64,000 bases of DNA from an uncultured Eubacteriales bacterium. Lineage in GTDB: Bacteria; Bacillota; Clostridia; Oscillospirales; Acutalibacteraceae. The DNA is taken from positions 1 through 64,000 of the forward strand of contig CATONX010000005.1 of assembly GCA_951801675.1 (NCBI GenBank), read 5' to 3'. Below, in pieces: positions 1 to 64,000 of the stretch (its first letter is position 1; each line of letters opens with the position of its first letter). A program made the translations under genes and the position numbers. The notes below the pieces were generated by a model that worked only from the letters and a program-made list of their open reading frames with translations, did no database searches and was not told where the DNA came from.

Positions 1-1196
1 GGGAAAAGCCCGGCATTGCCGAGCATCGCTTCGGCGGTATGCAGCATGTCGGCCACCTGGTTGCCAGCGCTTCTGGCCGCCCCTTCCCCGCTTTGGTTCA
101 AATCAGACGCCCGCTTGAGGGACAGGGTATGTACCGTCACGCTCTCCGGGTTTAACTCGATCACCTGGCGCAGGGTATCTGTAAAGCCCTCGGCCGTGTC
201 CGCCGGCAGCCCGACAATCAGGTCCATATTGATATTCGAAAACCCGGCGGCGCGGGCCAGATGGAACGCTTCCACCGTCTGCGCGGCGGTATGCCGCCGG
301 CCGATGGCCGCAAGCACCTGGTCATGCATGGTCTGGGGGTTGATGCTGATGCGGGTGACGCCGCCCGCTTTGAGCGCGTCGAGCTTCTCTTTCGTAATGG
401 TGTCCGGCCGCCCGGCCTCCACCGTATATTCGCGCACCGTACTCAGGTCGAAATTCTCACGCACCGCCTTAAGAAGGGCGGTAAGCTGTTCGGCCGTCAG
501 GGTGGTGGGGGTGCCGCCGCCAAAATAAACCGTTTCCAGACGCAGCCCCAGGTCCTTGGCGATTTTCCCCGTTTCCTCGATTTCCTTGCAAAGCAGCCGC
601 ACATAGTCCGGAATCAGCTTAAAGGTCTTTTCAATCCCCACCGATACAAAGGAGCAGTAAGCGCACCGAGTGGGGCAAAAGGGGATGGAAATGTAAAGAG
701 AAAAGGAATCGGGACGGGATTTCGCCAGGTGCACGTTCTCCGCTTTGACCGTGTGGAGAGCAAGCTCTGTCTTTTCCTCTGACACCAAAAGCCGGTCCCG
801 GAAATACCGGGCCGCCGCTTCCTCGCTTCCTTCCTCCGCGATAAGCCTTCGCATCAGCTTGACCGGGCGCACCCCCGTGAGAATTCCCCATTTCGGGGTA
901 AAGCCTCTCACCTTTACAAGCACTTCAAACAAAGCCACAGCCATCTGCCGCTCGCATTCCTTCTCGTAATCCGGGCTGCTGTTCTCCACCTGTCTTGTCC
1001 TGCTTTCCTTTGTCACAAAAGCCTGATAAGAGGCGGTCAGAGCCGTGGTGGTTTCCCCTTTTCGCAGCGAGGTGACAATCACGACCTCATCCTCTGCCGG
1101 CTCGTACACCACCCGGATGCGCTCCTGGGGATAAAACACCCGGCAAAGGTTCTCCATCTCGTAATGAAAAGCATGTCCGTCAATGTATAGCGTCAT
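1..1196 (-). CDS. hemZ: Coproporphyrinogen III oxidase-like radical SAM protein HemZ (truncated by window edge)
   Basis: Minus-strand reading MTLYIDGHAFHYEMENLCRVFYPQERIRVVYEP... with radical SAM motif PFCPTRCAYCSF and ETVYFGGGTPTTL. Position after the MBL gene is typical. Confidence 0.85.
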   Translation of the reverse strand, partial: MTLYIDGHAFHYEMENLCRVFYPQERIRVVYEPAEDEVVIVTSLRKGETTTALTASYQAFVTKESRTRQVENSSPDYEKECERQMAVALFEVLVKVRGFTPKWGILTGVRPVKLMRRLIAEEGSEEAAARYFRDRLLVSEEKTELALHTVKAENVHLAKSRPDSFSLYISIPFCPTRCAYCSFVSVGIEKTFKLIPDYVRLLCKEIEETGKIAKDLGLRLETVYFGGGTPTTLTAEQLTALLKAVRENFDLSTVREYTVEAGRPDTITKEKLDALKAGGVTRISINPQTMHDQVLAAIGRRHTAAQTVEAFHLARAAGFSNINMDLIVGLPADTAEGFTDTLRQVIELNPESVTVHTLSLKRASDLNQSGEGAARSAGNQVADMLHTAEAMLGNAGLF

Positions 1197-1205
1197 GGTA
1201 TTCTC

Positions 1206-1823
1206 TCAATCTCCGTAAAAATAGGGGTTGTGGTCCCTCTCGTACTGCAAAGTGGTTTCCTCGTCGTGACCGGGAAGCACCCGATAGTCCCCCGGGAGAG
1301 CGGCCAGCTTTTGCAGGGATTTGCACAAGGTCGGATAGCTGCCGTCGGCAAAATCGGTCCGCCCCACCTCCAGGCGAAACAGCGTGTCCCCGGTGAAGAG
1401 CACGTCTTTGCACAAATAGCAGCAGCCTCCCGCCGAATGGCCGGGAGTGGAAAGGACCCGGATGGTCAGATTCCCTACCGAAAGGGTATCCTCGTCTTTG
1501 AGGCGCACGTCGGTGTGAATAGGAGGCAGGTCCCGCCCGAACATTTTGGATACGTTGCGTTCGGGGTCGTTGACCGCGTCCGCCGCGTCCTCGTGCATGG
1601 CGACCAGGGCGCCGGTTTCCTTCTGCACATCCAGAAGGGCGGCAAAATGGTCAAAGTGTGCGTGGGTAAGCAGGATGTATTTGACGTGGTAGCCTTCCAA
1701 AGAGGACACGATCTTCCCCGGGCAGGACCCCGGATCGATCACCGTCGCCTCTTTGGTCTCCTCGTCCATCAGCAGATAGCAGTTGGCAGCAAAGCCGCCC
1801 ACCTTCATACGTGTGATTTTCAT
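1206..1823 (-). CDS. MBL-fold metallo-hydrolase (glyoxalase II-like)
   Basis: THAHFDHFAAL metal-binding motif, STPGHSAGG, FTGDTLF. Confidence 0.9.
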   Translation of the reverse strand: MKITRMKVGGFAANCYLLMDEETKEATVIDPGSCPGKIVSSLEGYHVKYILLTHAHFDHFAALLDVQKETGALVAMHEDAADAVNDPERNVSKMFGRDLPPIHTDVRLKDEDTLSVGNLTIRVLSTPGHSAGGCCYLCKDVLFTGDTLFRLEVGRTDFADGSYPTLCKSLQKLAALPGDYRVLPGHDEETTLQYERDHNPYFYGD

Positions 1824-1847
1824 CGTCTTTCCTCCAGAAAACAGCGA

Positions 1848-2342
1848 TCAGATAGAAAAAAGCAGGTCGAAGTATTCTTTCCCATAGTTGTGAAACTCGC
1901 CCGACTGGACCATCCCGGTAATCTCCTCCCGGCTGGCCCACTTGACCGCTTCCACCTCTTCCTTTTGCAGCACCAAAGCGGACACGTCCACCGGCTGGGT
2001 AAGCAGATAGATATCGGCAAAGTCCTGCCTGCGCATTAAGCGGCGGATGAGCCGGAAGTTCTGAGGCGGCGCGTCGATGCCCAGCTCCTCCTTGGCTTCC
2101 CGCACGGCAGTCGTCAGGCTATCCTCCCCGGCGACCACCGAGCCGCTGGTGGACGACCATTTTCCCGGCATGGAAAACACCGTCTTCGCCCGTTTTTGGA
2201 TGAGGTATTCCCCTTTTTCGTTTTTCGCCCAGATATGCACCACCAGGTGGTAATCCCCCCGTTTGATCCGGTTTCCCCGGACCATGGTGCGCCCGGTCTT
2301 GTTTCCTTTTTCATCAAGAATATCCCATAGCTCCATATCCAC
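1848..2342 (-). CDS. NUDIX hydrolase
   Basis: NUDIX box-like GSVVAGEDSLTTAVREAKEELGI. Confidence 0.9.
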   Translation of the reverse strand: MDMELWDILDEKGNKTGRTMVRGNRIKRGDYHLVVHIWAKNEKGEYLIQKRAKTVFSMPGKWSSTSGSVVAGEDSLTTAVREAKEELGIDAPPQNFRLIRRLMRRQDFADIYLLTQPVDVSALVLQKEEVEAVKWASREEITGMVQSGEFHNYGKEYFDLLFSI

Positions 2343-2378
2343 ACCTACCCTTTTTATGATGTTGCCTGTTTGCTGTTT

Positions 2379-2828
2379 TTATAATTCCATTGTGTCGAGC
2401 AAAATTGTCACCGGCCCGTCGTTCAATAGAGACACCTTCATGTCCGCCCCGAACACACCGGTGGGTACCTGCTCGATCCCCTCCCCTTTCAGCGCCTCCA
2501 CGTAAAAGCGGTAAAGCCGGTCCGCTTCTTTGGGCTCGGCGGCGTTTGTAAAGGAAGGACGGCGGCCGTGGCGGCAGTCGGCATACAAGGTAAACTGAGA
2601 CACCACCAAAGCGCTTCCCCCTATGTCCAACACCGACCGGTTCATTTTGTCCTGTTCGTCGGTAAAAATGCGAAGACCCGCGGTTTTACGCGCCAGCAGG
2701 GAAGCCTCGGCCTCCCCGTCCCCATGGGTGACACCCAGCAAAATGAGAAGCCCCGGGCCGATCTCCCCCACTGTTTTTCCATCCACTTCCACCCGGGCGT
2801 TCGCCACCCGCTGAATGACTGCTCTCAT
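2379..2828 (-). CDS. dtd: D-aminoacyl-tRNA deacylase
   Basis: [50 protein letters not shown]. Start placed at the internal ATG (2828), not the longer ORF start. Confidence 0.93.
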
Positions 2829-2848
2829 CCGTCCGTCTCCTTCCTTTC

Positions 2849-5017
2849 CTATGCGCGTTTCGCGGAAAGGACGCCCGGAATCTTTGCAATACGGGAAATG
2901 ATGCCGCTCAAATGCTCCTTGCCGTTGACGCCGATGGTCAGCTGAATACCCACGCTGCTGCCCTTGGCTTCCTGGGCGTTGAAGGCGTGGATCATCACGT
3001 GCATGGCGGCCAGCTGACCGGTTAAATCGGCCAGAATGCCGTGGCGGTTGGTGACCTCCACGTTCAAGCCGCACTTGTATTCGCCCTTATGCACCGTGTC
3101 CCAATAGGCGCTGACCCACCGCTCCGGCTCATCGGACATGGCGATCACCTTGGGGACATTGGGGCAGTCCCGCTTGTGGATGGAGACGCCGTAGCCCCGG
3201 GTGATGAACCCGATGATCTCGTCCCCGGGCAGGGGATTGCAGCAGCGGGAGAATTTCACCAGACAATTGTCCACCCCTTCGATGATGACGCCGGAGTTGT
3301 TGACCACCTTGCGTTTGGGCGCGGTGATGGCCGTTTCCGGGTTAAAGCGTTCCGCCTTTACAATTCTCTGATACTCGTCCCGGATGCGGGGCATGATTCT
3401 GGACAATACCACCCCGCCGTAGCCGATGGAGGCGTAGAGCTCCTCCACCGAATTGCAGTGCTGCTTTGCCGCTAAGTCCTGCAAAAACTCCTGCATTTTT
3501 TCTTCCGGCAGCCGGATGCTGTTGCGGGCAAATTCCCGCTCCAGCTCCGCCTTGCCTTCTATGATATTCTCTTCCTTGCACTCGTTTTTAAACCACTGGC
3601 GTATTTTGGTTCTGGCCTGGCCCGTCTGTACGATCTTCAGCCAGTCCCGGCTGGGTCCGTGTTTGGGATCGGAAGAGGTCATAACCTCGATGATTTCGCC
3701 GGTTTTCACCTTGTATTCCAGCGGCACGATCCGCCCGTCCACCTTCGCGCCGGTCATCCGGTTGCCCACGGCGGAATGGATGGCATAGGCAAAGTCGATG
3801 ACGGTGGAGCCCACCGGCAGGCTGATCACGTCCCCCTTGGGGGTGAGCACAAACACCTCCTCCGGGGCCAAATCGGTTTTGATGGTGCGCACAATGTCTT
3901 CCACATCGTCCGCTTCCTTCTGGTTTTCGAGCATCTGGCGAATCCAGGCCAGGCGCTCCTCCAGCTTGTCCTTCCCCTGGATACCGGCCTTGTACTTCCA
4001 GTGGGCCGCGATGCCGTATTCCGCCGTGTGGTGCATGTCCCACGTGCGGATCTGCACCTCGAAGGGAACCCCTTCCTTGCCGATGACGGTGGTGTGCAGC
4101 GACTGGTACATGTTTGGCTTGGGAGTACAGATATAGTCCTTAAACCGGCTGGGAACCGGACGGAACATGTCGTGAATGATGCCTAAGACGTTATAGCAGT
4201 CGATGAGCGTGTCCACAATGATGCGTACGGCGTAAATGTCGTAAATCTCATCGAAGGACTTGCCCTGGATGATCATTTTGCGGTAGATGCCATTGACGCT
4301 TTTGACCCGGCCTTCGATGTAGACGTTTGGCATGATGCTGCTCAGACGTTCGCGGATCTGCTCCTGCAGGCTTTTTAACAGCCGTTCCCGGTCGTTTTTG
4401 CGCAGCTCCAGGTTTTCTTCGATCTCGTGCACCGCCACCGGGTCCAGATAATGGATGGACAGGTCCTCCAGTTCCTCCTTGACCGCGCGGATACCGAGAC
4501 GGTGGGCGATGGGCGCGTAAATGTCCATGGTTTCCCGGGCCTTGTCCCGGCGCTTTTGCTCGGGCATATACTGGAGGGTGCGCATGTTGTGCAGCCGGTC
4601 GGCCAGTTTTATGATGATAACCCGGATGTCCTGAGACATGGCCAGCAGCATCTTGCGCACGTTTTCCGCCTGCTGCTCCTCCCGGGAGGAATAGGGGATC
4701 TTATCGAGCTTCGTCACCCCGTCCACCAGAGCCGCTATGTCCTCACCAAACAAATCGGTGATCTCCTTAATGGTGTGCCCGGTGTCCTCCACCACGTCGT
4801 GGAGCAGCGCCGCGATGATGCAGTCGGTGTCCATTCCTAAGTTTACAAGAATGGCCGCCACATTGAGCGGATGGAGAAAATACGGCTCGCCCGACTGGCG
4901 CTTCTGCCCTTTGTGGGCGTCGAACGCATAGTCGTACGCCTTGTGAACCTGCTCGTAATCATAAGGCCGGCCGGTTTCCTTCATAATCTGGTAAAGCCAG
5001 TCATAGGTCATTTCCAT
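2849..5017 (-). CDS. relA: Bifunctional (p)ppGpp synthetase/hydrolase (RelA/SpoT)
   Basis: HD ([10 protein letters not shown]), synthetase ([10 protein letters not shown]), TGS and ACT domains. Confidence 0.96.
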
Positions 5018-5021
5018 CGTC

Positions 5022-7076
5022 TCACCTCCCCGCCGCGTCTCTTTTACGCCGGATTTCGCACAAAACCGCGGAATCGTCCAAATTCACTTTTCCCTTGGTG
5101 GGCAGCAACCGAATGTCCAGCTGGCCCGCCCTATTTTCATAGGCGGCGATGCCCAGCTCCTGCAGCGCGTCCAGCGCCACCAGCAGCTTGCCGCTCCCTA
5201 GCCCCAGCCGATGAAAAAGCAGGTCGATGCTGCCCCGGTAGCCGCCCTGGGCGCGCACATAGCGAAAGAGAGCCGCCATTTCGTCCCGGTTTGGGCATAA
5301 GGCCGCCCATTCCTCTTCCTTACATGGTTCCCCTCTCTGCAGGCGTTCATACAACCGAAGGCCTTCGGTGCAGGCTTCCTCTTTGAGTCCCGACGGCCGC
5401 GCATCCTTGACGATCACCGAAAGGCTTTGTTCCCCGCGAAACTCCGAAATGGAGAGGGACACCGCCAAATCAAGCTTTTCCCCCTGGGAAAAGGCAAGCT
5501 CCGCCACCGGTGTCCCGAACCACACCGCCTGCACCTGGACGTTGTCCCGCCAAAGGTTTAAGCGCACATGCTTACCGCCCGCCAGCGGCGTGACGCTTTG
5601 CAGCGTCATACCAAACAGGCCGAACAAGGGCGCCGGGTTCTCACAGCCGAAGGGCTCGAGAAAATGCAGGTCCCGCACCGCTTCCAGAGAAAGGGAGGCC
5701 GGGCGCAGCTTGCAGTCGAGTGTAAGCTTGGGAAGGGGCATCGGTGTTGGGAGCCCCGCCGCATAGGCATTGATGGCCCGGCGGAATTCGTCCACCTTTC
5801 CGGCTTCCAGTTCCAGCCCGGCCGCCAGCTTATGCCCGCCGAACCGGGTCAGGTGAGTAGAACAGGCGGCGACGGCGTCGTACAGCGAAAAGCCGTCGAT
5901 GCTCCGACCAGAGCCTTTTGCCTTCTCTCCTTCAATGGAAATCAAAATACAAGGTTTGGCGTATCGCTCCATCATCTTGGAGGCGACGATGCCGATGACC
6001 CCCTTGTGCCACCCCTCCCCGGCCAGCACCAGCACCCGGTCGTAAGCAAAGGCCGGGTTTTCGTCCAGAATCTGCTGGGCCTTTTGAAGGATGTCCGCTT
6101 CAATCTGCTGGCGAAGCCGGTTCTCTCCATCGATTTCCTGGGCCAGGTCCTGGGCCTCTTGGGGATCCTCCGACAAAAGCAGGCGAACCGCCCGGTCAGG
6201 AGAACCGATGCGCCCCGCGGCATTGATGCGCGGGGCCAGGGAAAAGGCCACGTTTGTGCCGGTGAGCCGGCGCCCGGTCATCCCCGCCGCGTCCAGCAGG
6301 GCGGCTACTCCCGCCCGGTCGGAGTTACTCAGGTGCAAAAGCCCCCGCTGGACCAGCGCCCGGTTTTCTCCTTTTAAAGGAACCACGTCCCCCATGGTAC
6401 CGATGGCGACCAGGTCTGCATACTCGTCCAAGAGCCCCTCCGGCTCGCCGCCTTCCAGGGCTTGTACCAATTTAAAGGCCACGCCTACCCCCGCGTAGTC
6501 ATGAAACCGGCTGGGGCAGTCGGCCCGGTGGGGGTTTACCACCGCGCAGGCATTGGGAAGGGTATCGCCGGGGGTATGGTGGTCGGTTACCACCACATCC
6601 ATCCCAAGGGCACTGGCATAGTCGATTTCCTCGAGGGCGGATACGCCGTTGTCCACCGTAATCAAAAGCTTAACCCCGTCCTCATGAAGGGCGGCGACGG
6701 CTTCCTTGTTGAGCCCGTAACCCTCCCCTTCCCGCTTGGGGATATAGGTGCGTACGTCCGCGTCCCTGGCGCAAAGATAGGAATAGAGAACCGCCGTGGC
6801 CGTCACCCCGTCCGCGTCGTAGTCGCCATAGACCGCGATCCGCTCAAAGTTCTCAATGGCCGCTTCCACTCGCTCTACCGCCTTGTCCATATCCGCAAAA
6901 GAGAACGGGTCTTCAAAGGCGTCCGCTCCGTTTATGTATGCAATGGCAGCTTGTGGGTCATCAAAGCCGCGCCCGGCCAGCAGCACGCTGAGCAGGCCGG
7001 AAAACTGGCCCGATTCGCTCAGCGCGTTTGCCGCCGCCCGGTCAAAGGAATGAAGCACCCATCTTTTTCTTCCCAT
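5022..7076 (-). CDS. recJ: Single-stranded-DNA-specific exonuclease RecJ
   Basis: YGDYDADGVTATA, VVTDHHTPGD, GGHKLAAGL. Confidence 0.95.
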   Translation of the reverse strand: MGRKRWVLHSFDRAAANALSESGQFSGLLSVLLAGRGFDDPQAAIAYINGADAFEDPFSFADMDKAVERVEAAIENFERIAVYGDYDADGVTATAVLYSYLCARDADVRTYIPKREGEGYGLNKEAVAALHEDGVKLLITVDNGVSALEEIDYASALGMDVVVTDHHTPGDTLPNACAVVNPHRADCPSRFHDYAGVGVAFKLVQALEGGEPEGLLDEYADLVAIGTMGDVVPLKGENRALVQRGLLHLSNSDRAGVAALLDAAGMTGRRLTGTNVAFSLAPRINAAGRIGSPDRAVRLLLSEDPQEAQDLAQEIDGENRLRQQIEADILQKAQQILDENPAFAYDRVLVLAGEGWHKGVIGIVASKMMERYAKPCILISIEGEKAKGSGRSIDGFSLYDAVAACSTHLTRFGGHKLAAGLELEAGKVDEFRRAINAYAAGLPTPMPLPKLTLDCKLRPASLSLEAVRDLHFLEPFGCENPAPLFGLFGMTLQSVTPLAGGKHVRLNLWRDNVQVQAVWFGTPVAELAFSQGEKLDLAVSLSISEFRGEQSLSVIVKDARPSGLKEEACTEGLRLYERLQRGEPCKEEEWAALCPNRDEMAALFRYVRAQGGYRGSIDLLFHRLGLGSGKLLVALDALQELGIAAYENRAGQLDIRLLPTKGKVNLDDSAVLCEIRRKRDAAGR

Positions 7077-7194
7077 AGACTATCCTCACCGTCTGATTTT
7101 CCCCCGTTTGCCCAAGCCGTTAGGCAAACGCGGCGCATTCGTTGATATCGTTTTATTTTACCACTTTTGCCCGTTTGATTCAACCGCAATCTTT

Positions 7195-8025
7195 TCAGGT
7201 ATTCCACAGGCTATCGTAAATGTCCATCCGCCTTTCCATCACCGCCGCGTACCCCGCCTTGGCCCATTCTCCCACGTTTTGCGCGTCTTTCGGCGCCGGC
7301 ACCCGGATACATAGCACCCGTTTGAGCGCTCCCGTATCCAGAAGGTCCTGCAGCCGCCGGGCCGCTTTGTCCTCCCTTGCATTCGTTCCGTCCGGCCCGG
7401 TGTCGGCCTCCACCAGCAGCAGCCTCTGCGCGCCCAGCTCCCGCAAGGGCCAAAGCAGAGAGGTCTTAAGCAGGACGTTTCCATATAACAAATACCGCTC
7501 ACCCCGGGCGGTCACCAGAGTCTTTTCCCCAAAGATGCAGGCGGCGGCCATAGGCAGCGCCTCCGCCCGGGCAATCACCGCCGAGTCTCCCGCCGTCCCG
7601 GGAGGAAGGGTAACTGCGGTTATATCCTTGGCCCGCTGCAGGTCGAAAGCCGACAGAGCGCAGGCAGGCGGCAACGGCCCCAGCGGCGCGATCCCGGCCC
7701 GTTCCAAAACTTTGGTCAGACGCCGTTTGCGCCGCCAGCGGGAAACCGGGCCACCCCGGTTTTCAAAGCGCAGCAGCTTCATCAGCGCCCCCAGCTGGGC
7801 AGAGGTATCCACCTCCTGACAAAAAAGCAGCGCCGGCAGCGCAGCCGTCCCGGTTGCAGACACCGCCGCCACTCGAATGTCCAGTCTGCGTATCGCCGCC
7901 AGTGCGCCGATGGCCGCCGCGGCGCTATATCCATCACCCATCAGGGCGACCCCTGTCTTCAAGCCGCTCTCCCCCTTTCTGACGATCTTCCTGTTGCATT
8001 CGAAATGGATATGGCTCGTTCGCAT
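7195..8025 (-). CDS. Patatin-like phospholipase family protein, catalytic residues apparently lost
   Basis: VALMGDGYSAAAAIGALAAIRRL aligns by eye to the patatin N-terminus, but GxSxG is replaced by SATGTA and the catalytic DG by YG (LLYGNVLLKTSLLWPLRELGAQRLLLVEA). Start uncertain (8025 or 8052). Confidence 0.6.
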   Translation of the reverse strand: MRTSHIHFECNRKIVRKGESGLKTGVALMGDGYSAAAAIGALAAIRRLDIRVAAVSATGTAALPALLFCQEVDTSAQLGALMKLLRFENRGGPVSRWRRKRRLTKVLERAGIAPLGPLPPACALSAFDLQRAKDITAVTLPPGTAGDSAVIARAEALPMAAACIFGEKTLVTARGERYLLYGNVLLKTSLLWPLRELGAQRLLLVEADTGPDGTNAREDKAARRLQDLLDTGALKRVLCIRVPAPKDAQNVGEWAKAGYAAVMERRMDIYDSLWNT

Positions 8026-8286
8026 GCAACCCTTTCCTTCCAATGTACTCAAAAGGAGGCCTCCTGGTTCCTGTCCATTTTCTGCCGGCCGCTTTGTCTA
8101 GCTTGCGGGAAGGAACTCGCGGTCAAACGCATTGCAAAAAGGAGAAGATTCGCTCTTGTTACCGGATGAAAAAAGCCTCTTGCTTGGGCCTCAGAAAACC
8201 GGTGCCGGCCGGCTCACCGGCGTATGCGGCCGGAAGGAAGCGAAGGCGGGCATATTCCCCTGAAAGCGCATGTGATTTTCTGTAAA

Positions 8287-8325
8287 AAGGAAGAGGGCCG
8301 GATTCCCGGCCCTCTTCCTTTTTAT
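8287..8325 (-). terminator. Intrinsic terminator of the SBP/GGDEF-EAL unit
   Basis: GGAAGAGGGCCGG-gatt-CCGGCCCTCTTCC stem flanked by A/T tracts. Confidence 0.75.
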
Positions 8326-8387
8326 TTCTGACTTTTGTGCTCGTCGGCCGCTCCCGCCCGGCGGACAGGGGAACCGATTGATCGCAC

Positions 8388-11300
8388 TCACTCTTTTCTT
8401 CGTGTTGCAGCCGCCTGAATTTCCTGCACGGTGGATTCTTCGATGCCCTGGGGATGATAGCTGGGTTTTCCAAGATAATATCCCTGCATATAATCCGCAC
8501 CAAGGGAAATGAGCGTCTCCATTTCGCTCCTGGTTTCCACCCCTTCCGCGATGACTTTAATGTGTCGTTCCTTGGAATAGGCGATTAGATTTTCGAAGAG
8601 CACCTGCCGGTTTGCATCCTCGTCGATTCCCCGGACGATGGACATGTCGATCTTCACAAAGTCCGGCGTAACCGACAGCAGAACCGCGTCCCCGTTATAT
8701 CCGGAACCGAAATCGTCGAGCGCCAGACAGCAGTCCCAATACTGCACCAGACGCTGCTTGCGGCTGGTAGCCTGCTCGTCGATTTCGTCGTTCTCGGTCA
8801 GCTCGATCACCACGCGGTCCAAAAGCGGGTGGTAAAGCTTTTCAATGTCGTAAATGTCGCTCTCGGTGAGAAGCTGGTTGGGGATGGAGTTGATGAACAC
8901 CTTGCACCCGGCGAGCGCCTCCTTGTTTCGGTCAAAAGCTTTGAGCGCCTTAAACCAAGTTAAATGTTCAATCTGGTAAAGCTTCGACTGGGACCGGGCC
9001 AGACGCAGGACGTCCACCGGCGAATTGAGGGTGCCCATCTGCGGGCGCATAAGCGCTTCATAGGCAAACACCTCGCCGCTCACCGCGTCCACAATGGGCT
9101 GGAAGGCGTATTCCACCAATTCCTCGTCGATGAGCTTGTTGAGATCTTCCCGGCTGCGCAGCAGGAAGGAATCCCGGTTGTAGCTTTCCCGATCGAACTC
9201 ATAAAGCTCGCCTTTGATGGTGTTCTTTACTTTATACATGGCAAAATCCGCGTATTTGATGAGCTCTTCATAGGAAGCGGAATCCTCCGGGTACCAGGAG
9301 ACACCGGCGGAAGCCCGGATTTTAATGGTGCGGGAATCAGGCAGGGTCAGCGTGGCCTTGCGCAGTTCCTCGCGCACGTCCCCGATCACCCGGCGGATGT
9401 GCTGTTTGCTTTCGTAGCCGGAAAGGAACACATAAAACTCATCGCCGGACATGCGTGCAACGATACCGTTATACGCGATGAACTCCTTGAAGATGGAAGC
9501 GGCGCAGCGGATGTACTCGTCACCGAAATCATGGCCATAGGTATCGTTTATGTATTTGAGGTTATCCAGGTCAAACATGATAAACGCCGCCGTACGCAGT
9601 TTTTGCGGAGCTTGAAAACATTTGGCGACCCTGGCATGAAAGGCACGGCGGTTTAAAAGGTTGGTCAGCAGGTCGTAGTCCCGTTCGTACTCGATCTTCT
9701 TCTTTTCGAGCATTTCCTGGGTTACGTCCACCGCCACTCCCAGCATATGCTCCCCGTCCTGCACCAGCTTGACACGCACCCATTTAGGCGCACCTTCTTT
9801 GGTAAGCAGGCGGTAGACCTTCACCTGCCCGCCGTCCTCCGTGGTGTCCACATACCGCTCCTTTTCCCTTAGCATCCTGGCAAACTGCTGGGCCGGAAGA
9901 TAGGACGCTTTGTCGGGGCCGTCAATGTCCATAATGGCAAAAAAGTCGTCGGTACAGAATACGCGGTCCAGGCCCTTTTGCTGCTCGAACGCGCCGATGG
10001 AAATGTTGGCCATATGGATGATTTGGGAAAGCTTGGACGCCGAATCAAAGACGCTGCTGCTCAAGGTTTCCACCGCCGACGCCAGCTCGTCGATCTCCGC
10101 GATGCGGGTTTTCTCCAGCCGCACCGGCTGGGTCGGGTCGCTGTCACGCACCTTGCGCACCAACGCGGTAATGGGCTTTGTGAAGAAGGAACCTACCATC
10201 AGGACGCTGACAATGCTGATAAACAAAGAAAGAATCAGCGCGATGAACACCGCGGTTTGAACGCTTCTTGAGAAGCTCAAAAGGGTCTTGCTTTCCACAA
10301 TTCCGGCCAGCGCCCACTTTTCATTCTCAAAGGGCGTGTTGGAATTATAGAGCTTGAGGTACTGGAGGCTCGCGAAGGTGGTGTCGGTAATCCGTTCATT
10401 TTTCTCGAGCCGGTAAACATTGGTATAGTCCGGCTGCTCCGCGAGGACCACTCGGTCTTCTTCTCCGAACAGCACCTTGGAAATCGGTCCGCTCGCCAGC
10501 ACCAGTTCCACCCGCATATCCTCGTTTTCGTCCACACACAACAGATACGCACCCTTGTCGCTGGCGACCACCTCCGCATAAGGAAGCATGGTGCGCAGGT
10601 AATCGAGCTTGAGCTCCACTCCCAGCACGCCGTACGCTGTTCCATCTGCCTGCCGAAGAGGGATGGAATAGGTGATGATTTCCTCCTCATCGTCGTATAA
10701 GCAAAAAGGGCGGCACCAATAGCCAAGATCAGCGGTGGATATCTGTGGATACTCCACCGCCGCCTGGAAGGGCTTTTGATAGAATCGGCTGTTTTGAGGG
10801 TCGTCGGAGCGAAACTGAAAGGTGGGATACCAGCCGGTATCCATGGGGATGCCCAACGTCTTGGTAATGGCGGAGGGCGCCCGCTCGATGAGCAGGTCGG
10901 AGGTGTCGTTGGGATTGGTCACCGGATCGTCATCTCGGATGTAAAGGCCGGACTTCACCATATCTCCCGATGCCACAGCCGGGTCCTGCCCGTTTAAGAT
11001 CACAAACGCGCCGGTCACCGAATTTTTGCGGATGAGATAGATGATATCCGAACTGATTCCCTCCAAAATCTCGATGGCGAGAGGCGAATTGGCCGTAAGA
11101 TCGGCAAGGGTGGCGTTTTCCTGAGCCAGTACCTGGGCGACCTTGTTGTTGACCGATTCCTCCGTTTCCGTCAAGTTGGACCAGCGCTGGACCATTTCGT
11201 TTTCCAAATAGTTTTTGCGGTTGATAACCCGTTCGTTGAGAATATCAAAGGAATTGTTGTTGAGCTGCTCAATGGTGCCGCCCCAAAGGATGGTGCCGGC

Positions 11301-11393
11301 AAACAGGCCCGCCTGTACCAGCATGACCACAATCATGGGGAAAAGCATCTTTTTCATGATGGAGCTGCCTTTGCGTTTTTTCATTCGCATCAT
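8388..11393 (-). CDS. Membrane Cache-domain GGDEF-EAL protein (diguanylate cyclase/c-di-GMP phosphodiesterase)
   Basis: N-terminal TM plus long extracytoplasmic domain, HAMP, RMSGDEFYVFL (SGDEF variant), EAL motifs YEALMRP, ELTEND, LDDFGSGYN, EGVET. Confidence 0.93.
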   Translation of the reverse strand: MMRMKKRKGSSIMKKMLFPMIVVMLVQAGLFAGTILWGGTIEQLNNNSFDILNERVINRKNYLENEMVQRWSNLTETEESVNNKVAQVLAQENATLADLTANSPLAIEILEGISSDIIYLIRKNSVTGAFVILNGQDPAVASGDMVKSGLYIRDDDPVTNPNDTSDLLIERAPSAITKTLGIPMDTGWYPTFQFRSDDPQNSRFYQKPFQAAVEYPQISTADLGYWCRPFCLYDDEEEIITYSIPLRQADGTAYGVLGVELKLDYLRTMLPYAEVVASDKGAYLLCVDENEDMRVELVLASGPISKVLFGEEDRVVLAEQPDYTNVYRLEKNERITDTTFASLQYLKLYNSNTPFENEKWALAGIVESKTLLSFSRSVQTAVFIALILSLFISIVSVLMVGSFFTKPITALVRKVRDSDPTQPVRLEKTRIAEIDELASAVETLSSSVFDSASKLSQIIHMANISIGAFEQQKGLDRVFCTDDFFAIMDIDGPDKASYLPAQQFARMLREKERYVDTTEDGGQVKVYRLLTKEGAPKWVRVKLVQDGEHMLGVAVDVTQEMLEKKKIEYERDYDLLTNLLNRRAFHARVAKCFQAPQKLRTAAFIMFDLDNLKYINDTYGHDFGDEYIRCAASIFKEFIAYNGIVARMSGDEFYVFLSGYESKQHIRRVIGDVREELRKATLTLPDSRTIKIRASAGVSWYPEDSASYEELIKYADFAMYKVKNTIKGELYEFDRESYNRDSFLLRSREDLNKLIDEELVEYAFQPIVDAVSGEVFAYEALMRPQMGTLNSPVDVLRLARSQSKLYQIEHLTWFKALKAFDRNKEALAGCKVFINSIPNQLLTESDIYDIEKLYHPLLDRVVIELTENDEIDEQATSRKQRLVQYWDCCLALDDFGSGYNGDAVLLSVTPDFVKIDMSIVRGIDEDANRQVLFENLIAYSKERHIKVIAEGVETRSEMETLISLGADYMQGYYLGKPSYHPQGIEESTVQEIQAAATRRKE

Positions 11394-11425
11394 TCTGCTT
11401 TCGCACCTTCAGCTTGGATTTTGAA

Positions 11426-12907
11426 TCATTGGACGGCTGCGGCCAATTCCTTTTTAAAGCGATCGAGCCACGCAGAAAAGTTCTCATCCGTGTTATACTG
11501 CGCCACCGCGTCCTTATGGGACACCGACTGATTCATTAACTCCACCACCGCAGCACGGTCTTCCTTCGCCTTGTTCTGCATCGATGTTTCCAGCACGTTG
11601 CGCGCCTTGGTTCCGCCTTCGAATGCCTTGTTGGTGTAAAGCTCGTACGTGTTTGCCTGCTCGATGGCCACCGGGAGGGATTTCTTCAGGTTTGTGGTGA
11701 CGGTGGAATTCTCCTGCATTTCGAGAGCCTCGCTTACCATCTGCACGTCGTTTGCCTGCTTTTTCACCGGCATATAGCCCGATCCCACGGAAAACGCAAT
11801 GTTGCGCTTTGCGTCAGTAAACCATTTCAAAAATACGGTGGCTGCATATTCCTTGGTTTCGTTGGACTTCGTGACCACCATGCCCGCGCCCTGCTGCACC
11901 GCGCATTTCTGCGCGCCCTCAAAGCAGGGAGCCTGGAACACCTCCACCTCAATGGGGTAGCTTTCCGTGTCGTTGACGGTAACCTTGTCGGGGAAATAGG
12001 CGGCACCGGAGGTTGAGCCTACCAAAGCGATAATATCCCCGGTTTTCGCGTCGTCTGACCGGAATTTCCCGTAGGATGCGAAATACCCGCTGATGTAAGG
12101 CACATAGTAATTGTCCCACAGCTTTCGCATGATTGTCTCATCCACCTGGAAGGTAACCTGACCATTCTTTACCGAGAAGATTTCAGTACCCAGCTGCTTG
12201 CTGCCGATGATAATGTAATTGGCCATAGCGTCCCGCCCGAAGAAGGCCTTGCCGTCGTTTTCTTCCGGCGTCAGGCTGTCGGTCCATTGATAGTAGCTTT
12301 GCGCCACCCGGCACAAGTCTTCCATGGTCTGCAGGTCCTCTTCCTTTGCGCCGGTTGCGGCGGCAAAGCGGTCCCAATCGGTCTTGTTGAGCATGAAAAG
12401 CTCGGTGGATTTCGCAATGGGAAAGATTTTCAGGGATCCTTCCTGGTCGAACCGGCCTTCTTCTATATAGGGGGTGATGTACTCGTCCAGTTCTTCTTTG
12501 GTAAGGTATGCGTCCAGGGAAGCAACCAGCCCCAGCTGGTCTACTTGGTAGGCCGTGTCCGCATAAGCGGCAAACACGTCTGGGATCTCACCCGCGCCCA
12601 CTTTTTTGTTGGCCGCGTCCATTACCTTTTCCACCAGGGCGGAAATGCTGTTGCCCTGACTGAAGGCCTCTACGATGATTCCCTTTTCCTTGCCCACGGT
12701 TTCGTTGAACTCGGTAACCATCCGGTCGAATTCTGTTTTCTGCGGGCCGTTGTAATAATGCCAGATTTCGATGGAAACCGGATTTTTGGGATCCAGCTTT
12801 CCATCAAAGCCGCTGTTCTGGCAGCCTCCCAGCACTGTAATCGCAAGCATCAGCAGCGCCAGCAGCAAACATACCTTTTTTCTCCCTGCCATTTTCATAC
12901 CCCCCAT
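11426..12907 (-). CDS. Extracellular solute-binding lipoprotein (ABC sugar-type SBP)
   Basis: Lipobox LGGC, IEIWHYYNGPQKTEFDRMVTEFNE, C-terminal SBP features. No permease genes adjacent. Confidence 0.85.
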   Translation of the reverse strand: MGGMKMAGRKKVCLLLALLMLAITVLGGCQNSGFDGKLDPKNPVSIEIWHYYNGPQKTEFDRMVTEFNETVGKEKGIIVEAFSQGNSISALVEKVMDAANKKVGAGEIPDVFAAYADTAYQVDQLGLVASLDAYLTKEELDEYITPYIEEGRFDQEGSLKIFPIAKSTELFMLNKTDWDRFAAATGAKEEDLQTMEDLCRVAQSYYQWTDSLTPEENDGKAFFGRDAMANYIIIGSKQLGTEIFSVKNGQVTFQVDETIMRKLWDNYYVPYISGYFASYGKFRSDDAKTGDIIALVGSTSGAAYFPDKVTVNDTESYPIEVEVFQAPCFEGAQKCAVQQGAGMVVTKSNETKEYAATVFLKWFTDAKRNIAFSVGSGYMPVKKQANDVQMVSEALEMQENSTVTTNLKKSLPVAIEQANTYELYTNKAFEGGTKARNVLETSMQNKAKEDRAAVVELMNQSVSHKDAVAQYNTDENFSAWLDRFKKELAAAVQ

Positions 12908-13149
12908 TTCTTAAATTTTCTCTATTATACTGGAATCCGCCCGAATGTTCCACTGTTTTTCCACTTTTTCTCGATATCGTTCCTTTTTTCAGGCACAAAT
13001 CGCTGTTTCTTTTCTTTTTTCCCCATACAAGCCTTTTTCTTCAATGAGCCTGTCGCTAGACCTCCTCCTTTTTGCAGTCCTTTTCATGAAAAGGAACGGA
13101 TTTTCCATTTCACAATCGGGCCGTACCATACCGTTTGCATGGCGCAGTT

Positions 13150-13662
13150 TTACCTGGGCTGCTCTAAGTCCGGCGGAAACTGGCTGTCGAGAAACCGCCG
13201 GCCCGACCTCGTACAAAAAATCCGCTCCCTCGCCGCAGCAACTGCTTCTTTGCCCGCATTTTCTTCATAAAGGTTCACCAGGAAATCCGCTTCCACGAGG
13301 ATTTGATAATCGAGCCCGTCGATTTCCGTATAGGTGTGATGGCGGGAAACCAGATAGCATACCCGCTCTACCGTCTCCGGGGAGATCTCAAGCCGGGTGA
13401 GCATCTCCCTTGCCACCGGCGGACCTTCTATTTCCTGATAGCTTCCGGCGCTGGATTGGTATTTCATAAGGCTGTTGCGAATCCCCACGTCGTGGACAAC
13501 AGCCGCCAGCCCTAAAATCTCCTGTACCTCTTCCGGCAGTCCCTCCAGCCTTCCGATTGCCTGCGCAAGTGCATACACTTTCAGAAAATGCTGAATGCGT
13601 TTGGGGTCTCCCCGGTCGTACACGATCATGGCATCGATTAACTGCGCTGTCTTTTGTGTCAT
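13150..13662 (-). CDS. HD domain-containing protein
   Basis: LAAVVHDVGIRNS HD motif, HFLKVYALAQAIG. Confidence 0.85.
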   Translation of the reverse strand: MTQKTAQLIDAMIVYDRGDPKRIQHFLKVYALAQAIGRLEGLPEEVQEILGLAAVVHDVGIRNSLMKYQSSAGSYQEIEGPPVAREMLTRLEISPETVERVCYLVSRHHTYTEIDGLDYQILVEADFLVNLYEENAGKEAVAAARERIFCTRSGRRFLDSQFPPDLEQPR

Positions 13663-13995
13663 GTTTCATTCCTCCAGATTCGCGTTTTTCATTTTCAGGG
13701 CCTCAATGAAACCTTTCCTTCCCGTCAACCCTGCCAAGCCTTGTTTCTTCTGTACATCTCAAACCATCACTCTGCTGTGCGGCTTCGATCGCGTATTTCA
13801 TAGAGTTTCGCGTGTCTTGGATATTTTATCTTTCCAGTGCCGCATAACGCCAACACCGAACGGCAAAAATGAAGCAAACACTGTTGATTGCCCCCTCTTT
13901 TTCCTCGGAACTGCTTGTGTGGCTACTCCCGTCGTCTTTGCAGGAAAGAACCAAATATCTCCCTTTATCCGTTCTTCTTTCCGTCAATCAGTCAA

Positions 13996-14024
13996 TTTAC
14001 ATGTTCATGGAAATATGCTATAGT
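13996..14024 (+). promoter_or_regulatory. Sigma-A-type promoter upstream of the glycosyltransferase gene
   Basis: TTTACA (13996-14001), 17-bp spacer, TATAGT (14019-14024). Confidence 0.6.
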
Positions 14025-14171
14025 TTTTGAATCAGTAATTTTTCCTATGGATTCAGCTGTTTTTTACCGTCTGGAAATCCAGTGTGTCTTTCGTATTTGT
14101 TAAATGGTTCGAGAAATGGTGCTTTCCATTAGAAATGGAGAAAAGATCAAACCATCATTGGAGGATAACGA

Positions 14172-16895
14172 ATGGATTATCGTCAATTCTACGGAAAAGA
14201 CTATTATGATGCCTACGGTACGGCTGCCGGGGCGGTTTCTTACAAAGATAATCTCAGCCTCAAGGAGTTTTATCAGCAATTCGCTGATAAAATCGTAAAG
14301 GATTTTCATCCCAAAACCTTTTTGGATATCGGCTGTGCGATGGGCACTCTGGTTGCCGCGCTGCGGGACCGAGGGGTACAAGCATATGGAATCGACGTCT
14401 CTGAATACGCCATAGGCCAGGTGCCGGAGGACATCCGGCCCTATTGCAGAGCGCAGTCGGCCTTGGAAAACCTGCCCGCGGATTTCCCAACACATTACGA
14501 TATGGTTTCCTGTATAGAAATGATCGAGCATCTTGAGGAACCGGATGGATTGGCCCTCATTAAGAAGATGTGTACCTATGCCGATACGCTGCTGCTTTCC
14601 TCCACCCCGCAAGCCGGGGATGAGCCCACCCATCTCAATGTACAGCAACCGGAATACTGGGTCAAGCATTTTGCTCCCTATCAGTTTCTGCACAAGCTGG
14701 ATTACGACCCGTCCTACATTTCTCCCCAGGCTCTGTGCTTCTACCACGCCGACCATAAGGAATGGTCGGATTTGATTGAAGACTATGAAAGATACTGCCG
14801 GCTGACCCGTGAGCGAATCGCTGCCCAGTTTGATTCCCTTCTCCGGGAGAAGGATCTCCTCATTTCCAATCTGGAGAATTCCGTTTCTTCCTTAACCGAT
14901 GCAAAAAGTCAAACTGAAACCGCTTTGGAACGGCTCAACGACACCCTGGACGATATGCAAAATCAGCTCAGAGTCCTCATTGCCGATCGGGATTATAAGC
15001 AATCCCTCTATCAGGAGCTTTTAAACTCCACGTGGTGGAAACTCACCAAACCCGGGCGATGGACGGTCACCAAATGCAAAAACGTTTTGCGCAGAATCCC
15101 CCTTGTACCGAAGATGGTAAACAGCTTTCGCTTGTTTCGGCAGATCGGGTTTTCCGGGATTGCAGAAAAAAGGAAAGCAAAACGGATTTTGCGGCGGTAT
15201 ATTCCGAAAAACAGTCTGAGTATTGGAAAATTTATGTCTGCGGAAACCGCGGTCAAGCAGCTCGAAACGCCATTTGACAAAGAGGTAAAAATCAGCATAC
15301 TCGTACCTCTTTATAACACACCTCCGGTCTTTCTCAAGGAAATGATCGACTCCTGCATCAATCAGACCTATCGCAACTGGGAACTTTGCCTGGCGGACGC
15401 CAGCGACAGCGACGACGGCAGAACCGGCGCCATCTGCGCCCAGTACACCGCCAGTGATTCCCGCATCCGGTACAAAAAGCTCTCTGAAAATAAGGGAATT
15501 TCCCACAACACCAACGCTGCCATTGAGATGTCAAGCGGAGACTATATTTCCTTGCTTGATCATGACGATCTGCTCCATCCGGCCGCCCTTTTTGAAGTGC
15601 GCAAGGCAATCGACCAAGGTGCGGACTTTATCTATACCGACGAATTGACCTTTGCCTCCAACATTGACGATGTTACCGTGGTTCATCTGAAACCGGACTT
15701 TGCCATTGATAACCTGCGCAGCAACAACTACATCTGTCATATGTCCACCTTCAGCAGAACGCTGCTCGACCAGGCCGGCTGGTTCAATCCTGAATGTGAC
15801 GGCAGCCAGGATTATGACATTATTTTACGGCTGACGGAAAAAGCAGAGAAAATCGTCCATATTCCGAAAATTCTTTATTATTGGCGCAACCATGCGAAAT
15901 CAGTGGCAAGCGACATCAGTGCAAAGCCCTATTGCATCACCGCAGCCGTTAAAGCTATTTCACAGCATCTTCAGCGGGTGGGCTTAAAAGGGGAAGTTTC
16001 CCCGATTGGTAATATGCCTGGGTTCTATCGAACCAACTATAAGCTTACGTCGAAACCTCTGGTCTCCATTATCATTCCCACCAAGGACCACATTGAAGAT
16101 TTGGACAAGTGTCTGAACTCTATCCTTCGCAAAACCACGTATTCAAACTACGAAATCATTGTCGTGGAAAACAACTCCACCAGTCCCGCCACGTTTGATT
16201 ATTACAAAACCCTGGAAAAATACGACCATGTTCAGGTAGTCACCTGGGAAGGCAAGTTTAACTATTCCGCTATCAATAATTTTGGCGTGACCTTTGCAAA
16301 GGGCGACTATTATCTGCTGCTCAACAACGATGTGGAGATTATCACTCCCAAATGGATCGAAGAAATGCTCATGTACGCCCAGCGGAACGAGGTGGGCGCA
16401 GTCGGTGCAAAGCTTTACTATCCGGATAATACCATCCAGCACGCGGGCTTGGGCATTGGGCTATTGAGTTTGGCCGGCCATCTGTTCCGGGGGGTTCCAC
16501 GCAACAATTACGGATACATGGGACGCCTTTCTTATGCGCAGGATCTCTCCGGTGTCACCGCTGCCTGTATGATGGTGAAAAAGTCGGTGTTCGAAGAGGT
16601 CGGAGGCTTTGACAAAAAGCTGGCGGTGGCGTTCAACGACGTAGATCTCTGCCTGAAAATCCGGCAAGCCGGTTATCTCATCTGCTTTACTCCTTTTGCG
16701 GAGCTTTACCACTACGAATCCAAAAGCCGCGGCAACGACCTGAGTCCCGAGCACTACGCTCGTTTCCGCTCGGAAGTGAACTACTTCCAGAAAAGATGGA
16801 AGTCCGTCTTGCAGCACAACGATCCTTATCTCAATCCGAATTTTGATTATGACAGAGAGGATTTTTCCATCAAGTCCATCGCTTATCATGAATAA
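14172..16895 (+). CDS. Fusion protein: class I SAM methyltransferase, coiled coil, two GT2 glycosyltransferase domains
   Basis: TFLDIGCAMGTLVAAL (SAM site). GT2-1 KISILVPLYNTPP...LLDHDDLLHP. GT2-2 LVSIIIPTKDH...YYLLLNNDVEI. Confidence 0.88.
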   Translation: MDYRQFYGKDYYDAYGTAAGAVSYKDNLSLKEFYQQFADKIVKDFHPKTFLDIGCAMGTLVAALRDRGVQAYGIDVSEYAIGQVPEDIRPYCRAQSALENLPADFPTHYDMVSCIEMIEHLEEPDGLALIKKMCTYADTLLLSSTPQAGDEPTHLNVQQPEYWVKHFAPYQFLHKLDYDPSYISPQALCFYHADHKEWSDLIEDYERYCRLTRERIAAQFDSLLREKDLLISNLENSVSSLTDAKSQTETALERLNDTLDDMQNQLRVLIADRDYKQSLYQELLNSTWWKLTKPGRWTVTKCKNVLRRIPLVPKMVNSFRLFRQIGFSGIAEKRKAKRILRRYIPKNSLSIGKFMSAETAVKQLETPFDKEVKISILVPLYNTPPVFLKEMIDSCINQTYRNWELCLADASDSDDGRTGAICAQYTASDSRIRYKKLSENKGISHNTNAAIEMSSGDYISLLDHDDLLHPAALFEVRKAIDQGADFIYTDELTFASNIDDVTVVHLKPDFAIDNLRSNNYICHMSTFSRTLLDQAGWFNPECDGSQDYDIILRLTEKAEKIVHIPKILYYWRNHAKSVASDISAKPYCITAAVKAISQHLQRVGLKGEVSPIGNMPGFYRTNYKLTSKPLVSIIIPTKDHIEDLDKCLNSILRKTTYSNYEIIVVENNSTSPATFDYYKTLEKYDHVQVVTWEGKFNYSAINNFGVTFAKGDYYLLLNNDVEIITPKWIEEMLMYAQRNEVGAVGAKLYYPDNTIQHAGLGIGLLSLAGHLFRGVPRNNYGYMGRLSYAQDLSGVTAACMMVKKSVFEEVGGFDKKLAVAFNDVDLCLKIRQAGYLICFTPFAELYHYESKSRGNDLSPEHYARFRSEVNYFQKRWKSVLQHNDPYLNPNFDYDREDFSIKSIAYHE

Positions 16896-16910
16896 TTCTA
16901 TTCTTTCGAA

Positions 16911-16940
16911 AAAGCACCGGGTGAATACCCGGTGCTTTTT
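16911..16940. terminator. Bidirectional intrinsic terminator between convergent genes
   Basis: AAAAAGCACCGGGT-gaat-ACCCGGTGCTTTTT. Confidence 0.85.
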
Positions 16941-17508
16941 ACATTTCGTAGGTTTTTAAAATATTCTCCGCCACTTCCCTGCGGGTCACCCGCAGATCCA
17001 TCGCCTGCTTCTCGATATACCGGTGAGCTTGCGCCTCGGTAAAGTGCAGGTGCTGGATGAGCACGCATTTGGCCCGGTCCACCAGGCGGATTTCTTCGAT
17101 CTTCTTCTGCAGCTTGACGTTTTCCTGCTTGAGATTCAAGATTCTCCGTCTGGTGGCGGAAATCAGCTTCAAGGACTGGTAAAAAAGCGCCCGTCCCACC
17201 GGCTTTGGCACCACCAGAATGCCGAATTCCTCCACTTTGGCGGATATGTCGTCCGCCAGCTCGCTTTTGACGATCAAAATGACCCCCGCCGATCCCGACT
17301 GGGCCGCCGTGATGGAAAGCTCATGCCCGAACTCATCGGAAAGCGGCGTGTTGATAAGAATCAGATCAAAGCTTGCGTCCAAAAGGGCGCGCCGGGCGGC
17401 GGTACCGCTTCGAAGCTCGGTAATATCCCCGTAAGACGCGGTGCGCAGCAGCTGCGTGAGCGATTCTCCCGCCTTCTCGGAGCTGGACACCAATAGAACA
17501 CTTTCCAA
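16939..17508 (-). CDS. ANTAR-domain RNA-binding antiterminator with degenerate receiver domain
   Basis: C-terminal LVDRAKCVLIQHLHFTEAQAHRYIEKQAMDLRVTRREVAENIL (ANTAR). REC phospho-Asp position reads DLILINTP. Confidence 0.88.
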   Translation of the reverse strand: MESVLLVSSSEKAGESLTQLLRTASYGDITELRSGTAARRALLDASFDLILINTPLSDEFGHELSITAAQSGSAGVILIVKSELADDISAKVEEFGILVVPKPVGRALFYQSLKLISATRRRILNLKQENVKLQKKIEEIRLVDRAKCVLIQHLHFTEAQAHRYIEKQAMDLRVTRREVAENILKTYEM

Positions 17509-17566
17509 TCGTCTTCACCACCGTTTTCAAACCTGAGCTAACACTTGGAGCATCGGATGTTCTGCG

Positions 17567-18895
17567 TCAAACCTGGGAGAAATAACATTCGTGCTCAAAC
17601 GCCGCCTTGTCGGGCGCCTGCTCATAAAGCCGCCATTCCCGTTCTTTAGCCGCGATGTACTTTTCCACCGTCTTTTTTGGGAAACACGCACGCACGAATT
17701 CGCTTTCCTTTGCAATCTGAAGCGCTTCGCCCAACGTTTGCGGAAGAACGGCGAAGGATTTGAGCGTCGTTTCGTCCGCCCGGTACAAATTGAGGTTGGT
17801 GGGCTCGCCCAGATCGATATGCTGCTCGATGCCTTCCAAACCCGCGTAAATGAGCAGCGCAAAGGCCAGATAAGGGTTACAGGAAGGGTCGGGCGAACGC
17901 AGCTCCATGCGGGAATACTCCCCCTTGGCGGCGGGAATGCGCACCAGCTGGGAGCGGTTCTGATGGGACCAGGAAATGTACTTAGGCGCTTCGCAGCAGC
18001 CGAACCGGGCGTACGAGTTGGTCAGGGGATTTAGGAAAGCGGTAATCTCCCGTACCCGGTTTAAAATTCCGGCAATAAACCGTTCCGACTCCAGGGAATG
18101 GCCGTCGTTGCGGTTTTTAAAGAGGTTCATCCCGTTCTTGGACAGGGAAAGATTGATGTGCAATCCACTGCCCGCCTGATCCGAAAAGGGCTTGGGCAGA
18201 AAAGAAGCATACAGCCCGTTGCGGGCAGCCACCATCTTTACCACCGACTGAAAGGTAATCAGGTTATCGGCAGCAGACAGGGCGTCGGAATACTTAAAGT
18301 CGATCTCGTTTTGCCCCGGGCCCTGCTCGTGATGGGAGCTTTCCGGCTGAATATCCATCTCCTCCAAGGTCAGGCAAATTTCCCGGCGCACGTTTTCCCC
18401 TTTGTCGCGGGGCGCAAAGTCCAGATATCCGCCCTCGTCGTGAGGGATCTTAGTGGGCTTTCCCCGGTCATCCGCCTCAAACAGGTAAAATTCGCATTCC
18501 GGCCCGATTTTGCAGACGTATCCCATCCTGGCGGCCTTCTCCACCGCCTGGCGGAGAATGTGCCGCCCGTCCCCCTCGAAAGGCGTCCCGTCGGGATGGC
18601 GGATTTCACAGAAAAACCGCACCACCCTTCCCTGCTGGGGCCGCCAGGGAAGCACCGACAGCGTCCCCGGGTCAGGGAACAAGAACAGGTCGGATTCCTC
18701 CACGTTCAAAAACCCGCGCACCGCCGACGCGTCGAAGGATATGCCGTTTTCGAACGCGCGTGGCAACTCGTCGGCAAGGATGGAAATGTTCTTGAGCGTG
18801 CCGAACATATCGCAAAACGCCAGGCGGACGAATTTCACGTCGTTCTCCTGCACGAACTGCAGCACCTCGCTCATGGTATAATTCAAGGACCGCAC
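17567..18895 (-). CDS. glnA: Glutamine synthetase, type I
   Basis: FCDMFGTLKNISI, GPECEFYLF, SSHHEQGPGQNEIDFKY, SGLHINLSL, RSPDPSCNPYLAFA. Confidence 0.95.
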   Translation of the reverse strand: MRSLNYTMSEVLQFVQENDVKFVRLAFCDMFGTLKNISILADELPRAFENGISFDASAVRGFLNVEESDLFLFPDPGTLSVLPWRPQQGRVVRFFCEIRHPDGTPFEGDGRHILRQAVEKAARMGYVCKIGPECEFYLFEADDRGKPTKIPHDEGGYLDFAPRDKGENVRREICLTLEEMDIQPESSHHEQGPGQNEIDFKYSDALSAADNLITFQSVVKMVAARNGLYASFLPKPFSDQAGSGLHINLSLSKNGMNLFKNRNDGHSLESERFIAGILNRVREITAFLNPLTNSYARFGCCEAPKYISWSHQNRSQLVRIPAAKGEYSRMELRSPDPSCNPYLAFALLIYAGLEGIEQHIDLGEPTNLNLYRADETTLKSFAVLPQTLGEALQIAKESEFVRACFPKKTVEKYIAAKEREWRLYEQAPDKAAFEHECYFSQV

Positions 18896-18951
18896 CTCCC
18901 AGTCGGGTTCGATTCTCTCAGACGAATCGGATTAGCATCATTATACACGAT

Positions 18952-19686
18952 TTAATTGTAAGTATAAAGCTGTTTATAGGGGTTTTTTGTATCAGGGGTC
19001 AAAAGATAAAACCGGTCGGAGAGGATTTCCTTAGCGTCGTAGCCGAACGCCTCGCAGAAGGCACGCACGTCCGGTTCAATGAAGGAAAGCTCGTCCTTGG
19101 AGGCCACCTTCGCGTCCACCTGAGGCGGAAGGTCCCCCGGCAGGGTCTTGCAACGCAGATAGATTTTCCCGCCGTGCATCCCCGTGCCGCAGAAATTGCC
19201 TACCGGCGGCTTGCCGCCGCTGCCGATGCCCAGCACCACAATGACGCCGCCCGCCTGGTACTCGCCCAGAAAGCTGCCCGCCTGCCCGCCGATGACCAGC
19301 ACCGGCACCTTCTCCTGATAGGCCTTCATGTGGATGCCCGCCCGGTACCCGGCGTTTCCCTTGACGAAAATCTTGCCGCCGCGCATGGCGTAGCCCGCCG
19401 CGTCACCGCAGGAGCCGTTGATGAAAATAGCGCCGTCGTTCATGGTATCCCCCGCCGCGTCCTGGGCGTTGCCGTTGACCAGGATGGAGGCGCCGTTTAA
19501 GTAAGCGCCCAGGGCGTTGCCGGGCGTGCCGTTGATGACGATTTCCTTTTGGGAGAGGCCGCTTGCGATGTATCTCTGGCCGATGCAGTTGTCAATGACC
19601 ACCTTCGGGTCGCTGGACGTGCGCACCAGTTCGTTTAAATCCTGAAAATGCATTTGGGAGGCGATAATTTTCATGTTGATTCCCAC
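18952..19686 (-). CDS. Glutamate synthase GXGXG (domain 3) subunit
   Basis: Repeated G-rich beta-helix: GASILVNGNAQDAAGDTMNDGAIFINGSCGDAAGYAMRGGKIFVKGNAGYRAGIH. Confidence 0.88.
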   Translation of the reverse strand: MGINMKIIASQMHFQDLNELVRTSSDPKVVIDNCIGQRYIASGLSQKEIVINGTPGNALGAYLNGASILVNGNAQDAAGDTMNDGAIFINGSCGDAAGYAMRGGKIFVKGNAGYRAGIHMKAYQEKVPVLVIGGQAGSFLGEYQAGGVIVVLGIGSGGKPPVGNFCGTGMHGGKIYLRCKTLPGDLPPQVDAKVASKDELSFIEPDVRAFCEAFGYDAKEILSDRFYLLTPDTKNPYKQLYTYN

Positions 19687-19718
19687 CTTTGTTCGTTGCG
19701 TTCAAAAGTCTGTTTTGG

Positions 19719-20957
19719 TCAGCCTGCCGCGCCGCTCAAAGCTTTCGCCCTGGCCCGCTTGGAAAAGGCCATCAGCTGCGGCTTTTCGCAGATTAAGTCA
19801 AAATCAATCGAGGACAGGGGCGTTTGCTCCCGGATGAGGGAGGTGTAAATGCCCGCCCGCTCCACATTGCCGATAAGGATATAGCCTTTGAGCCGGTCGT
19901 CCTGGTAAAACAGGCGCTTATACGTGTTTCCCTTTTGCATGAGCACCTCTTCTCCCTGATAGCTGCCGGCGGTGATGATGTGCAGCCCGAAGAAGCCGAT
20001 GGCGTTCATGGGGATGGCCCGGTCGTAGGGCTTTCCTTCCCCGCCGGCCATATGAATCCCGGCGGTCTCCCCCTGCATGTAGGCGTTGGGAAGGAGAGCA
20101 AGTACCCGCTCCTGGCCGGTGGTGATGTCGAAGCTTTGGGCGCAGTCCCCCGCCGCGTAGACATCCGGAAGACTCGTGCGGCAGAATTCGTCGGTGACCA
20201 CGCCCCGGCGGACCTGTCCGCCCGCGTCGGCAATCAAAGACGTGTTGGGCCGGACTCCCACCGCCATCACCAAGATGTCGAAGGGGACGCGCTGCCCGCT
20301 TTTGAGCGTGGCTGCATCCGGCTCGAACTTCGCCACGCAGTCGGATAAATGAAAGGTAAGCCCCTTTTCCTCCAAATGCGTCTGTACCAGCTTGGAACCC
20401 GCCTCGTCGAGAATGCTGGGCAGAATCCGATCGGCCATGTCCACCACCGTGATGGTGTTCACCCGGTGGGCGATGCCCTCGGCGCATTTTAACCCGATGA
20501 GCCCCGCGCCCACAATGAGAACCCGGCTTTCTGGGGTAAGAGCCTGCTCCAAAGCGAGGGCGCTGTCCAGGTTCATGAAGGTAAAGACCTTGGTTACCGT
20601 TTCCTGGCCTTCGGTCGGCGGCAGGAAGGGGCGCGACCCGGCTGCCACCAGCAGCTTATCGTAGGGGATTTTTTCGCCGCTTGTCAGAATTATTGTCTTT
20701 TTCTCCGGGTCAATGGAAGCGGCCCGTTTCCCGAGCAAGGGGGTTACCCCGTTCTTTTCATAAAAGTCCGCCCCCCGGTACTGCATGCGTACCCGGTCGG
20801 TTTTTCCCTCCAGGAGATAGGAAATCAGCGGGCGGGAATAGGTGTGGTGAGGCTCGTCGGAAATGACCGTGATGGGACCCTGCCGGTCCACCTGCCGGAT
20901 CCCTTCCACGCAGCCCACCGCCGCCGCGGAATTGCCGATGATTGCATACCGGGTCAT
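19719..20957 (-). CDS. NAD(P)/FAD-dependent oxidoreductase
   Basis: YAIIGNSAAAVGCVEGIR, VLIVGAGLIGLKCAEG, DVYAAGDCAQ. Confidence 0.9.
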   Translation of the reverse strand: MTRYAIIGNSAAAVGCVEGIRQVDRQGPITVISDEPHHTYSRPLISYLLEGKTDRVRMQYRGADFYEKNGVTPLLGKRAASIDPEKKTIILTSGEKIPYDKLLVAAGSRPFLPPTEGQETVTKVFTFMNLDSALALEQALTPESRVLIVGAGLIGLKCAEGIAHRVNTITVVDMADRILPSILDEAGSKLVQTHLEEKGLTFHLSDCVAKFEPDAATLKSGQRVPFDILVMAVGVRPNTSLIADAGGQVRRGVVTDEFCRTSLPDVYAAGDCAQSFDITTGQERVLALLPNAYMQGETAGIHMAGGEGKPYDRAIPMNAIGFFGLHIITAGSYQGEEVLMQKGNTYKRLFYQDDRLKGYILIGNVERAGIYTSLIREQTPLSSIDFDLICEKPQLMAFSKRARAKALSGAAG

Positions 20958-21394
20958 TGTACCTCGCCCCTTTCCTCAAAAACGATGGCTTTGTTGGGGC
21001 AGCCCTTGACGCAGGCGGGCTGCCCTTCCTTGTTCTTGGTACACAGCTCGCATTTCTGCACCGCCCCCGTATCCGACGGCATAATCGCCCCGTAAGGGCA
21101 GGACAGGATGCAGGTATAGCAGCCCACGCATTTCTCCGAGTCGATGGAAATGACGCCGTTTTGCACCGTCAGCGCCCCGGAAATGCAGCCCTTGACGCAC
21201 AACGGCTCCTGACAGTGGCGGCAGGAAACCGCGAAGCTGACGTTTCCCTGCTGCTCGATGCGGATGCGCGGATGGATGACCACATCCTTGAGGGCTTTTG
21301 CCATATTGTCCTCACCCGAATTGGCGAAGGCGCAATAATATTCGCACAAATGGCATCCCAAGCACCATTTTTCATTGACGTAAATTCGTTTCAT
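20954..21394 (-). CDS. 4Fe-4S dicluster ferredoxin-type protein
   Basis: CLGCHLCEYYCAF, CRHCQEPLCVKGC, CVGCYTCILSCPYG, CELCTKNKEGQPACVKGCP. Confidence 0.9.
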   Translation of the reverse strand: MKRIYVNEKWCLGCHLCEYYCAFANSGEDNMAKALKDVVIHPRIRIEQQGNVSFAVSCRHCQEPLCVKGCISGALTVQNGVISIDSEKCVGCYTCILSCPYGAIMPSDTGAVQKCELCTKNKEGQPACVKGCPNKAIVFEERGEVQ

Positions 21395-21424
21395 TGCCGC
21401 TTCCTCCCGATGGCTTGACGCCGC

Positions 21425-22930
21425 TTATTCGCCTGCGTGCTGGATGCCCAGAATGGAAAGCTCCCGGTCGGTGAGCCCCACGCCCCGAAGCATCAGGCGG
21501 TTGCCCTTGAGCGCCTCGATGGAGTTGATGCCCATGCCGCCCATCATTTCCTTGATTTCATGGTTCCAGGCGGTGACGAGATTGACAAGCCGCTGGTAGC
21601 CAACGTCGGGGTTTAACCGGCGCACCAGCTCCGGGCGCTGGGTGGCGATGCCCCAGTTACACTTGCCCTGGTGGCAGCTGCGGCAGAGGTGGCACCCGAG
21701 AGCCAGCAGAGCGCTGGTGGCGATATACACCGCGTCCGCCCCCAAAGCCACCGCCTTGATGATGTCCGCGCTGGAGCGGATGCTGCCGCCCACCACCAAG
21801 GACACGTTTCCACGGATGCCTTCCTCTCTTAAGCGGGCATCCACGCTTGCCAGAGCAAGCTCGATGGGAATGCCCACGTTATCCCGGATGCGGGTGGGCG
21901 CCGCGCCCGTGCCGCCCCGGAACCCGTCAATGGCGATGATGTCCGCCCCAGACCGGGCGATACCGCTCGCGATGGCCGCTACGTTGTGCACCGCGGCGAT
22001 TTTCACGATCACCGGCTTTTTGTACTCGGTGGCTTCCTTTAAGGAATAGACCAGCTGGCGCAGGTCCTCAATGGAATATATGTCGTGATGGGGTGCTGGG
22101 GAAATGGCGTCGGAGCCCTCGGGAATCATGCGGGTTTTCGACACGTCTCCGACGATCTTCGCCCCGGGCAGATGCCCGCCGATGCCGGGCTTTGCGCCCT
22201 GGCCCATCTTGATTTCGATGGCGGCGCCTGCCTCCAGGTAGTCCTTATGTACGCCGAAGCGCCCCGACGCCACCTGGACGATGGTGTTTTTCCCGTACTG
22301 GTAAAAGTCCTCATGAAGGCCGCCTTCGCCGGTATTATAATAGGTGCCAAGAGCCTGGGCGGCCCGGGCCAGGCTTTCGTGGGCGTTATAGCTGATGGAA
22401 CCGTAGGACATGGCGGAAAACATCACCGGCACCGCCAGCTCCAGCTGAGGCGTCAGGTTATTTCGAAGCTTTCCGTTCTCGTCGCGCTCCACGTGACCGG
22501 GCTTTTTGCCCAAGAACACTTTGGTTTCCATGGGTTCGCGCAAGGGATCAATGGAGGGGTTCGTCACCTGGGAGGCGTTGATGAGCATCTTATCCCAGTA
22601 GATGGGCAGGGGCTTGGGGTTTCCCATGGAGGAAAGGAGCACCCCTCCGCTCCCCGCCTGGCGGTAAACCTCGGAAATGGTCTCCCCCGTCCAGTTGGCG
22701 TTTTCCTTGAAGGTATGGTCGGTTTTGACGATTTTGAGCGCCCGGGTGGGGCACAGAGACACGCACCGGTGGCAATTGACGCATTTGCTCTCGTCGCTGA
22801 CCATGCAGTTGAGCTCGGCGTCGTAGGAATGCACCTCATTGGCGCACTGTCGTTCACACACGCGGCAGGCGATGCAGCGGCTGGGGTTGCGCACCACCTC
22901 ATAGTCCGGATATAAAAAATCAATTGCCAT
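21425..22930 (-). CDS. Glutamate synthase FMN-binding domain protein with N-terminal 2x[4Fe-4S]
   Basis: CIACRVCERQC, CVNCHRCVSLCPTRAL, SMSYGSISYNAHESLARAA, GTGAAPTRIRDNVGIP. Confidence 0.92.
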   Translation of the reverse strand: MAIDFLYPDYEVVRNPSRCIACRVCERQCANEVHSYDAELNCMVSDESKCVNCHRCVSLCPTRALKIVKTDHTFKENANWTGETISEVYRQAGSGGVLLSSMGNPKPLPIYWDKMLINASQVTNPSIDPLREPMETKVFLGKKPGHVERDENGKLRNNLTPQLELAVPVMFSAMSYGSISYNAHESLARAAQALGTYYNTGEGGLHEDFYQYGKNTIVQVASGRFGVHKDYLEAGAAIEIKMGQGAKPGIGGHLPGAKIVGDVSKTRMIPEGSDAISPAPHHDIYSIEDLRQLVYSLKEATEYKKPVIVKIAAVHNVAAIASGIARSGADIIAIDGFRGGTGAAPTRIRDNVGIPIELALASVDARLREEGIRGNVSLVVGGSIRSSADIIKAVALGADAVYIATSALLALGCHLCRSCHQGKCNWGIATQRPELVRRLNPDVGYQRLVNLVTAWNHEIKEMMGGMGINSIEALKGNRLMLRGVGLTDRELSILGIQHAGE

Positions 22931-22933
22931 GAT

Positions 22934-24022
22934 TCAATTCCTCCCGTTCAAGGTCACGATGACCGGTTCGCCGCCCTTGGGCGACCACAGCCGGTCGAGC
23001 TCGGGTTCAATCACGCGGATGGCGCATTCCTCGCTGGCCACGTACACCCGCTCGCCCTTTTCCCCCACCACCATGGAGCGGAGCTTCAGGCGGTCGTTTA
23101 GCGCCATCATGCCGCCGTCAAAGCCCAGCAGGATGGAGAAGGGGCCGGTGACCAAAAGGCTGGAAAACGCGTTTCTCAGATAGGTAAGCCTTTCCCGTTC
23201 TTCGGGCGGCTTTCGTTCGATGGTGCTCCAGAAGGGAGCCGCGATGACACTGGCCATTTCTTCTAGGCTCAGCCCCTGCTTTCGAAGCAGATAGTCCACC
23301 ATATAAGTAATGACCTCCGTATCGGTCATGAGGGTACATTGATAGCCGAACATTTCAATAAAGCGGCGGTTGGCGTCGTAGGAGGAAATCTCCCCGTTGT
23401 GAACGATGGAATAGTCCAGCATGGCGAAGGGATGCGCTCCGCCCCACCAGCCGGGGGTGTTGGTGGGATAACGGCCGTGAGCGGTCCAGCAATAGCCTTC
23501 GTACTCATCCAGGCGGTAAAACTCGCCCACGTCCTCCGGGAAGCCCACCGCTTTGAAGACGCCCATGTTCTTGCCGCTGGAGAAGACATATGCCCCGTCG
23601 ATTTTCGAGTTGATACGAATGACGCAGCGGACCACAAATTCCTTTTCATCGAGCTGGCTTTGCGCCAGCCGGGTGGGAAGGGGGGTGACGAAATAGCGCC
23701 AAATCAGAGGTTCGTCGGTAATCTGAGGGGTTTTTCGTACCGGGATCTTCGAAAGATTGATGACGTCAAAGTGTTCGTTTAAGAACGCCTCGCAGGTTTC
23801 CTTGGCATTCTCACTGTCATAAAACAGATGAAACGCGTAGAAATCCTTGTACTGGGGATAAATGCCGTATCCCGCGAAGCCGCCGCCCAACCCATTGGAA
23901 CGGTCGTGCATGGTGGCGATGGAGCGTACAATCTGGTCGCCTGCAATTCGTTCTCCATCCTTCGAAAAAATTCCCGAAATCGCGCAGCCCGACGGAATCC
24001 GGACCTGACCTTCTAAGCGCAT
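22934..24022 (-). CDS. Class II glutamine amidotransferase subunit of split glutamate synthase
   Basis: WTAHGRYPTNTPGWWGGAHPFAMLDYSIVHNGEISSY. Start at MRLEGQVRIPSGCAISG (24022), not the longer ORF that runs through the leader. Confidence 0.85.
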   Translation of the reverse strand: MRLEGQVRIPSGCAISGIFSKDGERIAGDQIVRSIATMHDRSNGLGGGFAGYGIYPQYKDFYAFHLFYDSENAKETCEAFLNEHFDVINLSKIPVRKTPQITDEPLIWRYFVTPLPTRLAQSQLDEKEFVVRCVIRINSKIDGAYVFSSGKNMGVFKAVGFPEDVGEFYRLDEYEGYCWTAHGRYPTNTPGWWGGAHPFAMLDYSIVHNGEISSYDANRRFIEMFGYQCTLMTDTEVITYMVDYLLRKQGLSLEEMASVIAAPFWSTIERKPPEERERLTYLRNAFSSLLVTGPFSILLGFDGGMMALNDRLKLRSMVVGEKGERVYVASEECAIRVIEPELDRLWSPKGGEPVIVTLNGRN

Positions 24023-24080
24023 ACCGTTTGCCTCCTTCTGTGGATGCTTTTGTTTTCCTTCCGGCTCTTTAGAAGCCGAC

Positions 24081-24141
24081 AAAAAAACAAAGGCGTTCGT
24101 CCGAAGACAAGCGGTTTTGTCTTCGGACGAACGCCTTTGTT
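24081..24141 (-). terminator. Leader terminator (attenuator) of the split-GOGAT/glnA/ANTAR operon
   Basis: Minus strand ACAAAGGCGTTCGTCCGAAGACAA-aaccgc-TTGTCTTCGGACGAACGCCTTTGT followed by T tract: 24-bp perfect stem directly after the promoter. Confidence 0.9.
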
Positions 24142-24145
24142 CATC
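24126..24145 (-). promoter_or_regulatory. ANTAR-type antiterminator hairpin with hexaloop AAAGGC
   Basis: Minus strand GATGAAC-AAAGGC-GTTCGTC. Overlaps and competes with the terminator stem. Confidence 0.72.
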
Positions 24146-24151
24146 GCCCTC

Positions 24152-24180
24152 ATCATACAACAGCGCGATTTCCTTGTCAA
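24152..24180 (-). promoter_or_regulatory. Sigma-A consensus promoter of the GOGAT operon
   Basis: Minus strand TTGACA (24180-24175), 17 bp, TATGAT (24157-24152). Confidence 0.85.
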
Positions 24181-24315
24181 GGGTCTTTTGCACCTTTTTT
24201 CGCAAAAATTTCACCGCTTGTCCTTTTTCGACAAGGACAATGGGATATATAGAGGTAGCCTGTCCATAAAATGCAGGGGCGCAAAAAAATCCTGCAAAAA
24301 AAGTTTGAAAAGGGG

Positions 24316-24344
24316 TTGACAAACGAAACCAGCCGGTCTATACT
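24316..24344 (+). promoter_or_regulatory. Sigma-A consensus promoter of type III GS gene
   Basis: TTGACA (24316-24321), 17 bp, TATACT (24339-24344). Confidence 0.88.
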
Positions 24345-24355
24345 AAGCCCATCGA

Positions 24356-24369
24356 CAGCAAAGGTGCTG
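24356..24369 (+). promoter_or_regulatory. ANTAR-type antiterminator hairpin with hexaloop AAAGGT
   Basis: CAGC-AAAGGT-GCTG. Its 3' arm is part of the terminator 5' arm. Confidence 0.68.
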
Positions 24370-24399
24370 CGGGCGAAAGCCTGCGGCGCCTTTTTTATT
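24361..24399 (+). terminator. Leader terminator (attenuator) upstream of type III GS
   Basis: AAGGTGCTGCGGGC-gaaa-GCCTGCGGCGCCTTTTTTATT. Confidence 0.88.
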
Positions 24400-24427
24400 G
24401 CCTAAATTGGGATTGGAGGAAAACCGT

Positions 24428-26518
<2,091 letters not shown>

Positions 26519-26540
26519 TTGACAAAGCGATAAAACGTCA

Positions 26541-26556
26541 TGCACAACGACGTGCA
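26541..26556 (+). promoter_or_regulatory. ANTAR-type hairpin with hexaloop AACGAC in glnN-amt intergenic region
   Basis: TGCAC-AACGAC-GTGCA. Overlaps the 5' arm of the following terminator. Confidence 0.6.
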
Positions 26557-26617
26557 GTTTGACCCGGGCCGGCCGAGAGCGGTTAGGACGGGACAAATTG
26601 CACGTCGAATTTTTTCT
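26548..26617 (+). terminator. Long-loop intrinsic terminator/attenuator upstream of amt
   Basis: CGACGTGCAGTTTG ... CAAATTGCACGTCG (14 bp incl. one GU) followed by AATTTTTT. Confidence 0.75.
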
Positions 26618-26632
26618 GAGGGGGTATCTCTT

Positions 26633-28336
26633 ATGTTCTCATCCGTTGACACAATGTGGGTGTTGATCGGCGCACTGCTGGTGTTTTTCATGCAGGCCGG
26701 TTTCGCTATGGTAGAAACGGGTCTGACACGAGCAAAAAACGCGGGCAACATCATCATGAAAAACCTGATGGACTTCGCCATCGGTACCGTTATTTTCTGG
26801 TTCATCGGCTTTGGGCTGATGTTCGGCGGAGACGGTCCGTTCATCGGGGGGCTGGATTTGTTTATCCAGGGCGACTACAGCTCCACCTTCCCCACGGCGG
26901 CCTTCATCATCTTCCAGACGGTGTTCTGCGCTACGGCGGCGACCATTGTTTCCGGCGCCATGGCGGAGCGCACTAAATTCAGCTCTTACTGCATCTACAG
27001 CGCCATCATCAGCCTGATCATCTACCCGGTTTCCGGTCACTGGATCTGGGGCGGCGGCTGGCTGAGCGAGTTGGGCTTTCATGATTTCGCCGGTTCCACG
27101 GCGGTGCACATGGTGGGCGGCGTAGCGGCCCTGGTGGGCGCGAAAATACTGGGCGCCCGCATCGGCAAGTATGGAAAAGACGGCAAGCCCCGCGCCATTC
27201 CCGGCCACAGCCTGACCCTGGCAGCCCTGGGCGTTTTCATTTTGTGGTTTGCCTGGTTCGGCTTTAACGGCTGCTCCACCGTTTCCATGACGGGCGACGA
27301 CACCCTTATGAGCGCCAGCAACATCTTTGTCACCACAAACCTGGCCGCGGCTACCTCCACGGTCGCCGTGATGATCATCACCTGGATTCGCTATAAGAAG
27401 CCGGACGTTTCCATGACCTTAAACGGCTCTTTGGCCGGCCTTGTGGCCATTACCGCCGGATGCGACATGGTCGATCCCTTCGGCGCTTTCTTCATCGGCC
27501 TGATCGCCGCGTTTGTGGTGGTCTTCGGCATTGAGTTTATCGACAAGGTTCTCAAGATCGACGACCCGGTTGGAGCCATCGGCGTGCACGGCATGTGCGG
27601 CGCCGCGGGTACTTTGATGGTGGGCCTCTTCGCTACCGACGGCGGCCTTTTCTACGGCGGCGGCTTTACGTTCCTCGGCGTGCAGGCGCTGGGCGTTATC
27701 TCGGTCATCGCGTGGGTAGCCGTCACCATGACCATCGTGTTCTTCCTCATCAAGAAGACGGTCGGCCTGCGGGTTTCCAAGGAAGAGGAAATCGCCGGCC
27801 TGGATTCCAGGGAACATGGCATCGAAAGCAGCTATGCGGACTTTATGCCTGCGGTGGATCACTGCTATGACGCGAATCTGGCGGTGGAAGCACCGGTTTC
27901 CTCCGGTGCGGTGGGCATCAACGAAGCGGTTCCCGTGCAGGTGGTGTCCGCTCCCTCTGAGACGCCTGCCAGCGACGTGAAGATCACCAAGGTCAGCATT
28001 CTCATGAACAAATCCAAATTTGACGCTTTGAAAGCGGCTATGAACAGCATCGGCGTCACCGGCATGACGGTGAGCCAGGTCTTGGGCTGCGGCATCCAGA
28101 AGGGCGCGACGGAATATTATCGCGGCGTCCCGGTGGAGATGAACCTGCTGCCCAAGATTAAGGTGGAAATCGTGGTCTGCAAGGTCCCGGTGCGCACGGT
28201 GATCGACACGGCCAAGAAAGTCCTCTACACCGGCCACATCGGCGACGGCAAGATCTTCGTCTACGACGTGGAGAATGTCATCAAGGTCCGTACCGGCGAG
28301 GAAGGCTATGACGCCATGCAGGATACCGACGAATAA
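26633..28336 (+). CDS. Ammonium transporter with C-terminal fused P-II domain
   Basis: Amt: MFSSVDTMWVLIGALLVFFMQAGFAMVETGL, AGSTAVHMVGG, GVHGMCGAAGT. P-II: KVSILMNKSKFDALKAAMNSIGVTGMTVSQVLGCG...GDGKIFVYDVENVIKVRTGEEG. Confidence 0.95.
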   Translation: MFSSVDTMWVLIGALLVFFMQAGFAMVETGLTRAKNAGNIIMKNLMDFAIGTVIFWFIGFGLMFGGDGPFIGGLDLFIQGDYSSTFPTAAFIIFQTVFCATAATIVSGAMAERTKFSSYCIYSAIISLIIYPVSGHWIWGGGWLSELGFHDFAGSTAVHMVGGVAALVGAKILGARIGKYGKDGKPRAIPGHSLTLAALGVFILWFAWFGFNGCSTVSMTGDDTLMSASNIFVTTNLAAATSTVAVMIITWIRYKKPDVSMTLNGSLAGLVAITAGCDMVDPFGAFFIGLIAAFVVVFGIEFIDKVLKIDDPVGAIGVHGMCGAAGTLMVGLFATDGGLFYGGGFTFLGVQALGVISVIAWVAVTMTIVFFLIKKTVGLRVSKEEEIAGLDSREHGIESSYADFMPAVDHCYDANLAVEAPVSSGAVGINEAVPVQVVSAPSETPASDVKITKVSILMNKSKFDALKAAMNSIGVTGMTVSQVLGCGIQKGATEYYRGVPVEMNLLPKIKVEIVVCKVPVRTVIDTAKKVLYTGHIGDGKIFVYDVENVIKVRTGEEGYDAMQDTDE

Positions 28337-28354
28337 GTTTTTTTCTTCTTTAGA

Positions 28355-28396
28355 AAAGAGCGAAAGAGACGGAATTTATCGTCTCTTTCGCTCTTT
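28355..28396 (+). terminator. Intrinsic terminator of amt
   Basis: AAAAGAGCGAAAGAGACG ... CGTCTCTTTCGCTCTTTTT. Confidence 0.9.
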
Positions 28397-28602
28397 TTAT
28401 AGTTGAAGAAAGGCATCACATGTACTATAATAAAATTATTATACTTTCGTCACTCAAACCGATACCCTTATGCAATCGTAAACCTGCCGAAAGGCAGCGG
28501 CACAAAGCTACAGGGCCTACCTCTTTTTGAAGAAACGGCAGCCAGCTACCGCGAGCATGGAAAGAATTCCATGTATTCCGTGAATAAGGTGATGATTCGA
28601 CT

Positions 28603-31563
28603 TTGAAAATAAAGCGTTTGTTTCTTCTGTTGCTTCTGGTCGTGTCGATTGTGTCGGTGACGCTGGTCAGCGCCCTGCAGATCGGCTCCTTTTACCAGAA
28701 AACCGAAGCGCTTTTGCAAACCAATCTGCTTCATTCCACCGTGCAGCAGACGGACAGTTTTGAAAGCTTTTTTGAGCAGCGTTCCATCCAAATGCGCCTG
28801 ACTGCGCAGCTGCCCCAGATCAACAGGCTCCTGTCTGAAACACCCGAAAACGTTGACGCGCAAAACCGTCGAGAGGTGACGGACATCCTTTACCGCAAGG
28901 CAAAGGAGCTTGACTTTCTCAATGAAATCATTTTGATGAATGAAGATGGCCTGATTCTGTCCTCCAGCGAGGAAAGCAATGTGGGAGCGTTCTTTCCCAT
29001 TACCCAGGAAATGAAGGCCTTGTCTCCATATGCGTCGATGTATACCGATCTTTCGGAGGATGCACGGATTCAAAACGGCCAAAACTGCTGCTTTCACCTA
29101 GTCGCCATCAACGACGGCGGCCAGAGGCTTGGTTATGTGGTGGAAGTTCTGAGCCGGTCTTATTTTGACGAGCTGATTCAAACGGTGGATTTCTCCCATT
29201 CGGGCGCGGTCAGCCTTCTCGACCGCAAGGGAAACGTCGTCGCAAGCTCCGACTCTTCCTTACATCAGTCGCTTTTTGAAGCCATACAGGAAGAGAATGT
29301 GTGGGCGCAAGAAGGCGCCAAGGCGGATTCCAGCGGGATTTTGCAGTATAAAGTTGCAGGCGGCAAAATGATCACCGCCTATTCGGGCATAGAGGGAACT
29401 GGATGGATGCTCTTTTATACCTTGCCGGTAGAGGATTTCATCTCGCCGGCACAGCAGGCTGCTTTCACCGCTCTGATTTTCCTGGCGGTATTGGTCGTGC
29501 TCCTTATTTTGAGCAGCTTTGCCCTCTCCTTCTGGTTCAATAAACCCATCAAGCGCTTTGTTGAGACCATGCATCAGGTGGAAGAAGGGGACTATTCGGT
29601 TCACTTGCAGGCAAAGCCGAACACGGAATTCGCGCAGATTGCCGACGCGTTTAACAGCCTCATTGACACGGTACGCGCCCGTAACCTGGCTTTGAGCCGC
29701 AGTGAACAGCATTTCCGCCAAGCCCTGAAAGCGTCCAGCGACACCATCTTTCAAGCGGATCTGACCCACAACCGGTTTTCCATTGAAACCGATGCGGAAA
29801 ACGACCGGGATATTCCCACCTTTCTCTCTTCGTTTACGGAAGTCATCGAGTATATCGCTGCCAACCACGTCTTTCCCGAAGACCGCAAAGCCTTTTACGA
29901 TACCTTCTCGATCTCCAATATTTTACGCCGGTTCGGCCAGGGCGAGAAGGAAATCACCGTAGAATACCGTCGCTATCACAAAGACCGCCGCCTTTGCTGG
30001 ACCTCGTGCACCATCGTTCCTATGCAAAGCTGCGAGGTGGATGAGGCGGTGGTGGTAATCGGGTATCTCAAAAACATTGATGAGCGCAAAGAGCGGGAGC
30101 TGAAGATGCTCGACCAGTCCAAGCGTGACAGTCTAACCAAGCTTCTCAACAAGGGCGCGGTCCAGGAGGCGGTGGACGAATGCCTGAAAGGTCCTGGAAA
30201 AGAAGACGTTCACGCCTTTCTTATCATTGACATTGACAATTTCAAAGCGGTCAACGACAATCTGGGCCACCTGTTCGGTGACGCAGTGCTGCGGGACACG
30301 GCCGCAAAGCTTCAGGCGCTGCTTCGCCCCTGCGACCTCATCGGGCGCATCGGCGGGGATGAATTTGTGGTGTTCCTCAAAGGATATCCGTCCAAAGACT
30401 GGGTTATGGACCAGGCAAAAGAGGTAACCGGAATTTTCCGCAAGGATTTCACCGGCCACAGCCGCCGCTATAAAATCTCCGGCAGCGTGGGCATCGCCCT
30501 CTACCCAGACGACGGACAAAGCTATATGGACCTGATGAAACAGGCGGATGTAGCGCTTTATCGTGCAAAATCCTTGGGCAAGGATCAGTTTTGTCTGTTT
30601 GATTCCACTCTTCTGACCAAAGAATTTCTCGCGGTCAGCGAACCAGCTGCAAAGGCTCACGACGAGGTACTTCCCCTTGCAGAACCGGAGGCGCTCAAGC
30701 AAAACCTCGTCCAGTATATTTTCGCGCTTCTCTATGACGCGAAGGACCGGGTCAGCGCCATCGAAATGATTCTGGATCTGGTGGGCGAATATTTTGATGT
30801 CAGCCGGGCCTACATATTTGAAACCGATGAGCAGGATTCCACTCTCTGCCACAACACCTTCGAATGGTGCAGGGAAGGGATTGCGCCGCAGATTGAAAAC
30901 CTGCGCACCGTCTCCTACGAGCTGTTCTCCGACTACCGGGCGTATTTCGATGAGGACGGCATTCTCTATTTCGACGACGTATCGGCACTGGAACCGGAAT
31001 TGCGCCGCTTTTTGCAGGAAGGCCAGGGAATCCAGTCCATGCTCCAGTGCGCCATCCGGGAGGATGGGGAATTCAAGGGCTTTGTCGGGTTTGACGACTG
31101 CGAGAAGAAGCACTTGGCCACCCGGGAAGAAGTCATGACTCTGTCGTTGGTGTCAAAGCTGCTGGGTACCTTCTTGATGCAGGAAAAGGCTCAAAACAGG
31201 CTGCACAGCTCCTTTGCTATGAATCAGGCGATTATGGACCATTTGAGCACTTGGACCTATGTGATCGACATTGAGAGCCACCGGCTTCTTTTCCTTAACA
31301 AGAAAACCCAGCGGATCTCCCCCGCCTCCAAGGTCGGCGACCGGTGTTACGAATCCTTCTACCACAGGGACACTCCATGCGAACACTGTCCGCTTAGCCA
31401 GGTAGATCCAGGCAATCTTGACAGCAGCTGTACCATGGAGCTTTATAACCCCGTTCTCAAGGTGTGGACTGCCGCCACCGCTTCGGTCATGGAGTGGAAT
31501 AACGGCAAATCCGTGTGCCTGATGTGCTGCTGCGATGTGACCCGGTATAAGGAAAACTCTTAG
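28603..31563 (+). CDS. Membrane diguanylate cyclase (extracytoplasmic sensor-HAMP-PAS-GGDEF-GAF-PAS-like)
   Basis: TTG start. RIGGDEFVVFL with RPCD five residues upstream (I-site). N-terminal TM/extracytoplasmic domain. Confidence 0.9.
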   Translation: MKIKRLFLLLLLVVSIVSVTLVSALQIGSFYQKTEALLQTNLLHSTVQQTDSFESFFEQRSIQMRLTAQLPQINRLLSETPENVDAQNRREVTDILYRKAKELDFLNEIILMNEDGLILSSSEESNVGAFFPITQEMKALSPYASMYTDLSEDARIQNGQNCCFHLVAINDGGQRLGYVVEVLSRSYFDELIQTVDFSHSGAVSLLDRKGNVVASSDSSLHQSLFEAIQEENVWAQEGAKADSSGILQYKVAGGKMITAYSGIEGTGWMLFYTLPVEDFISPAQQAAFTALIFLAVLVVLLILSSFALSFWFNKPIKRFVETMHQVEEGDYSVHLQAKPNTEFAQIADAFNSLIDTVRARNLALSRSEQHFRQALKASSDTIFQADLTHNRFSIETDAENDRDIPTFLSSFTEVIEYIAANHVFPEDRKAFYDTFSISNILRRFGQGEKEITVEYRRYHKDRRLCWTSCTIVPMQSCEVDEAVVVIGYLKNIDERKERELKMLDQSKRDSLTKLLNKGAVQEAVDECLKGPGKEDVHAFLIIDIDNFKAVNDNLGHLFGDAVLRDTAAKLQALLRPCDLIGRIGGDEFVVFLKGYPSKDWVMDQAKEVTGIFRKDFTGHSRRYKISGSVGIALYPDDGQSYMDLMKQADVALYRAKSLGKDQFCLFDSTLLTKEFLAVSEPAAKAHDEVLPLAEPEALKQNLVQYIFALLYDAKDRVSAIEMILDLVGEYFDVSRAYIFETDEQDSTLCHNTFEWCREGIAPQIENLRTVSYELFSDYRAYFDEDGILYFDDVSALEPELRRFLQEGQGIQSMLQCAIREDGEFKGFVGFDDCEKKHLATREEVMTLSLVSKLLGTFLMQEKAQNRLHSSFAMNQAIMDHLSTWTYVIDIESHRLLFLNKKTQRISPASKVGDRCYESFYHRDTPCEHCPLSQVDPGNLDSSCTMELYNPVLKVWTAATASVMEWNNGKSVCLMCCCDVTRYKENS

Positions 31564-31618
31564 AAAGACCCGGTTTTTCAGCACGCTGCGCAGGTGGCGA
31601 GAAATCTCCAAAATCAAA

Positions 31619-31661
31619 GAAAGCCCGGGACGGCATAATCCTTGCCGTCCCGGGCTTTTTC
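31619..31661. terminator. Intrinsic terminator
   Basis: AAAGCCCGGGACGGC ... TGCCGTCCCGGGCTTTTT. Confidence 0.88.
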
Positions 31662-31770
31662 TCTTTCATGCGGTTTCCGATTTCTGAAAAATGCAGGGCC
31701 CCCGCGTTCCCATAGGCAAAGAACTTGCACTGAAGGAAACCGGCCTTTACGGCAGAAATTCCGAAGGCGC

Positions 31771-32559
31771 TTATTCTTGCGGTTTCTTTTTGAGGACCGT
31801 TATGGCCGCATAGTGCAGCACGTCAAACTGCTCGGGCGCAATTTTCTCCAGCAGCGCCATGTGCTCTTTGTCAAACCGGGCTACCTGGTCTTTCGTCAGG
31901 GAAGCGCCGATTCCTCGGCACGCTTTCATCCGCCCGTTCCAGCTTTCCCTGGTAAAGGGCACCTTCAGGTCGAACATCACGGTATTTTCCACCGTGAAAT
32001 ACCGCCCGGTCTCCTCTGGCAGCGCAATGGGATGCCGGGTCTCCCCGCCTCCGGTCCAGTCGGGGTTATACCGCAGCACCAGCGCCTCGCTTTCGCCGGC
32101 CACTGGGTCCTCATAGGGCAGCCACCCCATATAGAGAATAGCGAACCGACCGCCCGGTCTCAGCATTCGGGCAATGTTCGGCAGCACGGCGGCCGCATCA
32201 AAATAGAAAAAGCACTGGCAGGCAGTCACGCTGTCAAAAGACCTGTCTGAAAAGGAAAGATCCTCCGCCGCCGAAGCTACATAATCGATATCCATTCCTT
32301 CGGAAAGGCGTTTTGCCTCCCGGATTTGATTTTCCGACAGATCTGTTCCCACAAAATGCGCGCCGGTATGGGCAAGGTTGCGGGGAAGAACCCCCGTCCC
32401 GGTCCCCAGGTCCAAAACCCGGTCTCCCTGTTTGCAAAGCCCTAGGTTTAGAAACTCCTGATAAAAGCGGGGCGGGTAAATGTCCCGGTACTTGGCGTAG
32501 TCAGACGAAGCTTTTCCCCAATCAAAGGACCGGCCTGCATCGATGTGTTCGTTTTTCAA
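31771..32559 (-). CDS. Class I SAM-dependent methyltransferase
   Basis: DRVLDLGTGTGVLPRNLAHTGAHFVGTDLSENQI. Start (TTG) uncertain. Confidence 0.87.
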   Translation of the reverse strand: MKNEHIDAGRSFDWGKASSDYAKYRDIYPPRFYQEFLNLGLCKQGDRVLDLGTGTGVLPRNLAHTGAHFVGTDLSENQIREAKRLSEGMDIDYVASAAEDLSFSDRSFDSVTACQCFFYFDAAAVLPNIARMLRPGGRFAILYMGWLPYEDPVAGESEALVLRYNPDWTGGGETRHPIALPEETGRYFTVENTVMFDLKVPFTRESWNGRMKACRGIGASLTKDQVARFDKEHMALLEKIAPEQFDVLHYAAITVLKKKPQE

Positions 32560-32572
32560 GAGTTTTCTCCTT

Positions 32573-33430
32573 TTATGCCGCCTCTCCTGTGCTCTGAGAA
32601 GCTTGTTCCTCTTCCAGAGCCGCCAGTGTGCGGCCGTCGCTTTCAAACCGCACCGTATGCTCGGGTACGGTCACGTACACCTCTGTCCCCATCCCGGAAA
32701 ATACCCGGGCAAGGGACTCTTCCACGTTCCCCGCCGTCACCACCGCATAGCGAGGGCACAGCTTTTGAGCAAACTCCGCCGCGTTCTTCCCGCCCCGGCC
32801 ATGATGGGCCACCTTATATAGGTCCACCGGTCCAAACGGGATGGCCAAGGCTTCCTTGAGCCGCTTTTTCTCCGCGTCCCCGGCGAACAGCATGGAAACA
32901 TCCCCGTGCTTTGCGTAAACAAGCAAAGAGGAATCGTTGGACTCCTCGTAAGTGTTCAGCGGCGGATAAAGGGTCATCTCCAGGCTGCCGCAGGAAAAGA
33001 CCTGAGCCTCCCGCGGGACCTGCACGGGAATTCCCTGGTCCGACAGGATTTTCTCAAGCCCTTCCTGCAGCGCAGAACCTTTCTCATAAGGGGATACAAA
33101 TACTTGCGCCACCGGAAAGGACTGGACCACCGCCCTGGCGCCGCCGATGTGATCCTTGTCGGGATGGGTGAGGATCAGCGCGTCGATTTTTTGGATCCCT
33201 TCTTTGTAAAGCTGGTCGATTAGCTTGGACGCCTCCGCCTCCTCCCCTGTGTCGATGAGGACGGCGTGCTCCCCTTCCTTTAGCAAAATAGCATCCGCGT
33301 CAGCCAAGGTGCCGAACACGGTAACACTTGCCTTTTGTATGCCGCAGCGCCACAGCCAAAGCATCCCCAAAAGCAGAGCCGCCGCTGCCAATATCGCCAA
33401 AAAGACCGCTCCAATCCGCGCCTTATGCAT
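32573..33430 (-). CDS. ComEC-type MBL-fold hydrolase with N-terminal TM
   Basis: LILTHPDKDHIGGARAV, MLFAGDAEKKRL, YKVAHHGRGGKNAAEF. Confidence 0.85.
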   Translation of the reverse strand: MHKARIGAVFLAILAAAALLLGMLWLWRCGIQKASVTVFGTLADADAILLKEGEHAVLIDTGEEAEASKLIDQLYKEGIQKIDALILTHPDKDHIGGARAVVQSFPVAQVFVSPYEKGSALQEGLEKILSDQGIPVQVPREAQVFSCGSLEMTLYPPLNTYEESNDSSLLVYAKHGDVSMLFAGDAEKKRLKEALAIPFGPVDLYKVAHHGRGGKNAAEFAQKLCPRYAVVTAGNVEESLARVFSGMGTEVYVTVPEHTVRFESDGRTLAALEEEQASQSTGEAA

Positions 33431-33490
33431 GTATTTCTCTCTCCTTATTTCCCGGGAAACCGCCTTTTCCCTTGGTCCGTGATTTGCCGC

Positions 33491-34153
33491 TTATTCGCCG
33501 AAATCGCCGGTGTACTCCACCAATGTGGCGCTAAAAACCCCGTCGATGGCTGAGAGAACGGAAACAAAGGCGGTATTGTCTCCCTTGGTGCGCAGTTCCA
33601 TGGTAAGCTCGGTCTTGCCTTTCAGGCCGGTGCGGTTTTTGAGTACGCACTTAAGGGGCCTTAGCACCTTCTGTACCTCTTCGTTGGCCTCGTTGTCGAA
33701 CTTCACAATGAGCAGATAGACACGCGTGGTCTTTTTCACCGTTACGAGCACGATATAGATGATGGAAATCAGGATGGTAGCCGAAAAAGAGAGCACGTAA
33801 AGCCCCGCCCCGCAGGTAATGCCGATGGCCACCGCCCAAAACAGAAAGCCCACATCCAACGGGTCCTTGACCGCCGTGCGAAAACGCACGATGGACAAAG
33901 CGCCCACCATACCCAGGGAAAGGACCACGTTGGAGCTGATGGTCAGCACAATGAAGGCGGTGACCACGCTGACGAGCACCAGCAGGATGTTAAAATTGTT
34001 GGAATAAACCACGCCTTTGTAAAAATGCCGGTAGAGCAGATAAATAATCATCCCGCACAAAAACGCCGACAGCAACGCCATGGCGATGGTGGCAAGGCTC
34101 AGCTCTTCAAAATTTCCCAGGAAGCCTTTTTTAAAAATGTCCTCAAATGTCAT
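33491..34153 (-). CDS. DUF4956-type membrane protein
   Basis: MTFEDIFKKGFLGNFEEL, TM-rich, LSLGMVGALSIVRFRTAVKDPLDVGFLFWAVAIGITCGAG. Confidence 0.85.
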   Translation of the reverse strand: MTFEDIFKKGFLGNFEELSLATIAMALLSAFLCGMIIYLLYRHFYKGVVYSNNFNILLVLVSVVTAFIVLTISSNVVLSLGMVGALSIVRFRTAVKDPLDVGFLFWAVAIGITCGAGLYVLSFSATILISIIYIVLVTVKKTTRVYLLIVKFDNEANEEVQKVLRPLKCVLKNRTGLKGKTELTMELRTKGDNTAFVSVLSAIDGVFSATLVEYTGDFGE

Positions 34154-34860
34154 TGATGTCTCACCCTCAAGTTTCGATTTCGGCACATGACGTACTTGGA
34201 AATGGCCTGCCGGTTGGCCCGTTCGGTTTGTATGAGCTTATGGATATGGGACGGAAGGTAATCGTCGTACTTTACTTCCAGCGCCATGCGTCCGGCCGGC
34301 ATGACTTCAGTCAGCACCAAATCGGGATCGAACAGATCGAGCCCGAACACCGACGCGGAAATATTTTTGTCAAAGGTGACCCGCACGTTCCCTTCCTTGG
34401 CTACGTAGGCCTCCCGCCGGTATTCCACCACCGTCACCGGTTTTATCAGGCGGATGCGGCGATAGGCGGCAAGTTCCCGGCAAACGGTCTCAGGGCGGGA
34501 AAGGAGAAAATCATAGTCGCCGTTTAAAAGCCGGTCGTATTCCTCCCGGCTTAACCGGGCGCTTTCCTTGCTGATGAAGGAATCGAACTTGATTTTGCTT
34601 TCCAGCTTGATAACCGCATCGCTGCGTTCATAGACCCGGATGCGGAATTTCTTGCGAAACCGGGTGCCGCTGATCTTTTCTTCCAACGCCGTGTTATGTA
34701 TGTCGTCAAAGTAAAGGCTGCTTATGAGGTATCCCTGAGGCGAAACCATGTTTTCATCCGGCCGCAGCACTTCTCCAAAGCGTTCGCGCAGCGTATGGTA
34801 GACGGCGTCGGGAATCTCATATTTGAGCTCGTGGCGAAGCTTATGCCCTTCAAATTCCAT
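34150..34860 (-). CDS. VTC-type polyphosphate polymerase domain protein
   Basis: RHELKYEIP, KFRIRVYERSD, IKLESKIKFDSFISKES, LEVKYDDYLP. Confidence 0.88.
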   Translation of the reverse strand: MEFEGHKLRHELKYEIPDAVYHTLRERFGEVLRPDENMVSPQGYLISSLYFDDIHNTALEEKISGTRFRKKFRIRVYERSDAVIKLESKIKFDSFISKESARLSREEYDRLLNGDYDFLLSRPETVCRELAAYRRIRLIKPVTVVEYRREAYVAKEGNVRVTFDKNISASVFGLDLFDPDLVLTEVMPAGRMALEVKYDDYLPSHIHKLIQTERANRQAISKYVMCRNRNLRVRHQ

Positions 34861-34875
34861 GGTATTCCCGCCTCC

Positions 34876-36660
34876 CTATTCCAGATGGATCTTTCGCACG
34901 CCATAGTAGTAGCTGCTGTTGCCGTTTCGTTTGAACTGGGCAATCTCCGCTTTGGTCACCGGCTTTTCCGCCTTGTAGTAATCGAGACTGATCTGCCGCA
35001 CACCCGCGTCGTCGGTAGAGGTGACCGCCAGGTAATAGTCGCCCGGTGCGATCGCCCCGGGGGAATCGAACTGGTTTTCGGTCAGGTTCTCCTTGCTCAG
35101 CACCACGTTTTGCATGCCTGGGTCCTTTGCCAGGGTGACGGAATAGGTCACAAACCGCCCCGCCGCCGAATAAGAGGGTTCCCAGGCAAAATGGGTGGTG
35201 CCGTCGCTGTTTTTCTGAGGCTCGCTGACAAAGAAAGGCAGGGGGTATTGGACGGAATTGAGATACGCCTGATAATTCTTCTCAATCTGCCCGTAAAACT
35301 GGTTGATGTACCGGTTATACTGGTTAAGCGGAATTTCCAAAAGTTCCAAATCCGGGCTCTTATCCAGCATTTCCTCCAGCACCGGCCGGTAGGAATCGAG
35401 CAGGGAATTGACTCGTTCCTCGGTAAAAGAGGTGCGCATCAGCTCCTGGATTTTCGCCGTCAGCTTTTCCTGGTTGCCCGGCTGCAGCAGGTACCGCCGG
35501 TGCAGCTGCACACCGCTTAAGCGCTGCACTCCCTTGAGCGACTGGGGCGCCTGGAAGGAGGAGGCATACTCGCCGAACTTGAACGTGCCGTCATAATCCC
35601 ACGGAAGCAGGTACCAGGTCAGCGAATCCTGGGGGCTATAGAGGATGAAGTTGTGGGCAATGGTATCCTCGTTTCCGAGCAGCACGTTGCAGGCAAGCCA
35701 GGTCAGGTAATTGTCTTCATTGAAATACTTATGAAAAACGGTGTTGAAATCCTGGTTTACATCGTTGATGTCGGTCAGCATCTGCAAAAGCTTTGTATGG
35801 TCCTTTGCTTCCCGGATGCCCAGCACCGTTTCAAAAGCTTCTTCGTCGTAGCCGGGGTCGTCCACGTTTTTGAGCTCCGGCGTCAGCCGAAACTCGAAGT
35901 TGGACGCCTTGTACATCGTGCCGTTTTCGTCTAAGCCCCGCCTGCGCAGATAGGTCTTGTTCGGCTGCTCGATGTCCGTATAAAGCCCGTAGTATTTGTA
36001 GGTCTGCTGCTCTTTGGGAAGGGAGGCGTCCTTGATGTACACCCGCATAAAATAGGTGCTGAAGCTTGCCATGTCGTCCACTTGCTGCATCATGTCCATA
36101 CAGAACTTGTTGGCAATTTTGCTGACGTCGAACATGTGCTTGTTGATGTTGAGCACCGTCTGGCCCTGAAAGCTGTTTTCATCCTTGAGCTTGACCTTGT
36201 AGGACTTATACTTGGCGCCACGGGCAGAGTTGCCTCGCACTTGGATGGTGGAATTGGCGGAATTGGTGTTCACAAGAGGATTAAGGCTCCCATCCGCATC
36301 TCCGAACTGGACATTCGCATCCAGCACGGGGCTAAAGGTCTTGTCCCGGGAGGTCAGCTGGTCGAAGGCGGAAAAGTCCAATAAATTCCCTGCCTCGTCA
36401 TATGTGGGAAAAACCGTGATGTAAACAGTGGTCAGCTCCCCCGGGTTCTCAGATTTGTAGATGTTCTTGTTTTCCGCAAGAGGCGCGCCGTTTATGGCGC
36501 TTTGCTCTACGTTCCAGTCGTCCAAGGTGCTGGTCAAAGGCTCGTTGGGTTTTTCTACCCGGTTGACCCCGTGGACCCAGTATAACCCAGTGAAAGCGGC
36601 CACGGCCAGCACACAGAAAACCGCGATCAGCCATCTGCTTTGGCGGATGTGTCGTTTCAT
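34876..36660 (-). CDS. CotH kinase family protein
   Basis: RGNSARGAKYKSYKVKL, YYGLYTDIEQPNKTYLRRRG, WYLLPWDYDGTFKFG. Start MKRHIRQSRW at 36660. Confidence 0.87.
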   Translation of the reverse strand: MKRHIRQSRWLIAVFCVLAVAAFTGLYWVHGVNRVEKPNEPLTSTLDDWNVEQSAINGAPLAENKNIYKSENPGELTTVYITVFPTYDEAGNLLDFSAFDQLTSRDKTFSPVLDANVQFGDADGSLNPLVNTNSANSTIQVRGNSARGAKYKSYKVKLKDENSFQGQTVLNINKHMFDVSKIANKFCMDMMQQVDDMASFSTYFMRVYIKDASLPKEQQTYKYYGLYTDIEQPNKTYLRRRGLDENGTMYKASNFEFRLTPELKNVDDPGYDEEAFETVLGIREAKDHTKLLQMLTDINDVNQDFNTVFHKYFNEDNYLTWLACNVLLGNEDTIAHNFILYSPQDSLTWYLLPWDYDGTFKFGEYASSFQAPQSLKGVQRLSGVQLHRRYLLQPGNQEKLTAKIQELMRTSFTEERVNSLLDSYRPVLEEMLDKSPDLELLEIPLNQYNRYINQFYGQIEKNYQAYLNSVQYPLPFFVSEPQKNSDGTTHFAWEPSYSAAGRFVTYSVTLAKDPGMQNVVLSKENLTENQFDSPGAIAPGDYYLAVTSTDDAGVRQISLDYYKAEKPVTKAEIAQFKRNGNSSYYYGVRKIHLE

Positions 36661-38072
36661 GCTTTCTCTCCTTCCGGGTCGCCCAGATAGCCTCTGCAAA
36701 AGAGGTGGGCGTTGATGTGTTTTAAAAAGAATTTCAGGCGAACAAAGGCGAACACCCATCCTGCCACCGCGCCTGCAACGGGGGCCACCGCGTAATAAGC
36801 GGTGCCGAGCCCGAGAAAGACAAAGGACAGTACCAGCGTCACCACAAAGAAGAGGGCCGCAGAGACAAAGGCGCCCCATTGGTCATCAAAGTAATAGAGA
36901 AACACGATGGTAAAATACATGGAAAAGATACAGTAGACCGCAAGGCCCAGAAGCAGAAAGAAGTCGAGCACCATGCCGCCCAGGCCCAGCATGGGGAAAA
37001 AGAGGATTCCCAGGCAGGACAGGAAGGTGGTGATGACCAGCTGCACCTCATAAATAAAGAAAAGCTGGGTATCCACCGTGTTCATCAGGTTCTTGCGGGT
37101 TTTCTCGATGACCGCGAAGCTGGCGTTGGCGATAGCGGTCACATAAAGCTTATATTTTTCGTACACCTGGGTCTCCACCTTAATGGTGAAGATGACGGTG
37201 CCGGTAATGTTCACAAGAAGGGCCAGGAACATGGCCATGTCATAAGGGGGCGCCACATGGAAGAGATCTACGGTCACCGAAATGTCGTCGGAGAAAAACC
37301 AGTAGACCAGATTGGAGGTATAGAGCCCAACGATGTAAAGAAAGCCGCTGAGAAACAGAAACGGATAATGGGCAAAGTAACGAAGAAACGCAAAATACTT
37401 GCCCCTTCCCTTTGGGAAAAAGGAAATGACGCTTGTAAGCAAGAACAGGTTGATAACAAAGAACATGGCTAAGATGGCGTAGATCATACTTTCCATCACC
37501 GGCCAGCCGGCAAGGAAGAAGAGCGCCGCATACACCGCCACGGCCACCAGAATTCCAGAGCCAAAGGCAAACGTCACCCGTTTGTACTCCTTGATGGTGG
37601 AAACAAAGGTCATAATGGTGTAAGTTACCCCCGCCAGAATGGACAGCAGATAATACCCGCACAAAAATAGCAGCGGACGGCCGTACTCGAGCCAAAGAAG
37701 CAGGCAGATGGGCAGCATGAACAAGGCGCAGCCCACTGCGCTCAGGAAAACGCTTCCGTATAGAGCGTCGCAGACGCGGTCCTCCTTTTTCTCAAATATC
37801 ATGTCCGACGTGTACCGGGACACGATGGTGTTGAGGGTGCAGGACACCAACACGGCTAGCACGAACAGGTACTGAAAAGCGCTGGAGAAGAAAAGCTGAT
37901 CGGCGGTATCCAAGCCGAAAAAGCGGATGCACAGGTTGACGGCCAGCAGCAGAAGAAGAAAAATCAAGAGCGGCCCGATGGTGGTAGCCGACGCATAGAG
38001 CACGCCCCGGATTTTGCTCAAAAGGCTATTTCCACGAAAGAGCTTTCGCAGCTCAAACCCGATTCCCGCCAT
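36657..38072 (-). CDS. pelG: Exopolysaccharide Pel transporter PelG
   Basis: MAGIGFELRKLFRGNSLLSKIRGVLYASATTIGPLLIF, multi-TM. Confidence 0.9.
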   Translation of the reverse strand: MAGIGFELRKLFRGNSLLSKIRGVLYASATTIGPLLIFLLLLLAVNLCIRFFGLDTADQLFFSSAFQYLFVLAVLVSCTLNTIVSRYTSDMIFEKKEDRVCDALYGSVFLSAVGCALFMLPICLLLWLEYGRPLLFLCGYYLLSILAGVTYTIMTFVSTIKEYKRVTFAFGSGILVAVAVYAALFFLAGWPVMESMIYAILAMFFVINLFLLTSVISFFPKGRGKYFAFLRYFAHYPFLFLSGFLYIVGLYTSNLVYWFFSDDISVTVDLFHVAPPYDMAMFLALLVNITGTVIFTIKVETQVYEKYKLYVTAIANASFAVIEKTRKNLMNTVDTQLFFIYEVQLVITTFLSCLGILFFPMLGLGGMVLDFFLLLGLAVYCIFSMYFTIVFLYYFDDQWGAFVSAALFFVVTLVLSFVFLGLGTAYYAVAPVAGAVAGWVFAFVRLKFFLKHINAHLFCRGYLGDPEGEKA

Positions 38073-39489
38073 GCGTGTTCCCTCCCAGCTCCTGGTACAG
38101 CTTTTGGTAAGCCGTCAAAAAATCCTTTTTTTCATAATAGGTCTTTGCCCGTTTGCGCCCGTTCTCCCCCATCTGCTTTCGCAATGCCTCGTTTTCCGCC
38201 AAGGTAAGCACCGCGTCGGAGATGGCCTTCGGGTCCATCACCGGTGCAATCAGCCCCGCCGGACCGTAAGGGTCCCCCTCCCGGCCGTCAAGCAGCTCCC
38301 TGCATGCGCCCACGTTGGTACATACCTGGGCCACTCCCGCGGCCATTCCTTCCAGCACCGAAAGGGGCTGTCCTTCCGAAATGCTCGTGAGCATCATCAC
38401 GTCAAACAAAGGCAGGTATTCGGTTACGTCCGCCCGGCCGGTAAACACCACGTCCCCAGTGCCCAGCTCGTCTGCCAGCATACGGCATTCCTCGTAGTAA
38501 GCCCGGTCCTCGTCGAAAGGGCCCACCAGCATCAGCCGCGCATCCGGGCGTTTGGACTTGACCCGGTCAAAGGCCAGAAGCATGGTCTTAATGTCCTTGA
38601 TGGGCACCACCCGCACCACCGCGCCCACGGTAAAATACCTCCCGTCCTCCTTTGAACGGGCCGGCAGGTTCGAAAACCGGGCCGTGTCCACCCCGTTTAC
38701 GATGATTCCGGTCTTTTGGGGCGGGCAGCCCAGCTCGATCTGGAGCTGACGGTTGACTTCAAACAGAGTCACCACCCGGTCCGCCTGCAGATAGGCGATA
38801 CGCGACAGCTTGAGAAAGAAATTGATCCATAGCTGCTTGTAGCTGCCGATTACCCAGTCCGACCGGATGATCTCCTCCTCCCGCTCCCGGGTATAAATGC
38901 CGTGCTCGGTTAGCAGGAAGGGACATTTCGTTACATGGGAGGCAACCGCCCCCAAAAGCCCGGCGTATCCGGTGGACACCGCGTGGTATAAGTCCACTCT
39001 GGGCATCCCGCCGGACAAAACGCAAACCAGCGGAAAATACATCGAGCGCATGTTCCAAAGGAATTGGCTGAACACCACGCGGGTATATTTGCGGTTATAA
39101 AGCTCCACCACCGCATGGTAAAAATCCTTGCCCATCAGGATGTCTCCCAGCCTGGCGCCGTATTTCTCCAAAAACACCATGACCGGTTCCCAGTCAATCC
39201 GGTCCGCATCGTCCAGCAGAAGGGAGCGAAGGCTTGCCTTTTCCTTGGCAGTCAGCCGCACCGGGCGCTTGCTTTTTTCAAACTTGCGGTCTGCCAGATA
39301 AAAGGTGCGGATTTCTTTGACGTTTGACGGGATTTCATATTGATACTCGTGCATTTCCTCCCGGCTGGTGGCGATGGACCAGATCACAAAATCAAGCTGT
39401 GGGTTCTCCCGGATGAGCATCTGCACCCAGCCGGACACCCCGCCTAAGATATAAGGGTAGCTCCCTTCACAGATTAAGCAGACCGTCAC
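38053..39489 (-). CDS. pelF: GT4 glycosyltransferase PelF
   Basis: (V)TVCLICEGSYPYILGGVSGWVQMLIREN, TSISEGQPLSVLEGMAAG. GTG start at 39489. Confidence 0.92.
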   Translation of the reverse strand: MTVCLICEGSYPYILGGVSGWVQMLIRENPQLDFVIWSIATSREEMHEYQYEIPSNVKEIRTFYLADRKFEKSKRPVRLTAKEKASLRSLLLDDADRIDWEPVMVFLEKYGARLGDILMGKDFYHAVVELYNRKYTRVVFSQFLWNMRSMYFPLVCVLSGGMPRVDLYHAVSTGYAGLLGAVASHVTKCPFLLTEHGIYTREREEEIIRSDWVIGSYKQLWINFFLKLSRIAYLQADRVVTLFEVNRQLQIELGCPPQKTGIIVNGVDTARFSNLPARSKEDGRYFTVGAVVRVVPIKDIKTMLLAFDRVKSKRPDARLMLVGPFDEDRAYYEECRMLADELGTGDVVFTGRADVTEYLPLFDVMMLTSISEGQPLSVLEGMAAGVAQVCTNVGACRELLDGREGDPYGPAGLIAPVMDPKAISDAVLTLAENEALRKQMGENGRKRAKTYYEKKDFLTAYQKLYQELGGNTHGGNRV

Positions 39490-39517
39490 GCGGCTCTCCC
39501 TCCTTTGCCCGTATTCT

Positions 39518-41257
39518 TTATTCCCATTCGATGGAGAAATCCGGCTTCTGGGCGGTAACCAGGAAATACCGGTCGTTGATTTTTTCCAGCGTACAGCCCG
39601 CCCCTGCCTTCGCGTCTCTGTTTGTGCGCAGGTAAAAGGCCTGGCCCTGCAAAAAGCCGCTGCACCGCACGGAAAAACCTGTTTCGCTCTGCCGCACCGA
39701 CATGGAAAGCCCCGCGTATCCTTTGACGATGGCTTCGTTTTCCGAAAGCACGGTGGACCTGAGCCACGGGGTCTTTTCAAAATAGTCGCGGTTAAGCTGC
39801 TGGTAGCCCTCCTGCACCTGGTCCCAGCCCGTTTCCTTGGTTGGGGCGCCGAGCAGCTCCTCGAGCGCAAAGCCGTGGGAAACCGTCCCATAGGCAGTCA
39901 GGCCTGATAAAATCTCCAGCTGCTGCTCTTTGGTAAACCCGGTGGTCAGGCAGGGAAAGGTCACATAGTTTCCCACCTTGGAAAAGGACAAACGGTTGTC
40001 CCGCTGCCCGATGCCTGCATCATCTATTTGATAACGAAGGATGCCCGGGGTCCCGATGGTGGAGAAGAGCGACGTAAGCTCCGGCTGGCGCGGGCTTCCG
40101 CTTAAAATGGAATAGGCGGAAAACCGGTAATTGGGAAAATCCTTTTGAAGCAGGGAAACGATCTCCCCCGCCTGCCCGAGATCCAGCGGCTTATCGCCCC
40201 AGTGGTTACCTGCAAGGCCCAGTTCCCCGCCGCTTGACAGAATCTGTTTGGCATAGTAGCTGTTTTGCCGCTCCAGGGAGGCGAGGGTCGCATAGGAATC
40301 GGGGGTGACCGCTAAGAGATTTACGGTATATTTGAGCTCCTGGCGGCTGGAATTTCGTAAAAGCGCCGGCCAGAGCACGTCTCTCGTGAAGGATTCGGCG
40401 CTGCGCCCGTAAAGCCAGAAACAGGTTTCGTCGTGGGCGTTTCCCAGGGGCGGAAATCCGTCCAAGCATACGGTTTTGACGCCCAAAACCGGGTAGAGCA
40501 GGTCCTGGGTCAGCTCGCCCAAAGCGGCATAAAAGAACCCCTGGGCGCTGGGGTCCTCGAGAATGGTGGCGTTTATCACCATCACCCGCCCCTGCTGGTA
40601 GCCGCCTCCGTAGACGAGAGGGACGCCGTCGTTTGTGCGTACGAATACCTCGTAGCGCCCGGACAGGGCAATCCTGGTGGCAGCGGCGAACGCGTTGTAG
40701 GATATGGTTACGCCTTCGTAGGGCAAAAAGCCGTCCGAAATCGTAAGGCCGGTCAGAACGAACCGGTTGCCTTTTTCCGCAATGTCCCAGACAGGGTTTA
40801 GATAGGAGGCGGTAAACCCTTCCGGGATGCCCGCGGCAAAGAGCACCTTCCCGCCGGTGCGGATGTATTCTCCCAACAGCGCCAGGTCCGCCACCTTTCC
40901 TGGGTCGGCGCTGGTGACCACTACCACCGGGTTCTCCCGGAGCGTCTCTTCTGTGAGCATGGAGCTGGTCGTAAACGCGAGGCGCATCTGGGATAAGTCC
41001 GCCTGTACCTGTTCAAAAATCGCCTGTTCGGTTTTGTCCGCGTCCTCTTCCCCGTCTCGCGGGGAGCTTCCCAATACCAGGCAGGAGAACGTATTTCCTT
41101 CCTCCAGAGGCTGCTCGATAAGCGCTGGCGTGGAAGCGACATATGGATTTTGATTGGGAAACCCTATGATGGTACCGCTGGCGTTAAATCCCCAGAAGGC
41201 AGCCACCAGCAGCAGCAATACCGTCAAGATTTGCAGGAAGCGTTTGGTGGATAACAT
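39518..41257 (-). CDS. DUF2194-like / PelA deacetylase-related protein of Pel cluster
   Basis: N-terminal signal/TM. SGGELGLAGNHWGD. Position between pelF and pelE-like genes. Confidence 0.65.
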   Translation of the reverse strand: MLSTKRFLQILTVLLLLVAAFWGFNASGTIIGFPNQNPYVASTPALIEQPLEEGNTFSCLVLGSSPRDGEEDADKTEQAIFEQVQADLSQMRLAFTTSSMLTEETLRENPVVVVTSADPGKVADLALLGEYIRTGGKVLFAAGIPEGFTASYLNPVWDIAEKGNRFVLTGLTISDGFLPYEGVTISYNAFAAATRIALSGRYEVFVRTNDGVPLVYGGGYQQGRVMVINATILEDPSAQGFFYAALGELTQDLLYPVLGVKTVCLDGFPPLGNAHDETCFWLYGRSAESFTRDVLWPALLRNSSRQELKYTVNLLAVTPDSYATLASLERQNSYYAKQILSSGGELGLAGNHWGDKPLDLGQAGEIVSLLQKDFPNYRFSAYSILSGSPRQPELTSLFSTIGTPGILRYQIDDAGIGQRDNRLSFSKVGNYVTFPCLTTGFTKEQQLEILSGLTAYGTVSHGFALEELLGAPTKETGWDQVQEGYQQLNRDYFEKTPWLRSTVLSENEAIVKGYAGLSMSVRQSETGFSVRCSGFLQGQAFYLRTNRDAKAGAGCTLEKINDRYFLVTAQKPDFSIEWE

Positions 41258-42153
41258 AGCTCCTCCTTTGCAAGCCAAAAGCGCAGGGTATCGAGCCCCT
41301 TGCTCGAAAGGGTGACTGGGGACCGGCGCAGTTCTTCCAAGGTTCGTTTAAAACCCACCCGCTCCCGCTGATCGTAATAAAACTGCAGCAAAGCCAGATA
41401 CACATTCTCTTCTTCAAAGCGCCTTTTTGCCAGGAGCAGAAAATATTCCGCCTCCTCTGTGCGCGAAAGGCGGACAAAATAGCGGGCCAGACGGATGTAA
41501 TCGCCGCTTTGCGGCCAGGTGTGAGGACTTTTGCAGATCTCCTCCATCAGCGCAACGTATTTGTTCGCAATTCCCAGCCAATCCCGGTTGGACAAGATCC
41601 CGCTGTCCAGATAGTCCGCCAGTGCCCTGGCATAATCCTCCTGTTTGTCCGGATCTTCCGAGTCATTGCGATAGGCTCCCTCCAGCTGCTGCACGCACAG
41701 GCGCATCCGCCGGGAAACCTCCATGGTGGCCGCCGCCGCGTAGTGAGAGGTTTCCGAGTCGCTGTCCTGCAAGGCGGATTTGGCCAGAGAGGAAAACTTC
41801 ATCATATCCTGTTTGAGCATGTCAAGGAGCAAAAACCGCTTTTCTTCCGGCTTTCCTACCCGCAGCGCCTCTTGGAAGGGAAGCATGTTCATCTCCTCCT
41901 CCATACGCGGACGGGGCACGTATCTTTCCTTTTCTTCGTCAAAGATCAGGTCCACCGCGTCAAGTTCCTTGCGGCCGCTCAGCTTTCGCACAAGCCACGG
42001 CAGGTACATCACTCCAATGCCCACCACCGGGGCAAGCAAATAAAAGGCGGTGAAAATCACCGCCTGCCGGTCATGCCGAAAGTTGTAGACGGCCAGCACG
42101 GCGGTAGCGGCCAAATTGAGAACCAACACCGCCGCAATGATCCATAAAAGCAT
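41224..42153 (-). CDS. pelE: PelE-like protein (2 TM plus helical/TPR-like cytosolic domain)
   Basis: TM segments at N-terminus, helical repeats, syntenic position between PelD-like and DUF2194-like genes. Confidence 0.65.
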   Translation of the reverse strand: MLLWIIAAVLVLNLAATAVLAVYNFRHDRQAVIFTAFYLLAPVVGIGVMYLPWLVRKLSGRKELDAVDLIFDEEKERYVPRPRMEEEMNMLPFQEALRVGKPEEKRFLLLDMLKQDMMKFSSLAKSALQDSDSETSHYAAAATMEVSRRMRLCVQQLEGAYRNDSEDPDKQEDYARALADYLDSGILSNRDWLGIANKYVALMEEICKSPHTWPQSGDYIRLARYFVRLSRTEEAEYFLLLAKRRFEEENVYLALLQFYYDQRERVGFKRTLEELRRSPVTLSSKGLDTLRFWLAKEELCYPPNASCKS

Positions 42154-42167
42154 CCAAGCCGCCTCCT

Positions 42168-44324
42168 TTATCGCGTCAAACCAGATTCCCGGCCATCTTC
42201 TGCAAACGAAACCACATCGGCGTGAAGGCCTTTGTCCGTCAAACGGCCGATGACGGCGGCCGCTTCCCTTTTGCTTGTGTTGGCCAGAAGGACCCGCAGA
42301 TTCCCTTCCTCAAAAACACCGATGGAATCGGTGATGCGCAAAAGGCTGGAAAGCCGTTCGCCCGTTTGCTCAAGAGTCCCCTCAATTTGTACCTCTAACA
42401 GGCAGCAGTCGGCCAGCCCCTTTTGCTTTTCTTCCATACGTATGGCCAATACCCGGGCAAATTCGTCCTTCTTGAGAATGTCGGTGCCGCCTATGTACTT
42501 TTTCTCTCTTGCCGCCCGTTCGTACTCGTTGGCACTGACCACCACGTCGGTAATCAGGCCCGCCAGCGTCCGAAAAAGGTTGACATGGTAGAGGTTCATC
42601 CCCTCAAAGGGCATACAGCGAATGACCACCACTGCGATGCACTGGCCTTCATAGAGTATGGGGGCGGCCAGGGCCGGCTGGTTTTCCTCCCACCGGGATC
42701 CTACAAACACTTCGCCCTTCTCCAGCGTCTGGCGCATCTCGGGATATTCGCTTAAATTCAGGGACTTTTCCTGGGCCTGCGGATCGCTGGATACCAACAG
42801 CCGAATATAGGGACTCTCCGCGTTCTTTGCGTACACGCTGACCGTATTGGTTTCCATAATGTCCTTGACCACATCCACGATGGCCCCGAAAATCTTGTCC
42901 TTCTGCAGCACGGAAATGCGCCGGATGACCGAATAAAGCTGGGGCAGGCTGGTTTTATAGTTAAGCAGACGGTCTTCGTATTCCAACTTGATTTTCACAT
43001 TTTCGTCATTGATTTCCCGCAGCTCCCGGTATTCGTTTTCCAGGTAGGCGTAGTCGGTTTCCTTCTCCCTGACCTGAATACGGTACTGGTCCACCGTGTA
43101 CCCCACCGCCATGCCCACAAAGATATACTGGGCAATTTTTACGATGACTTCGGCGTCCATCAAAATGGCCGTCACACTGAACCCCGCTTCCCCCGCCAGA
43201 AACAGACAGGAGAGCAGCACCGACAAAATCGACTGGCGGATGCCAAACAGCAGGGAAACACAGAGGATGTAGAGAAAGAACAGGTCAATGGTGCTAAGGA
43301 CCGAGTGCTGGCGAAAAAGCAGGGTAAGCCCGGCAGACAGAAAGAACAAAAGCACATTTTCCAGCGTCTGCAGCCAAGGGCTTCCCCCAAACAGCTTCTT
43401 CCTCTCCGCCTGCTGTTGTTTTGGCGGCGTCAGGTCCACTCCTCCCTCGGACAGTACCTGGACCAAAGAATAAAACTGGGTCCATTCCAGCTGGGCGGAA
43501 ATGGCCCGGCTGACAAGCCCGCAGCCCTTGGCTTCTTGCTGTAAAGCAGTGACCAACCCGTTCTTTTTGCAGGCCTGCTCCACCAAGCGCGCCGCGTCGT
43601 ACTCGCTGACCGGTTCCTTCGCCCCCACGTTATAGACCACGGCCGGCGTAACGCCGCAGGCGCGTACCACCGCTTGGGCCGCATCGGGCAGGTAGACGGG
43701 ATTTAAGGTGCGGTTTGGGCTGGCGGGGCACGGCTCTTCCTTCTGACACGCGCGGGCAAACCGGGAAACGAAATCCTCCTTCCCTTCCTTCAGGGCAAAC
43801 CCGAACAAATCGCCCATGCGCAGCACCACCGGCTGCATGAAATGCGTATCGCAGAAGTGTTCGAAAAGGGCTTCCCCTTGGGCGCAGAGAATTCCCTTGT
43901 ATTCCTGGGACACGCCCCCATCCTCTTCGGTGGCCGGCGAATTTTTATGGCCGTAAACCGCGCCGGAGGAAAGGAGAACCATTTTGGAAACCCCGCTTAT
44001 AGCGGCCTGATTGAGCACATTGAGGAGATTAGCCAAATAGGCGTTGGTTTCTTTGTTGTATTCCCAGACCGTCGCCTCACAGCCCGCCGGGGCAACAATC
44101 ACCACGTCCGGCCGGATGCTGGAGAATACCTTCTCGAGCCCCAGACTGTCCGGGTCCATCGGATACCGTTTGTACCGCAGTTTGGGGCCAAGCCCTCTTT
44201 GAAAAGACTGTTTTGCCAGGAGGGTGACCGAATGGCCTTCCTTGGTCAGCTGGTCGATGACGTTGGACGCCAGCGAATCGCTCCTCCCTATGTATATCAT
44301 CTTCACGTAGGCAAGACCCCCCAT
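42168..44324 (-). CDS. pelD: SDR/NAD-epimerase domain fused to PelD (4 TM-GAF-degenerate GGDEF)
   Basis: N-term MIYIGRSDSLASNVIDQLTKEGHSVTLLAK...VVLRMGD. Then TM bundle, GAF, and C-terminal LRITDSIGVFEEGNLRVLL (RxxD retained, GGDEF lost). Confidence 0.8.
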   Translation of the reverse strand: MGGLAYVKMIYIGRSDSLASNVIDQLTKEGHSVTLLAKQSFQRGLGPKLRYKRYPMDPDSLGLEKVFSSIRPDVVIVAPAGCEATVWEYNKETNAYLANLLNVLNQAAISGVSKMVLLSSGAVYGHKNSPATEEDGGVSQEYKGILCAQGEALFEHFCDTHFMQPVVLRMGDLFGFALKEGKEDFVSRFARACQKEEPCPASPNRTLNPVYLPDAAQAVVRACGVTPAVVYNVGAKEPVSEYDAARLVEQACKKNGLVTALQQEAKGCGLVSRAISAQLEWTQFYSLVQVLSEGGVDLTPPKQQQAERKKLFGGSPWLQTLENVLLFFLSAGLTLLFRQHSVLSTIDLFFLYILCVSLLFGIRQSILSVLLSCLFLAGEAGFSVTAILMDAEVIVKIAQYIFVGMAVGYTVDQYRIQVREKETDYAYLENEYRELREINDENVKIKLEYEDRLLNYKTSLPQLYSVIRRISVLQKDKIFGAIVDVVKDIMETNTVSVYAKNAESPYIRLLVSSDPQAQEKSLNLSEYPEMRQTLEKGEVFVGSRWEENQPALAAPILYEGQCIAVVVIRCMPFEGMNLYHVNLFRTLAGLITDVVVSANEYERAAREKKYIGGTDILKKDEFARVLAIRMEEKQKGLADCCLLEVQIEGTLEQTGERLSSLLRITDSIGVFEEGNLRVLLANTSKREAAAVIGRLTDKGLHADVVSFAEDGRESGLTR

Positions 44325-44635
44325 TTGCCTGAACTCTTCCTTTTACGCCAAGGCTCTGATACACGTTTGCGAATATGCCTGACATTCCTTTTATTCTTAC
44401 TTCAACTTAATGTTACTTTTTCGTACCGTTCTATTATATCAAGCTCTACATCCTTTTCCAATAGACTTTTTCGAAAAGCAATGGAAATATGCAAGTATCA
44501 CTTTCTGGAATTTCATTGGAAGACTTTTCAAAGCCTTCATTTTGTCCGTTTTCTCGTCTATGCAAGTATGTTTTCATCTGTAAAAAGGAATTCCTCTCTT
44601 GTCGCCTGCCACACTCATCACAAAGCATCCTAATC

Positions 44636-44664
44636 TTGACTTTTATAAAAATTTTATGTATATT
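44636..44664 (+). promoter_or_regulatory. Putative sigma-A promoter upstream of small membrane protein gene
   Basis: TTGACT, 17 bp, TATATT. Confidence 0.5.
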
Positions 44665-44925
44665 ATAAATAAAATTGTATCGATCGAAAATATTTATTCC
44701 ATTCAATGTTTCGAAATATGCGTTTCATTTTTGCCAAAAGCACACTTTTTCAATTTTATGGGTCAAAAGGAATAGCAACGGATTGTTTGCGTTGGCAGCA
44801 CTTAGTTGATTTCGTTAAATAATTAAGAAAGAAGGGGATGCAAACGGGCATTGCTGAGCCTATTCTTTTCCAATAGGCTCAAAGGAATCTTTGGGGAAAT
44901 CATTAAAAACAAAGGAGAAAGAAAA

Positions 44926-45303
44926 ATGAACACACAAACCGGAAGAAAAGTTGTTTCAGGAATCGGAATTTTAATTGCAATTGTCCTGTTTTGTTTGGGG
45001 ATTTTCACAACTGTCCCAAATAAAAAAATCGGATTAAGCAGTTTGAGCGATGATGGGTATGAAGCCTACGTCGGAGGAGACGCGTATAATATTCAAATTG
45101 AGGCCGCCTTGCGTGGCGGTCAGATCGCAGGAGGCATGTCGCAGAGAGCCATTTATATTTCTGCCTCTGGTTTGATTCTCGTTATTTCTCTGTTTGGTCT
45201 GGTTAAGAAAGACCATCCCTCTGCCGTCCTCTTAGAGCAGGAGCACACGATTGAGGAGGCGCATATTCCCGCAATCGAAAATACGCCCGACGACACGTTT
45301 TAA
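44926..45303 (+). CDS. Hypothetical small membrane protein (2 TM)
   Basis: RBS AAAGGAG before MNTQTGRKVVSGIGILIAIVLFCLGIF. Second TM ASGLILVISLFGLV. Confidence 0.6.
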   Translation: MNTQTGRKVVSGIGILIAIVLFCLGIFTTVPNKKIGLSSLSDDGYEAYVGGDAYNIQIEAALRGGQIAGGMSQRAIYISASGLILVISLFGLVKKDHPSAVLLEQEHTIEEAHIPAIENTPDDTF

Positions 45304-45328
45304 ATGGATGTTTCTTAATTAGCACCTC

Positions 45329-45371
45329 TGCGCCCGACAACGGCTACCGCCTTGTCGGGCGCTTTTTTATA
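45329..45371 (+). terminator. Intrinsic terminator
   Basis: GCGCCCGACA ... TGTCGGGCGCTTTTTT. A second AAAGCCGCTC...GAGCGGCTTTTTTA follows to about 45421. Confidence 0.85.
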
Positions 45372-45533
45372 TAGAAAGCCGCTCACAGCCAACAAGATGG
45401 CCTTCCGAGCGGCTTTTTTATGTACTAGAACAGGGCCTTGAAACGCGCCATTCCCCGTAATTCGTTAGATATACTCCTCACCGGCTGGGTACTTCTAGAG
45501 ACTTGGTTGAGCCCCGTATCTTCTCAAACAATC

Positions 45534-45690
45534 CTACCGCTTTTGCATCCCATTCTCATATTCCGCTTCCTCAAATGAAAAACCCTGCCCCCGCCCAAAG
45601 CCCCCATATAAAACGAACGCCTCTTTTGCGGCAATGACGGTTTGCAGTTTCTTGCGCCATTGCGGAATCTGCTCTGCTAAAACCGCTCAT
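45534..45690 (-). pseudogene. Possible gene relic (51-aa coding-like fragment, unidentified)
   Basis: Minus-strand reading AVLAEQIPQWRKKLQTVIAAKEAFVLYGGFGRGQGFSFEEAEYENGMQKR* preceded by an in-frame stop and lacking a start. Confidence 0.35.
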
Positions 45691-45730
45691 GCGGCGAGGG
45701 ACTGCATGGGCAGTCATCGGTATTCATAAA

Positions 45731-45760
45731 ATCACCGTTTTGATCCTGCAAAACGGTGAT
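45731..45760. repeat. Perfect 12-bp inverted repeat with 6-bp spacer (dif-like architecture)
   Basis: ATCACCGTTTTG-atcctg-CAAAACGGTGAT. Confidence 0.8.
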
Positions 45761-45901
45761 ATACTTTGTTTTTCATACCATAGCAGACTGTATTCGATTT
45801 TTATATAAAGGTGGGTTGTTGAATATCGTACGTTTTTAGAATGTTTTTTTGAAATGTGTTAAATCTCCACCGACGCACCGTTTTGGAATGTTGTACAATG
45901 A

Positions 45902-46777
45902 ATGAAAAAGAAAAAACGGAGGCCCAAAAACAATATGAAACGAAAAAAGATCAATATGCTGACACTTCAGAAATTTGAGAAACAACTCAATAAAGAAGAG
46001 AAAAGCCCGGTTACGGTCGAAAAGTATCTGCGTGATGTCCGTCACTTTATCCAGTTTATGGGAGACCGCACCATGGATAAAGCCCTGACGATGGAATACA
46101 AAGCACAGCTTCAGGAGAACTACGCCGTCTCGAGCGCCAATTCGATGCTCGCGTCACTCAATTGTTTTCTGCGCTTTGTCGGTCTGCCTTCCTGCTGTGT
46201 CAAGCAATTTAAGGTACAGCGTCAAACCTACTGTCCGGAGGAAAAGGAACTTACACGGGACGAATACGTCCGGCTGGTAAACACCGCAAAAGACAAGGGC
46301 AGCAAACGGCTGAGCCTGCTGATCGAAACCATTTGCGCAACCGGTATCCGCGTCAGCGAGCTGCAGTTTGTCACAGCAGAAGCGGTTATAAAAGGCGATG
46401 CGACTGTCAGCTGCAAGGGAAAGACCCGGACGGTGTTCATACCCCCAAAGCTGCAGAAAAAGCTGCTTCGATACATAAAAGAGAAGAACATTACTACCGG
46501 CGCCGTATTCGTCACCAGGACAGGCAAACCGATGAACCGGTGCAACATCTGGAAGGAGATGAAATTGCTGTGCGGACGCGCGGGTGTCTCTCCGGGCAAG
46601 GTTTATCCTCACAATCTCAGACACCTGTTCGCAAGAACATTTTACGGAGTTGAACGGGACATCGTCAAGCTGGCGGACATCCTGGGACATAACAATATCA
46701 ATACCACACGGATCTACATCGTCACCACCGGTGCGGAGCATCGCCGCAGAATAGAAGGATTGCGGCTGGTTCTGTAA
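45902..46777 (+). CDS. Tyrosine recombinase/integrase (candidate invertase)
   Basis: Catalytic ATGIRVSEL (R), PHNLRHLFA (HxxR), LGHNNI (H), TRIYIVTT (Y). Start may be 45935 (MKRKKINMLTLQKF). Confidence 0.92.
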   Translation: MKKKKRRPKNNMKRKKINMLTLQKFEKQLNKEEKSPVTVEKYLRDVRHFIQFMGDRTMDKALTMEYKAQLQENYAVSSANSMLASLNCFLRFVGLPSCCVKQFKVQRQTYCPEEKELTRDEYVRLVNTAKDKGSKRLSLLIETICATGIRVSELQFVTAEAVIKGDATVSCKGKTRTVFIPPKLQKKLLRYIKEKNITTGAVFVTRTGKPMNRCNIWKEMKLLCGRAGVSPGKVYPHNLRHLFARTFYGVERDIVKLADILGHNNINTTRIYIVTTGAEHRRRIEGLRLVL

Positions 46778-46808
46778 ATAAAAAAACGGTGCAAAAGCAC
46801 CGAAAACA

Positions 46809-46827
46809 TAATTACAGTTATGTTGTA
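46809..46827 (+). repeat. Left inverted repeat (IRL) of putative invertible promoter
   Basis: TAATTACAGTTATGTTGTA. Exact reverse complement of 47071-47089. Confidence 0.93.
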
Positions 46828-46898
46828 TGAGAAACAATAAAATAGCAATTTTTCGCTATATTCGAAGCGGTAACGATTCCATTTTGGGTATAGAAATA

Positions 46899-46943
46899 AA
46901 AGCTCCTTCTTTTTATTGAAAAGAAAAGATCGGGAGCTTTTTG
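46899..46943. terminator. Bidirectional terminator inside the invertible segment
   Basis: AAAAGCTCC-TTCTTTT...AAAAGAA-...GGAGCTTTTTG. Confidence 0.75.
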
Positions 46944-46998
46944 TGTTGCCTTATATAGGAAAACCCGCTTTCAATCTAAGGGAATTTTCTTATTTATA

Positions 46999-47027
46999 TT
47001 GACTTTTTTTCCCACCCGCTATACAAT
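46999..47027 (+). promoter_or_regulatory. Sigma-A promoter inside the invertible segment, oriented toward TetR/pilus operon
   Basis: TTGACT (46999-47004), 17 bp, TACAAT (47022-47027). Confidence 0.8.
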
Positions 47028-47038
47028 AGTGTATAAAT

Positions 47039-47073
47039 GTAACCAGTCACTAACATATTCAATGGCTGGTTAC
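47039..47073. promoter_or_regulatory. Operator-like palindrome (putative TetR autoregulatory site)
   Basis: GTAACCAGTCA-n13-TGGCTGGTTAC (10/11 arm match) just downstream of the predicted +1. Confidence 0.65.
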
Positions 47074-47089
47074 AACATAACTGTAATTA
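47071..47089 (-). repeat. Right inverted repeat (IRR) of putative invertible promoter
   Basis: TACAACATAACTGTAATTA. Exact reverse complement of 46809-46827. Confidence 0.93.
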
Positions 47090-47123
47090 AGTTGCAAATG
47101 AAACGAAAAGGAGCCTAACAAAA

Positions 47124-47717
47124 ATAAAAAAGATTACGAATAAGGAATTGCTGCTGGATACTACCATGCAGATTATCGCAAAAGGCGGGTTGACCTCTTT
47201 TTCCATGAGACAGGTAACGGATGCGTGCGGTGTATCGGACGCGCTGATCTACCGCCATTTTGAAACGAAGGAAAAGCTTCTTTACCAGTGTTACCGGAAT
47301 GTTGAACAGGAGATTCAGGCGTTATTTGAAAAGGAAGCCGTACCCGCAATCAAAACCCAAGAGGATCTTCGCCGGTATATGCATGATATGTGGATCAAAT
47401 ACTTTACGTTTCTGGTGCAAAACCCCAATAAGACGCTTTTCTATTTCGAGTATCGTGGTTCGAAATATGATGTGTCTGAAACGGCCGGGGATCATACGCC
47501 GCCCTGCTTTGAGAGCGCGAGAGCGTTTATCAAACAACATGCACACAGCAAACTCAGAATAGGGTATTGCAGAATGTATCTTTTCGATGTTACCGGTTCC
47601 TTTGCCAAGAGGATGATCGCAGGAGAACTGTCCACAGATTCGCAGAGCATGGAATTGATATGGGGTTTGCTTTGGTCGGGCATGTCGCACTTGGTAAAAA
47701 GCCGGGAGGATCGGTAG
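47124..47717 (+). CDS. TetR/AcrR family transcriptional regulator
   Basis: N-terminal HTH ...LTSFSMRQVTDACGVSDALIYRHFETKEKLLYQCY. The ORF-track TTG (47148) is 34 nt from AGGAG (47109-47113). A reading from ATA 47124 gives (M)KKITNKELLLDTTMQIIAKGG. Confidence 0.85.
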   Translation: MKKITNKELLLDTTMQIIAKGGLTSFSMRQVTDACGVSDALIYRHFETKEKLLYQCYRNVEQEIQALFEKEAVPAIKTQEDLRRYMHDMWIKYFTFLVQNPNKTLFYFEYRGSKYDVSETAGDHTPPCFESARAFIKQHAHSKLRIGYCRMYLFDVTGSFAKRMIAGELSTDSQSMELIWGLLWSGMSHLVKSREDR

Positions 47718-47761
47718 GTCTTTGAGGCAGAAAAACGGTGGGATAGGAGTGCGCTGCTGTC

Positions 47762-48058
47762 ATGACGGATAAGCAACTGAGAAAACTGAGCCGCTTAGAG
47801 CTTCTGGAGATGCTGCTTGAACAGAGCAGGGAGATGCAGAAGCTGAAGGCAGAGCTCGAAAAGGCAAATGCCTTGTTGGAAGAGCGGCAGCTTGCCATTC
47901 GCAGCGCCGGCTCCATTGCCGAAGCGTCGTTAAAGCTTAACGGCGTGTTTGAGGCGGCACAGAAGGCTGCGGACCAGTACTTGGAAAATGTAAAACGGCT
48001 GGGCGGCGGCTTATGCGAATGCCCGGGAGAAAAAGACGAACCGGGGGAATCCGAATGA
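47762..48058 (+). CDS. Small coiled-coil protein, pilus-operon associated
   Basis: MTDKQLRKLSRLELLEMLLEQSREMQKLKAELEKANALLEERQ. ATGA overlap with the next gene. Confidence 0.65.
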   Translation: MTDKQLRKLSRLELLEMLLEQSREMQKLKAELEKANALLEERQLAIRSAGSIAEASLKLNGVFEAAQKAADQYLENVKRLGGGLCECPGEKDEPGESE

Positions 48059-48654
48059 TCCGGGCAAGAAAAAAGAACACGGTTTCGCAGCCGCTTCCTA
48101 CGATTGGGCAGCTGGAGACGGAACTCAACCGCGTGCGTTACAGGCGCCGGTACAGAAACGTGTTTCGCAGCACGATTTTTACATTGATTACCGTTTCAGC
48201 CATCGCCGTCCTGGTGGCAACGCTGTGGCTGCCGGTGCTGAAAATCTACGGCGCCTCCATGACGCCTACGCTGGAGAACGGCCAGATTGTCCTATCGGTA
48301 AAGTCGGGCGCGTTTGAAACCGGAGATCTGGTGGTCTTCCGGTACAACAACAAGGTGCTCGTAAAACGGTTGATTGCCAAGCCGGGAGACTGGGTGAATA
48401 TCGACGCGGACGGGACCGTATATGTCAACGACCTTCCCCTCGACGAGCCGTATCTGACCGAAAAGGCGCTGGGCGAATGTGATCTGGAGCTTCCTTATCA
48501 GGTTCCGGAATCCCGCTTGTTCGTCATGGGCGATCATCGCAGCGTTTCCGTGGATTCCCGCAGCACAGCGGTCGGCTGCGTATCGGAGGAACAGCTTGTG
48601 GGGAAAATCGTTCTCCGCGTTTGGCCTCTGGATCAATTTGGAAGGGTAAACTGA
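48055..48654 (+). CDS. lepB: Signal peptidase I
   Basis: GASMTPTLENGQIVL (Ser), VLVKRLIAKPGD (Lys), FVMGDHRSVSVDSR. Confidence 0.9.
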   Translation: MIRARKKNTVSQPLPTIGQLETELNRVRYRRRYRNVFRSTIFTLITVSAIAVLVATLWLPVLKIYGASMTPTLENGQIVLSVKSGAFETGDLVVFRYNNKVLVKRLIAKPGDWVNIDADGTVYVNDLPLDEPYLTEKALGECDLELPYQVPESRLFVMGDHRSVSVDSRSTAVGCVSEEQLVGKIVLRVWPLDQFGRVN

Positions 48655-48712
48655 TTTTTTAGCATGCATATTGGATATCTATGGCATATTTGTGGAAAGG
48701 AGAGAAGGGCCA

Positions 48713-51700
48713 GTGAAAACAAAGCCTGGTAAAGCGCAGACGGGCTTGGATCAAAAGCTTTCGGCAAAGAAGCGGCGCAAATGGTATTATACTCTTGCCG
48801 TATCACTGGCGGCGATTGTAGTGTTCTCCACCACCTATGCGTTGATTCTGCCGGCAATCACCATGGAAAAACGCGGCATCACCGGTTGGAGCTGGGTGGA
48901 TAACGATGAGATTCTTATCGAGAACGGCGGCCAGTGGTACCTGAGCCTGCCGGGAGCCAGCGCAAGCAATCCTGCAACGGCAGAAGCGGTGCGTGGGCTG
49001 CTGCCGGAGGAACTGACGGCAACCATGTCCGACGGCACGGCCGGTACGCTTTCGCTGGAATGGAATCTCTCCGCGCTGCCCGAGACCGGTGGATACGAGG
49101 GCGTCTATTCCCTATCCGCCAGCCTGCCGCAGGGCTATACCTTGCAGGAAGGTATCCCGCAGCTGCAGGTCATACTGGTACTGGGCGACGTGCAGCTGTA
49201 TGCCGGGTACCCCGGCGTGCGCACGACTTTGACGCAAGCGCAGCTGGATGCCGCGCTGAAAACCCATACCATACAGGGTATGAACCCGCCAAACACCACC
49301 GTGAACCTTTTTGACTACACCTCGGCAAAGGACGGTGCCATCGAAAAGGACCTTCTGGACAAAACCAACAACGGCGCGGCAGGCCCCGCCGATTGGAACA
49401 AAGGCATTAACTCAAACCGTCTGCTGCTCTTCGGCGATGGAATGGCGGGTGCTGGCTACTGGAACATCGGCGCCGGCGCGGGAAGACAATGGGCGCGCGA
49501 CTATTCCAACATGAAAGGGATCGTGGAGGCCACCTTGACCAACGGCTATCCCATGATCGACCTGAACAAGGCGCGGGAGCCGCTAATCGGTGTAACATCC
49601 TTGAGTTTAAGTCTCGCCAACCTGCACCGGGCCGAAAATATCGGCGCTGCAAACAACCTTGCAAACGCCCAAAACGCCCCGGCGCTGTCAACCACAGTGC
49701 TCACAGGGGCGGGAGCAACAAAAAGATCAGATAACACCTGGGACTATACCAACGTAGACGCGTCTTTGGACTATCTGTTTGACCCGGAAAAGGAATCTGG
49801 ATCCAGTTACAAAAAAGCCTACCAAAATGTCACCGGCCTGTTTCAGATGGATAACGAAGGGTATTACTACTACAGCGCCCGGAAAAATTTTGCCGAGTTT
49901 GTAAAGGACGAGAGCGGCAATGCCACCACGCAGGACGGGAAATCCAGTGACGGATCCTTCACTTTATATGACGGCCCTGCCGTGTGGCGTTCAGACGGAG
50001 GCTGGGACGGCAAAGGCTTTACCGGCGATATGAGTTTGGGGAACTTCTATCCTTTTAACACGGGCAGACAAGTATTTGACAGCCTTGAAACCACTGCAGA
50101 CGGCAGACAGGTTCTGAGCAGCAGCGTGAACCTGGATAACTCCAAATGGTCTCAATCGCAGCAGATGATCAATCAAGCCACCAAGGAAGCGATATATCTC
50201 AACCATCATATGGGAATGTCGCTGGAGATTAACTTTACCCAACCGGTAAACGGCCAAGTGAATATGGGCGCCACCGGCAAACAGGATATGATCTTCGAGT
50301 TCTCCGGTGACGACGATGTTTGGATTTTTGTAGACGATGTGCTGGTACTGGATATCGGCGGCATCCACAGCGAGCTGTACGGCACCATCAATTTCGCCAC
50401 CGGCGAGGTTGTAATGGGCCAAAGCTGGCGAACAAGCGGCAACATACCGCAGACTCCGGGAGAAGGGGCATCTACAACCACTCTCTATGATCTTTTTATA
50501 AATGCTTTGGGGAAGGAAAAAACCGATACGCTCGGCTGGAACGTGACGGCAAACGGGGGGAAAACCTTTGCCAGCAGTTCCTCCCACACCTTGAAGATGT
50601 TCTATCTGGAGCGAGGCAATTACGACTCCAGCTTGCACCTGCGCTTCAATCTGCAGCCGATGCTCTACCAGCATATCAAGAAGGTGGACCAGAACGGCGA
50701 TCCTCTTGCGGGCGTGCAATTCGAGCTGTATGCGGCGAAGCTCAAAGACGGCCTGACTCAAATGAGCAGCAACGTCGGCGACTATGAGCAGATCGGGGAA
50801 GTTCTGGCCACCCTGGAAACCGGAGAGGATGGCACCACCACATTCCTTGAGGAAGACGAAAGCGGCGCTATGCGCCCCTTTAACTTCGCCGACCGGTATT
50901 CCTCAGACGGTACGATATACTACATCTTAAAGGAAACCAAAACCCCCGCCGGATACCGGCCTTTGCCGGAGAATATCGTGTTGCAGTTTAACCCCGACAC
51001 CGCCATGCTGGTGGTAGCAAACCGATATCAGACCGGGGCATATGCGAGCTTCATATCCAATATCGCGGAAATCGGGTCGCTGACTTACGGCGCATTTCAT
51101 GAGAGCTTTGGGGATATTCAACCGAGCAATATCGAAGTAAGCGACCTGAGTAAAAAAGACGGTCTTGTCATCGCGGTACCCATGCTGCTTCAGGAGGGTA
51201 TGACTAAAGAGGAGGAGTCCGGCAAGTGGCTGGCCCTGTACGGCAGCAACACCGCCGGCTTCAACACCGTAATCCCAACCGAGCGCACCGCCGTGGCATG
51301 GCGCACGGCCATTTTAAAGGCGCTGCTGTATCAGTGCAGCGACGAGGACTCGCCGGAGTGGTGTCTCAAGTGGAACGACGACAGCCAGCGGCTGGAGGGC
51401 ATACTCAACGACCTTCCCGGCCGGGCCGACCGCTATGCGCTGAACAACTCACAGGACCCCGATATGAAGATGGTATATGGCGTCATCGAGCCGTATGCCC
51501 TGCAGAAGCTTGGCATTACAGGGACATCGGATGAAGAACGCTACCATAACCTTGGCAATTATGTCCGGCAACGAATCGAGGAGGCATTGGCGCACTTCGA
51601 TGAGGGCGGCGGACAGACCCGGGAAGAGGTTATCGATGCGGTCATTTCGCAGATCGGAGAGACGATCCACAAGACCACATCCGACGGCGGCAGTTATGTG

Positions 51701-53605
51701 GGCAACGGAGAACCGGCACAGCGCGGCTTCAGTTTCCTGAACACCGACCAGTTTCAGCGAGACTTCCGCTCCCTTATCTATATTCCCAACGAGCAGCGGG
51801 AACTGCGGGTGTGGAAAGTGGACGAAGATGGTAAGAGCATCAACGGCGCCAAGTTTACCTTGTATCAGGGCTCTGGTGGAGCCAATGCCAATATCGTCGC
51901 TTCCGGCGTTACCGCAACGGTAGATGGGCAGGACGGTACGCTGATTTTCATGCCGTCACCTCCCACGGACGCTGCCGGTAATATATTGCCTGGGTACGCC
52001 AAAATCGCCTGGGTGGCATCCGGTTTCTCCAACTATACCCTAAAAGAGACCGAAGCCCCGCCAGGTTATCAGGCGAACGATACAGAGATTCCCATTCTGC
52101 TGGGCAATCACTCCATCTACGCCGACGCCGGTACTGCCGATGACGGTATCACCGTCATGGCGGGCGTCGGTAAGCTGATGCAAACCATGACGAAATACGC
52201 TGCCGACGACACAGTGAACATTACGCTCAGAGACATCATCGCCATCGCCCAGACACAGGAAAGCCTGTCGTCCGGTAAAGAATGGAGCCATGACGGCTGG
52301 GTGGATGACAAGCTGGATGGTACCGATGTGCCGCGCAGTATGAATCTCCATTACGGTATCAACGCGGTGGTAAACTACGGCCTTCACGATGAGGACGGCG
52401 GACAGACCATGAACCCCTTCTTCGTTACCGACACGGGCTTTCTGCGCACGCGGGTGATGCAAAACAGCGCCGCACTGGAAAAGGTTATGTACCATGAAGG
52501 CGTCAATACGGCCAACTGGGACGATCTTGGGAATATGGATATCTCAAGCCTCTTCAGTCAGACGAATGTTGTAGTCGTCACAAACAAGAAAACGGAGGAC
52601 ACCGATACCGGAAAACTGATCATCCGCAAAACCATTACCGGACCGGATTTAAAAGATGAGGATTACAGGAAGAACTTTACGTTCACTGTGACGCTCCATA
52701 ACCGTGACGGGCAGCCTTTGACAGATAAGTATTACTACTTCGGTACAGACCGCTCCGGCTATATTGAGAACGGCGGAACTCTCTCGCTGCGCCATGATGA
52801 GGCCGTAACGGTCCTCGGCCTGCCGCTGGGAACGCAGTGGAGCGTGACAGAAACACAGGCTGACGGCTGGCATGTGATTTCCAGCAGCGAAACCATCCGC
52901 GGCTCCATCGAAGCGGATCAGACCGAAACTGCTGCGTTTACAAATACGAGGGGCATTTATCGTACTCTGGAGGGCCTTACCTGGCTGGATGAAAGCATGG
53001 ACGGCATTCAAAACGAGGCCGAGTCCTCCCATCTCTCCGGCGTGAAGGTACAGCTGCTAAAGCTCAAGGAAAACGGCAATCCCGCCAAGGAAGACGATTA
53101 CGAGCCATATCATTTCCAAGGTGACCCGAATCAGCCAATCGTAGAAATTGAAACCGGCCAACAGATCAGCGTGGGTGCGGCGGATGCAAACGCGGCCGCG
53201 GAATATGCGCAGGGCCGGTACAAATTCACCGACCTGCCTGCCGGAACCTTTGCCGTGCGTTTCATGGACGGCACAACCGTGAAGATCGCGGGCTTGACCG
53301 CCTCCCTGCAAAACCAAGGCGACAATGACGAGAAGGACTCCGATGGCGTACCTATCTATTCGGGGAATCCGAAGGTGCTGGAAAAAACGGTGATCTTAGG
53401 GATTGAAATGCCCGAGGCCGATGAGATGCAAACGTCGCTGTATGAATCCAAGTATCACGACAGCGGTTTTCACTCCAAAGGCTATGAGCTGCCCGATACA
53501 GGCGGGCACGGAACCATCTCGTATTCCCTTGCAGGACTGCTGCTGATGGCGACTTCCTATGTGGTATATACGGTCAAGCGCAGGCGGGAGAGACGAATCG
53601 AGTAA
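48713..53605 (+). CDS. LPXTG-anchored pilus adhesin/tip protein with fibro-slime and Cna-B/SpaA domains
   Basis: FEFSGDDDVWIFVDDVLVLDIGGIHSE (fibro-slime). Cna-B E-boxes LKETEAPPGY, LKETKTPAGY. LPDTG plus TM plus KRRRERR. GTG start with RBS. Confidence 0.88.
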   Translation: MKTKPGKAQTGLDQKLSAKKRRKWYYTLAVSLAAIVVFSTTYALILPAITMEKRGITGWSWVDNDEILIENGGQWYLSLPGASASNPATAEAVRGLLPEELTATMSDGTAGTLSLEWNLSALPETGGYEGVYSLSASLPQGYTLQEGIPQLQVILVLGDVQLYAGYPGVRTTLTQAQLDAALKTHTIQGMNPPNTTVNLFDYTSAKDGAIEKDLLDKTNNGAAGPADWNKGINSNRLLLFGDGMAGAGYWNIGAGAGRQWARDYSNMKGIVEATLTNGYPMIDLNKAREPLIGVTSLSLSLANLHRAENIGAANNLANAQNAPALSTTVLTGAGATKRSDNTWDYTNVDASLDYLFDPEKESGSSYKKAYQNVTGLFQMDNEGYYYYSARKNFAEFVKDESGNATTQDGKSSDGSFTLYDGPAVWRSDGGWDGKGFTGDMSLGNFYPFNTGRQVFDSLETTADGRQVLSSSVNLDNSKWSQSQQMINQATKEAIYLNHHMGMSLEINFTQPVNGQVNMGATGKQDMIFEFSGDDDVWIFVDDVLVLDIGGIHSELYGTINFATGEVVMGQSWRTSGNIPQTPGEGASTTTLYDLFINALGKEKTDTLGWNVTANGGKTFASSSSHTLKMFYLERGNYDSSLHLRFNLQPMLYQHIKKVDQNGDPLAGVQFELYAAKLKDGLTQMSSNVGDYEQIGEVLATLETGEDGTTTFLEEDESGAMRPFNFADRYSSDGTIYYILKETKTPAGYRPLPENIVLQFNPDTAMLVVANRYQTGAYASFISNIAEIGSLTYGAFHESFGDIQPSNIEVSDLSKKDGLVIAVPMLLQEGMTKEEESGKWLALYGSNTAGFNTVIPTERTAVAWRTAILKALLYQCSDEDSPEWCLKWNDDSQRLEGILNDLPGRADRYALNNSQDPDMKMVYGVIEPYALQKLGITGTSDEERYHNLGNYVRQRIEEALAHFDEGGGQTREEVIDAVISQIGETIHKTTSDGGSYVGNGEPAQRGFSFLNTDQFQRDFRSLIYIPNEQRELRVWKVDEDGKSINGAKFTLYQGSGGANANIVASGVTATVDGQDGTLIFMPSPPTDAAGNILPGYAKIAWVASGFSNYTLKETEAPPGYQANDTEIPILLGNHSIYADAGTADDGITVMAGVGKLMQTMTKYAADDTVNITLRDIIAIAQTQESLSSGKEWSHDGWVDDKLDGTDVPRSMNLHYGINAVVNYGLHDEDGGQTMNPFFVTDTGFLRTRVMQNSAALEKVMYHEGVNTANWDDLGNMDISSLFSQTNVVVVTNKKTEDTDTGKLIIRKTITGPDLKDEDYRKNFTFTVTLHNRDGQPLTDKYYYFGTDRSGYIENGGTLSLRHDEAVTVLGLPLGTQWSVTETQADGWHVISSSETIRGSIEADQTETAAFTNTRGIYRTLEGLTWLDESMDGIQNEAESSHLSGVKVQLLKLKENGNPAKEDDYEPYHFQGDPNQPIVEIETGQQISVGAADANAAAEYAQGRYKFTDLPAGTFAVRFMDGTTVKIAGLTASLQNQGDNDEKDSDGVPIYSGNPKVLEKTVILGIEMPEADEMQTSLYESKYHDSGFHSKGYELPDTGGHGTISYSLAGLLLMATSYVVYTVKRRRERRIE

Positions 53606-53678
53606 TTATTTATGGTGTATGCCGTGTGTAACGGATATGAATTAGGTGTTTATTACAATTTGAAAGGATGATAAACCA

Positions 53679-55250
53679 ATGAAAACAAGTAAGAAAATCT
53701 CAGCACTCCTACTATCTCTGATGATGATTCTGGCGCTGGGCGTTACCGCTTTCGCACAAGAGGCGTCTCCTGCTGCCAGTGCGGACCAAGGGAACGGCTC
53801 CATTACGGTCCAAAACGCCGCCAAGGGAGAGACCTACAAGCTGTACCGCCTGTTTGACGCTGCGGTTTCCGCAGCGCAGACGGAGGGAAAAGCAGATTCC
53901 ATCGTCTATACCGGCACGATCCCTGACGGCCTGAGCACGTATTTTACCGCTGATGCAAACGGCTACATCACCGCGGCGGACGCCGCCTGGAAAGACGCCA
54001 CCACCAAGGTGGAAATGAGCGACGGACTTCGAACCGCCCTGGAGACATGGGCAAAGAATGAGGGAATCACCCCTGTCGCTACCGCGACAAGCGATGGCAG
54101 TGAGCTTACGTTCAAATCCCTCAAATACGGCTATTATGTTGTGGTCAGCACCCAGGGAACCGCCATCTCCGTGGACTCCACCAACCCCAACGCAACCATC
54201 GTGGATAAAAACAGCACGGGACCGAAAGACCTGACCAAAACCACCGAGGATGACAATGTCAACATTGGGGACACGGTTACATATACCGTTCGTTTTTCTA
54301 CTTCCAACTATGACGGTGCCGGCAAAGAGGCGAAAAAGATCGTTTCCTATACCATCACCGATACCTTGCCAGAGTTCCTGACCAGTGTGAATGTGACCAG
54401 TATCCTGATCGACAATGACGGCAATGCCGAAACCACCGACGACCAGACGACGCTCTCCCCCGCTCCTCAGTTCAATAACAAGAAAATCGTCCTTGACTGG
54501 TACGACAAAACGAAGAACCAGTTTTTGTATGACAACGGCGCAGCCGTCATCATTACCTACACCGCCGTCGTGACCGACAAAGCGGCGATTGACGGCGCCG
54601 GAAACACCAACGAGGTAACCCTTCAGTGGACGACTGAGGACAATACGGAACCGGGCCCCGGCAAGCTGGAAAGCTCGGAAACCATTTATACCTACGCGCT
54701 TGCATTGAAGAAGGTAGATGAAAAGGGCCAAGGCCTGGCAGATGCCAAGTTCCAGTTCCCCTTTTATGTCAAAGAGGCCCCGGACGCGGACGGCGCTTAC
54801 ATCTATGCGGGTAAAAACGCAGATGAAGGCCTTGTAAATGAACTGACGACTCCCGCCAATGGTTTGATTGTTGTGAAGGGCCTGAAAGCGGATACGGAGA
54901 TTTCCGTCACGGAGACTGCCGCACCGAACGGTTATAATAAGCTTGCCGATCCTGTTAAAGTGACGCCTACCAAGACCGGCGCGTCCACTACGAATACGAC
55001 CATCTATTTGGATGCCGACGGCAACGTGTTGGAAGAGGTAAACGATCAGGCAATAACGGTTGCGGTTAAGATTGATGAGCTTTCCGCTACCGCGGTGGCC
55101 GTTCTCAATAAGACCGGCTCCCTCCTCCCCTCCACCGGCGGTATCGGTACCACGATTTTCTATGTGGCCGGTTCGATCCTGCTTGTGGGAGCCGCCATAT
55201 TCTTTATCGTCAGAAAGCGTATGAGTGTGGAAGATCAGACAACGGATTAA
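53679..55250 (+). CDS. Major pilin, isopeptide-forming, LPXTG-anchored
   Basis: Signal peptide, TETAAPNGY E-box, LLPSTGGIGTTIFYVAGSILLVGAAIFFIVRKR. Confidence 0.9.
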   Translation: MKTSKKISALLLSLMMILALGVTAFAQEASPAASADQGNGSITVQNAAKGETYKLYRLFDAAVSAAQTEGKADSIVYTGTIPDGLSTYFTADANGYITAADAAWKDATTKVEMSDGLRTALETWAKNEGITPVATATSDGSELTFKSLKYGYYVVVSTQGTAISVDSTNPNATIVDKNSTGPKDLTKTTEDDNVNIGDTVTYTVRFSTSNYDGAGKEAKKIVSYTITDTLPEFLTSVNVTSILIDNDGNAETTDDQTTLSPAPQFNNKKIVLDWYDKTKNQFLYDNGAAVIITYTAVVTDKAAIDGAGNTNEVTLQWTTEDNTEPGPGKLESSETIYTYALALKKVDEKGQGLADAKFQFPFYVKEAPDADGAYIYAGKNADEGLVNELTTPANGLIVVKGLKADTEISVTETAAPNGYNKLADPVKVTPTKTGASTTNTTIYLDADGNVLEEVNDQAITVAVKIDELSATAVAVLNKTGSLLPSTGGIGTTIFYVAGSILLVGAAIFFIVRKRMSVEDQTTD

Positions 55251-55275
55251 TTTGTTCAAAGAAAATTCTGTGTGT

Positions 55276-55306
55276 AAAAGCCGGGGGTCTTTTCGGTCCC
55301 CGGCTT
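55276..55306 (+). other. Intra-operon hairpin between major pilin and sortase genes
   Basis: AAGCCGGGGgtcttttcggtCCCCGGCTT without a T tract. Confidence 0.6.
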
Positions 55307-55328
55307 ACAGCAGTAAGGAGAAGCCTGT

Positions 55329-56171
55329 ATGAAAAAGCGATTGCCTACTCTTTTTTTCATTCTTGTCTTTCTTACAGGCCTGTCCCTTCTGCTGTACCCA
55401 ACGGTCAGCGACTGGTGGAACTCGCTGCATCAGTCCCGTGCGATTGCCAGCTATACGCAGGAGATCGCCAATATGGATGACGCAAAATATGAGCAGCTTT
55501 TGAGAGACGCCCAGGCGTATAACGAAACGCTGATCAAACGGACTGGCGACCGCTTTACGCTTTCGGATGAGGAACTTTCGGAGTATAACGCTGTATTGGA
55601 TGTATCCGGTACGGGAATCATGGGATATATTGAAATTCCCGTTTTGCAAACCAAATTGCCTGTCTATCACGGTACCGGCAATGCGGTGCTGTCGACAGGG
55701 GTGGGGCATATCGAGGGCAGCAGCCTGCCGGTAGGCGGCGAGAGCACACACTGTGTCCTGTCCGGCCATCGGGGACTGCCCAGCGCAAAGCTGTTTACCA
55801 ATCTGGATCTGCTGGTGGAGGGCGATATTTTTCTGCTCCACACGCTGGATGAAACGCTCACCTATGAGGTGGATCAGATCCGCATTGTGATGCCTCAGGA
55901 AACAAGCGACCTGTATATTGAAGAAGGCATGGATTACTGCACGCTGGTGACCTGTACGCCTTACGGCGTCAATACCCATCGGCTGCTGGTGCGGGGGCAC
56001 CGGATAGAAACGGAAAAGGCGCAGCAGACGGTCCGTGTAACCGCCGACGCTATTCAGATCGAACCACTGCTGGTAGCACCCTTTGCGGCAATCCCGCTGT
56101 TGCTGGTGCTTTTGGTTGCGCTACTTTTTAAGACCCGGAAAAAGAAGCCGAAGAAAAAGGGATCGGAGTGA
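55329..56171 (+). CDS. srtC: Class C sortase (pilin polymerase)
   Basis: LSGHRGLPSAKLFTNLD, TLVTCTPYGVNTHRLLVRGHR, C-terminal TM. Confidence 0.92.
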   Translation: MKKRLPTLFFILVFLTGLSLLLYPTVSDWWNSLHQSRAIASYTQEIANMDDAKYEQLLRDAQAYNETLIKRTGDRFTLSDEELSEYNAVLDVSGTGIMGYIEIPVLQTKLPVYHGTGNAVLSTGVGHIEGSSLPVGGESTHCVLSGHRGLPSAKLFTNLDLLVEGDIFLLHTLDETLTYEVDQIRIVMPQETSDLYIEEGMDYCTLVTCTPYGVNTHRLLVRGHRIETEKAQQTVRVTADAIQIEPLLVAPFAAIPLLLVLLVALLFKTRKKKPKKKGSE

Positions 56172-56175
56172 TGAT

Positions 56176-57054
56176 ATGAAAAACAGACTGTACAGGCTAT
56201 TGCCGGCCATGCTGGTGCTTTTCCTGCTGTGCAGCGCAGTTGACGTATTGGCAGCCGAAAAGGATACGGTCGATTGGTCGAAAAAAGGAGCGGTGAGCGT
56301 CACTTTGCAAGCGGACGCAACGCCGATTTGCGCAGCGGAGCTGACGCTGTATAAAGCAGCGGACGCGCAGATTCGGGGAAACAACCTCTGCTTTACTTAC
56401 ACGCACGCTTTCAAAGACTTCGGCGGCGCGCCGGAGGATATCAGAGATATCACCGCCATACAGCGCCTCGCCGCCTATGTGAAGGAAAAGGGAATCCCCG
56501 GTCAATCGGCAAAATCGGACGCGAATGGAACCATCCGAATCAATGAACTGCCTTTGGGGCTTTATCTTGTGGTGCAGACCGGCAGCGTGGAAGGCTTTTC
56601 CGACTGTACGCCGTTTCTCATTGCGCTTCCGTTTGAGGAAAACGGCGAATGGTGCTATGAAATCGATGCCACGCCGAAAACCGATATGGTGCAGCTGATC
56701 GAGATTACGGTGAAAAAAGTCTGGAACGATGACGGGAAACACCGGCCGGACAGCGTCACTGTACAGTTATATAAAGGCGATACGGCAATCGATTCCGTTA
56801 CGCTGAGGGAACAAAACGGCTGGACCCATACATGGAAGAACCAGCCCAAAAGCGACGATTATACCGTCAAAGAGACCGTTCCAAAGGGATATACCGCCGC
56901 TTACCAACGCAACGGGTATACCTACACGATAACAAACACGGAAGGACTCATTGATACAGGCCAGCTGATATGGCCTATCCCTGTATTGGCAGGCGCGGGA
57001 ATTTTATTGTTTGCTCTGGGCTGGTTTGTGTGGAGGAAGAAGAGAGATGCGTAA
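56176..57054 (+). CDS. Minor/basal pilin with Cna-B domain
   Basis: Signal peptide, VKKVWNDDGKHRPDSVTVQLYKGD (Cna-B), C-terminal LIDTGQLIWPIPVLAGAGILLFALGWFVWRKKR. Confidence 0.85.
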   Translation: MKNRLYRLLPAMLVLFLLCSAVDVLAAEKDTVDWSKKGAVSVTLQADATPICAAELTLYKAADAQIRGNNLCFTYTHAFKDFGGAPEDIRDITAIQRLAAYVKEKGIPGQSAKSDANGTIRINELPLGLYLVVQTGSVEGFSDCTPFLIALPFEENGEWCYEIDATPKTDMVQLIEITVKKVWNDDGKHRPDSVTVQLYKGDTAIDSVTLREQNGWTHTWKNQPKSDDYTVKETVPKGYTAAYQRNGYTYTITNTEGLIDTGQLIWPIPVLAGAGILLFALGWFVWRKKRDA

Positions 57055-57655
57055 AAAGAGCGGCGCCCTGTGTATGGCATTTGGCGTTCTTTTGATTGGG
57101 GCGGCAATCGCACTGGCGGCATTGAATCAACTGGAGGCGTCAAATGCCGCCCATGCGGCGAATACGGTTTTGCCGCTGCTGCAGCAGGCGATTGCAGACC
57201 GCACGCATACGGAAAAGTCTGAAAGCCCGGATGAGGCGGACAAAACTGTGCTGGTAAGGGAGATGACGGAAGTAGAAATCGATGGATACAATTATATCGG
57301 CTATCTGTCGATTCCCGCGCTGGAACTGGAGCTGCCGGTGATGGCCAACTGGGATTATACGCGGCTAAAAAAGTCCCCCTGCCGGTATTACGGCTCTGTC
57401 TTTACGGATAATCTGGTGATTGCTGCCCATAACTACGCCCGTCATTTCGGAAGTCTTGCCGATTTGCGTATGGGCGATACCGTACGGTTTACGGACATGG
57501 ACGGGGTGGTTTATACCTACGAGGTCTGCGATTTGGAAACCCTGCCGCCAACTGCCACGGAAGAAATGCTTCAAAGCGGGTGGGATTTGTCCCTGTATAC
57601 CTGCACTCTCGGCGGCGGCAGCCGTGTGACCGTGCGCTGTGAACAAGTGAGCTAA
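57047..57655 (+). CDS. Second sortase (class uncertain)
   Basis: AAHNYARHFG (His), LYTCTLGGGSRVTVRCE (Cys, Arg), N-terminal TM. Confidence 0.85.
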   Translation: MRKKSGALCMAFGVLLIGAAIALAALNQLEASNAAHAANTVLPLLQQAIADRTHTEKSESPDEADKTVLVREMTEVEIDGYNYIGYLSIPALELELPVMANWDYTRLKKSPCRYYGSVFTDNLVIAAHNYARHFGSLADLRMGDTVRFTDMDGVVYTYEVCDLETLPPTATEEMLQSGWDLSLYTCTLGGGSRVTVRCEQVS

Positions 57656-57840
57656 ATATGCAAAACGGTGCAAATATGGCGCTGTGATGTAAAACCCTGC
57701 TTCAAAAGCGGTATGGAGTGTTTTTCTCTTGCCCCAAGTCTTAGGATAAATGCCGCTTATCCCATATAAGGCAAAGCTCAGCAGAGTGATTTCCAACGGA
57801 TTTTTATTGTTTTTTGCGCTTTGAAAAAAGGCAAAAAAAT

Positions 57841-57873
57841 TGCTCAAACCCTTAAGTATTAAGGGTTTGAGCA
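57841..57873 (-). terminator. Intrinsic terminator of tRNA-Leu
   Basis: Minus strand TGCTCAAACCCTTAA-tac-TTAAGGGTTTGAGCA followed by ATTTTTTT. Confidence 0.88.
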
Positions 57874-57960
57874 TGGTGCGCCCGAGAGGACTTGAACCTC
57901 CACCGAGTTGCCCCGACTAGAACCTGAATCTAGCGCGTCTGCCAATTCCGCCACGAGCGC
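57874..57960 (-). tRNA. tRNA-Leu (anticodon CAG), CCA encoded
   Basis: GCGCTCGTGGCGGAATTGGCAGACGCGCTAGATTCAGGTTCTAG...GGTTCAAGTCCTCTCGGGCGCACCA. Class II variable arm. Anticodon stem CTAGA/TCTAG, loop TTCAGGT. Confidence 0.95.
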
Positions 57961-58126
57961 ATTTTTATTCCCACAGTTTTCATTTTATAAGAAATCTGCT
58001 GGAAATTTATCACATCTACAAATTCCGTCTTTTTCTGTTTTTTGCTTCGGAATTTCGAGTGCTTGATTATTATATCGTAACGACATATGTTTGTCAACCC
58101 CCAATCCGAAAAAATTATCCAGCTTT

Positions 58127-59371
58127 TTATCGCAGGGTTCCTTCCCTTTGCAGCACGGACGGCGTAGGACTGCAGCCGCTTCTGCCCAGCAGAGAAGCGC
58201 GCACCAAGGCCTCTCTTCCATACCTTGCCCGCAGCCGGTCGGCGTCTTTTGCAAGCCGTTCAAGCCGTTCTTCCCGGACGATCTCCTGGAAAAAGGAAAG
58301 CTGCCAGACGGCGCCGTCCTCTACCAGATCGTAGCCCCGAATTCCAACTGAACGCACCGTTCGCCCTTTTCCCCAGTGCCAGCGCTGGGAAAAGAGCTGC
58401 ATGGCGGCCCTGGCCAGCTCCAACGCGTTGCGGGTCGGGGCTGCCAGCTTTGCCTGGTGCCCTACGGTTGTCAGCATATCGTCCCGGATGTACACCGCGA
58501 CGGCGCCGGCCAGCAAACCTCGCTCCCGCAGGCGGCGGGAAACGTTCTCGCAAAGGAGCAGGAACATGGAAAAGACCGCCTGATCGTCGGTCAAGTCCGC
58601 GCCTCCGGTCATAGAGTTGCCCACCGACTTGACCGGCTCTTCCTCTCCCTCCCTTCGCACCGGCGACGCGTCCCGTCCATTGGCTGTCTGCCAAAGCTGG
58701 CCGCCGCATTTGCCCAAAAGCCTTCTCAGAAAGTCAGGCGAAGCGTTCGCCAAATCCCCCAGGGTAAAGATGCCACCGCCAGCCAGCCGCCTGGCGGTGG
58801 CGGGACCGATTCCGATCATCTGCGAACAGGAAAGCGGCCAAATCTTCTCTTTAAAATCCGTCCTTTCAATCACCGTCAGGCCGTCCGGCTTCTTTAAATC
58901 GCTGCCGAGCTTGGCAAACGGCTTATTGAAGCTGACCCCTACCGAGATGGTCAGTCCCGTCTCCTCGCGCACCTGCCGGCGCAGCTTTTCCCCGATTTCT
59001 TCCCCTGTGCCAAACAAACGGCGGCTGCCGGTCACGTCCAGCCAAGCCTCATCCATCCCAAAAGGCTCCACCTGGTCGGTATATTCCCCGTAGATGCTCC
59101 GCACCAGCCTGGAAAAGTAGACGTACCGTTCATAATGAGGTTCACATATGACCAGGTTGGGACACTGGCGTTTGGCCTGCCAAACGGTTTGCGCAGTCTT
59201 AATGCCGTACTTCTTCGCTTCCTCACTTTTTGCCAGCACAATGCCATGCCGGTCCTCCACGCTGCCGCAAACCGCCACCGCCTTGCCCCTCAGCTCGGGA
59301 TGATCCTGGCTTTCCACCGAGTAGAAGAAATTATTCAAATCACAATGCAAAATGGCCCGTTCCAACGACAT
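58127..59371 (-). CDS. dinB: DNA polymerase IV (Y-family)
   Basis: ILHCDLNNFFYSVES, YVYFSRLVRSIYGEYTDQVEPFGMDEAWLDVT. Confidence 0.92.
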   Translation of the reverse strand: MSLERAILHCDLNNFFYSVESQDHPELRGKAVAVCGSVEDRHGIVLAKSEEAKKYGIKTAQTVWQAKRQCPNLVICEPHYERYVYFSRLVRSIYGEYTDQVEPFGMDEAWLDVTGSRRLFGTGEEIGEKLRRQVREETGLTISVGVSFNKPFAKLGSDLKKPDGLTVIERTDFKEKIWPLSCSQMIGIGPATARRLAGGGIFTLGDLANASPDFLRRLLGKCGGQLWQTANGRDASPVRREGEEEPVKSVGNSMTGGADLTDDQAVFSMFLLLCENVSRRLRERGLLAGAVAVYIRDDMLTTVGHQAKLAAPTRNALELARAAMQLFSQRWHWGKGRTVRSVGIRGYDLVEDGAVWQLSFFQEIVREERLERLAKDADRLRARYGREALVRASLLGRSGCSPTPSVLQREGTLR

Positions 59372-59383
59372 TCGCCTCTTTAT

Positions 59384-59428
59384 CGAACATATATTCTGTT
59401 AGTTATTTTAATATAGAACATATGTTTT
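59384..59428 (-). promoter_or_regulatory. Two LexA/SOS box-like sequences upstream of dinB
   Basis: CGAACATATATTCTG (59384-59398) and AGAACATATGTTTT (59415-59428) versus CGAACnnnnGTTCG. Confidence 0.65.
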
Positions 59429-59640
59429 GTAAAGTGAAAATAACTCCCATTTTTCGAAAGCACCTGCAAGCGCGTATCCGGTTAAAAGAGCTATGCCCTT
59501 CTTTCCCCTTCTTTCCCAGCCCTACGCTGAGAAAAGCGGTCATACCGCGACGGCCGCATAACGGGACAAGATTGGATTTTCTTCGGCCTGGTCCTTGTTT
59601 TCCCGGGAAATACAGGAAGGACTGGCCGCTTACAAGACAA

Positions 59641-59675
59641 AAACCTCCGGCGATGGATCATCGCCGGAGGTTCCT
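59641..59675 (-). terminator. Intrinsic terminator of rarA
   Basis: AACCTCCGGCGATG ... CATCGCCGGAGGTT with T tract on the minus strand. Confidence 0.85.
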
Positions 59676-59682
59676 TGCGCTC

Positions 59683-60954
59683 TTATTCGTTTTTGCCCTT
59701 AATCAGGTCCCAATAGGCCTTGGCGGCCTGCTCGGTCTTATTGTCCCCAAACTGGTAATAGCGGGTTCCCTGCAGCTCATCGGGGAGATACTGCTGCTTG
59801 AGCCAGTGATTGGGATACTCATGGGGATAGTGGTAGGTAAGCCCGCGGCCCAGCTTTTTGGCGCCTTCGTAGCCGGTCCCCCGCAGGTAAGCGGGGATGT
59901 CTCCGGTCTTTCCCGCTTTTACGTCCGCCATGGCGGCGTTGATGCCGTTGTAGGCGGAGTTGGACTTTGGCGCGGTGCACACCAGCACCACCGCGTCGGC
60001 CAGCGGAATGCGCGCTTCCGGCAAACCCACCATCATGGCCGCGTCGATACAGGCCTTGACCACGGCAATGCCCATGGGGTAGGCAAGCCCCATATCCTCG
60101 CAGGCGCACACCATCAGACGACGACAGGCGCTGGGCAGGTCTCCCGCTTCCAGCAGCCGTGCCAGATAGTGGAGCGCCGCGTCCGGATCGGACCCGCGCA
60201 AAGACTTCTGGTAAGCGGAAAGAATGTCGTAATGGGAGTCGTCCTCCCGGTCGTAACGCATGGCGCTGCGCTGGGAAAGCTGGCTTGCCTGCTCGAGCGT
60301 GATGCGCCGCGCACCTTCCCCGGCCGGAGCGGAAAGGACGCAAAGCTCCACCGCGTTGATAGCCTTGCGCACGTCCCCGCCGCAGGAAGCGGCGATGTGG
60401 GCCATTGCCTCGTCCTCCGCCTTAATTTTCCCGCCCGACTCTTCCTCCAGAAATGCCACCGCCCGGCGGACCGCCTTTTCGATTTCTCCGGCGGATACGG
60501 GCTTGAACTCAAACACCGTCGAACGGCTCAAAATGGCGTTATACACATAAAAGTAGGGGTTTTCAGTGGTGGAGGCGATGAGGGTGATGCGGCCGTTTTC
60601 AATGTGCTCAAGAAGGGTCTGCTGCTGCTTTTTGTTGAAGTACTGGATTTCATCCAGGTACAGCAAAATTCCGTTTGGCGCGGCCAGGGTATCCACCTCC
60701 CCTACCAGCGCCTTGATGTCGGCGGTGGAAGCGGTGGTGGCGTTCATCTTATGCAAGGTACGGTTGGTGGTACGGGCGATGACCGAAGCAACGGTAGTTT
60801 TACCGATACCGGAAGGGCCGTAGAAAATCATGTTGGGAAGCTGGCCCGATTCGATGATCCGCCGAAGCACCTTGCCCTTTCCCAGCAGATGCGTTTGACC
60901 CACCACGTCGTCCAGGGTCGTCGGACGCATCCGGTCCGCCAGAGGCGCTTTCAT
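59683..60954 (-). CDS. rarA: Replication-associated recombination protein A (RarA/MgsA)
   Basis: PLADRMRPTTLDDVVGQTHLLG, MIFYGPSGIGKTTVA. Confidence 0.95.
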   Translation of the reverse strand: MKAPLADRMRPTTLDDVVGQTHLLGKGKVLRRIIESGQLPNMIFYGPSGIGKTTVASVIARTTNRTLHKMNATTASTADIKALVGEVDTLAAPNGILLYLDEIQYFNKKQQQTLLEHIENGRITLIASTTENPYFYVYNAILSRSTVFEFKPVSAGEIEKAVRRAVAFLEEESGGKIKAEDEAMAHIAASCGGDVRKAINAVELCVLSAPAGEGARRITLEQASQLSQRSAMRYDREDDSHYDILSAYQKSLRGSDPDAALHYLARLLEAGDLPSACRRLMVCACEDMGLAYPMGIAVVKACIDAAMMVGLPEARIPLADAVVLVCTAPKSNSAYNGINAAMADVKAGKTGDIPAYLRGTGYEGAKKLGRGLTYHYPHEYPNHWLKQQYLPDELQGTRYYQFGDNKTEQAAKAYWDLIKGKNE

Positions 60955-61065
60955 ACTGCCACATCCTTTTCGTCAGATTGTTTTCTTGTTATTTTACCAC
61001 AAGTGAGGCAGGATGGACAGGACCCGCGCAACTTTTTGAGTTTTTCTCCTGTGTTCCAGGTAAAA

Positions 61066-61452
61066 AGGCTGCTTTTTATTCGCCGCCGCAGTACGCCCGG
61101 TAATGGGATTGGTTGCTGCAATACTCCCACTATTTTTCGATGCCCCATTCCCGGATCCATTCGTTCCCCTTGCGTCACTGCTCATAGACTTCCCGCTCAA
61201 AAAGCTCCTTGGGTTTTTCGCAGGGAAACGCGTCGCATAACGGGACAGCTCTGCCCGCACCTGTAAAAACCGCTGCGCATAGTCCTGCTCCTCCTTTTTT
61301 GGAAGATGCCTTTGATAAAATTCGGCAAGGTCTTGGGTACAATGGAGCAGCTCTTTCGAGAGCGCGGCGATGACGCCCTTCTCATAGGCGCTGCATGTGT
61401 AACAAAGCAGCGAACAAGGCGCAATTTGGTCCCGTAATTCCTCCCGTTTCAC
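61066..61452 (-). pseudogene. Decayed DUF3795-type protein gene
   Basis: 5' part LRDQIAPCSLLCYTCSAYEKGVIAALSKELL. A second frame reads FPCEKPKELFEREVYEQ*RKGNEWIREWGIEK*WEYCSNQSHYRAYC. Confidence 0.65.
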
Positions 61453-61616
61453 TCCTTCACCCTTTCCGGTCCCTTTTCTAATTCAAAACCACTTGTAACC
61501 GATTGGTTTGCACAAACCCCAGAGGGGGCAGTACTTGCTGACCCCTGGAAGGGGGTACTGAGGATTTGCCGTCGCATCACTGTCGCAGGCAGCCGTTGAA
61601 GGCGATAATAGAAAGA

Positions 61617-61645
61617 GGCCGCCCGAAATCGGGCGGCCTTTCTTG
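61617..61645 (-). terminator. Intrinsic terminator of glyA
   Basis: AGGCCGCCCGA-aa-TCGGGCGGCCT. Confidence 0.85.
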
Positions 61646-61652
61646 TTTCGGA

Positions 61653-62903
61653 TTAATAAAGCGGATATTTGGCGCACAGCTCGGTAACGCCTTTGCGGAT
61701 GGAATCGGCGGAGTTCTCGAAGTCGTTGATGGCAAGCGCGATGTACTCCGCGATCTTGTCCATATCCTCCACGCCCAGGCCGCGGCTGGTGGCGGCGGGC
61801 GTGCCTATGCGGATGCCGCTGGTAATAAAGGGGCTGCGGGGCTCGTTGGGAATGGTGTTCTTATTGACGGTGATGTACACCTCGTCGAGCCGGTGCTCGA
61901 GCTCCTTGCCGGTCACGTCCAGGTCACGCAGGTCCACAAGCATCAGATGGTTGTCGGTGCCGCCGGAAACCAGCTTGACGCCCCGGTTCAAAAGGCCCTT
62001 GGCCAGCGCCGCGGCGTTGTCCACCACGTTCTTGGCGTACTGCTTGAATTCGGGCTTCAGCGCCTCGCCGAAGCAGACGGCCTTGGCGGCGATGATGTGC
62101 ATCAGCGGGCCGCCCTGGGTGCCCGGGAACACGGCTTTATTGATCGCCTTGGCATACTCTTCCTTACAGAGAATCATGCCGCCGCGGGGGCCGCGCAGGG
62201 TCTTATGGGTGGTGGTGGTGACGATGTCCGCATAGGGTACGGGGCTGGGATGCTGGCCGCCTGCCACCAGGCCCGCGATGTGGGCCATGTCCACCATAAA
62301 GAGGGCGCCCACCTTCTTGGCAATGTCGCTGATGCGCTCAAAGTCGATGATGCGGGGATAAGCGCTGGCGCCCGCCACGATCATCTTGGGCTTCACCTCT
62401 TTGGCCTGGGCATAAAGCTTGTCGTAATCAATGGTGTGGGTAACCTCGTCCACCCCGTAGGAAACAAAGTTATAGTAGCTGCCGGACATGTTCACCGGGG
62501 AGCCGTGGGTCAAATGACCGCCCTCCGCCAGGCTCATGCCCAGCACCGTGTCGCCGGGTTTGAGCATGGAGAAATAAACCGCCAGGTTCGCCTGGGCGCC
62601 GGAATGGGGCTGGACATTGGCGTGCTCGGCACCGAAGAGCTCCTTGGCCCGCTCGATGGCGATGTTCTCGACGATGTCCACGTCCTCACAGCCGCCGTAG
62701 TACCGCTTGCCGGGATAGCCCTCGGCGTACTTGTTGGTCAGCACGCTGCCCATAGCTGCCATGACCGCTGGGGAAACGATGTTCTCCGATGCGATCAGCT
62801 CAATGTTGCGGCGCTGGCGCTTAAGCTCCAGGTTCATCGCCTCGCCTACCTGCGGGTCCGTGTTCGTTACAAACCCAATGGTGTCCATCATGTTATCAAA
62901 CAT
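61653..62903 (-). CDS. glyA: Serine hydroxymethyltransferase
   Basis: [35 protein letters not shown]. Start [11 protein letters not shown] at 62903. Confidence 0.96.
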
Positions 62904-63144
62904 AGTCGTGACTTCCTTTCCACTTCTTGCGTTTGGCGTTTCCTCTGCCCGCTCCCACTTCCTGCGGGCTCCTTGGAAGGTGGGACAATATTGCTTTTTA
63001 TTATACACACAATCCAATAAAAACACAAGTACCGCCCCTTTTCTTTTCCCCCTGCCCCGCACCCCTTCAGGCGCTGCGCATACCATAGAAATGGGCGTTT
63101 TTATGCAGGGCCCTTTTGCATCACATATAAGGAGTGGCTGCTCG

Positions 63145-64000
63145 ATGAAACCCAATCCCTCCTGCACCCATATTGCCAACGTCACCTCCGCCGTGACCAT
63201 CGCTGTCAATTTCCTGCTTAGCGCATTTAAATTCTTAGCCGGCATTCTGGGCCAATCGTCGGCCATGCTTTCCGACGCGGTGCATTCCGCTTCCGACGTG
63301 CTGAGCACTTTTGTGGTCTTAATCGGGGTAAACCTTTCTCACAGGAAGGCGGACAAAGGCCATCCCTACGGCCACGAACGCATCGAATGCATCGCTTCCT
63401 TCGTGCTGGCGGGAATGCTTTTCGTCACCACCTTCGGCATCGGCGCAAAGGCGGTGGAACATATCGCGCTTTTGGCCCAAGGCGGCGCCATCCCCGTTCC
63501 GGGCGGGATCGCGCTTGTGGCGGCCGTCGTCTCCATTGTGGTCAAGGAATGGATGTTTTGGTACACACGGGCGGCGGCGCGCAAGATAAAGTCGGGCGCG
63601 CTGATGGCAGACGCCTGGCATCACCGCAGCGACGCCTTATCCTCCATCGGCAGCCTCATCGGGGTAGGCGGGGCCATGCTGGGATTCCCCATCTTCGACC
63701 CCATCGCTTCCCTGCTCATCTGCCTGCTCTTGGCCAAAACCGCCTTCTCCATCGCAAGGGAAGCGGCCGGTCAGCTCATCGACAAGGCCGCCGACGAGGA
63801 AACGGTGGCACGCATTGCCCGGGAGGTGTGCCAGTGTGACGGGGTTTTGCGCATTGACGATCTGAAAACCCGTCTTTACGCAAACGGCATGTATGTAGAC
63901 GTGGAAATTGCGGCCGACGGGCATCTTTCCCTGAAGGAAGCCCACGCCATCGCCGAGGAGGTGCACCAGCGCATCGAACACGCCTTCAACGGAGTCAAGC
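63145..64000 (+). CDS. Cation diffusion facilitator transporter (truncated by window edge)
   Basis: [36 protein letters not shown]. Confidence 0.92.

Follow-up and report, generated by a model that had tools for sequence, protein, structure and literature searches.

A probable invertible promoter in front of a sortase-dependent pilus operon in a Clostridia genome

Results

Organization of the locus

The window, that is, the whole stretch of 64,000 nucleotides analysed here, contains a tyrosine recombinase gene followed by a pair of inverted repeats around a short intergenic segment and, further downstream, by a TetR-family regulator and a cluster of pilus genes (Table 1). The cluster combines an LPXTG major pilin, a class C sortase and ancillary pilins, and constitutes a complete SpaA-type sortase pilus operon. 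In G036, a genome from the same family as the source genome and a different genus, the TetR gene starts with ATG-GTG after a ribosome-binding site; in the window (47115-47150) these two codons are replaced by CTA-ACA, so that TetR here might be translated from a weak codon (TTG 47148) or made in small amounts.

Table 1. Coordinates of genes and sequence elements at the switch and in the pilus operon
Feature	Position	Strand	Basis or detail
Tyrosine recombinase, 280 aa, proposed invertase	45935..46777	+	PF00589, PF02899; alignment of 18 relatives
Leftward intrinsic terminator CGGTGC-TTTT-GCACCG-TTTTTTT	46802-46787	-	Fold; 51/84 family loci
Left recombination site	46805..46827	+	Core ACATAA-TTACAG-TTATGT at 46806-46823
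Putative invertible segment, 243 bp	46828..47070		Left part inverted beside right site in G036
Hairpin within the segment, terminator-capable in both directions	46898..46943		Fold -17.8 and -14.4 kcal/mol
Sigma-A promoter TTGACT-17-TACAAT	46999..47027	+	ON orientation; position agrees with family
Dyad GTAACCAG-N19-CTGGTTAC, 35 bp	47038..47072		Sequence and fold
Right recombination site	47071..47093	-	Minus-strand core ACTTAA-TTACAG-TTATGT
TetR-family regulator, first switched gene	47115..47717	+	PF00440; comparison with G036
98-aa protein, function unassigned	47762..48058	+	Domain search
Signal peptidase I	48013..48654	+	TIGR02227
1644-aa LPXTG pilus protein, probable tip/ancillary adhesin	48671..53605	+	SpaA, fibro-slime domains
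Major pilin, SpaH/EbpB type, LPXTG	53679..55250	+	NF033902 above cut-off
Class C (pilin) sortase	55329..56171	+	NF033745, 280 bits, cut-off 160
Cna_B / SpaA domain minor pilin	56170..57054	+	Domain match
Second sortase	57011..57655	+	PF04203

The recombinase, whose start was chosen by conservation with G036, retains an intact reading frame and the full catalytic set R139, K163, H226, R229, H252 and Y261; its designation as the cognate enzyme of the repeats rests on the linkage described below. A first-pass annotation of this DNA had likened the locus to fim-like switches, a label that suits its layout and not its ancestry, as the protein scores 26.7 bits against the Fim-type invertase model PRK09870 (cut-off 221) and 22.4 bits against PRK09871 (cut-off 222). 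The XerC and XerD equivalog models give 103-109 bits against cut-offs of 330-335, and the nearest solved structures are 4a8e, 5hxy and 1a0p. Judged by these scores, the recombinase is nearer to Xer proteins than to the Fim type, and is neither Fim-type nor XerC/D proper.

The inverted repeat that drew attention to the locus was found as first described, with 23-nt arms that are complementary at 22 of 23 positions, perfectly so over 19 nt, and 243 bp between them. Within the 64 kb, this 19-nt run is the only perfect inverted run of at least 14 nt with arms 30-1000 bp apart, and dinucleotide-model sequences of the same length contain on average 0.10 inverted 15-mers at that distance. The 18-bp site is present in exactly two copies in the 2.36-Mb genome, one per strand and both at the switch. 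One base in the outer half of the right site is off consensus, and the same change is found in G036.

Inside the segment, the sigma-A promoter named in the first-pass annotation was recovered with 10 of 12 consensus matches. Taken alone, a match of this quality carries no significance (2 found versus 3.3 expected in the scanned stretch); its position, with the end of the -10 box 43 bp ahead of the right arm, fits the pattern of the recombinase family described below. The promoter points rightward at TetR and the pilus genes, co-directional with it, so that the assembled orientation is ON, as had been proposed. The hairpin earlier called a bidirectional terminator folds with -17.8 kcal/mol (z -3.8) on one strand and -14.4 kcal/mol (z -3.6) on the other.

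Two further elements were absent from the first-pass annotation. A leftward intrinsic terminator sits between the recombinase gene and the left arm, and bears on the earlier proposal that inversion turns the promoter toward the recombinase: the flipped promoter would indeed face leftward, but transcription into the gene is unlikely given the terminator that intervenes. The second element, a dyad located at the predicted transcript start and extending into the right site, is a possible TetR operator or leader hairpin; a search of 35 promoter leaders for a similar leader hairpin showed that the family does not share it.

Sites, spacers and promoters across the recombinase family

Related loci were analysed in named genomes (80 loci) and whole-genome relatives (39 loci); these are the best-scoring matches listed, some of them closely related to each other, and not a random sample. 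A repeat pair lies within 600 bp 3' of the recombinase in 58 of the 61 best-scoring named-genome loci with at least 560 bp of downstream sequence, compared with 1 of 77 upstream controls and 0 of 54 controls further downstream. Taken with the comparison of the 64 kb to model sequences, this rules out a chance origin of the repeat.

The same linkage bears on which enzyme acts at the sites. In principle, the segment could be flipped mainly by a different cellular recombinase working in trans, in the manner of C. difficile RecV, with the adjacent gene serving as a helper or left as a relic. Master recombinases of this trans-acting kind have precedent in Clostridia (PMC5903667), and the source genome encodes further Xer-like proteins. 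Such an arrangement is nonetheless highly improbable in view of the tight coupling of the recombinase family to its site type at 58 of 61 loci and of the restriction of the site to the switch within the genome. The family-wide linkage instead argues strongly that the adjacent recombinase is the flipping enzyme and that flipping is ongoing in the source organism.

The family site is ACATAA-N6-TTATGT. Its N6 spacer is identical between the two arms in 54 of 54 scored loci, while 41 distinct spacers occur among the loci and two loci share a spacer in only 1.1% of comparisons; this combination of identity within a locus and variety between loci points to a strand exchange dependent on matching spacers, and other explanations fit it poorly. 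Tandem copies of the site (two or more), on one or both sides, are seen at L041, L048, L148 and L038, the last of which is a contig end in G036; they would allow alternative inversions.

Of 84 segments, 53 have a strong promoter confined to a single strand, and in 49 of these 53 the distance from the end of the -10 box to the arm ahead of it is 28-52 bp; in a control with shuffled segments, 15% of the best promoter matches lay within 25-55 bp of an arm. Scored with an approximate sigma-A matrix written for this analysis, which makes the counts estimates, 15 of the one-sided promoters point toward the downstream gene (ON) and 38 toward the recombinase (OFF). At 53 of 56 loci, the first gene past the switch is oriented outward from it. 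Like the window, 51 of 84 loci have a leftward terminator-like hairpin in the gap between recombinase and left site, as against a rightward one at a single locus and none in shuffled gaps; moreover, G036 keeps the stem of this guard terminator through a paired change (CGGTGC/GCACCG to CGGCGC/GCGCCG). Its likely role is to keep the promoter, when turned OFF, from producing antisense transcripts of the recombinase gene.

Contig ends were also found to be unevenly placed, with 22 of them at most 200 bp from the recombinase match on the switch side (12 at the 80 named-genome loci and 10 at the 39 whole-genome loci) and 0 on the other side (sign test, 5e-7); a few of the switch-side ends lie just within the 3' end of the recombinase gene and not at the site. 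Such ends would arise naturally where a sample contains both orientations, and in multi-copy genomes, chiefly G065 and G094, repeated sequence may be another source. The window's own contig is unbroken across the switch, which counts against an invertible segment.

An inverted sister locus in another genus

When further orthologues of the operon and its switch were sought in 398 genomes of the family, only G036 was found to carry them. Its recombinase is 89% identical to that of the window, and its locus is split over two contigs: C37 terminates exactly in the left site, present there as two tandem copies (L038), and C59 starts within the segment and runs on across the right site into TetR. 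Read in the operon direction, the first 202 bp of C59 match a computed OFF version of the window over their full length (81%), whereas alignment to the assembled ON form is limited to bases 81-202, the outer 122 bp. The flipped segment, which the first-pass annotation had suggested looking for in related genomes, is in this way represented by the OFF arrangement of G036. Both orientations are accordingly found in nature, ON in the window and OFF in its orthologue, in a comparison that is between genera and includes one genome of the source species. The G036 assembly lacks the half of the segment that would carry the promoter, a point that counts against the invertible-promoter reading.

These data weigh on two accounts that dispense with present-day inversion. 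One holds that the window preserves a former switch locked ON, with recombinase or sites dead and the promoter constitutive for the pilus operon. While the exclusively ON assembly, the unbroken contig and the off-consensus outer base of the right site would agree with this, the catalytic residues and reading frame are intact, the perfect 19-bp repeat has been retained and the outer-base change is common to G036, whose segment is inverted; we regard a locked switch as very unlikely. The other account takes the repeats as operators or binding sites of a regulator, either TetR or a recombinase-like DNA-binding protein, that loops DNA without inverting it. It deserves next to no credence, since the segment interior is inverted in G036, the spacers covary within loci even though the arms alone would suffice for binding, and the repeats track the recombinase across a family in which few loci have a TetR gene; set against this are the position of TetR as first gene, the dyad symmetry of the sites and the additional dyad at 47038-47072. 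Repeats acting solely as operators were rejected on account of the inverted G036 interior and the association of repeats with recombinase.

Window and G036 share 83-85% DNA similarity over 45878-57668, and this similarity stops at both edges. Close to the right edge, a housekeeping gene shows 68% identity to its G036 counterpart, as opposed to 84% to that of G002, a genome of the same genus as the source. Because the block is 83-85% identical and the neighbouring housekeeping gene only 68%, the 11.8-kb recombinase-switch-pilus module appears to have moved horizontally, and was probably transferred between genera as one block. In same-genus relatives this unit was not found, except for recombinase fragments in G002. 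The upstream flank had no match in G001, G002 or G036, in a search that had no positive control and shows little.

Genes behind related switches

Beyond the window and G036, a SpaA/sortase operon follows the switch in G009 (locus L048). Other downstream cargo includes collagen-repeat, LRR_5, InlB-type repeat, cohesin/dockerin, SLH, C-lectin and VWA proteins, as well as signal peptidases, camelysin-like proteins, SPFH/Band-7 proteins and helicases with HA domains. SPFH/Band-7 zinc-ribbon operons, one of them with a TIR-TPR protein, and DEAD helicases with HA domains stand behind switches at L044, L081, L096, L153; L045, L091, L131, and are no obvious surface structures.

One genome, G094, contains 20 matches to the recombinase family (at loci including L064-L066 and L068-L077). 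A type IV pilin N-methylation signal is present in 10 of 10 first downstream proteins tested from its cassettes. Of 11 G094 segments scored, 2 are ON and 9 OFF, and paralogous segments lie in opposite orientations (L065 versus L068, L072 and L077). Five segments are 100% identical, which makes exchange between G094 loci possible.

Discussion

The features described above are best accounted for by an invertible promoter (inverton) that controls the sortase-dependent pilus operon, a reading to which we assign a probability of about 0.93. The recombinase (45935-46777) would bind both ACATAA-N6-TTATGT sites, and strand exchange inside the spacer would flip the 243-bp segment. In the ON state, the rightward promoter would transcribe TetR and the pilus genes; in the OFF state, it would fire leftward, its transcript being halted by the terminator at 46802-46787 ahead of the recombinase gene, and the hairpin within the segment would keep read-through from the recombinase out of the operon, leaving the latter silent. 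Pilus expression would then be expected to track the orientation of the segment.

Invertible promoters, of which a 2019 Science study is reportedly a survey, are less well described in Clostridia than in Bacteroides. The fimS/FimB-FimE system of E. coli type 1 fimbriae shares with the window a promoter on a short invertible segment, an adjoining tyrosine recombinase and a pilus operon downstream. The window differs from it in the family of the recombinase, in having one recombinase and not two, in its sites, in the Gram-positive sortase pilus that it precedes and in the terminator that guards the recombinase. XerA, XerC and XerD have the same catalytic set as the window recombinase and belong to the same overall family, but the window protein is far under the XerC/XerD cut-offs and is tied to a repeat pair instead of a chromosomal dif site.

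In C. difficile, the cwpV switch works via a terminator and not a flipped promoter. The switches of this species, which comprise those of RecV (cwpV, flgB and others) and Cdi7 with its own adjacent recombinase (PMC5903667), are, like the window, clostridial tyrosine-recombinase switches of surface structures or signalling; RecV, however, acts in trans on several unlinked sites, unlike the linked pair of the window.

Clostridial invertons with adjacent tyrosine recombinases, whose flipping was seen in reads, have been described in Clostridia of a defined gut community (PMC11892184, Microbiome 2025), where the strongest link is that of inverton group 139 with invertase group 35. According to the passages of that paper on group 139, nearly all of its invertons have a tyrosine recombinase close by and 32 of 33 come from Clostridia; in the two examples given with coordinates, the arms measure 14 and 26 bp and enclose 227 and 205 bp, respectively. 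Geometry, host class and recombinase linkage agree with those of the window family, and a comparison on these three counts suggests that the two are probably the same or overlapping. The same passages make no mention of sortase pili, whereas the window switch precedes one. In the literature searched, with most subscription journals outside its reach, no direct precedent for an invertible sortase-pilus promoter in Clostridia was found.

A broader and more tentative proposal, which we consider somewhat less probable than its opposite, is that recombinase, guard terminator, ACATAA-N6-TTATGT pair and one-sided promoter form a self-contained cassette that moves horizontally before unrelated operons of Clostridia, with the spacer as locus label, and that may have reached about 20 copies in the G094 lineage (at least 10 of them before type IV pilin-like genes, few ON). 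That the spacer could act as a locus-specific address label is a hypothesis: the wide differences between loci would suit it, but most of the G094 copies have one spacer in common, which speaks against it.

For the organism, the proposed switch leads to the expectation that an adhesive pilus is expressed clonally ON or OFF in this Clostridia lineage, a prediction that the exact junctions given here (Table 1) would make testable in reads. For the family as a whole, the site rule (ACATAA-N6-TTATGT just 3' of the recombinase), together with the position of the promoter and the guard terminator, would make switches and their assembled state readable from hundreds of Clostridia assemblies.
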